The notes under the pieces: model-generated | What the model saw: the letters and a program-made list of their open reading frames with translations, nothing else | What the model was told of the DNA's origin: nothing | Databases searched by the model: none | Position numbers and translations under genes: made by a program | Shown: in pieces, positions 1-64,000 of the stretch | Position numbering within the stretch: the stretch's first letter is position 1 | Layout: each line of letters opens with the position of its first letter | Source: Macrocystis pyrifera | Taxonomy: Eukaryota > Sar > Phaeophyceae > Laminariales > Laminariaceae | Length of the DNA stretch: 64,000 nt | Reading direction: 5' to 3' | Assembly (NCBI GenBank): GCA_031763025.1 | Contig: JASSKH010000041.1 | Span: 2,232,001 to 2,296,000, forward strand

Positions 1-2176
1 ACCCACTACATCTTAAGATATGATTCTTCAGTACGTAACACAATGTGTTTGTGTGATGTGTGGACCTGGTACCCAGGGTCCCATGTCCCCAACACGTCGA
101 CATAATACGTAACCGTCACTTTTCTTTTTTCGACGTGCAAGAACCAACGTGCGACATCTCTGACATCTCTCGCTCGGCTGATATGTTTAGTCTCGACCGA
201 TGCGCGAATAGCAGAAGGGGGAGGAGCCCGTGTTGGAGGGGGGGCTCCCGACACTGCCTGCCTCCGGTCGCACGCAGTACCCCCTGCTGCACAGCTGTGG
301 CCTAAGAGTTGGCTCCCGCCGGAGGCCGAGGGCCGGGCGGGGGGCAACCGCGCACGAAAAACTGTGATGTCGGAGATTTTTTTCGGGAAGAGCGAACGAA
401 CACGGAGTGCCGCCACCACCACCACCACCCAAATATCACCTCGGGGACGCAGTTGGGACTATTAGGGCTGCAAAGTCGCAAGTTGGAACTGCTTCCTACG
501 CCTAAGGTACCATGGATCCTTCTCGTTGCCCCTTAGGTAAAGGAAGCTACTGCTGTACTGTTTATCTATGGTAGAGGTGCTCGAATCTACAGGTAGGTGC
601 TTGATATCCCGTTGAAGATATTGATGCTGCGAGTATTGTGCTCGTGCTGGGTCGTACGTGCTCTGTCCGTAGATCTGTTTACTGTGTTTATACAAACTAG
701 TGTGCCAGGTATGGGCATCGTAGCTTGACGCCCGCGATAGGCCGTATGTGGAGAGGCAAGAGGTGTTCTGCGACAATCTACGCAGAGTCGACCAGCCTCG
801 CCTACGCCCTACTGGTACTTCCCGTGTTCGTTGGTGGATCTTGTTACTATTAATACAACATTTGTCTTCCTCATACGTATACAGGCTGTATTTCCTGCAT
901 GAGGCCATACAAAACCTGTACGGTACGAGTACGCGTAGTACGCGCGATCGAAGTATCATTGCTGTCGCACACAGCTTGCACAAATGAGTTTCGACCAAAT
1001 CCTCGATTTCACAGCTGTTGTTCGTACGTTTTGTGAAAATCGTAGTGCTCATGGCGTCTGTTGCGCTATTAATAGTATATACCTGCGGTAGACATCATAC
1101 GTTTTTGTACACGTTTCGACTGCCTGAATAAATGTCGTCGTACGTCCCTACTTCGATGAAGACCGGCGGCAGATAGTGTTACGAACGCCTCGGATCCAAC
1201 TAACTACGTGAAGGTACAGTAGTAGTATCTACATGGTTCAGGGCAGTGCTGGTGCTTTTGACGGTTGGTAAGGAACCGGTGCCACATTGCGATGACCTGA
1301 CGGCAGTAATTAAAATCTGCCAGCTTCTGCTGTTAATAATCTACGTTTCGCCAAGATATCTCGCGTGGTCTTAAAAGAGTTCCTTCCCTTGGCTACTACC
1401 TTGTACGTACTATGTAGGTATCAAAGACTGCCCCGGGATTCGTACTGTAGTATTGCACTGGCACGACGTACAAACGAGCACTCGTTGTGCGGAGTTTCCA
1501 CTACACTCTGGACGTAACTATAGGTACTGTTGCAGTATAAATACAAAGACTAAACAGTTTTTCATATTTCCGTCCAGTGTGGTATGAATGAAGGCGTCAC
1601 TGCGCTTCGGCTCACGACGGGCGTAAACACAGCTGTGGGTCAACGACGGCGGTGGTCGAATGACTTATTGTACCCATGGACGCAACCACAAATTTGTTAA
1701 GGCCGTTGGGCTACTGATAAGAGGTTAACCGATCGCCTACCAAATATAAGCCTTATAGCAACATCCAGTTCGGTCTGAAGCATCCGTGGCATCGGAAGTA
1801 GAAAGGCTCACACACATTCAAGCAGAAACGCATACCAGGTACCAGGTGAATAGCTTCGTGTAAAGAAGCACTGCTCATAACGCGTCAACGGTCGGTATTT
1901 ACTACTTGTACCAAAGTACCATACATGCATACGAACACGATACGTGGCGACGACGCCACAATTTCCCGACACACCGCATTGACTCCTGTCTGAGAGTCTT
2001 GTCTGATGACAGCCGTCACCCACGCATCCTATGCCATATCAATACCCACGTGCAAAGAGAATCTCCAGGTGAACTCACTCGCAACTCGCAACACCCACAT
2101 CGTTGTCGTCGCGCGCAGGGTAAAAGCGAGAACAGTAGTACTACAGTCGTACTTCGTATATACGTGGTGAGGTGCG
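1..2176. other. No recognisable gene
   Basis: No reading frame here resembles a known family, and none joins convincingly to the channel exon that starts at 2177. The stretch around 985-1030 is an inverted diverged copy of sequence near 5405-5450, so at least part of it is dispersed repeat. Upstream exons or the promoter of channel A could lie here, but no signal is clear enough to call. Confidence 0.4.
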
Positions 2177-22227
<20,051 letters not shown>

Positions 22228-23079
22228 TGTGTTGTTGGGCCTTGGCATGTCCCCGTTAATTTTAGGCGCAGTACTACTGTAGTGAGGCGTTTGGTCGTTT
22301 TAACCGTGCAGGCAGGCAGAACAGCGAGCGCTCTGCCGTGTAGCGCGTCTGCTTGAAAACATGACGTCGCTTTATTTTCTTTGTACGCAGACACACGGAG
22401 ACGGGGTTGGGACGGGTGAAATCCACGAACGGATTTATGTACTTGAGCTACATACGACACGTAGTGTGAACTAATGATTTTTTATTTTTCAAAGAGACGA
22501 TATATATCGGGATTTTTTTTTTTTCACTGCAACCACCCGCCACACGATGGACAGGCTTGCGACTCACGCACGAAGCACGCAACATTGCTGCCGCCATCAT
22601 CGATCATCAGTGTAGTCCCCACACAAATGCGGTGGTGTTTTCCCCGGCTCGTCGTCAAAGAAACGTGACGAAGCACTCCCAGCTGAGCCGTAAAATATGT
22701 ATTTATGACGCAGGTAAATACATGCTGCAGCCAGTGAGTTAGATTATCTTGGCTCTTGTTCTGGGCCCGCGTGCGTTCTGGGTCCTGCGCCCTCGCGTCT
22801 TGAGCGATTGCCCACCAGGACGTGGAAGTGCCGTACGTGCACCAAGCGCCGCAGCAGTTGATTGACGTTTCACTTGCTTTTACCCTTACATTTGCGCTTC
22901 TTTTTTTTTTTTCTCTGTCTCGCAGCAGTTTGTGACCGCATAATGTGTACCGTTTTGGGTAAAAGAACCAGGACGGACACTGGGTTTGCTGATGTAGCTG
23001 CTAAGCTGATGCCGTATTGTAGCACAAGCAGGATGATTGTTCCTCCGTACCGCCCCCGTTCCCACCCGCGCATGTTGCT
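22228..23079. other. Intergenic, no gene seen
   Basis: Between channel A and the microsatellite/MITE block. No frame here resembles a known protein. Confidence 0.5.
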
Positions 23080-23124
23080 ATTGGTGGTGGTAGTAGTCTA
23101 TTGGTGGTGTATAGTCGTAGTAGC

Positions 23125-23167
<43 letters not shown>

Positions 23168-23333
23168 TTACGGGGACCATGGTAAATAGGACCTACGGTA
23201 CACACAAAGACCTATATATTACCCTATTTACTAACAATATTTGGTCCTATTAACTATGGTCCCCCGAAATAGTGGTAGCAATAATGGTGGTGGTTGTAGT
23301 AGTAGTGTTAGTAGTAGTAGCAGTGGTAATAGC

Positions 23334-23368
<35 letters not shown>

Positions 23369-23411
23369 AAGTAGCAGTAGCAGTAGCAGTAGTAGTAGTA
23401 GTAGCAGTAGC

Positions 23412-23469
<58 letters not shown>

Positions 23470-23470
23470 C
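23080..23470. repeat. (GTA)n microsatellite split by a MITE
   Basis: Extended TAG/GTA repeats with AGC variants on both sides of MITE-A copy 5. The long poly-Ser, poly-Val and poly-Leu frames it creates are not genes. Confidence 0.9.
23168..23269. mobile_element. MITE-A copy 5
   Basis: Inserted in a (GTA)n tract at a TA; the flanking TA is duplicated (23166-23167, 23270-23271). The clean insertion in a repeat confirms the element borders. Confidence 0.9.
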
Positions 23471-23763
23471 GTTTGCCATCCGCTAATGTGCCGCGCGAAT
23501 GAGCTTCGACGTTGATCACTTAAAACCGTTTCCCAGAAAGAAAGAGAAAGGAAAGGGAAGCCGAAACAAACGAAACCTGTACGCATGATACACTTATGTT
23601 ATCACTTATTTCCCCTTGAAAATAATGCCTCCTCACAAATTGAGGAAACCTGTACGTACGGCCTTCCGCTACGTGCAGGACTGGTCGGCACGCAAAATTT
23701 GTGCAGGACGTGTGCCGTCAACTTCAATTTTGCACGTAGGCCCAGACCAACCCAACCCCAGGC

Positions 23764-23826
23764 CTCACCCTAACCCTAACCCTAGCCCTAACCCGAACCC
23801 AAACCCGAACCCTAACCTCAACCCTT
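23764..23826. repeat. Interstitial telomere-type repeat (CCCTAA)n
   Basis: Several units of CCCTAA with CCCGAA and CCCTAG variants, equivalent to TTAGGG on the other strand. Confidence 0.85.
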
Positions 23827-24519
23827 TGGGGGGCTCGAGGCCGGCAGGGGCAATCACGCGGCTCCGCCGCGTGTGTTGGTGGCGTTTTTCCCGAAAAACA
23901 TCCGGGCGGCCGAAAGGCCAGATTTGGCCGATAAGACCTGCACCCTGCACACAGTTTTGTGCCGTCCAGTCCTTCAGACATAGGGCGAGTCGTACGTATA
24001 ATACAGCATTCTTCTGTTCTTCTTTTCTCCCCCTTGAAAATAATGCCTCCTCACAAAGAAGGAAATCTGAACGTAGGACATGTAGCCAAAAGATACCAAG
24101 CCGTGGAGGTTTCAGTGTAATCGCATGTGTGAGTGGAGCAGTGGCCGGGGATCCTGTGTGATGTCCCCTAGCCACCTGGCTCGTGGTCCGATGAGGATCA
24201 CTCCGTGATAATACAAGCTCTAAGAACAAGACTTACTGAGTGCGAGGCCAGCGAGACTGGTGGAGTCCCTCGCTGGAAGCCCTCTTGCTGATATCATCTG
24301 GCAGAGGCCATAATATCTAGATATTCGCGGAACTTCTGTTGGAGGAGTTTTCGGCTGCGGAGTATTGGGTCACAGCTGGGAAGGCAGTTGGCCCGTTGGA
24401 CGGATCGAAACGGCTTGAAGCGCACAGCAGGGGAGGACGCTCCGGGAGCTGGAGGACGCACAGGTCAGGCGGCAGTTTCTCCGTTATTACAGTAGAGTCC
24501 AGGTGGACTGCTGTGGATT

Positions 24520-26124
24520 ATGGCGCACACGGCAAGCACGCCGCTGGTGGTAGGGGAGTCTCTGACTCCACCGAAATACGGAGAGGTGTGGACCGAGCAG
24601 GCCTCTCGTGTTTTTTACGCAGCGTACCTCGATTATGAGGAACGGCTGCAGCTCGCCAACGCTCAGGGGGTGGTTCAGCACTCCAAAGTGAGCATGGGCC
24701 AGCTTATCCCCAATTACATTCATCGGTGTTTTGAGGGATTTTACAAGCATCAGACTACGATGACCGCCTCGGAGTTGTTGGACGCTGTTAGGCAGCACGC
24801 CGGTTACACAACCACCAGCAACAGATTTGACACCTCGCGGGCGGCAGCGGACTTGCGTCGCGTTCTCTCAATGAGGCGCGATGAAAAGCAGGGCGGTGAA
24901 ACATCCGTCAAAGACCGCGCGATGATGGTAAACTCCGCTATGGAAAAGTATTTTGCGGAGAATCACGCGGTGCATGCCATGTACCGCGCGCAGGACCGTT
25001 CGTGGTTGCCCGGACCGGCGGAATTTGTGAGCATGGCGTTGGTGGATGGCTTATGGCCGTCCGAGTTCAAAAAGTACGTAAAAGGTCAGCTAACGTACGC
25101 TGCAGGGTGGAAGAAGGACCCGGCATTGGTCATGGACCAAATTTTTTCTGCTGCAGAACAGTGGAAATTCATCGAGGCGTATGGTCGGAAAGATGCTGCA
25201 GGGGCAGCTGAACCGCGACGCCAACAGCAGCAGAAACCGAAACAGCAGCAGTCCGCGAAAAAGTCGTTTGTTCGCGTCTGTTTTGAGTGTGGTGATCCCA
25301 ACCATTATGTTTCTGATTGCCCAAAAGCTCGCGGTGGCGGCACAGCTCCCAGCAGTGGTGGGCGCGGGTCGTCAGGGTATCGCGGGGGCCGCAATGGCGG
25401 CCGGGGCAGATTCAACCATGGACGCGGGCGCGGTGGCCGTGGTGGCAATCAATTGACAGCGGGCGGTGGAACTTCTGCTGTTGCTTCTTCAACTTCTGGT
25501 GCGCCAGCGGCAGGAGCCGCTGGGTCGGGATCTGGTTCGTCTGTTGCCGGCCGAGCTGTATACGTTGGAGGAGCTGGAACATCGGTGGGTGCTGCTGGAG
25601 CGAGAACTTCGCCATCCACCGAGCGGGCGGAGTCAGTGTCTGGTGCTGCTGCAGGGGCGGTAGCGCCGGAACCGTCTGTATATTCGACGTCTTGGTCGGG
25701 GTGGACCGCCGATTCTATTTCTTCGGCGCCGGCTGTAGGAGGGCAGCCATGGCGTCAGGTGACTCTTGGTACCGACCAGAGTTCAACGGCAGGTGAAGTG
25801 CCTGTCGATCGCAGCGCTGAGTGTTTACGCGCTGATCTCTCTTTGCCAGGGTCGGTTGGTTCGCTGATGGCGCGTGTGATCCTTGATTCGGGGTCGGCGC
25901 TCACGTCCATCGGTGTCGGCTTACTTCAGCAGCTGTCTTCGCATTTCGGCGGCGCCGATCTGCAAATTCCGTTCGAAAATGGCCCGCAGCAGGCGAAAAC
26001 CGCTACGGGTGTTTCAGTGATGGTCACGCACAAAACGGTGCCGATTGCCGTGAGTGTACGGACGCCGTGGGGAGCGGGTGAAATTGGAGCCCATCACTTT
26101 CGCGGTCATGCCTGGTACAGATAA
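24520..26124 (+). CDS. Retroelement gag-protease ORF
   Basis: Encodes 534 residues beginning MAHTASTPLVVGESLTPPKY. Residues 1-230 are a Gag-like helical region. A CCHC zinc knuckle follows near residues 252-265 (CFECGDPNHYVSDC), then an Arg/Gly-rich and Ala/Ser/Gly-rich linker. Near residues 455-475 lies an aspartic protease site (VILDSGSALTSIG, DSG triad). This order is typical of Ty3/gypsy-like gag-pol. The frame ends inside the protease domain, whose remainder (ITFAVMPGTDNVVLFGM) is in the next frame from about 26090, so a one-base break lies near 26050-26095. No long terminal repeat was confirmed. The Gag would package the element RNA; the zinc knuckle binds it. Confidence 0.85.
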   Translation: MAHTASTPLVVGESLTPPKYGEVWTEQASRVFYAAYLDYEERLQLANAQGVVQHSKVSMGQLIPNYIHRCFEGFYKHQTTMTASELLDAVRQHAGYTTTSNRFDTSRAAADLRRVLSMRRDEKQGGETSVKDRAMMVNSAMEKYFAENHAVHAMYRAQDRSWLPGPAEFVSMALVDGLWPSEFKKYVKGQLTYAAGWKKDPALVMDQIFSAAEQWKFIEAYGRKDAAGAAEPRRQQQQKPKQQQSAKKSFVRVCFECGDPNHYVSDCPKARGGGTAPSSGGRGSSGYRGGRNGGRGRFNHGRGRGGRGGNQLTAGGGTSAVASSTSGAPAAGAAGSGSGSSVAGRAVYVGGAGTSVGAAGARTSPSTERAESVSGAAAGAVAPEPSVYSTSWSGWTADSISSAPAVGGQPWRQVTLGTDQSSTAGEVPVDRSAECLRADLSLPGSVGSLMARVILDSGSALTSIGVGLLQQLSSHFGGADLQIPFENGPQQAKTATGVSVMVTHKTVPIAVSVRTPWGAGEIGAHHFRGHAWYR

Positions 26125-27067
26125 CGTCGTTCTGTTTGGCATGGCTACCATGAAAGCTCTTGGCATCGACGTCTACCGTGAAGCTCTGGAGAAGCTTCGC
26201 CCTCGCGCAGTGCCGGTATCGACCGGTGTGGAGACTCCGAGTTACCTTGCGGCGCGCAGAGTGACGGTTTCCGTGCGTGCTTTTCAGACCGAGGCTACGG
26301 TGGATGCTCCGGAGGACAAGGCGGTGGAACATTTGGTCGACCGGGGGCCAGACATGTTCATGGATCCGGAGGAGGAGCGGACGGCCCGAGAACGGGCGTT
26401 GGAGGACAGCGTGCAGCAGGCAGAGCAGAGTGGATTAAGCGTCGGCGGAGCAACCCGTTTGCGCGAAATTTTGGCTCGTCGCGTGGGTGCTTTTCGCCGT
26501 GCGCTGTGTGGTGATCCGCCAGCGCAAGTGGAGCCGATGCGAGTGCAGCTGAAGCAACAGGCGAAGCCTGTCAAGGCAACGCCACGTCGGTACGAACCGA
26601 CGAAAAGGGACTGGCTCTCGAAGTGCATTGCTGCTTTGGTGTTTTTTGGCTTTGTCTACCACAACATCCAGGCGGTGTGGGCGAGTCCGGCGATGGCGGT
26701 GCCCAAGAAGGACTCTTTCCGTTTGGTGAGCGACTACTCGGCGGTGAACGCACAGGTGGAGAAGTCCCCGGGCGTCATGCCCAACCATGAAGACATGGGA
26801 GATCTGCTGGGGGCGCGTTTCTTCGGCAAGCTGGACCTACTTCAAGGGTACTGGCAGATGCCTTTGGCTCCGGAGGCGCAAGACGTCTTCACCATGGCGA
26901 CAAGCGACGGTTTGTTCACGCCTACCCGTGTTCCCCAAGGTGTTTTGAATGCGACTTCTTATTTCCAAGGTGTCATGACTGAAGTGTTGCGTGGTTTGGA
27001 TTGCAAAGTTTGGGTCGATGACGTTTTCTTTTTCGCAGACACCGAAGAAGCTGAGGATGGGCCTTGA
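26054..27067 (+). pseudogene. Retroelement protease end and truncated reverse transcriptase
   Basis: Open frame of 337 codons overlapping the gag ORF, shifted by one base. It starts with the last strands of the protease, passes a linker, then reverse transcriptase motifs in order: FRLVSDYSAVNAQV, FFGKLDLLQGYWQMPL, TRVPQGVLNATSYFQGVM and the active-site strand VWVDDVFFFAD. The stop at 27065-27067 comes just after the VDD box, so the RT thumb, RNase H and integrase are missing and the copy cannot be autonomous. The sequence immediately after is a roughly 70-bp tandem repeat (27062-27330), implying truncation at that junction. Confident as Ty3/gypsy-like RT; the lineage within it is not resolved. 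Confidence 0.85.
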
Positions 27068-27335
27068 AAAGAATGCCTCCTCACAAAAAGGAAACCTGTA
27101 CGTATGATACGCTATTCGTCGTATGTTTTCCCTTGAAAGAAATGCCTCCTCGAAAAGAGGAAATATGTATGTACGTATATATGATACACTATTCTGCTCG
27201 TGTGTTTCCCCCTTGAAAACGCTACCTCCTTCCAAACGAAAAAACAAGTACGTATGGTACACCATTCTTCTTTCCCCCTTGAAAATAACGCTTCCTCACA
27301 AAAAAGGAAACCTGTACGTATGCTTCACGATTCTT
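27062..27335. repeat. ~70-bp tandem repeat (CCTTGAAAATAATGCCTCCT)
   Basis: Four or five units of CCTTGAAAATAATGCCTCCT...GGAAACCTGTACGTATGATA. Single units also occur at 23605-23660 and 24025-24075 on the other side of the retroelement. Confidence 0.8.
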
Positions 27336-27353
27336 ATTTTTTTATCCCCCCCT

Positions 27354-27386
<33 letters not shown>

Positions 27387-27424
27387 TGAGTAAAAAAAAA
27401 AAAAAAAAAAACGCCGCCTCGCAG

Positions 27425-27580
27425 CTGCAGGTGCAGTTATCGAAGCAGCACGTGGCCTCTCCGCACATGCACACGGCGGCGCTAAGCCAGCTAAACCCCG
27501 CCAATATGTTTGACGGAAGCGGCGAGGTGCACGCGGAGAAATTGAAGAAGAAGAACATGAACTTTCTCAACGTTCATCAG
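27425..27580 (+). CDS. Channel B exon 1 seen (N-terminal region)
   Basis: Encodes 52 residues ending EKLKKKNMNFLNVHQ|GTCAGT. The acceptor is CGCCTCGCAG after a poly-A stretch. No start codon upstream is certain; an internal Met is possible. Confidence 0.55.
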
Positions 27581-29624
27581 GTCAGTCGGACTGACCAAGC
27601 CGGACCAAGTCGGACTGACCAAATCGGGAGGAGTTGTTAGATACGAGAGAGGGGGGGGGGATGGGAGAGAGGGGGGGAGAGAGGGGGGGGGGGGGGGGAA
27701 AGCGGAGGGGGGGTGTGTGCTCGATAATAGAGATGTGCTCGATCTCATGCATGGCCGTAGTCGCATGACCATAGACCCTCGCATCCCTACAATGCCGGGA
27801 CGGAGCATGTCGGGTTTTCACCGACCAGGCAGACATTGCTTGCACCAAGCGCGAAGCGCCGTGAGGTGCCCGGCGAGTCGCATGAAGGGTGAGCTGCATC
27901 CTACTGAGAACCGCTTGTGAGGCGGATTTTCTTGCATATGGATGACAGCTTCAATGAGTTAGTTTAATTTCCGGTGTGGCCACTTCTGAGACAGCAATGG
28001 GAGTACTATGTAACTGCCTCTTGGGTGCCTTACCTTGAACACTACGTGATACGATCAATTACCTTGTGCAGAGTAAAGGTTCTTTACCTCGCACAAATGA
28101 TCTAACTCGACGACCAGCTGTGGGCGACCGCCAAAAAAAAAAACGGTACCCTGGATATCTAGCTCACGTAGTGAGCGGCATGTTTTACAGTGTCGTTGCC
28201 AACCGACGCCAACCCAACCCATACCTAATATATGCAATAGGGGGCGGTAACCGACCGCCAAAAAAAAAAAAAAGCGGTACCCTGGTTGTCTAGCTCAAGT
28301 AGTGAGTGGCATGTTTTACAGTGTCGCTGCCAACCGACGGCAAACCAACCTATATATAATAGGGGGGGGAGGGAGGGGATGATACTCCTTTGTTGCTTGC
28401 CTTAGTCATTTGACCATTGACCGCGCATCCCTTCCGAGACGGAGCACAGGGGGGGCGGGGGGGCGAGAGGAGAGGGGGGGGGGGATGGGGGGGGGATGAG
28501 GTTAGAGAGAGAGGTGAACCACTCAGTCATTCGCAGTATATTAACCATTTAACGTACGCAGCTGCCGACGCGCCGAAAGCTATTCAGTACACCGTCCGCT
28601 AAATAAAGTTACTACGCACGATTTGCTCGGTGCGGACGAGTACTGTACGTTCCGCATTGGCTTCTCCGACGCGGCGCGCGAACGTGTTTCCTGCTCTTAT
28701 GTATCCCTACCTCCGGGACACGGCGCACGCATAAAAAAACAACTACGCCGCTAACATCGATAATTAATCTCGCTGTGGCGTGTGTGACTTTCCGATACTT
28801 CCTCTCGCTTCGGAGAAAAACGGGGGGTCGACCCAAAATCAACCCTCCCTTTTTTCCTAACTCCCCTCCCGCCCCCCCCCCCCCCGCTCGCTCGCTCGTC
28901 CTACAAACGCATTTTTTTAAAAATAATCAGGACACGAAGAATCGGTTTCTGATGCGAGCGGCATCGGTGCAACAGCTAGCTCTCAACGAGCTTAGCGCGC
29001 ACATGTTCTGGGGCCGGCTGCACATCATCCACCCAGACTCGATTGCGAAGGTGCGCCTATTCAGCGCCTACTGTGGTATTTCTATTTTACGCTTGCTTGT
29101 TTGCAACCAATCCCCTTAAGAAACTGCACCCGTTTTTGTTTTTTTCGTTTTTGTTTTTGTTTTTTGGGGGGGGGTACTTTTGTAGTCAGCGTGGGATGGT
29201 GTTTTGCAATCCCCTCTTACAACAACGCCCACGTGTTCGGGGACAATACGCTTGGGGATTTGTGTGGGGCGATGTTTGCAATCCCCTTCATTACTGCATC
29301 TTATCTTATTACGGGGGGCCATAGTTAATAGGACCAAATATTGGTAGGAATAATAGGTAAATATATAGTTGTTTATGAATAACATAGGTCCTGTTAACTA
29401 TGGACCCCCGTAATAGCTTTCGGGGACAAACTACTAGGAGTTAGTGGGTCGTACTGTTTGCAATCCCCTTTATAAGCGCACTCCACGTTTGCGGACGAAA
29501 CACTTGGAATTAGTGTGGGACGATGTTTGCAATTCTCTTTACGACCACATCTACGTTTTTGGGGACGAACCTATTCTCCTTCGCCGATCCTCTTCGATCC
29601 TCTTCGGGACAAACAATGTTTTTT

Positions 29625-29655
<31 letters not shown>

Positions 29656-32600
29656 TCCGTTTCGTTTCGTTCTGTTCTGTTCCGTTCCATTCCGTTCCGT
29701 TCCGTTCCGTTCCGTTCCCGCTCCATTTCGTTCCGTTCCGCTCCATTCCGCTCCGTTCCGTTCCATTCCGCTCCGTTTCGTTCTGTTCCGCTCCGTTCCG
29801 TTCCATTCCGCTCCATTCCCGCTCCGTTCCGTTCCGTTCCGTTCCATTCCGTTCCGTTTCCATCCCGTTCCATTCCGTTTCCGTTTCCGTTCGATGAATG
29901 TTTACCGTTGGTGTTGGTGTTGTTGTGCTGCAGGCGGTTTGGGACGTTGTCATGGCGTTCTTCATCGTTTTTTTTTTTTTTCGGTGGTGGAGGTCACCTT
30001 TCGACTCGGTTTCGACGCGCCGGCCGAGGGCAGGTGTGACGATCAGGCGTTACGTAGGGCGGGAGAAGGGGGTTTAGTTACAGTAGTGGTATAGGAGAAA
30101 AGTAGGGGGTAGTATGGGGTAAGCTTGAAACAGCCCTTTTAGTTCCGCAGTGTTCATGTACCTAAAATTGACTCTAATTCCGAGCAATTTGTCGCCACAA
30201 CGGGAGTACGCTGCTGAAGGGATTATCCCTGCACTGGACGTGCGAGGGGGGGCGAGTCGAGAGCAGGTCTACACCGTTTGTCGTACGTGTGAACCGTGCA
30301 TCGTAACTTGAAAAACGAAACCACAGTATTGGAATCCACCTGGCTGCTTCACCTGGTGCTGGTTGTGACGTATATACTTGTTGTGCTTGCTTTGTACGGA
30401 CTTGCTCTTGCCCTAAAATGACCCCCCTCGAAAAACTAGCGGTCATACGACTACGGCCATGCATGATAATGACTACACCCCCCTCCAGAAACTAAACCTC
30501 AACTAAACAAGTTTGCACATGCTCCCGCTCATGCTCCCGCTCTCTCCTCAACCCTCCCGCCATGCCGCCCCGCTCTCGCTGAATATGCGAACGAAACAAA
30601 CTGGCACGCCCCCTCCCCCCCCACCCACCCACCCCCCTCCTTGCGACTCGCGGAACACCTCACGGCGGTTCGCGCTTAGTACAAGCAATGCCTTCCTCCT
30701 GTCGGTTAATACCCGACGTGCTCCGTCCCGGCATTGGAGGGATGCGAGGGCCTACGGTCACACGTCTACGGCCATGCATGACATGAGTACACCCCCCCCC
30801 CCCCTCCAACAATAACGACGATAACGAGTACACCCCCCCCCTCTCGAACGGGATGCATGGTCAATGGTCAATAGCTGAGGCAAGCAACAAATGAGCACTC
30901 TCCCCCCCCCCCCCCCTCCAAGCGCCCCAACCGAACTCTCTCTCCCCCCCCCAAATATGTGAACAACACAAACGTGCACGCGCCCCCCGTCCCCTCCCTA
31001 AACATGCGAATATAACAATATTGCTCGCGGAAACGTGGAACACGCTCGCTCGGACAACGTTTTTTTTTCTTTTTTCTTTTTTCTTGTGTGATCGGGGCGG
31101 CAGCTGGGCCGTGTACGACCATTCCGTCGACCTCCTGTTCTTCCTGGACATGATACTCAGCTTCGATACCGCCTACTGGGACGATGGGAACATCATCACG
31201 AAGAGGCAAGACTCGCGACTGCTGTCAGTGACTACATGTATAATATTATATATATGTTTATATATATGCACTGCTGTGATAAGGTTCTGCTGCGCACGCG
31301 TACGTAGCCCACGCCACACGGGAGGCTGCTGTGATAAGGTTCACGCCTTGGGCAGATAGATAGATACATAGATAACTAGATAGATCATCAGGGGAAGATT
31401 TGTTTTTTTCCCCCTACTCCCAAGTGCGCCACAACCACCGCTGGGACAACGCTTGGCCCCTCTCGCTTTGCTTTGACCCTCCCCTCCTCCCTCCCTCCCT
31501 CCCTCCTCCCTCCCTCCTTGACTCCCTCCCTCCCCTCCCCTCCCTCCCTCCCTCCCTCCCTTCCTCCTTCACTCCGTCCTTCACTTCCTCCCTCCCTCCA
31601 TCCCTCCCTCTCCCTCCCTCCCTCCCTCCCCCCCCCCCCCCTCCCTTTCTCCCTCCCCTCCCTTTCTCCCTCCTCTCTTTTACGCCACCGGCGTCATTTT
31701 TATTGGCCAATCTGCGACAAAAAAATGCCGAAACCTTCCCCTCCGAAAAACACGAGAGCAGAAAATTGATAGCGAGAAACTACTTTCGGGGCTGGTTTAT
31801 GGTGGATTTTATGTCTACGGTGCCCTTCGACACGATTTTTGCGACGCTCGTCATCAACGCGGACGCCTTCAGGGGCACGAAGCTCATCCGAATGATCCGG
31901 TTGGTCCGGCTGTTCAAGATTTTCAGATTGCTCAAGGTTTGTTTTTTTTTTTATCGATATATATGTGTACGTGGTATATCTTCCTTCGCTTTTTTTCGAC
32001 GGTTTCCTTTCGGTTTCTTTTCGGGTTCTTTTTTTCTGGTTTCTTCCTTTGTTTCTCGTTTTATTTTCGTCCCCCCCCCCACCCCCCCACCCTACCCACG
32101 AGGCGGTTACATGGTACCTCCATTGCTGTCTCTGGAAATGGCCACACCAGAAAATAAATTATCTTATTGAAGCTGTCGTCCATGTCCAAGCCTGCCTCAA
32201 AAGCGGTCCCTAGTAGGATGCGAGCTCACCCTTCATGCGACTGGCCGAACACCTCACGGCGCGTCGCGCTTGGTGCACGCCATGTCTGCCTGGTCGGTGA
32301 AAACCCGACGCGCTCCGTCCCGGTAAAGTGGGGATGCGAGGGCCCACGGTCATACGGCTACGACCATGCATGATATCGAGTCCCCCCCCCCCCTCCCCCC
32401 CCCCCCCCCTACCCCCCCGTTATTTTCCTGTTTGTTCCGGCTCGTTCCGATCTCTTGAGGTTAATTCCGATGTTTCCGTTCCTCCCTCCCGTTTTTTTCC
32501 CTCTGTTTTTCCCTCCGTTTTTCCCTCTGTTTTTCCCTCTGGTGTTTCCTCCGTTTGTTCCCGGTGGTTTCCTTTCTTTTCACCAGTTATTTATCTCTTT

Positions 32601-33728
32601 TTTCTCTCTTTTGGTGTGTCAAGAAGGGTTCGGAATTTGCCCACAGCCCACGCTAGCAACGAAGACCAACTCAATTACTTTAAGATTCTTAGCAATTATA
32701 ATTCCTTCAAGAATGGACAACACTTTTGCTACAGTAGTAGTAGTGCGATATTTGTAGGCTCAGAGAGGGATGGTTGAGACACCGCTGTTGATACTGCCGT
32801 AGGGGAGGATGCTCGATTCGAGTCGGACTGTAGCACTATTGTCTGTCAACCCGTACGATACGTTGTCGGAGGGAGAGAACAATACGTCGAGCTTGTGGAA
32901 ATTAATGGGATCTTGTCGTGGTCCATCTTCTTTCTCGTAGTTAACCCCTTTGGTACCGAAGTCCCGTTTTGGGGACAAATCACTTGGAATTAGAATGGTT
33001 TGTCCCCAAATCGGGACTGCGGTACCAAAGGGGTTAACCGCGGTTTTTGGGCGCGACGATTCGGTTCGAGCATTCCGTCCAATTCCGCTCTCGTCCCAAC
33101 AAAATATTTCCGCGACTGTTTTAGTTCACTACTGTAGTTAACCCTTTCTGCACCGCGGTACCGTTTTCCCTTCTAGGGATAAAGCAGTCTAATTCCAAGT
33201 ACTTTGTCCCCGAAACGGGACTGCAGTCCTAGAAGCCGCGAACCGCCATCATCGTGCTGATTGATCACCGTATATACACATACACCGCTAGACTGTCGTC
33301 GAGAGTCTGCCTGCTGTATGTTCTAAACACACACACATGTATTTCCAAAAGTCCAACCCGTTTTTTTTGCTTTGTTGGTTCGCTCGCTTCGTTCGTTTGT
33401 CTGCCTTGTTTGCTTGTGTGTTTGTGTGTTTGTTCGTTCGTTTGTCTGTTGGTTGGTTTGTTTGTTTGTTTGTTTGTTCGTCGGTTTGTTTGTTCGTTTG
33501 TTCGTTTGTTCGTCCGTTTGTTTGTTTGTTCTTTTTTCTTTCAGATGTCGAAGTTTTTCGAGCGGTACGAGGACGCGATGCCGATGAACCCGGCGGTGAT
33601 GCGCCTCACCAAGCTCGTCGTTCTGATGTCCTTCGCCGCCCACCTCGCGGTAAGGTTTAAGCTTAACCTCAACGCTTCTTGGTACTGCAAAAAAAGTCTA
33701 CCAGGTACCTGCTAAACACAAAAAGACC

Positions 33729-33760
<32 letters not shown>

Positions 33761-34403
33761 TACCACCACAACCCTCCCTCTTTTTCTTGACAACCGTTTT
33801 TTTTTTCGGTTTTTTGTGTCCGCCAGGCGTGCGTATGGTATGCGGTGGGAGCACAGTCGATCTCGAAGGGGCGTAACAGCTGGATAGAGGACTACTGCGT
33901 CAACGATGGCGTGTTCAGCACTTGCTTGGACGAGCGAGGGCTAGCGGCGAGGTGAGGCAACAAAAAAAAAACAAGACATAATCGGGAGAGTGCTTATGGT
34001 ATGTTTTGAAGGTCATGCTGCACGCGTAGTCGAGGATGGCACACACAATGATCATTTATGGGAATGCTTTGTGAACGGTCAATCAACGTTGAAACCCGTG
34101 CTACATAAACTGGAGGATGGCAAGCGCGATGTAAAAAAAAATACTGCTGTTGAGAGGCGGCAGTGCGCAAATACACTGTTAATATTGATATTGAACAGTA
34201 GTATACAGCGTTTGTAGACACGAGCCAGGCACTTGTTCCTAGTTTCACTGCTGTTGTTTCGCTCGTTTCGGCGGGAGGGGGGGGGGGGGGGCAGGATGGC
34301 GTTCGAGGCAAACATCAGTCTTATACAATACTACTGCACTACTACTGCTGCTACTGCTACTACTACTGCTGCTACTACTACTACAAACACTACTACTACC
34401 ACT

Positions 34404-34447
<44 letters not shown>

Positions 34448-34539
34448 CACTACTACTACTGCTACTGCTACTGCTACTACTACTACTAGTAGTACTACTT
34501 GTACTACTATTACTGCTACTACTGCTACTACTACTAGTG

Positions 34540-34612
<73 letters not shown>

Positions 34613-37478
34613 CACTATTGCTATAAGCTTGAACCGCCGGCCACCCACACACCAAATTTCACTTTCAGTGTATTTCGTGTTTTGCGTCGACAAATACCTG
34701 GTACATCAACAACAGGTACATGGCAAGCGTCTACTGGGCGTTCACGACCATGACCACCGTTGGCTACGGCGACATCACTCCAGGCGAGAAGAAAAAAGGG
34801 TTTACCATTGTCCTCATCATCACCCGTGCCTCTGCATGTAGTACCCCTTCTGCTAATAGTTATCCAATCCGGCTGTACTGTAGTAGTCCTCCGCACTATT
34901 ACCGACTGCTGTCATGATACTACTGCTTTGTATGAGGTTGAAAGCCCGGTAATTACCTGGGTTCAGGCACTGGGAACGTATTTGTAGTACTTGGAAGGCG
35001 TATCTTAGACGGAAAACCAGGGGTTTTCCAGAGGCGCACGAGCTTGGTCTCAGTCTCCGCGTGCACGAAAGGAATAAAACTGCTCTTCTTCTGTAGCTAA
35101 GCAAGCAACACACGTGAGTTCCAACGAGTACCGGCTTAATAGGCAGACCTGTCCAGGGATACAAAGTGTCCCGCAACCTTGATCTTAACAGGACCATAGT
35201 AAATGGGACCACATTTTGTTAGTGCAAAATAGGGAAATATACGGGTTTTAGTGTGTACCGTAGGTGCTGTTTACTATGGTCCTCCGCACTAGATACCACT
35301 CTGTCTCGATATATAAGTAACGTTTTGATTACGTATTAGTACACAAAAGGTCCTTGTTTTTAGAGACAAAGTGGTGCGCAGGTTGACGACGGGGCCTATA
35401 ATCGTGTCACACGTCGAACAGATAGATGATCTACAGGCAGAAAATCTACAGATAGACGATCTACAGATAGATCATCTACAGATAGACGATCTACAGATAG
35501 ATCATCTACGGATAGATCATCTACAGGCAGATCATCTACAGATAGATCATCTACAGGCGGATCATCTACAGATAGATCATCTACAGGCAGATCATCTACA
35601 GGCAGATCATCTACGGATAGATCATCTACATCTACAGATAGATCATCTTCAGGCAGATAATCTACAGATAGATCATCTACTTATAGATCATCTAGATCCT
35701 AAACCTGCTGTTCAGAGGTGCTGTGCAGGATCTGTATAGCATAGATCCAACCCAGATACCACATGTCACACCGTCCTACAGTAAGCAGATCATGCAGGAT
35801 CTGTATAGTACAGATCCCACCCCGATGTCACCAAACACGAGGTATTTGCGAAGATCTCTAACTTTAAGGTAGCTTGACAGTAGTATTAAATGTGAATGAC
35901 TTGCCCTGAAATACCCTGCGACGTAGATCATCCAGTGGGAAACGATTGACCAGTAAATATTATTGGCCTGTCCAAAGTGTTTATTTTTTTTCTTTTTCTT
36001 TCTGGTAACTATTAATAAAAGTTTATGAGTGATCAATCAACGTTGAAGCTCGTTCATGCTGCACGATGGAGGATGCCAAACACGATTTCGTAGCAATACT
36101 TATACTGCTGTGCGTCAAAAAATCGGTTTGGGATGTCGGCCTTTTTTACGCGTTTGCCTTCGTTTTCTGTTTCCTCTTCACGCCATATTTTGCGATTGAC
36201 ACGCGCTTACAAACAAAACGCTACCATACAGTATAAATTTCGAAGCAACTTCGGAGCAACTTCAAATGGTGTCTCTCCCTCCACATTCGCAATATTTTGC
36301 CACAAATTTTAGACGGCTTGCTACTGCTGTACACGGTCAGACCAAACTAGTGGGCGTACGCGTACGTACGCCCATTTACATTCTTCGTGCCTATCTGCGT
36401 CGCGCATCCGACGATGCAAAAAAAAAAAATCCGCGCGCGTTGTTTCCTTCCATGTCTTAATAACTGAGGTTTTAATCTGTTTTTCCCACCGCTCTCTGTC
36501 CGGTGTGCTGATTGTTGGGATGTGTTTGTGGATGTGTTGTTGGTGTGTTGTTGATGTGGTTGGTCGATTTGATCAATTTGATCGGCTGATTGAGCAGCCA
36601 ACAACGTGACGGAGATGATGACGGCCCTCATCAGCGAGGTGGCGGGGGACGACTCTTTTCGCGTACGTCATCGGGGCGCTGGTCAACATCGTGCTCAACC
36701 TCGATCCCGAGAACCGTCTCCGGAAGCAGAAGGTATAACGCGCACATCATACACACGATACGTGAAACTAGTAAAAGAAGAGTCGTTTGCACCGACGCGC
36801 CTAACAATACCTATACTTTTCTGCTTCTCCACCCCGCTAAAACCTATCATAGCTCACAAGAAGGCTCATCAGCCGCCTAAGAGCAGCGTGAATGCCCGGC
36901 AGTACGAGCATACGATCGAGTTTGCGCCGTCGTATATATGTGCGTCTCGTTGCATTGCAACTCGGAACATCCAGTCGTAACGCCCCCCAATCATCACGCA
37001 TCACAATGCGGGCCGATGCCGTAAGCAATATAGTCGTCAATTTTATTGTTATTATTACTAGGCTTGCCATCCGACAATCAATGCAATGTGCAGGATGAGC
37101 TTCTTCACCGTTGATCGATCAAAACATTCATTCCTCAAACAAGAAGAAATCCCCGGATACAAAGGAAACCCATCTATGCACAAGGTCTATCTATCTTCTA
37201 TGTCTACTTGCTTTTATTGTCGAGGAGTTTTCTATCTTTCCCCCGCTGAAGTAAATCCCAAGAGTTTTTAGAACAGCAGTCCCGTTTTGGTGACAAAACA
37301 CTCTAATTCCAAGTAGTTTATCCCCAAAACTGATACTGCAGTCCTAAAAGGGTGAATTAAGTAGCTCCAAACCCTTTCACCCTGAAAAAAAAAAAAATCC
37401 TGGTTGACTTGCAGAAAAAAAAAAGAAGGAAAGGGCAAAACCCGACTTAAAAAAAAACGAAAACGAAAATACAGACAC

Positions 37479-37527
<49 letters not shown>

Positions 37528-40500
37528 CGAGGCTGATATTCATTTCCAAGCATTTTCTCAAAATGCGAAAGAAAACGATCGCGCCCCAGGGCGAGCATTT
37601 TCGGCGAAATGGTTGGGGCACGTCAGTGTGCAATCAGTCTGTTTACGGGGGGCCATAGTAAATAGGACCAAAGATTGTTATTAACAATAGTAAAAAAAGG
37701 GAAATACATACCTGGTAGTTTTTTTTTTTTTCTGTGTATACCGTAGGTCCTATTTACTATGGCCCCCCGTAATAACACCTCTACCTGCCGTAGGCGACAG
37801 AGAGACACACACCGAGAGAGAGAACCAACCCCGTCGCCGCCACACCTGGACGCCCAAGGAGTACGTTCCGTTGAGTCTATCTATGTAACGGGGGGGATAC
37901 AGCGATCAACATATAGCCAAGTTCGGCGCGCGAGCATAGGGAGATACATATATACACATGTGTGTTTCGCCTATTAGAATCGGAACTCACGATGTGGGCC
38001 CAAAAAAACATTTTTATTCTCAATACTATTATTATCATTACCCCCCTATTGCGGGGGACCATAGTTAACGGGACCTACGGTACACACAAAAACCTACATA
38101 TTTCCCTATTTTTACTAACAATATTTGGTCTTGTTTACTATGGTCCCCCGTAATATAATATTGGCACATCGTATTTGGCTAATCTGGTTATTAACAGCAT
38201 GCCCCCCCCCCGGGATGATCCCGCAGTAATAGTCGCCCGTTCGCATGTATGTATGTACGCTCAATCAGCAACCATAGCTATCGATCGGAGGTACAATTTG
38301 TTTTGTTTTGTGGTTCCTTCGATCCTTTCACTTACTCTGTTGTCGTTATTGCTGTTGCTCTTTTTTTGCTGTAGGTTGAGTATCTGTCGGAGTACATGCG
38401 AGACTTCAACATGACGCAGGAGCAGAAGACGGAGATCAAGCGGCACTTCAACTTCAAGCTGAGCTTCAACTCGGTGAGTGAAATAAGGAGCCGATAGAAT
38501 CATAAATATACTACTATTGATTAACAAGCTAAAGGTTCTCCCGCTTCTAACCTCGGACACACAGATCATCCACATCACCCTAAAACATCTATATACTGAT
38601 AGATCATCTGGATCAGCTAGATCCTACCCTGTCGTTCTGAAGTGCTGCGAATAATCAGCGCGGCACCTGTTCCATGTCATTTCCTATTATTCCGTTTACT
38701 ATCTTATACGGGGGTCCATAGTTAACAGGACCAAATTTTGTTAGTAAAAATAGGTAAATATATAGGTTTTTATGTATACCATAGGTCCTGTTAACTATGT
38801 ACCCCCGTAACAGTCCAATCATACGGGTAGCTAGAATCCAACGACTTAAAACGCGGAAGGTGCTGTTGCGGGGAACCACAGTAAATAGGACCAAATATTG
38901 TTAGTAAAAACAGGTATATATATATATAGGTTTTTGTGTACACCGTAGGTCCTGTTTACTATGGTCCTCTCCGTAATATTAATCAGACACCTGAATACTC
39001 GACAAAATTACGTACGGATCACTTTTACTGTTCCCTTCGGAGTACGTATCCAACCCCAGGAAACATGTCCCAGATCGTGCAGATTGTACGCCCCCCGCCC
39101 GGCCACGTGAGCTAGATCATACAGATCATACAGATCAGAAATATATCTGCACCGATCTATCTACACCATATCCCAGTATGTAACACCCTCGCTTTTGGCG
39201 TCGTCAGCAGGACACGGGTACAACATATATGTATAGTGTATAGTGTACGGACGCCCCAAAGATCCCGCCGTTCAGGGGGGGGGAGAATGTTGTAACGATT
39301 ACCCTGGGCTGGGTAACTGATCGTTTTTTTACCCCTGTAGCTCAGTATGCAACACCCTCACATCTATCTATTACGGGGGACCGTAATAAGTAGGACCAAA
39401 TATTGTTAGTAAAAAATGGGTAATATATATAGTTCTTTGTGTGTACCGTAGGTCCTATTAACTATGCCCCCCCCGTTAATATCAACACATCATCGTCATC
39501 GATGAGTTAACCGAGGCGTGCAGTATCACACTTTTTTTTCCTTTGCTGGCCCGCACTTCTCTTTTCCTTTCGTCACCAGGGGGAGACACAATACACCGTA
39601 TGTGCAGCAGTATATCCTTGGAATACGACAGCTTCTAACAGTGACACAGCGAGGGGTGCAGGGGATGTCGGGGCTCTGAGTAGTTGACTCCTCCATCATG
39701 CCATCGGTCCATTACATGCTGCCGCTCTCTCCATCCAAGGCCGTAACACGGGAAGCTCAAGCTGGGACAAAACCTAGAGAGTAGATGACACGACGCAGTG
39801 ATCTCTAATGGGGATCTACTGCATGACAGTCGATTTTCCTGGTTGAGAACTATTACGGGGGCCCATAGTAAATAGGACCTATGGCATACATAAAAACCTA
39901 CCTATTTTTACCAACAATATTTGGTCCTATTTACTATGGTCCCCCGTTGTGATTAACCTTTCCGATGAGAACGATAGCAAGTCGAAGAAATTGGGTTTTG
40001 TAAAGAGATATACTTCCCCGAGAGGCAAAAGTTACACTGCTGCTGTGAAGAATATTATCGTTTGCAACAGCCTAAGTCCGTGAAGTGGTGGTCGAGACAC
40101 CAAAAATACATACCTGCTAATATTTTTTCTTAAAACACCGTTCGTTGGCACTCTCTATATATCGAAGATAGCAAGAAAAAATCCGAATTTGTTGGAGCGA
40201 GGCGGCCTCGGCGCTTAATAGTACCATTTCTGTTCTATATCTTCTGTTTCACGCGCCTGCCAAGGCTGAATTTTATTTTTGTTTTCGGTGGATAGACACC
40301 TATCCTCCATAAACCTATATTCCGCTAGCCTACATTCTACGTTAACATTTGACACAGAGGGAAATACTGCTCTTAACAACACAAAAACAAAAAAAATGCT
40401 AGAATCGATTATCGTCGGAAAGGTGATTCTCAACTATTACGGTGGACCATACCTGGTAGTAAATAGGACCTACTGTGTACACAAAAACCTATATGTTTCC

Positions 40501-43500
40501 CTATTTTCACTAACAATATTTGGTCCTAATTTACTATGGTCCCCGGTACTAGGAAAATATCGGCTGTTTCTTCATGTGGGCTAATATTGAGGTTCCCTAT
40601 TCTGCCGTGTGTACATACATATCCTCCTTTCAGAGGTGTGGTATCACGTTTTCTAAGAATCGTATATATATACATAACGTATGGACTCCATCACACAGCA
40701 GCGCAATAATGTGTCATGGGTGGCCTAACTGCGCCCACCCACGTTTTTTTTTGGGTACATTCCACTTGGAAAGAGTGTGGAACACTTTCTGCGGGATGTT
40801 TTTTACGTACACACGTGCGGGGGAGGGGGGTTGCCTCATTGCCCCTATACGGTTTCAATCAACTAACCACCCGTACGTATAATATAGCGCCTTGAAATTT
40901 TACTATATGGTGAGCAAGATAGTATCATTGCATTTTTGTATTGTAGTTTGAGTGTAGAGCACGACATATTGTCGCTTAAATACCCCCCGCCCCGCCGCTG
41001 ACACCTCCACTCCCGCCACCTCCCCCACCGTCACCCCTGCCCCTCTCCCTCACTCCACCCCTCCTCCCCGCACCCTCAATGGCCATACGACTACGGCCAT
41101 GCATGTTATTGAGCGCGGCCATGCATGATATTGAGTACACCCCCCCCCCCCCCCGCCCCCCCCCCTGATCGCCCCCCCCTCTCCCCTGATCGTATCACAT
41201 AGTGTGTATATGGTAATGCACTCACGAGGCGCTTCGCGCTTGGTGCAAGCAACGTCTGCCTGGTCGGTGAAAACCCGACATGCTCCGTCCCGGCATTGTA
41301 GGGATGCGAGGGTCTATGGTCATACGACTATGGCCATGCATGAGATCGAGTACATCTCTCCTATCGAGTACACCCCCCCCCCCCCCCCCCCCCTCTCCCC
41401 CTGATTGTATCACATAGTGCGTATATGGTAAGGCACTCACGAGGCAGTCACATAGTAAACCCATTGCTGTCTCTGGAAGTGGCCACACCAGAAATTAAAT
41501 CAATTAGTTGATGCTGTCATCCGCATGCAAGATAATCCGTCTCTGAAGCGGTTCCTAGTAGGTTGCAGCTAACCCTTCATGCGACTCGCCCAACACCTCA
41601 CGGCGCTTCGCGCTTGGTGCAAGCAATGTATGCCTGGTTGGTGAAAACTCGACGTGCTCCGTCCCGGCCTTGTAGGGATGCGAGGGTCTACGGTCATAAG
41701 ACTACGGTCATGCATGATAATGAGTACCCCTCCCCCCCACCTGATCCCCGCCCTCTCTTCCTCTCCCTTTTCCCTTCCCTTTACGCCGGAAAAAAAAATT
41801 GTTCCAAAACGTATTGACAGGTCTTCCCCGAGATGGAGATTTTATCAAGCCTGCCGCCCTACCTGCGTATCCCGGCCGTCCTGTACTCGTACCGAGCATC
41901 GCTGCCGCGGCTACCCCTGCTGTGTCAAATAGAGGTGTTTTATCCGGGCTTCCTCGGTCTAATGGTGAGATTTCGTATAACCTGACTACTCTATATACCT
42001 TAGTGTTGTTATTGTTGCGTTTGCATCCATCTCACAGTGTACAGCATGCACTTCAATGTTGATCACTCAAAAAACATGAACATCCCCCGAAAGAAGAAGC
42101 AGAAAAACAGCAGGGGAACCAAAACAAAAAAAAAGGAAAAACCTTTGCAAGAAGTCTAACACTCCCTTCTGTGCTTACCGCCGCTTACCCTCTATATCTG
42201 CAGTACTTCAATCCACATGTATTTATTGTCAACGCATTTTCCCCCCGATGAATTATACCAAATCGTTCAATCCCGGTCCCTCACAGCTAGCAATTGGTAA
42301 CCAGAACCCGCCCTTCCACCCCGGAGAAAACAATCAAGGAAGCTAACACGAACTTAGTGGTACCTGGTATTTAATACGTCGTACACACTGCTGTACTACG
42401 TTAGCTGAACTGACATGATTGATTGCCACCTGTTCTTACTTTTTACGCCATCTTTTCAAGCAACTGCTGTACTACTGCTGTACGTAATAATACCTTCTGA
42501 AGCGTCGTGTGACACGTAGTTGGAGCAGGTTTTTTTTTTTTACAGCCATGCGCTAACGGTTTCTAGTCCCCCTAGGATTAGGAGTACGCCCATGTTGTTT
42601 TAGCACAACGCACACAACTTGGATTTAGTTTAGTGGGGGATCAGCAGCGGTAATAAGGATCCACCGCATTCAACGTGCGTGTCAAAATGAAGCATCGCCG
42701 AGAGAGAGAGAGCGTCAGCAAACCAAAACTACGTAGTATAGGGTCGATCGCAAAAGGTACTCGCACATATGGACGCTGTATTATAGTTATTAAGCTTTTA
42801 TGTCATCAGGCTCGGCACGTATTACGGGGGTCCATAGTTAACAGGACCTATGGCATGCATAAAAACCTACATATTTACTTATTTTTACTATCAATGTTTG
42901 GTCCTATTTACTGTGGTCCCCCGTAATAGGAACGATACGATTAATTCAATTTCAAAACCTTGAATCTTACTCACATTTTGACATTCAAAATTGTTCAAAT
43001 TATTCACCGTTTCTCCTCTCTCTGTGTCTCTCTCTGTGTGTCTTTCTCTCTCCCCCCCCTCCCCCCCCCCCGCGCGCGCCCTCCCTCCCTCTCTCCCCTC
43101 CCTCCCGTCCCCCTATTCTTCCTCTCTATCTCTCCGTCCCTTTCGCGCGCCTCTCACAAACGATAACAACTTAACATACATATATCGACGGAAACGCAAT
43201 CTTCTATCTACCGACGGAAACAACGTTACCGACGAAAACAACGGCAGCTGCCCCGCTTGAAGCCGGGGGAGTACGCGAAGGGTGACGTCATAGTCTCTCC
43301 ACGCCTGGGGGCGAGAGAGATGGGCTTCGTCTTGCACGGGATTTGCGAGGGTACCTCTTCGGAATCAGGGCAAACCATACAGACCTACAGGTGTGTGTTT
43401 TTCACTTTCCGTGCGTTTCGTTCGTTCGCTCGTGGCAAAACTATGTCGGTTGACGGCACCCTCACACCATGACAGACACATCCATCAAGGACATACGTCT

Positions 43501-44829
43501 TGGATAAACGTCAAGGACAGCGGTCAAGGAAATTGCCATATTAAATCATTATGCTAAGTTTGAAGAGGCCTTGACGGGCAAAAACTACAGTAGATCGTCA
43601 ACCGACGGCAGGTGCGTAACTGTTTCGTGGCAATAACTAGGGTTTTGTTTCCCCCTTGACAGATGGATAGGACTTTCGTCATGAAAATACCCACACTATT
43701 TACTTAGGTTGACGGAAGTATTGCCCTTGATGACGGACAGTCGTCAACGGCATCTGTCAAGGACGTCCGGCAAGTATATCTGTCAAGGAAAGACGTCAAG
43801 GAAATACCCATACTGTGTAGGTTGACGACAATCTTGCCCCTGGACAGCATTGGTCCTTGACGAGACATGCGTCAAGGACAGCCATCAAGGATTCCCCCCG
43901 CACTCTATCGGTTTTCGACACTATTTTCTCCTTTGACGGACAGACGTCAAGGACATATATACGTCAAGGGAAAGCGTCAAGGATAGTCGTCAAAGACATG
44001 CGTCAAGGAACTCCCCACACTACAACTACTGTAGTACTGCTCAATCTGAAGAGGCCTAGCCAGACCATAATTAGACCGTCAAACCGACGGCAGGTGCGTC
44101 CTTTGTTAGTGGCAAAGGCGTCGGTTGACGGCATTCTTGATCCTTGACGGACGTCCTTGGCGGCCATCCGTCAAGGAAAATGGTCAAGGCCTCACACTAA
44201 AACTATAGTATCAAGTCCAAAAATTGGCCTTGACAGCCGTCAAGGAAACTACTGTAGTATATCGAGTGTCAAAAGGAGATATTTTGACAGCCGTCAAGGA
44301 ACTCTGCACTCTAAAAATAACTTGTTGCGCTTGCCGAGGTCTTGACGGGTCCAAAACAGACCGCCAAACTGCTTTTTGGTTCGTGGTAGTAGGATCGATT
44401 CGAGGACAGAAGCGAACCAGGCCGGGTTCGGTTAGGTTTTCTTTGGTTAGGCTTAGTTTGGTTTGGTTTGGTTTGGTTTGGTTTGGTTTGGTTTGGTTTT
44501 AGATTTGATTTTGGTTGGCTTGGTTTGGTTGGAGTTGGCTTTGTTCGGTTTGGTTTGGTTTTGGTTTGACTTGACTTGTTTTTTTGGCTTGGCTTAATTT
44601 GCTTTGCTTTGCTCTGGTTCACCTCGGTTTTGGTTGGTTTTGGTTTGGTTGGTTTTGATTGGTTTGATTTGGTTTGGCTCGGTTCGGCTTGGTTTGGTTT
44701 GGTTTGGTTTGGTTTGGTTTGGTTTGGTTTGGTTCCGTTTGGTTGTTGGGATTGGTGGTGATGATATGATGATGCAGGATGATGAGGATGAGGATGATGA
44801 TGATGACGATGAGGATGAGGATGATGATA

Positions 44830-44923
<94 letters not shown>

Positions 44924-45817
44924 CGATTATGGCGATGACGATAGATACCAACTATGATGACGACAACGGAAGGAGTATCGTTCAATCCATACAAAATTCA
45001 ACCCTCCCCCCCCCCCCCATACCCCCCCCCCCGCCTCCTTACATCCCCCAACGGCAACAGAGAGGGCCAGTACCTGGGACACGCAACCCTCCTAGTGCCC
45101 GACGGCTTGTCCTTCAAGGTCCTCGTCGAAGTCCGCGCAGTGATGCGCGTGGAGATGCTCATGCTCGAGAAGCCGGACTTCGACTGGCTGCTGACCTTCT
45201 ATCCTCCCCCAATGGAGCGCCTCAGAGACGAGCTGACCGACTGGGCTCAGGTCTTGCAGTGGATAAGCCTGCCCAAGGTCTATGCCAAGAGGATTCGCCG
45301 CATCGTTCAGCACGAGTTGTTAACCGGGGGGGGCGGGGGATCGGGGGGGAGAAGGGCTGCGACGGACCGTAGGCAGTCCAGCGTGGGGGTAGCAGCTGCT
45401 GGCGGTGGCCGTGGTGGTGGTGGTGGCGGCGGCGGTGGCGGCGGCGGCGGCGGCGGCAGCGGTAGTTGCTTTAGTAGTGTTAGCGGCGCGCCATCGCTCG
45501 CGAGCACGGTTGCGGCAGCAGCTACCGCGGCAAGAAAACAAACCTCTTCTCCAGCAGTAGCAGTAGCAACAGCAGCAGCAGCAGTCTCTCCTTCGGTGTC
45601 GGTGGCGGCGGCGAAGGTGAAGGGGGAACCACCATCAATTGTCGCTGTGGCACCTGGAGGGGAGGGGATTATTAGTGATAGCACCGGGGATGGGAGGGAG
45701 GGGGGGGAGGGGGAACGCCGCGGAAGTGAAACCTCGGCCGCGGGCGCCGCCACTTCTTCAACAGCACAAGACACCAGACTACGGGAGGACCGGTGCGAAG
45801 AATGGGCGGGATTGTAG
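27425..45817 (+). CDS. Channel B: voltage-gated CNBD potassium channel gene (EAG/CNG-like), multi-exon
   Basis: Second six-transmembrane potassium channel subunit. Exons read by eye: 27425-27580, 28931-29050, 29934-30033, 31104-31205, 31762-31936, 33545-33649, 33827-33951, 34716-34825, 36598-36732, 38375-38473, 41821-41964, 43248-43390 and 45061-45817 (TAG). Order: N-terminal region, pre-S1, S1, S2, S3-S4, S4-S5 linker with S5, turret, pore with TTVGYGD, S6, C-linker, CNBD, Gly/Ala-rich tail. Phases agree at all joins except one base short in the S1 exon and one extra in the S6 exon. It shares the S3 and pore sequence pattern with channel A but has different exon boundaries and a longer, cysteine-bearing turret, so duplication was not recent. 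The N-terminus is open: the first exon may lie upstream. Family assignment is secure; voltage and nucleotide sensitivity are inferred. Confidence 0.82.
27740..28345 (-). repeat. Poly-C-bounded ~530-bp repeat, full copy
   Basis: Inverse copy bounded by G-rich runs at 27652-27712 and 28361-28380. The segment GCGGTACCCTGGTTGTCTAG is partly duplicated at 28140-28345. Confidence 0.75.
28931..29050 (+). CDS. Channel B exon 2 (pre-S1)
   Basis: Encodes 40 residues, DTKNRFLMRAASVQQLALNE followed by LSAHMFWGRLHIIHPDSIAK, phase 0 at both ends. IIHPDS is the typical segment just before S1 in this family. Confidence 0.75.
29185..29575. repeat. ~65-bp tandem repeat interrupted by MITE-A
   Basis: About four units around TTTGCAATCCCCTT...GGGGACAAACACTTGGAATT. 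MITE-A copy 6 sits inside it. Confidence 0.65.
29309..29413. mobile_element. MITE-A copy 6
   Basis: TTACGGGGGG...CCCCCGTAA with TA duplicated on both sides. Confidence 0.87.
29650..29890. repeat. (TTCCG)n pentanucleotide repeat
   Basis: About 240 bp of CCGTT/CCATT/CGCTC pentamers in the intron before the S1 exon. Confidence 0.9.
29934..30033 (+). CDS. Channel B exon 3 (S1, frame break in poly-T)
   Basis: Starts AVWDVVMAFFIV after GTGCTGCAG, then a run of 14 T, then, one frame over, SVVEVTFRLGFDAPAEG. Together this is an S1 helix. The 100-nt length is one short of what the flanking phases require. The donor is GGCAG|GTGTGA. Confidence 0.75.
30134..30226. mobile_element. MITE-B, diverged copy
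   Basis: Palindrome-like with CCCTTTTAGTTCCGCAGTGTT and GTCGCCACAACGGGAGTACG arms around ACTCTAATTCCGAGCAATTT. Confidence 0.55.
30640..30800 (+). repeat. Poly-C-bounded repeat, truncated copy
   Basis: Contains CGCGCTTAGTACAAGCAATG and ends CATGCATGACATGAGTAC followed by poly-C. Confidence 0.65.
31104..31205 (+). CDS. Channel B exon 4 (S2)
   Basis: Encodes SWAVYDHSVDLLFFLDMILS and FDTAYWDDGNIITKR, the S2 helix with the LFFLDMxxxFDTAY signature. The acceptor is GGCGGCAG. Ungapped alignment with channel A and the phase of the next exon require the donor AAGAG|GCAAGA, a GC donor. Confidence 0.83.
31470..31665. repeat. (CCCT)n pyrimidine-rich repeat
   Basis: About 190 bp of CCTCCCTC variants in the intron before the S3-S4 exon. 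Confidence 0.9.
31762..31936 (+). CDS. Channel B exon 5 (S3 and S4)
   Basis: Encodes S3 (NYFRGWFMVDFMSTVPFDTI) and S4 (KLIRMIRLVRLFKIFRLLK, basic residue every third position). The acceptor is GAGAGCAG and the donor AAG|GTTTGT. Confidence 0.88.
32095..32385 (+). repeat. Poly-C-bounded repeat, 5'-truncated copy
   Basis: Matches the family from ACGAGGCGGTTACATGG through CTACGACCATGCATGATATC to poly-C. Confidence 0.7.
32941..33037. mobile_element. MITE-B copy
   Basis: Nearly perfect palindrome: TTAACCCCTTTGGTACCG at one end and its inverse at the other, with TTTGGGGACAAA arms inside. About 97 bp. Confidence 0.8.
33138..33243. mobile_element. MITE-B copy
   Basis: Second member 100 bp further on, with the same CAGTCTAATTCCAAGTACTT core and TTTGTCCCCGAAACGGGACT arm. 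Confidence 0.7.
33410..33535. repeat. (TTTG/TTCG)n repeat
   Basis: GTTTGTTTGTTCGTT units immediately upstream of the acceptor at 33544. Confidence 0.9.
33545..33649 (+). CDS. Channel B exon 6 (S4-S5 linker and S5)
   Basis: Encodes 35 residues, MSKFFERYEDAMPMNPAVMR then LTKLVVLMSFAAHLA (S5). The acceptor is TCTTTCAG and the donor GCG|GTAAGG, phase 0. Confidence 0.85.
33827..33951 (+). CDS. Channel B exon 7 (S5 end and turret)
   Basis: Encodes ACVWYAVGAQSISKGRNSWI then EDYCVNDGVFSTCLDERGLA. The end of S5 and an extracellular turret with two cysteines that could pair. The acceptor is CCGCCAG and the donor GAG|GTGAGG in phase 2. Confidence 0.83.
34325..34622. repeat. (ACT)n microsatellite
   Basis: About 300 bp of CTA/ACT/GCT repeats in the intron before the pore exon. 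Confidence 0.9.
34716..34825 (+). CDS. Channel B exon 8 (pore and filter)
   Basis: Encodes RYMASVYWAFTTMTTVGYGD followed by ITPGEKKKGFTIVLIIT, the pore helix, filter and start of S6. The acceptor is AACAACAG. The donor is uncertain: CACCC|GTGCCT gives the correct phase for the next exon but is weak. Confidence 0.85.
35184..35292. mobile_element. MITE-A copy 7 (diverged ends)
   Basis: Internal region matches the family; the outer five bases are lost on both sides. Confidence 0.7.
35409..35700. repeat. GATCATCTACAG minisatellite
   Basis: Units of 15 bp alternate GATCATCTACAGATA and GATCATCTACAGGCA. The open frame across it (QIDHLQADHL repeats) is a by-product of the 15-bp period. Confidence 0.9.
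36598..36732 (+). CDS. Channel B exon 9 (S6, frame break)
   Basis: Encodes NNVTEMMTALISEVAG, then one frame over TTLFAYVIGALVNIVLNLDP and ENRLRKQK, the S6 helix and start of the C-linker. The switch lies in a run of five G (36644-36648); four G would keep phase. The acceptor is TTGAGCAG and the donor AAG|GTATAA. Confidence 0.78.
37266..37359. mobile_element. MITE-B copy
   Basis: Contains CAGTCCCGTTTTGGTGACAA and CTCTAATTCCAAGTAGTTTA, ending TACTGCAGTCCTAAAAGGGT. Confidence 0.65.
37482..37527. repeat. (GTA)n microsatellite
   Basis: About 15 uninterrupted AGT/GTA units in an intron of channel B. Confidence 0.9.
37643..37772. mobile_element. MITE-A copy 8 with inserted CCTGGTA
   Basis: Longer than the family because of an inserted CCTGGTA at a TA (37709-37717), a palindromic TTAACAATA insertion near 37680 and a T expansion. 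Confidence 0.85.
38049..38153. mobile_element. MITE-A copy 9
   Basis: TTGCGGGGGACC...GGTCCCCCGTAA with flanking TA on both sides. Confidence 0.87.
38375..38473 (+). CDS. Channel B exon 10 (C-linker)
   Basis: Encodes 33 residues, VEYLSEYMRDFNMTQEQKTE then IKRHFNFKLSFNS, a C-linker helix pair. The acceptor is TTTGCTGTAG and the donor TCG|GTGAGT, phase 0. Confidence 0.85.
38705..38810. mobile_element. MITE-A copy 10
   Basis: TACGGGGGTCCATAGTTAAC at the left, inverse at the right. Confidence 0.83.
38866..38976. mobile_element. MITE-A copy 11
   Basis: Lies only 55 bp after copy 10 in the same orientation; terminal bases diverged. Confidence 0.8.
39371..39479. mobile_element. MITE-A copy 12
   Basis: Flanked by TA at 39369-39370 and 39480-39481. 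Confidence 0.83.
39853..39949. mobile_element. MITE-A copy 13
   Basis: TTACGGGGGCCCATAGTAAA at the left; a short internal deletion makes it about 97 bp. Confidence 0.83.
40437..40549. mobile_element. MITE-A copy 14 with inserted CCTGGTA
   Basis: Reads GGACCATA-CCTGGTA-GTAAATAGG where other copies read GGACCATAGTAAATAGG. Flanked by TA. Confidence 0.87.
41085..41735 (+). repeat. Poly-C-bounded repeat, tandem truncated copies
   Basis: Three nested copies end CATGCATG(A/T)...GAGTAC followed by poly-C at about 41140, 41370 and 41730. The last is the most complete. Confidence 0.72.
41821..41964 (+). CDS. Channel B exon 11 (C-linker end)
   Basis: Encodes 48 residues, VFPEMEILSSLPPYLRIPAV through CQIEVFYPGFLGLM, the helices before the CNBD. 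The acceptor is TATTGACAG and the donor ATG|GTGAGA, phase 0. Confidence 0.85.
42822..42926. mobile_element. MITE-A copy 15
   Basis: TTACGGGGGTCCATAGTTAA...GTCCCCCGTAA with TA on both sides. Confidence 0.88.
43248..43390 (+). CDS. Channel B exon 12 (CNBD first part)
   Basis: Encodes LPRLKPGEYAKGDVIVSPRL and GAREMGFVLHGICEGTS, the opening beta-roll of the CNBD. The acceptor is ACGGCAG and the donor TACAG|GTGTGT in phase 2. Confidence 0.83.
43480..44350. repeat. GTCAAGGA/TTGACGG motif array
   Basis: About 870 bp of intron with dozens of GTCAAGGA and TTGACGG motifs in both orientations at irregular spacing, often next to short GACGTC-like palindromes. Not a simple tandem repeat. Confidence 0.7.
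44455..44745. repeat. (GGTTT)n pentanucleotide repeat
   Basis: TTTGG units with variants. Confidence 0.9.
44760..44950. repeat. (GAT)n microsatellite
   Basis: Mostly ATG/GAT units, just upstream of the last exon of channel B. Confidence 0.92.
45061..45817 (+). CDS. Channel B exon 13 (CNBD end, tail, stop)
   Basis: Encodes the second half of the CNBD (EGQYLGHATLLVPDG, then VEVRAVMRVEMLMLEKPDFD WLL), a helical stretch (ERLRDELTDWAQVLQW), then a Gly/Ala/Ser-rich tail, ending at TAG 45815-45817. The acceptor is GGCAACAG at 45060. The canonical GExxLL is GHATLL here. Confidence 0.82.
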
Positions 45818-46605
45818 AGCGTGGGAGGAGTTCGACAGAGGAAGAGGCGGGATGCGAGGGGGGGAGGGGGGTCCTGGAGGAGGTGGGGCGAAGCAGTGAC
45901 AGGGATCGTGCTTTTTAGCCGTCGTCAGGGAACACCACAAAAGCGGGGGTTGCTGCGGTGGCGGTGATGGTATGCTTGATGCGCCGTGTGGGTACGAGAG
46001 CCGTGAAATTGTTCGGGCTGCAAACTCCGTCGTTTTTGAGCGCGGACCATTTTGCTGTTCGCGGTCATGGTGTCAATGAAGGAGCTTCGTATGTGCTTGA
46101 GATACTGCTATCTATCTGCTGTTGATAAGGAAACGTAAATGTTACCCTGAATTGTTGATGATGACCCCATGGGGATTTGATTGACTAATTTGATTGATTG
46201 ATCGATGATTGATCGATTGGTTGTTTGGTTGCTTGCCCGGCTGGTTAATTGATTGATTGATTTGTTCTTCTGGTTGATTGATCGTCCACTACCTTTTTTC
46301 TCTGCTCGATCGAGGTATTTACTCGAGAATGAAATGCGATGTCAGCTACACCAACACGGTCGTGCAGACTACATACCATAAAAACGCGAATATATATGCT
46401 GCTGCTGGCCGTAGCAAGCGTTACACGCACGGTATGTCCAAACGCAAGTGCCGGCTCAAACTCCACCAAACAAGTGCACATCGGGTTCCATGTACGCACT
46501 GAGTATTGACGTGAGTAGTTACCTCCGTTGCAATGGTTAATGGTTGTACAATCGAAGGTTGAGGAGCTCCGTCAGTAAGAAGAACGTTTTTTTTTTTTTA
46601 CTTAA
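45818..46605. other. Downstream of channel B, no gene seen
   Basis: Holds G-rich sequence and degenerate GATT/GATC repeats (46190-46290). No frame resembles a known protein. Confidence 0.5.
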
Positions 46606-46621
46606 AAGTGCACGTAAAAGT

Positions 46622-46745
46622 GCAACTCAAAATACCTGCCGCCCGTACTCGTGCCTCAATACCTGCCGTAGCCCAACACTCGTGCCTCAATACCTGCCGT
46701 AGCTCACACTCTCGTGCCTCAACGCCTGCCGTAGCCTCTTTCTTA
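46622..46745. repeat. ~37-bp tandem repeat
   Basis: Three to four units of AATACCTGCCGTAGC...ACTCGTGCCTC. Confidence 0.75.
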
Positions 46746-46946
46746 ATGTCACCACCCACAAAACTACGCAGTCGTAGTGGCACACCCCTGGTATTTAAGA
46801 CCATCCGGTTTAGTAAGGCCGCGGTCGACACAAGACCAGGTAAAATCGGCTTACTTTCACGAGTAAAATGGCGATTCCATCGATCCGCATTGTTACGGCA
46901 GAAGGTAGCCGGGGCCGTCTCTCTCTCTCTCTCTCTCTCTCCGCAG

Positions 46947-47169
46947 CCCGTATGACGGGGGCGAACCTGCAAAGCTATCTGCGGATGGCAGAGCTGCCGA
47001 ACCACTTCACGATGCACCCCCTCTCGAGTGGGAGGCTCGCTCAGCAAATCCCTTGCCGGGACGGCCGTGGACGAGATCATGAAAATTGGTGGCTGGAAGA
47101 CAAGAGTCCGTTGCGAAGTACTACATCGGGGTTACTACCCCCACAATAAATAGTGGACAAGAGAAGTGA
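46947..47169 (+). pseudogene. Tyrosine recombinase C-terminal fragment
   Basis: Three pieces in shifting frames read HFTMH, then RVGGSLSKSLAGTAVDEIMK followed by IGGWKT, then SVAKYYIGVT before a TGA at 47167-47169. This matches the C-terminal catalytic part of tyrosine recombinases (HxxR box, helix with IMxxGGW, terminal Tyr in SVAKYY), as found in DIRS/Ngaro retroelements and Cryptons. One extra base lies between the His and Arg segments and another break near 47100. An acceptor-like CTCTCTCCGCAG precedes it. The rest of the protein is not found, so this is a decayed remnant. Which element type it came from cannot be decided. Confidence 0.6.
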
Positions 47170-47335
47170 AGGGTAGTAAGAAGAAACGTGACCAGAGTTA
47201 CGCGGACGCTAGCGAGCTACCACTGGCCGTCGTCAGAGTTCGAAAAGGATTTAGCGGCGCGTGCAGGAGGAAAGGACTGCGGTAATGTTATAAAGAAGTT
47301 TGGGTGAGACAACTCTGCAACCACTATGTCCCGCA

Positions 47336-47425
47336 ATATAAGGACCCCAATATGTCCGGAAATATAAGAACATCTTGGGTATTACTACGGATGCCCGAAT
47401 TGTGCTTATATTTCCGGACATAGTG
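47336..47425. repeat. Inverted repeat ATGTCCGGAAATATAAG
   Basis: Arms at about 47350-47367 and 47403-47421 (CTTATATTTCCGGACATA) around a 35-bp loop; possibly the end of a small transposon. Confidence 0.65.
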
Positions 47426-47899
47426 GTGCATTCTTGACCCCAAATGGACTCTGGAACTCTGGGGGATGCTTTGTATTATTAAATTCGTGGTAGCGAACGG
47501 ACGTTCATTCGTCGGGCGCAGTCCATGTATTATACACGTATTGTACGAGCACGAACAAGCACGGCGTACCGGAACTGCGGTTGCCGTAGCAATAGTCGTA
47601 GTAGCTCCCAGTGTCAAAATCTCTTCTCATCTTGTATTATAGTACAACATATATTAGTTCTCTTCTCATAAGCATAACTTAACTACAGTAGTTGTCTTGA
47701 AGCATCCGGTCGTTTTTTTTCATGCGGGGGAAAAAGACCCAACGCACACGACCACGGTGTACCTGTCTGCACACACAACAAGGCCAACCAAAAACTAACA
47801 AAGCAAAACGTTTTATCCAACACCCTGCAAGAAAAGACCACAACTACACTCGCATCATACGTACGTACAGCAGTTACATTAAAAAAAAATCTCGATCAT

Positions 47900-48420
47900 T
47901 CTCATCCCCCTCTCCCCCTCCCACAAAACACGCCGCCATCGAATAAACCCACACCCACGCCGACAGTAGACGGGGTGGGGTGGATAGCGACATTATGGTT
48001 GTCAAGTAGCACAGAAAAAACAGATACATACTATTTTCAATAGAAAACACATACCTGGTACATAAAACACCGACCATTCCCACCCCTCCACCAAACATGC
48101 CGTGATCGAACACCAATATGGCTCACTCACGCCGACTGCAGGGGGGGGGGATAGACAGAAATACGCTGGTAAAGGAGTACAGATGCATGTAAATTTCTCA
48201 ATAGAAAACACATATAATACCTGGTACACAAAACACCGACAATTCCCACCCCCCTCCCCAACCCCCACCCCTCATCAAACATACCGCCATCGAAAACACC
48301 AAACATGGCTCACTCACGCCGACAGCAGGGAGGGAGGGGGGGGGGGGGGGGGGAGACAGAAATACGCCGGTAAAGTAATACAATATACTGGCAACGAGAT
48401 TTTCAATTATAGGAAACAGC
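47900..48420. repeat. ~165-bp tandem repeat, three units
   Basis: Each unit contains CCCACCCC..ACCAAACAT.CCG.CATCGAA, CTCACGCCGACAG, a G run, AGACAGAAATACGC and CAATAGAAAACACATA. Two of the units carry TACCTGGTAC. Confidence 0.7.
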
Positions 48421-49560
48421 AACAAACCCGCAAAAATCGTTTGTGTGTGACATGCACTTCCAAGTATATCAGTAATAAAACGTAACCTGACACCAGGTAC
48501 TACTCGTACTGCACCAGATGCCAGCAAAACCACTGCCAGGGGGATAAAAAAAGGTGTTTCCCCTCTGAACTAAAAAAACACAGTTTAGAAAAATGAAAAA
48601 AAAAAAAAAATCTAGCACCAGAGTCTTAACTCCTCGACCTGTGGAAATCTTCTACCGGTATCAACAGACGATTTCCCTACGAGATATGACACGCGGGAAA
48701 ACACCTATTAATACTATCCTACACACTCCACGAGGAGGCACCGTTCACGTAGATTATTATCTCCGGTAAAGATTTACAATTTTTTCGCATGCCTGTGTCT
48801 CCAGCTTATTGACCACAGCTTCGCGTTCTATTTGTCGCTGCGCTTCTTCGATGACTACTAAAAATGCACCCGGTAAGATAGAGCCTACACTATCTGTTCC
48901 ACGGGTGTAACATTTTGCCTTGTTTCTATTCGAGTAGACCTAAAAAAATCATAAAAGAGTTCTGGAAAAAAGCGGAGAGAAAAAACAAAAACAAAAAAAA
49001 ACGTACCATGTATAATACCACCATACAGCGCAATCACGCCAACAAAGACGCGCGCCGTTATGTCAAGAGGTATGATACGAACAAAACAAAAAGACGATGA
49101 CGGCACAAACTCGGCAAGCTGACTCATGCAATACAGGACGCCCTGTTAACGCTTCTGCCGGCGTAATTATCCAATACCTACGCCTACCGCGGCACGGTTT
49201 GACATGCTGTAGGCTTGGGGGGAAGGGGGGGGGGGGGGGGGGGGGTATGTAGCCTCAAAAAGCTCAGCATGCTCCTTCCTGTTTCCTTTCTCCCAGAGGT
49301 ATTGGTATTCAAGCCGCTACAGGCTTGGGTAATACCCGGTACGAGCGCGACTACGCGTACTCGCGGCGGAGCTGCTACAAAAGGAGAGGGCCAGGGCCCG
49401 AAAAAAAAAACAAAAACAAAAACAAAAACATACCCTGGTAGGATCTATCCGCTTGCCTCTGCCTGCCTCTGCCTGTCTGCCTCAAAAGACAGATTTTTGT
49501 TAATCAAAATAGCACCGAAACCAAAACGAGCTACAGGGGTGGGGGGGGGGGGGGGGGGGG
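48421..49560. other. No gene recognised
   Basis: A 23-bp to 20-bp G tract lies near 49225-49243. A short frame ending LIDHSFAFYLSLRFFDDY (48803-48861) follows an acceptor-like CAG but has no partner exon. Confidence 0.4.
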
Positions 49561-52500
49561 GGGGAGAATAACGGTACCTGGTAAAGAGAGCGTCTCATTT
49601 TCACGCTTCCACCATGAGAAAACCCACAAACACCGGCAGCTTGCCATCCTGAACGTTGCCTGATTTCCCTGATTCCACAGCGATACCACGTCGTCGAAAA
49701 GACACACCCGCAGCGTTATTCCTTTCGTCTGCTTCCAGCTTCCGCGACGATGCGTTGTCGTCCAAAAGAACTGGAGAGCAGCAAGGAAATGATTCCACAA
49801 CGATACCACGTCGTCAAAAAGACACAACCGCAGCGTTTTTCCTTTCGTCTGCTTCCAGCTTCCGCGACGATGCGTTGTCGTCCAGAAGAACTGGAGAGCA
49901 GCGAGGAAAGGGGCACCATGCGAATCCACCGCCGCTGCCGCCACCGCCCACCTCCGCCGTCGCGGACGTTTCAACAACGACACCACGTCGCCGAAAAGAC
50001 ACACCCGCAGCGTTATTCCCTTCGCCTGCTTCCAGCTTCCGCGACGATGCGTTGTCGTCCAAAGAAACTGGAGAGCAGCAAGGACAAGGGCACCATGTGA
50101 ATCCACCGCCGCTACCGCCACTGCCCACCTCCGCCGTCGCGGACAAAAAACATACCCTGGTAGGATCTATCCGCTTGCCTCTGCCTGCCTCTGCCTGTCT
50201 GCCTCAAAAGACAGATTTTTTTTACTCAAAATAGCACCGAAACCAAAACGAGCTACAGGGGGGGGGGAAGAACATCGGTACCAGGTAAAGAGGGCGTCTC
50301 ATTTTCACGCTTCCACCATGAGAAAACCCACAAACACCGGCAGCTTGCCATCCTGAACTTTGCCGGATTTCCCTGATTCCACAACGATACCACGTCGCCG
50401 AAAAGACACACCCGCAGCGTTCCTTTCGTCTGCTTCCAGCTTCCGCGACGATGCGTTGTCGTCCAAAAGAACTGGAGAGCAGCGAGGAAAGGGGCACCAT
50501 GCGAATCCACCGCCGCTGCCGCCACCGCCCACCTCCGCCGTCGCGGACGTTTCGACAACGATACCACGTCGCCGAAAAGACACACCCGCAGCGTTATTCC
50601 TTTCGTCTGTTTCCAGCTTCCGCGGCGATGCGTTGTCGTCCAAAGAAACTGGAGAGCAGCAAGGAAAGGGGCATCATGCGAATCCACCGCCGCTACCGCC
50701 ACCGCCCACCTCCGCCGTCGCGGACAAAAACATACCCTGGTAGGATCTATCCGCTTGCCTCTGCCTGCCTCTGCCTGTCTGCCTCAAAAGACAGATTGTT
50801 TTTAATCAAAACAGCACCGAAACCAAAAAGAGCTACAGGGGGGGGGGGGGAAGAATATCGGTACCTGGTAAAGAGGGCGTCTCATTTTCACGCTTCCACC
50901 ATGAGAAAACCCACACACACCGGCAGCTTTCAATCCTGAACTTTGCCTGATTTCCCTGATTCCACAACGATACCACGTCGTCGAAAAGACACACCCGCAG
51001 TGTTATTCCTTTCGTCTGCTTCCAGCTTCCGCGACGATGCGTTGTCGTCCAAAAGAACTGGAGAGCAGCAAGGAAAGGGGCACCATGTGAATCCACCGCC
51101 GCTACCGCCACCGCCCACCTCCGCCGGCGCGGACGTAACGATGACGTCTCACGGGCGGCATTACCTTCGGTCGTCGCCGTTACCACAATCGCCACCTCCG
51201 CCGTCGCGGACAAAAACATACCCTGGTAGGATCTATCCGCTTGCCTCTGCCTGCCTCTGCCTGCCTGCCTCAAAAGACAGATTATTTTTAATCAAAACAG
51301 CACCGAAACCAAAAACAGCTACAGGGGGGGGGGGGGAAGAATATCGGTACCTGGTAAAGAGGGCGTCTCATTTTCACGCTTCCACCATGAGAAAACCCAC
51401 AAACACCGGCAGCTTGCCATCCTGAACGTTGCCTGATTTCCCTGATTCCACAACGATACCACGTCGTCGAAAAGACACACCCGCAGCGTTATTCCTTTCG
51501 TCTGCTTCCAGCTTCCGCGACGATGCGTTGTCGTCCAAAAGAACTGGAGAGCAGCAAGGAAATGATTCCACAACGATACCACGTCGTCAAAAAGACACAA
51601 CCGCAGCGTTTTTCCTTTCGTCTGCTTCCAGCTTCCGCGACGATGCGTTGTCGTCCAGAAGAACTGGAGAGCAGCGAGGAAAGGGGCACCATGCGAATCC
51701 ACCGCCGCTGCCGCCACCGCCCACCTCCGCCGTCGCGGACGTTTCAACAACGACACCACGTCGCCGAAAAGACACACCCGCAGCGTTATTCCCTTCGCCT
51801 GCTTCCAGCTTCCGCGACGATGCGTTGTCGTCCAAAGAAACTGGAGAGCAGCAAGGACAAGGGCACCATGTGAATCCACCGCCGCTACCGCCACTGCCCA
51901 CCTCCGCCGTCGCGGACAAAAACATACCCTGGTAGGATCTATCCGCTTGCCTCTGCCTGCCTCTGCCTGTCTGCCTCAAAAGACAGATTTTTTTTACTCA
52001 AAATAGCACCGAAACCAAAAAGAGCTACAGGGGGGGGGGAAGAATATCGGTACCTGGTAAAGAGGGCGTCTCATTTTCACGCTTCCACCATGAGAAAACC
52101 CACAAACACCGGCAGCTTGCCATCCTGAACTTTGCCAGATTTCCCTGATTCCACAACGATACCACGTCGCCGAAAAGACACACCCGCAGCATTATTCCTT
52201 TCGTCTGCTTCCAGCTTCCGCGACGATGCGTTGTCGTCCAAAAGAACTGGAGAGCAGCGAGGAAAGGGGCACCATGCGAATCCACCGCCGCTGCCGCCAC
52301 CGCCCACCTCCGCCGTCGCGGACGTTTCGACAACGATACCACGTCGCCGAAAAGATACACCCGCAGCGTTATTCCTTTCGTCTGTTTCCAGCTTCCGCGA
52401 CGATGCGTTGTCGTCCAAAGAAACTGGAGAGCAGCAAGGAAAGGGGCATCATGCGAATCCACCGCCGCTACCGCCACCGCCCACCTCCGCCGTCGCGGAC

Positions 52501-54310
52501 AAAAACATACTCTGGTAGGATCTATCCGCTTGCCCCTGCCTGCCTCTGCCTGTCTGCCTCAAAAGACAGATTATTTTTAATCAAAACAGCACCGAAACCA
52601 AAAAGAGCTACAGGGGGGGGGGGGGGGAAGAATATCGGTACCTGGTAAGAGGGCATTTCATTTTCACGCTTCCACCATGAGAAAACCCACAAACACCGGC
52701 AGCTTGCCATCCTGAACTTTGCCTGATTTCCCTGATTCCACAACGATACCACGTCGTCGAAAAGACACACCCGCAGCGTTATTCCTTTCGTCTGCTTCCA
52801 GCTTCCGCGACGATGCGTTGTCGTCCAAAGAAACTGGAGAGCAGCAACGAAAGGGGCACCATGTGAATCCACCGCCGCTACCGCCACCGCCCACCTCCGC
52901 CGTCGCGGACAAAAACATACTCTGGTAGGATCTATCCGCTTGCCTCTGCCTGCCTCTGCCTGTCCGCCTCAAAAGACAGATTTTTCTTAATCAAAACAGC
53001 ACCGAAACCAAAAAGAGCTACAGAGGGGGGAAAGTATATCGGTACCTGGTAAGAGGGCATTTCATTTTCACGCTTCAACCCTGAGAAAACCCACAAACAC
53101 CGGCAGCTTTCCATGCTAAACCTTGCCTGATTTTCCTGATTCCACAACGATACCACGTCGTCGAAAAGACACACCCGCAGTGTTATTCCTTTCGTCTGCT
53201 TCCAGCTTCCGCGACGATGCGTTGTCGTCCAAAAGAACTGGAGAGCAGCAAGGAAAGGGGCACCACGTGAATCCACCGCCGCTACCGCCACCGCCCACCT
53301 CCGCCGGCGCGGACGTAACGATGACGTCTCACGGGCGGCATTACCTTCGGTCGTCGCCGTTACCACAATCGCCACCTCCGCCGTCGCGGACAAAAACATA
53401 CCCTGGTAGGATCTATCCGCTTGCCTCTGCCTGCCTCTGCCTGCCTGCCTCAAAAGACAGATTTTTGTTAATCAAAACAGCACCGAAACCAAAAAGAGCT
53501 ACAGGGGGGGGGGGGGTACCTGGTAAAGAGGGCGTCTCATTTTCACGCTTCCACCATGAGAAAACCCACAAACACCGGCAGCTTTCAATCCTGAACTTTG
53601 CCTGATTTCCCTGATTCCACAACGATACCACGTCGTCAAAAAGACACACCCGCAGCGTTATTCCTTTCGTCTGCTTCCAGCTTCCGCGACGATGCGTTGT
53701 CGTCCAAAGAAACTGGAGAGCAGCAAGGAAAGGGGCACCATGCGAATCCACCGCCGCTACCGCCACTGCCCACCTCCGCCGTCGCGGACAAAAACATACC
53801 CTGGTAGGATCTATCCGCTTGCCTCTGCCTGCCTCTGCCTGCCTGCCTCAAAAGACAGATTATTTTTAATCAAAACAGCACCGAAACCAAAAACAGCTAC
53901 AGGGGGGGGGGGGGGAAGAATATCGGTACCTGGTAAAGAGGGCGTCTCATTTTCACGCTTCCACCATGAGAAAACCCACAAACACCGGCAGCTTTCAATC
54001 CTGAACTTTGCCTGATTTCCCTGATTCAACAACGACACCACGTCGTCGAAAAGACACACCCGCAGTGTTATTCCTTTCGCCTGCTTCCAGCTTCCGCGAC
54101 GATGCGTTGTCGTCCAAAAGAACTGGAGAGCAGCAGCAAGGAAAGGATTCAACAACGATACCACGTCGTCGAAAAGCAAACCCGCAGTTTTTTTCCTTTC
54201 GTCTGCTTCCAGCTTCCGCGACGATGCGTTGTCGTCCAAAAGAACTGGAGAGCAGCAAGGAAAGGAGCACCACGTGAATCCACCGCCGCTACCGCCACCG
54301 CCCACCTCCG
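49561..54310. repeat. Higher-order tandem satellite, family 1
   Basis: Nine units beginning TCATTTTCACGCTTCCACCA at 49595, 50299, 50882, 51368, 52071, 52658, 53062, 53537 and 53947. Unit lengths are about 704, 583, 486, 703, 587, 404, 475 and 410 bp. The 704-583 pair recurs as 703-587 with nearly identical sequence, so a block of about 1.77 kb was itself duplicated. Within a unit come a CACGTCGTCGAAAAGACACA block (once to three times), CCACCGCCGCTACCGCCACC, ATACCCTGGTAGGATCTATC, CTCTGCCTGCCTCTGCCTG and a G run before TACCTGGTA. Open frames of up to about 196 codons exist on both strands. No protein family is recognised. Confidence 0.93.
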
Positions 54311-54665
54311 CCGTCGCGGACGTAACGATGACGTCTCAGGGGCGGCATTACCTTCGGTCGTCGCCGTTACCACAATCGCCACCTCCGCCGCCGCGGACAT
54401 AACAATCGCTTTCACGGCCAGCGTAACCTACGGTCGCCGCCGCTACTGCCACCGCCTCCTCCGCCGTCGCGGACATAGCAATCGCGTTTCACGGACAGCG
54501 CAACCTGCGGTCGCCACCGCGAGCACAATCGTCAACTCCGCCGTCGCGGACATAACAATCGCGTTTCACGGAAAGCGTAACCTACGGTCATCGCCGCTAC
54601 CCGCCACCGCCACCTCCGCCGTCGCGGACATAGCAATCGCTTTTCACGGGTAGTGTTACCTAATG
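54310..54665. repeat. ~60-70-bp tandem repeat, family 2
   Basis: Units of CGCCGTCGCGGACATAACAA TCG.TTTCACGG..AGCGTAACCTACGGTCG, grown out of the last block of the family 1 unit. Confidence 0.85.
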
Positions 54666-54795
54666 TCGCCGCGATATTGTGTATTGTCAGGAAAAACAAG
54701 TCTGAACGCCAACACAGAGGACGTACAGACCTACGGTCGCCTTGCGACAAAAAAAAAAGAACAGAAACAAAAAATAATCTGGACGCCAACACAAA

Positions 54796-55700
54796 GTGCG
54801 CCCAGAATCACTCACTAACCCCAACGACCATTTAACCAGGCGACACGGCATGGGACCCCTCGCGCGGCAAGGCACCGTACCGTACCGCGGTAGTTCAAAT
54901 CCTCCATCACACCCAAGCCTGAAGCGAGGCAAGCAAAAATTATTACCCGAGCGAGACCCACATTTCCGGAGAGGAAGGACCCTGACCGCTGAGATAGCGT
55001 GAACGCGACCACCCACCATCGTCTTACCAAAATAAAAAACAAAATAAATTTATCCCAATGACCAGCCAGTCGGTTCGAACGGCAGTGGGACCCTCGCTCG
55101 GCAATGCGCTGTACTGTACAGCGGCAGCGCAGACATTCCAGCACACCTCAGCCGAAAGCGAGGCAAGTACACGTCGTTGCCCCTGCGAGACCTATAGCCC
55201 GTTCCGGAGAGGAAGGACCCTGACCGCTGAGATGACGTGCCCGCGACCATCCACGATCGCATTACCGAAATAAAACCACAAAAAACGTATCCCAATGACC
55301 AGCCAGTTGGTTCGCATGGCAGGGGGACCTTCGCTCGGCAACGCGCCGTGCTATACAGCGGCGGCGCAAATCTTCCATCAACACCGAAGCCGAAAGCGAG
55401 GAAAGCACACGTTGTTACCCCTGCGAGACCTATAGCCCGTTCCGGGGAGGAAGGACCCTGACCGCTGAGATGGCGCGCCCGCGACCACCCACGATCGCAA
55501 TATCAAAATACAAACAGGAAAAAAAACAATCCTAACCACCAGTTAGTCGGCTCTTATGGCAGGCGGGGGGGGCGACTCGCTCGGCAACGCGCAGGACCGT
55601 ACAACGGCAGCGCAAATCCTCATCACACCAAAGCAACGAGCGGGCCAAGTAAACTTTCGGTACCCCCGCGCCTACATCTAGAGCCCATTCCGTAAAAAAA
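54796..55700. repeat. ~235-bp tandem repeat, family 3
   Basis: Four diverged units starting near 54818, 55053, 55289 and 55529, each with CCAATGACCAGCCAGT, CTCGCTCGGCAA.GCGC, GAGGAAGGACCCTGACCGCT and CGCGACCA.CCACGATCG. Confidence 0.85.
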
Positions 55701-55904
55701 AGACACAGACAGGGGACCGGAACCTGTCTGGAAGAATTAAAAAATAAAACACACCCAGTCGGCACGTACACAACCTCTGTTGCTCGTAACGATGCACCAG
55801 GCCGACCGCGATTTTTACACAAACCGCTGCTGCTACTGCGGCGTAAAACACACACAGACACACACCGCAGGATCAGCAGCAGGCACGTTCACGCCATCTC
55901 GCGT

Positions 55905-56032
55905 TTAACGGCGTTTGTGCAAACTCACGCTTCGCGAGGGGCTGCGTCTTTCCCCCCGACGCCTGCGGTCGACCGAAACCTTCCCATCCTTCCCCCTCTC
56001 CTCACAACCCCCACTCTCACGCCCACCACACC

Positions 56033-56067
<35 letters not shown>

Positions 56068-58749
56068 TCACCACCGCTGCTTTTCCCCCTGGCGAGGCGG
56101 CGGCCCTCTCCGCACCGGCGGCCGTGAGGACGCTCATCGTGGTCGTGTTGTCGGTCTCCGTCTCGCGCTCCCCGCCCGCTGTCCCTCTCCTGCCGGCGGT
56201 GCAGCTGGTCGCCCCTACCCCAGCTGCGGGAGCGGTAAGCTCGGCGGCGGCGGGGGTCGTCCCTCGACATCGACCTTCCGTGGTGGTCGCGCCTCTCGCG
56301 GCTCCTCGACCGGCTGTGGTAGTCAAGCTTCTCGCGGCTCCTCGTGTGGCTGCGGCTGCGGTGGCGGGCGGGCGGACTTCTCGTCCGGTTCCGGCGGCCC
56401 GTCGGCGGGCTCTTGGTACGACTGCGGCGGTGGGGGGGCGAACTGTTGGTTGGGCTGCGGCGGCGGGGGGGCGCGGCCTTGGTGCGGCTACGGCTACGGC
56501 TTCGGCTGCGGTGCCGGGAGGGCGGGCTCCTCGACCTGGCGGGGGGGGGCGAGCCCTCGCGCAACTCCGGGAACGCTCCCTGGACGCCTTGCCGACAGAC
56601 CGCCGGTCCCGGTCAAGGTGACGCCGGGTCTCGCTACGGCTGCGGTCTCTCGCCGTGGTACGCCCGACCGCACGGCTGTCCTTGCTGCCGTCGCGCCCCC
56701 GGATGTCGCGGCGGCGCAGCGTCTCCCGGACTGGTGGAGGGCTTCTCCGCCTTTCGCGGTCGTACGAAATGCTGGTGTCGCGGTCCCTACAGTCCCTGCG
56801 GTCCCCGGAGTCGCCGCTGCTATCGCCGCTACTGCTGACAACGCTGCCATCCGCTTTGCTACTCTTTCCGCGGGGAAGCTTGATGTCTGCGACGCTTCCC
56901 TGGGGGATTGATGTGATCTCTAGGTTTCTTGAGGTAGAGGTGTTGGTGTCGGCTTCCAGCCGCGCCGCGACTTTCGCCGCCGCCGCCAGACCGGACGGAG
57001 CGGTGACAGTGGGGACGGTGGCAGCAGCCGAGGCCACCTTCTTGCCATTCGTGGTAGGTAGTCGCGCGGCATCTGTGTTCCCTCTAAGTTCTGCCAGGGG
57101 CTTTGAAGAAGCGAGCCTAGAGGCACCACAGGCAGTAGCAGCAACAACACCGCCAGTGATGTAGGAGGGAATGATACGCGCCGTGATCGCCGCAACAGCA
57201 GCTTCAGCCATCGCGTCAATATCGGCAGCCTCCTGCGTCACATCAGCAATACCGCCGCCAGAAGTAGCAGCAGGCGCGGCAGCCGTACCCTCTGCTGCGG
57301 CTGCCACCTTCTTCTTCTTCTTCTTCTTCTTGACCGCCACGTCTGCGCCCCCGACACTAGCCCCGACCTTCGCGGGCGCGTCGCCAGCGCCCGACAGCGC
57401 CGCACCATGCCGGTTCTTCTTCTTCCGCACCACACCCTTCTCCGCACCACCGCCCATACCCTCTGCCCCTGCCGCTACAGCAGTCAGCTTTTTCCCCTCC
57501 TCGAAAACGCGGCCTTCTGCCGAAGCAGCCGGTGACTCCTTCGAGGACGGTCCCATCTTGCCGACCCGCGAGCCATCGTTCCCTTCCGTCATCACCACCG
57601 CTTGCGAAGAATTGGCACCCACCGCCGACGAAGAGAGCCTCTGCCTCACAGCGAGCGCAGCTTTACTAACAGACGTAGCGTGACCGCCCTCGCGCCGGTT
57701 CTCCTTCGGCGAGGCGGTCGGAGACCGGTCCCCCCTCGAGGGCTCCATCTCCTTCGGCTCAACATTCTCGAAACCGGTGATCCCCGCTCTTGGCGCCGTC
57801 GACTTGGTGGGCAGTTCCTTCCCCTTCCGAATCGTTCCGGACCCATCCGGGGAGGACGCCCCTCCTGACCCGTCATCCTTCTTGGGCGCCACAGCAGAGG
57901 AAAGCTCGGGTGCGGCGCCCCCCCGAGACAACGATGCCGCTTTCTTCCTCGAACCAGACGCAGGCTTCTTGGTCGTGGGAACCTCATTTCCAGTCGACGG
58001 AGTCGCGGTGTCAGTCTTGCTGGCTGTGGACGGCTTCTCCTTGGGTCTCGGCCCCGACTGTTCCTTAGACGGGGAAGATGCCGTCGCCGCCGGGTGTGTC
58101 TTCTTGACGCCACCGGCCACCGTAGAAGCGCTGCCCTTGCCCTTTCGGGTGAAGTCAGCTTTCACGCCGCTAGTCTGTCCCGCGATACCACCGCGGCCGC
58201 GGCCGTCGCCCTTCTCCAGCCTAACCTTCTTAGCGGCGCGGAGTGCTTCGTCGGCAGCCGCCTGTAAGCGCTTCCGCTTGGCATCAGACACCATCCCAGG
58301 AGCGGCGGCGGCGGCAGCGGCGGTTGGTTGCGACCGGCCCGTACTTGCCGGCCGCTTATCCGCAAGCCTCCGCAACCCCGCCCTCTCAACTACCGCCTCC
58401 TCGGGAACACACCAACCATCTTCCCACTCCTTGGGAGCCTCAGGCTTGGACGTTTTGTCTGCCGGAAGAGGGGCAAGCCTTTTAAATCCCGTCCCCATTC
58501 CCTGCCCAAACTGGAGCCCCTTTCTCCGAGGTGGGGGCGCCGGCGATGCAGCAGCAGAAGCAGAATGAGGAGCAGTCGCCTGTTCAGCCTTGCCTTTGCT
58601 AGCTGTAGGGGGCGAGCTTGCAGCACCAGAAGTAGCACCCAATAGATGGGATGAGTTCGTGGAGGATGCACCCGGTGCCGTAGGTGCAGGAAAGCCTCCA
58701 CCGAGAGCGGGGATTGAAGTGGCAGCTAACGACGCCACCGATGACAAAC
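55905..58749 (-). CDS. Arg/Ser-rich, low-complexity protein (possible splicing-related)
   Basis: A roughly 950-residue protein read leftwards. The N-terminal part (from about 58749, after an acceptor-like GGTGGTGCAG) has GLQFGQGMGTGFKRLAPLPA, then EWEDGWCVPEEAVVERAGLR and a basic segment (AKRKRLQAAADEALRAAKKV). The middle is Ser/Pro/Ala/Lys-rich with a run of eight or nine Lys (near 57317-57342). From about 56900 it becomes Arg/Asp/Ser-rich (RDRSRSETRRHLDRDRR). At a run of nine G on the + strand (56541-56549) the sensible frame moves to one with RSRSRSRSRTKAAPP and many RS dipeptides, ending SVSLHKRR and TAA at 55905. RS domains occur in nuclear splicing factors; that role is inference. Upstream the frame stays open to 58903, but that part looks intronic. 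The translation start is not located. Confidence 0.6.
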
Positions 58750-58924
58750 CTGCACCACCAGCGAAAGGCACAACGGAGGAGAAAAAAGACGTACGGAATC
58801 GCCGTGGGCACCCGTACAGCACAACAGGAAAACGTAAGTTGTGTATACACTGCCATATGTTCCGTATTCGTGTGATTAATTTAAACATAGAAAAAAGACT
58901 CACTTTTCATTTCGTGTAAATTAC

Positions 58925-59250
58925 AGGCGATAAATTTGTAACTCTAGGAAGCTCAAATTTTCCAGGGCTTTCCTCGGGATTTTTCCCGTCGTTAAAATCT
59001 CGCGGGATTCCACGGGATACGGGATAATCCCGTGATCCCGTGGAAATTTGAAAATCCCATTCCCGTCCAAACTGATCCCGTGGAAATGTTCGCGATCCCG
59101 ATCCCGTCCCGTGCTTTTTTTACAATCCCGATCCCGTGCAAACCAGTCCCGTGAAATTTGAGATTTCACAAATCCCATCCAAACCAGTCCCGTGGTTTCG
59201 TGGTCCCGCGGGATTTATCCCGTGATTTCTGATACAACGGGATTTTCCAG
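58925..59250. repeat. GATCCCGTG/CGGGAT repeat cluster
   Basis: Many GATCCCGTGGAAATTTGA and CGGGAT units in varying order, with AATCCCATTCCCGTCC variants. It lies between the RS-rich gene and the hAT element. Confidence 0.75.
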
Positions 59251-59261
59251 GGATTTTTGGT

Positions 59262-59332
59262 GTGTGGCTTAGCGGTTAGACGTGCTCAACTCAAGGCAGA
59301 AAGTCATGCTTTCGAACCTTGCCTGTAACATT
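59262..59332 (+). other. tRNA-like segment with A and B boxes
   Basis: TGGCTTAGCGGTTAGACG resembles a polymerase III A box, and CTTTCGAACCTTGCC about 30 bases on resembles a B box. The stems of a true tRNA do not form well, so it may be a SINE head or a decayed tRNA gene. Confidence 0.3.
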
Positions 59333-59587
59333 AGTTTTTCAAATGTGCTATGTACGTATATTTTCCAGATATTTTCTATGCTAATTTCCTATATTAAAAA
59401 AGTTTTCGTTTTACGTAATAATAAAAACCACTTTTTCAAAAGTTTTTTTTTAAGAAAAATAATTCAGTGTGATCAAAAACGACACGAATGCATGACACGC
59501 CGTCTATACAACGCGGGCGCCACTCTTTTATGGCCTGCACACGCACAAGCTACAACCCCGATCTTGGCAAGAGAGGGGCAGGACGTC

Positions 59588-60062
59588 ATGAGCGGTGCCG
59601 GGACAACTGCCAGCGATGGCGTGCCGACGAGTGAAGTGTTTGAGGTTGAACCATCGTCGGCCGCAGAACCAGAGCCTGTGGATGATGGGTCTGCTGATTC
59701 TGTTGCTGCTGTTGCTGCTGTTGCAGCTCCTGAGACGCAGGTGGGTGATGGGGGTCATGTCGCACGCCACGAAGTGATCCAAACGGAGAACGGGACAGCG
59801 GTGAACGTCACCGTAGTCCCTCATCATGGAGGCAAGAACGCGAAGCGGTCCTGGGTTTGGCAGGTCATGTATAAATTCACCCCGCCGGTGAAAGGCAACA
59901 ACGTGTACTGTGGAGCCTGCCGTCATTCCATGTTGTGGAAAGGTGAATCGGGAACCAGCGGCTAGAAAAGGCATTACCACGCGAAGCACAAAGAGCTCTA
60001 CGACAAGCTCATGGAGGATCACGACGTGACAGAGTCCAACGCGGAGATTGCTGCAGCCATCG
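59588..60062 (+). pseudogene. hAT exon 1 (BED zinc finger, internal stop)
   Basis: Starts MSGAGTTASDGVPTSEVF, an acidic Ala/Val-rich leader. The finger has CGAC and HYHAKH, separated by TAG at 59963 where related fingers have a hydrophobic residue (TSGLKRH pattern), so a single substitution of a Leu codon is likely. Ends ATCG|GTGAGA in phase 1. Confidence 0.75.
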
Positions 60063-60892
60063 GTGAGAGTACTATAATAGTATGTCGGTTGTTTCTTTTG
60101 GTTTTATCTTTCATGTTCTCTATGTTTTTTTATCTGGGCATTACTCGCACGCGCGTACACGTACAAAAAGTAGTTGTTTTACGTTCGAGTACAGCTACTA
60201 ATAGCGTTGTATAATACTACGTTTCGTACCGCTTTTTTTCTATCAACCTTTTGGGATTGCAGAGGGGAAGCTTATCGAACAAAATCTTTAAAAAAAAATG
60301 ACGAATACCTGACAAAGCATACCTCGTACAGCAGTACAGCACATAGGCACCAGATACCCTGATACATCAGTGGTATGATAAGTACGAGTACCAGATATCA
60401 TAGTATACTCGTATATCTTACGCATACCAGCTATGATCGTTTTCAAGAATATTACACGTTATGATGTCAGATGATATCATACGAACGTGATATTACGTAA
60501 TACTATAATATTAATAGTACTCTCAGGTATTTTAATACCTATCAGGTTCCAGTACCAGGTACAGCAGACAGAAACGTAAAACACAAAAAGCTACTCGTAC
60601 GTACGCGTACGAGTATACCTGGTAGTTGATATCTGCTAGTTAAACACCAGGTAGTCACCAGCTGACAGTTGCAGCCGCTGTAAGTGTTGCAGATTACAAT
60701 GTATATACTATGCTATATACATGAGTACAGCAGTAGGTACCTATGTACCGACTAGGTTGTACTGCTGTTCCTGCGTATTAAACTTGCCTAAATACTGAAT
60801 ACTAAATACAGCTAAGGAAGAGTCGTCATGCATTCCTGTTTTGTCTCTGATCCTGACTTCGTGCCGTCCGATTTTCCGTTATTTTTCTGCAG

Positions 60893-61460
60893 CTCTTGAT
60901 CCCGCGGACCAGCCGTCATCAGGCAAGGGAAGTCGGGCATCATCAGGCAAGGGAAGTCCAGCTGGCAAAAAGGCCTCGACAACGTCATCGCTGTCGAGGT
61001 ACATGGCTCCGAAGCTTCTGGCCAAGACGAAGGAGATGGCCGACCGCCGATACGCCATTTGGTGCGCTGTTGACCTGAGGCCGCAGGTCATGCGCCACGA
61101 CGACGGCTACAAGCTGCACACGGGTGTGCTGTGCCCCGACTACGTGGAAACGGCAATGTCCGAAGCCACTTTCAACACGAACCCGTCGAAGCTCTATGGC
61201 GAGGTCAGCACGAACGTGAGGGAGGGCATCAGGCTGCACCGAGAGTCTTGCTTGAAGCTTGGATACAGCGGGCCTTTCCTCGGTGCTCAGCTGGACCTCA
61301 CGACGCACGGCACCGAGGAGTACATCACGTTCTGTGTCGTATGTCGCCGAAGGCGACACAGAGATCACGCGCGTCGGCCTTGCGACACGAGCTTTTCCTG
61401 GGACTCACACCGCTGCCGACCTCTAGCCATGGATCGAAAAGGCGAGTGCAGAAATTGTCG
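60893..61460 (+). pseudogene. hAT exon 2 (frame break)
   Basis: Starts LDPADQPSSGKGSRASSGKG in phase with exon 1. After EEYITFC the sequence continues one frame over as SYVAEGDTEITRVGLATRAF and PGTHTAADL, then TAG and WIEKASAEIV. Confidence 0.7.
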
Positions 61461-61754
61461 TGTAGTCGCTTCGTCAATGTGCGGTAGTTAAATTCTAACT
61501 TCCACCTGTCTTATTTTTTTTTATTTTTGCCAGGAGGCTTGTAGGTAGCCCGATGTTATATTACTCGGCACTTAATTTGTCGATTATATGCGTCGAGTTT
61601 CTGCTTTCTGTTTTCCGTTTAGTGTTCCTTTTTTTTGTCACCACGACGCAGGGTTCACAAAATATTTTACCAGCTGTCGATACAACCCTTGACGATATTT
61701 TCTGTTTTCCCGTGGTCTGTTTTTGTTTTTTGTTTGGCGATGCTGAACGTACAG

Positions 61755-62110
61755 CTGACGACAGAGCATCTTGCGCGGATCATGGGGGAAGACGTGAGGC
61801 CAAAAGACGTGTTCCTCGCCTTCACTGTGGACCAGGGCCGGAACGTGGTGAACGCGTGCAAAAACTTAGGCGTCGACGTCATCAAGTGCAACGCCCACCG
61901 CCTCAACTCCACCACGATGTGGGCTTCGGGCCTTGCGGGCAGCCCCAGCACGTGCAAGAACCCGGCGGTTGAAAAGCTCATCAAGAGGCTGGCGGCGTGC
62001 GTGGGTGTTTTCAGCCACTCCGCGGTCAACAACGACGAGCTGAAGGAGATCCAGAAAATCCAACAACCTTCCGTGAAGATCTACGATCTCATCCGACGCA
62101 ACGACACGAG
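61755..62110 (+). pseudogene. hAT exon 3 (core)
   Basis: Encodes LTTEHLARIMGEDVRPKDVF then LAFTVDQGRNVVNACKNLGV, KCNAHRLN and IKRLAACVGVFSHS, ending NDTR in phase 2. The Asp of FTVDQGRN is the candidate catalytic residue, by family comparison. The acceptor is CGTACAG. Confidence 0.8.
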
Positions 62111-62508
62111 GTGCGTACGCACTAGCTGGATTATTGTCAGGAAGCTTGAAAATTGTTGTGACGGAAATACATGCGAACTTAAACTTAGACATCACAAAAA
62201 ACGTTTTGTTAACCCTTTTGGGGCCCGGAAAACCAGCTGCAAAAAAAAATCGATCGTTTGAGTAGTCGATGCTGAGCTTCGTGCTGTAAAACTAGGGTTA
62301 GGATATATTTTACATTTTAGATATTTCACTTTATATGGGTAGTTCGGAATGGTGGAGTAATTTAGAGCGCAACTCTTTCGTGATGTCGACCGTCGATTGC
62401 TTGCACCCTGATACGTTTTTTCGTTTTTTCTTACCACCGCCGACCACCCCCCCCCCTTTCGTATCATTAATGTATTGTGTCCTGCTGGGCTGCATCTTGC
62501 ACGAACAG

Positions 62509-63650
62509 GTGGATCAGCCAGCACAAAATGATGGCCCGGTTAGTCAACCTGAAGAAGTCCATCGTGGAGTACTTCAAGCAGCACTCCAACAACGCACGGA
62601 AGCTGGCAGCCCGCGAGTGGTCCGTTACCAACGAGGTCTGCAGTCTGCTGGACGTCGTCGCGGAGGTGACCACTCGCATCCAAGGGTCCGTAGACACGCA
62701 CGTCAGCCAGACGCTGTTCAACATGCTCGAGGTCAAGCAAGTTCTGGGCGGCGAGAACCACGCCATTCGCACACCCTACCAAGCCTACGCCGACGCCGAC
62801 GCCGACGGGGATGTGTCTACGGATCTTACGAGCATCGAGGGCCTAACCGCTGACGCACAGAAGGTGCGGGCGGTGTTGCTTGAGGTCATGGGCGCTAAGG
62901 AGTTGGGGGAGGTCCGCCTGAAGGCACAGCACATTTGCGTCATGTTGGACCCGAGGCGGAAGACTTGTTCGGAATTCCATCTCGTCAACGGTGGCGTAGA
63001 TGTTCAGATCTCTGCTGAGTGCTACGTGAAGCAGGTTGACGACATGTTTGTGGATAAGCAGACGGCATCTTCTTCCGCCACTGCGTCGGCCGTGGGGGGG
63101 GGGGGGGGGGGGGGGGGCGACGGAGGCCAGGAGCCTTCGACCAAGAAGCCCAAAGCCCTTTCGGTATTGGAGGAGAGGCGCAAAGAACGGAATGCAGCGA
63201 AACTGGTCAGTGGTGCCGCGGTTGGATCTCAGGGGACGGTCGGGTCGCGGAGCATGCTCATTCAACGGGAGCTGCGGGTGTACCTGGCGGAGGACGAGCA
63301 CCCTGAGGTGGACGACTTCTCACTCCTGGGATTCTGGCGGGAAAGGAGCACGCGTCGTGCATGCGAGACGACGGGCGACGCCAACAACACGGGAACGATG
63401 CCGCATTTGGCGCTCATTGCTCGGCTGTACCACGGGATCGAGTCCACCAGCTGTCAGGCGGAGATAAACTTTTCTGCGCTGTCATCCCTATTTAGCAACC
63501 TGCGCGGCTCCATGCTGCCGGGCAAAGTCGAACAAATGATGTTCCTCCGGCTGAACATGTTTTTATCCCGGAGATTAGGGTCCTTAATAAGGCCAAGCAG
63601 GAGAAAAAACGGGCGGCAGCCAAGTGCGCCGACAAAGTTGCCATGGTGCA
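62509..63650 (+). pseudogene. hAT exon 4 (core end and dimerisation domain)
   Basis: Starts RWISQHKMMARLVNLKKSIV, contains a poly-Gly stretch from a G run (63093-63117) and ends in the hAT dimerisation domain. After LRLNM the plausible frame moves by one base at T5 and reads FIPEIRVLNKAKQEKKRAAA. Confidence 0.82.
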
Positions 63651-63939
63651 GAGGGTTCGCAAGTTGCAGCTGCGCTGTAGTTGTTTGGGCTGTTTCGTTT
63701 CGTTTCGTTTCTTGTTTTTTCCTGCAAGTGTGCTGTCATGCAGGTTTTTTTTTTGTGGCCTTTTTGTTTGTAACCTGACATCCCCCAGTTTTCTATGGGT
63801 GAATTTGTTGGGTACAACCAAACACGAAGAATACGATGCGAGTCTTTGCGTTTACAGTTTACCAGGTATACTCGTACGTTGTCGACAGGAGGGGGAGGTG
63901 TCGTCGTTTTTGTTTTATGAGTACCACATTCGTTAGAGC

Positions 63940-64000
63940 AGCAGCTCGTAAATATGAAGAAGACCCCAAATGAAGAACATTGTATGCATGACTTTTTTTT
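63940..64000. other. End of window
   Basis: Nothing recognised; the window ends in a T run. Confidence 0.4.

Follow-up and report, generated by a model that had tools for sequence, protein, structure and literature searches.

A TA-bounded 9-bp word dispersed through the genome of the kelp Macrocystis pyrifera is very probably the excision scar of a TA-specific DNA transposon

The window analyzed here, a 64,000-nucleotide stretch of one Macrocystis pyrifera contig, contains copies of a repeat element, MITE-A, part of a satellite array, and 23 copies of the word TACCWGGTA (W being A or T), 14 of which lie outside the satellite (Table 1). All 14 places listed in the first-pass annotation proved correct, and its claim that the word exceeds chance is borne out by 100 dinucleotide shuffles, which gave a mean of 0.39 copies per window and a maximum of 3. 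The nine words in the tandem satellite, which the first-pass annotation had set aside, have A at the center at 50279 and T in the other eight copies and are taken to stem from one event copied along with the array. The words at 48052 and 48218 belong to neighboring copies of one unit and are counted as a single duplicated event. About 12–13 sites in the window are independent, compared with the 0.39 expected. The site at 1833 resembles two stacked scars, one of them with a decayed end.

Table 1. Copies of TACCWGGTA in the window and their surroundings
Position	Word	Feature
1833..1841	TACCAGGTA	Followed by CCAGGTG
5652..5660	TACCTGGTA	Presumed scar
8062..8070	TACCAGGTA	Presumed scar
8764..8772	TACCTGGTA	At repeat edge (...GGTTGGGTTGG...); the repeat also carries the word in L011:2001
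33699..33707	TACCAGGTA	Presumed scar
34695..34703	TACCTGGTA	Within a frame reading TWYINNRYMASVYWAFTTMTTVGYGD
37709..37717	TACCTGGTA	Scar at central TA of second MITE-A copy (~37646-37772)
40450..40458	TACCTGGTA	Scar in MITE-A copy (element ~40440-40548); empty state ...GGACCATAGTAAATAGG...
42361..42369	TACCTGGTA	Presumed scar
48052..48060	TACCTGGTA	Common to neighboring copy of its unit
48218..48226	TACCTGGTA	Second copy of the 48052 unit
49575..53935		Satellite array (part); nine word copies (49575 to 53927)
60553..60561	TACCAGGTA	Presumed scar
60616..60624	TACCTGGTA	Presumed scar
63860..63868	TACCAGGTA	Presumed scar

The MITE-A copy at 40437–40549 reads GGACCATA-CCTGGTA-GTAAATAGG. CCTGGTA had been described as an insert at a TA in this copy, and in the sample the joined-flank (empty) version indeed matched another 66 times, with no gap at the join in 58 cases; these are counts of hits and not of distinct MITE-A copies because the element is near-palindromic. 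The second proposed insert, at 37709, is likewise confirmed and occupies a different TA, with fewer and poorer empty partners (4 gapless among 27 other hits); the word is found at the corresponding TA in L007:2578 and L008:9422. In total, 61 non-satellite sites were tested for homologues and 13 had any other match. Gapless single-TA partners were found at four of these 13 (window 40450, window 37709, L008:9422, and L001:1122), three of them within MITE-A and the fourth in a tandem repeat unrelated to it, indicating that the empty state is present among repeat copies within the same genome. The remaining nine had no clean empty partner; one of them, L017:6060, had a gapless 78% match of low complexity, which was dropped. 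MITE-A occupies 42 places in the sample and four carry the insert. Three of these four are hit at the same TA and are not mutual nearest relatives; they may represent one shared ancestral insert.

Genome-wide, TACCWGGTA occurs 121,279 times compared with 2,421 for the reversed word, corresponding to one copy per ~4.4 kb. In 200 kb sampled from the same genome 43 copies were counted, compared with 0–12 for each of 15 other TA-xxWxx-TA words, the one reaching 12 being TAGGWCCTA, which is also present inside MITE-A. A larger sample of 258.5 kb, mostly from contigs C131 and C193, contained 57 sites where an order-3 Markov model expects 1.7; loci that had been fetched by scar-containing words (L001 and L022–L036) were excluded from rates. 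CCWGG was flanked by TA on both sides in 70 cases, on the left only in 35, on the right only in 58, and on neither side in 391, a tabulation that takes in L001 and the satellite, indicating that the full palindrome TA-CCWGG-TA is enriched and not its half-sites. The word could simply be part of a small number of ordinary repeat families or satellites, as suggested by the nine of 23 window copies in one satellite, the shared unit at 48052 and 48218, and the word pairs that recur on contig C1 in segments 94–99% alike. This explanation is very doubtful, as the flanks are unrelated at 41 of the 57 sampled sites and empty partners occur inside one repeat family.

The bases adjoining the scar show a clear preference, with A at −1 (0.48 versus 0.29), T at −2 (0.39 versus 0.27), and A at −3 (0.48 versus 0.27), on both sides of the scar, producing an AT-rich palindromic context. 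Such a target context is common among Tc1/mariner (IS630-Tc1-mariner) elements. Stacked scars (doubles) number 5,620, compared with 0 for the control and ~1,120 expected for random TAs. Among doubles of opposite orientation, AT outnumbers TA by 1,409 to 609, a ratio of 2.3, and a hand calculation from the −3 preference predicts 2.15; stacked scars obey the same target preference as single scars. AT doubles may also each be one event with TA-mediated annealing, an idea we dropped because the ratio of 2.3 is predicted by target preference. Same-orientation doubles number 3,602 (by subtraction) compared with 2,018 expected of independent events; among those listed, several fall on the same contigs (C45 and C65), and arrays may add to this count. 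One-mismatch variants of the word are ~46 in excess over an order-3 Markov background, on which this figure relies, compared with 57 exact copies, and the largest excesses are T>C, A>G, and C>T. These variants look like products of neutral decay. A palindromic, dispersed 9-mer with independent flanks would also be expected of a host protein-binding site maintained by selection at many places, but this is quite improbable given that the word arises as a 7-bp insertion at TA within repeat copies, that it sits on its own edge in the doubles, and that its one-mismatch variants are mainly transitions.

Relatives of the word were also found. The 4-bp form TACCGGTA occurs 12 times in the sample compared with 2.75 expected, and genome-wide the 4-bp relative TACCAGTA is also in excess, with 42,728 copies to 23,377 of TACCTGTA. 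A second TA-bounded word, TACAGCAGTA, is found 59,709 times genome-wide versus 1,062, which suggests more than one such element. Other TA-bounded words have target contexts of their own. These relatives bear on whether an enzyme might add a fixed 7-bp unit (TACCAGG) at TA, with no larger element ever present. Micro-insertion of this kind predicts the same word in both orientations, as a scar does, and would agree with our searches having found no parent element. It is nevertheless unlikely, as an excess of 4-bp relatives is expected if breaks are trimmed or lose a mismatch, the form is already explained by known TA-bounded scars such as those of Sleeping Beauty with no new enzyme, and other TA-bounded words with their own contexts are more easily explained by a number of transposons than by a number of micro-inserting enzymes.

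The first-pass annotation had read the word as an excision footprint, partly because the central A/T was taken as a sign of mismatch repair. The enrichment, the empty copies, and the dispersed flanks uphold this reading, whereas the mismatch-repair argument fails: TACCAGGTA and TACCTGGTA are reverse complements, i.e. the two strands of one duplex, so that the central A or T is set by the strand read and is not by itself proof of such repair. Adding the target context and stacking to this evidence, we consider it very probable that TA-CCWGG-TA is a heritable scar left when a TA-specific cut-and-paste DNA transposon excises.

The scars had also been taken to imply an element with CCWGG ends. The scars stand, but no full element of this kind was found in the sequence searched; the transposon is thus inferred from its scars. 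The 312 kb searched, which includes several C1 loci that overlap one another, yielded 456 pairs, and no inverted-repeat element with TA-CCWGG ends rose above the shuffled range, the best pair having 7 matches. No common sequence followed TACCWGG or TACCAGGTA, and a general hunt for TA-flanked inverted repeats returned mainly MITE-A and simple repeats, none starting CCWGG. Word pairs spaced 400 bp apart on contig C1 (L024, L029, and L035) were rejected as an element, being copies of one repeated segment. For transposase domains, DDE_3 gave no match at E 0.001 and Transposase_1 gave weak matches only (E 0.18–1). Pogo-type DDE_1 is clearly present (43 hits, with genes at C202:8066650, C194:14118239, and C137:734075 among them), none linked to CCWGG ends; in L037, a 1,500-base piece of one DDE_1 copy, CCWGG-TA does not occur downstream of the reading frame, and the copies remain homologous up to the end of this piece, i.e. 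the element end lies beyond it. The very large number of words, with no resident copies in 312 kb, might indicate programmed or tissue-wide excision as in ciliates, with the elements still present in other cells or at other stages of the life cycle while the sequenced gametophyte shows the excised state. This is extremely unlikely, since decayed and satellite-multiplied copies look old and inherited, and most events were therefore probably in the germ line.

Under the transposon reading, repaired breaks with 5-nt overhangs probably lie behind the scars. The element would insert at TA, duplicating it, and on exit the transposase would cut one strand at the element end and its partner 5 nt further in, leaving flanks with 3′ overhangs that would spell CCAGG or, less likely, CCTGG. 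Genome-wide counts of TACCAGTA and TACCTGTA are 42,728 and 23,377, but both exceed the count extrapolated from the sample and so are only suggestive of CCAGG over CCTGG. The overhangs could pair at four of five positions, with fill-in and sealing then giving TA-CCAGG-TA in either orientation. The TA at the scar edge would be a good new target, so that scars stack, and most of the 121,000 words would stem from a low number of copies that stayed mobile for a very long period and not from one burst. We regard it as an evenly balanced proposition that a TA element with a 5-nt stagger has stayed at low copy number in the kelp germ line long enough to leave more than 120,000 heritable scars, far outnumbering its residents, that one or more other elements (TA-CAGCAG-TA, 59,709 words) have done likewise, and that insertion and excision can be read and dated genome-wide from the scars.

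Minos also targets TA and leaves a 4-nt scar, which likewise exceeds 3 bp but is of another sequence. piggyBac does not correspond, as its TTAA target and seamless excision differ from the TA target and 5-bp scar in kelp. The best reading is that the source transposon works like Tc1/mariner: insertion at TA with duplication is seen, from the scars alone, in TA-bounded scars and single-TA empty partners, and the AT-rich palindromic target (A-1, T-2, A-3) is a feature common to the group, documented in part in PMC3878927. The overhangs given there are 2–3 nt, a length that is typical but not defining, whereas the dominant kelp scar is 5 bp, and a 5-nt overhang would be unusual. Sleeping Beauty and Frog Prince leave C(A/T)GTA beside TA, according to the same paper, and share with kelp the TA target, the TA-bounded scar, self-complementary ends, and one central A/T; they differ in that their scar is 3 nt and element and enzyme are known, compared with 5 nt, scars alone, and extreme number in kelp. 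Stowaway MITEs and rice Osmar5 also leave TA-bounded scars, made of varied 1–4-bp fragments of the terminal inverted repeats and not of a single dominant 5-bp form, and, as in kelp, those elements were inferred to have re-inserted at TAs bordering earlier footprints (PMC1925063). Passer, a pogo-like element, has a TA target and a pogo-type DDE enzyme, of which the kelp genome holds DDE_1 genes, but its footprints are 0–4 bp (PMC9976928). Ectocarpus, likewise a brown alga with Mariner-Tc1 DNA transposons, has 17 families and 11,912 copies, mostly non-autonomous (PMC12477816); the words "footprint" and "excision" are absent from the main text, and that study seems to hold no description of scars. 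In a full-text literature search, with most subscription papers outside it, TACCTGGTA, TACCAGGTA, and TACCWGGTA were nowhere printed as a whole word, and no title or abstract opening among the matches listed concerned excision scars in brown algae.

Scars of excision seldom occur in numbers large enough, or in a form constant enough, to be read, whereas in kelp one form recurs every ~4.4 kb, so that the landing sites, exit frequency, break repair, and activity span of a cut-and-paste element could be counted from one genome, and the record could be dated across kelps. If the parent has 5-nt staggered ends, the known range for TA-specific transposases would be widened. Repeat annotation is not designed to detect such scars, and each scar, as a 7-bp insertion, would cause a frameshift inside an exon. 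At 34695 the word lies within a frame that looks like a K+ channel pore, and this copy may be due to chance.

All 14 places outside the satellite at which the first-pass annotation had placed TACCWGGTA, read as the excision footprint of a TA-specific transposon, contain the word, and nine further copies lie in the satellite at 49.5–54 kb, which brings the total for the window (contig C131, 2,232,001–2,296,000) to 23, compared with 0.39 in dinucleotide shuffles. The predicted genome-wide excess is confirmed, with 121,279 copies in 537,376,219 bases (223 contigs) compared with 2,421 for the reversed word, the same letters read backwards. A 200-kb sample of this genome, made up of 20 pieces of 10 kb each (L002–L021), contains 43 copies, and the 15 other TA-xxWxx-TA words have 0 to 12 each, the highest (12 copies) being TAGGWCCTA, which is found within the repeat family MITE-A. 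Sample and window together, satellite excluded (258.5 kb), contain 57 sites against 1.7 expected from an order-3 Markov model. Among 554 CCWGG places, a set that takes in the satellite and the scar-selected locus L001, 70 have TA on both sides, 35 only on the left, 58 only on the right, and 391 on neither side. The enriched unit is the complete palindrome TA-CCWGG-TA, and half-sites are hardly enriched. An origin in one ordinary repeat family was tested with a greedy filter, which retained 41 of the 57 sites as having unrelated flanks, and the flank-independence score of the word is the top one among the 383 enriched non-simple 9-mers examined. The segments of contig C1 from which loci L022–L036 come are repeated, several being 94–99% alike.

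Copies of repeats show a 7-bp gain at TAs, by which TA becomes TA-CCWGG-TA. The two flanks of each of 61 non-satellite sites were fused at a single TA and compared with the sample; 13 gave any other match, and for four of these there are gapless empty-state partners, with a single TA. The tallies below count matches and not distinct copies, MITE-A being near-palindromic. The insertion of a CCWGG word at TA in MITE-A, proposed from the window alone, has empty partners at both window sites, 40450 and 37709.

Scar-word sites, satellite and transposase-linked piece
Feature	Position	Gapless empty-state matches	Remark
MITE-A site	window 40450	58/66	
MITE-A site	L008:9422	24/36	
MITE-A site	window 37709	4/27	matches poorer
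Tandem-repeat site	L001:1122	1/1	unrelated tandem repeat
MITE-A site	L007:2578	0/35	join blurred by local TA repeats
Tandem satellite	window 49404-54443		nine units with scar word, spaced 404-704 bp; centre flipped T to A in unit at 50279
L037	G000:C202:8065201-8066700		1,500-base piece downstream of best DDE_1 match

The remaining eight matched sites have word-carrying partners, microsatellite matches or a repeat edge, or are L017:6060, whose empty partner was discounted as one 78% low-complexity match. Alignments of homologous sample segments contain 29 gaps of 7 bp. Six of these, contributed by three sites (L001:1122, L008:9422, and window 40450), are exact rotations of TACCWGG; several others represent the same scars, or neighbouring ones, with the alignment shifted by at least one base, and one is CCCGGTA. 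MITE-A occupies 42 places in the sample (82 matches over both strands, merged), and the insert is present in four of these, distributed over two TAs. The central TA holds it in three places (window 37709, L007:2578, and L008:9422), which may descend from one shared ancestral insert. Because none of the three carriers is the nearest relative of another (mutual ranks 13 to 35 among 41 other places) and the insert centre differs, with one A and two T, the sequence comparison speaks for independent events at a single attractive target.

The gain is most likely the remainder of a TA-specific element leaving via cuts staggered by 5 nt. The overhangs would be CCAGG on both flanks, pairing as C:G, C:G, G:C, and G:C around one A/A. 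The earlier argument that an A/T centre signals mismatch repair is insufficient alone, as TACCAGGTA and TACCTGGTA represent the same double-stranded word read from opposite strands. Two 4-bp relatives are in excess in the sample, TACCGGTA (12 versus 2.75 expected) and TACCAGTA (21 versus 9.0), whereas TACCTGTA is not (6 versus 6.7). Genome-wide TACCAGTA also outnumbers TACCTGTA (42,728 versus 23,377), although reversed controls for the two 8-mers also give high counts (35,011 and 13,099) and base composition could be behind part of the surplus. This ordering is expected if the element ends read CCAGG, and together with the excess of the relatives it suggests breaks more than insertion of a fixed 7-bp unit.

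In its mode of action the kelp scar resembles those of Sleeping Beauty and other Tc1/mariner elements, Stowaway, Osmar5, and Passer, but differs in its 5-nt length and uniform product. Published overhangs of Tc1/mariner elements measure 2 or 3 nt, and the Sleeping Beauty footprint is C(A/T)GTA (PMC3878927); Stowaway and Osmar5 leave 1–4 bp TIR fragments, with re-insertion at an old footprint in one Triticeae lineage (PMC1925063), and Passer leaves 0–4 bp (PMC9976928). The presumed element is seen through its scars, and not through its enzyme or ends, so that its membership in Tc1/mariner is putative. A transposon survey of Ectocarpus lists 17 Mariner-Tc1 families, and neither "footprint" nor "excision" occurs in its main text (PMC12477816). 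The PlantMar family of Tc1/mariner, which according to a review comprises elements from plants and stramenopiles (PMC7325037), is a candidate group for the parent element.

The full element with CCWGG ends anticipated by the first-pass annotation was not found in 312 kb, where inverted repeats among 456 pairs stay within the shuffled range, and no recurring sequence follows TACCAGGTA in the sampled sequence. All that follows from this absence is that the parent cannot be abundant; few parent copies are needed if scars accumulate slowly over a long time. In a profile search of the genome, DDE_3 had no match at E 0.001, Transposase_1 matched only at E 0.18–1, and DDE_1 (pogo-type) gave 43 matches, 40 over the cut-off, with 17 of the 43 at E 5.2e-19 or better and a stop in two of these 17. 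The sole CCWGGTA in L037 lies near the 5' end, ahead of the last exon; homology between copies extends to the end of the piece, placing the element's end beyond it. The L037 frame terminates in QADVREFFYA, which resembles a PCNA-binding motif. Another DDE_1 3' region (G000:C206:2219747-2219852) has about 104 extra bases relative to L037, the size of a MITE-A copy.

Scar inserts are TA-bounded and the empty site retains one TA. On both sides, A is preferred at −1 (0.48 versus 0.29 for all TAs), T at −2 (0.39 versus 0.27), and A at −3 (0.48 versus 0.27), making the target context an AT-rich palindrome; insertion by Tc1/mariner elements likewise has an AT-rich palindromic target context. Stacked scars, TACCWGGTACCWGGTA, number 5,620 genome-wide (reversed control 0); about 1,120 would be expected if a scar's two TAs were no better targets than any other TA. 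Opposite-orientation doubles comprise 1,409 with A then T and 609 with T then A, a ratio of 2.3 compared with the 2.15-fold calculated by hand from the A(−3) preference, which would direct a second insertion beside AGG-TA over TGG-TA. Same-orientation doubles number 3,602 (by subtraction) versus 2,018 expected; among 50 doubles listed, several share single contigs (C45, C65), and arrays may add to this excess.

The sample has about 46 more one-mismatch variants than expected, compared with 57 exact sites, a ratio compatible both with continuous activity over a long time and with a burst at about 10% divergence. T>C, A>G, and C>T show the largest excesses, and the spectrum looks like unselected decay, except that in the 258.5-kb sample C>T is in excess at position 3 (12 versus 2.5 expected) but not at position 4, the inner C of CCWGG (2 versus 3.6).

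A further word, TACAGCAGTA, behaves like a second TA scar: it occurs 59,709 times genome-wide versus 1,062 for its reversed word, alignment of homologous copies within the sample shows one insertion at TA (L013, about 4755), and doubles occur (e.g. L012:9274). It prefers C, not A, beside TA, and this C-TA-G context is common to TACWGTA and TATTAATA. From these distinct contexts, several TA-specific elements with different tastes have probably been active in the kelp genome. Inserts of TTAATA and CTGTA at TA are seen between homologous copies in L007, L008, L012, L016, and L033, and TA-TTAA-TA and TA-CAG-TA appear to be further scar-like classes. An exon-like frame behind a long (TAC)n run (window 34560-34900) holds one scar word; its TMTTVGYGD resembles a K+ channel pore.
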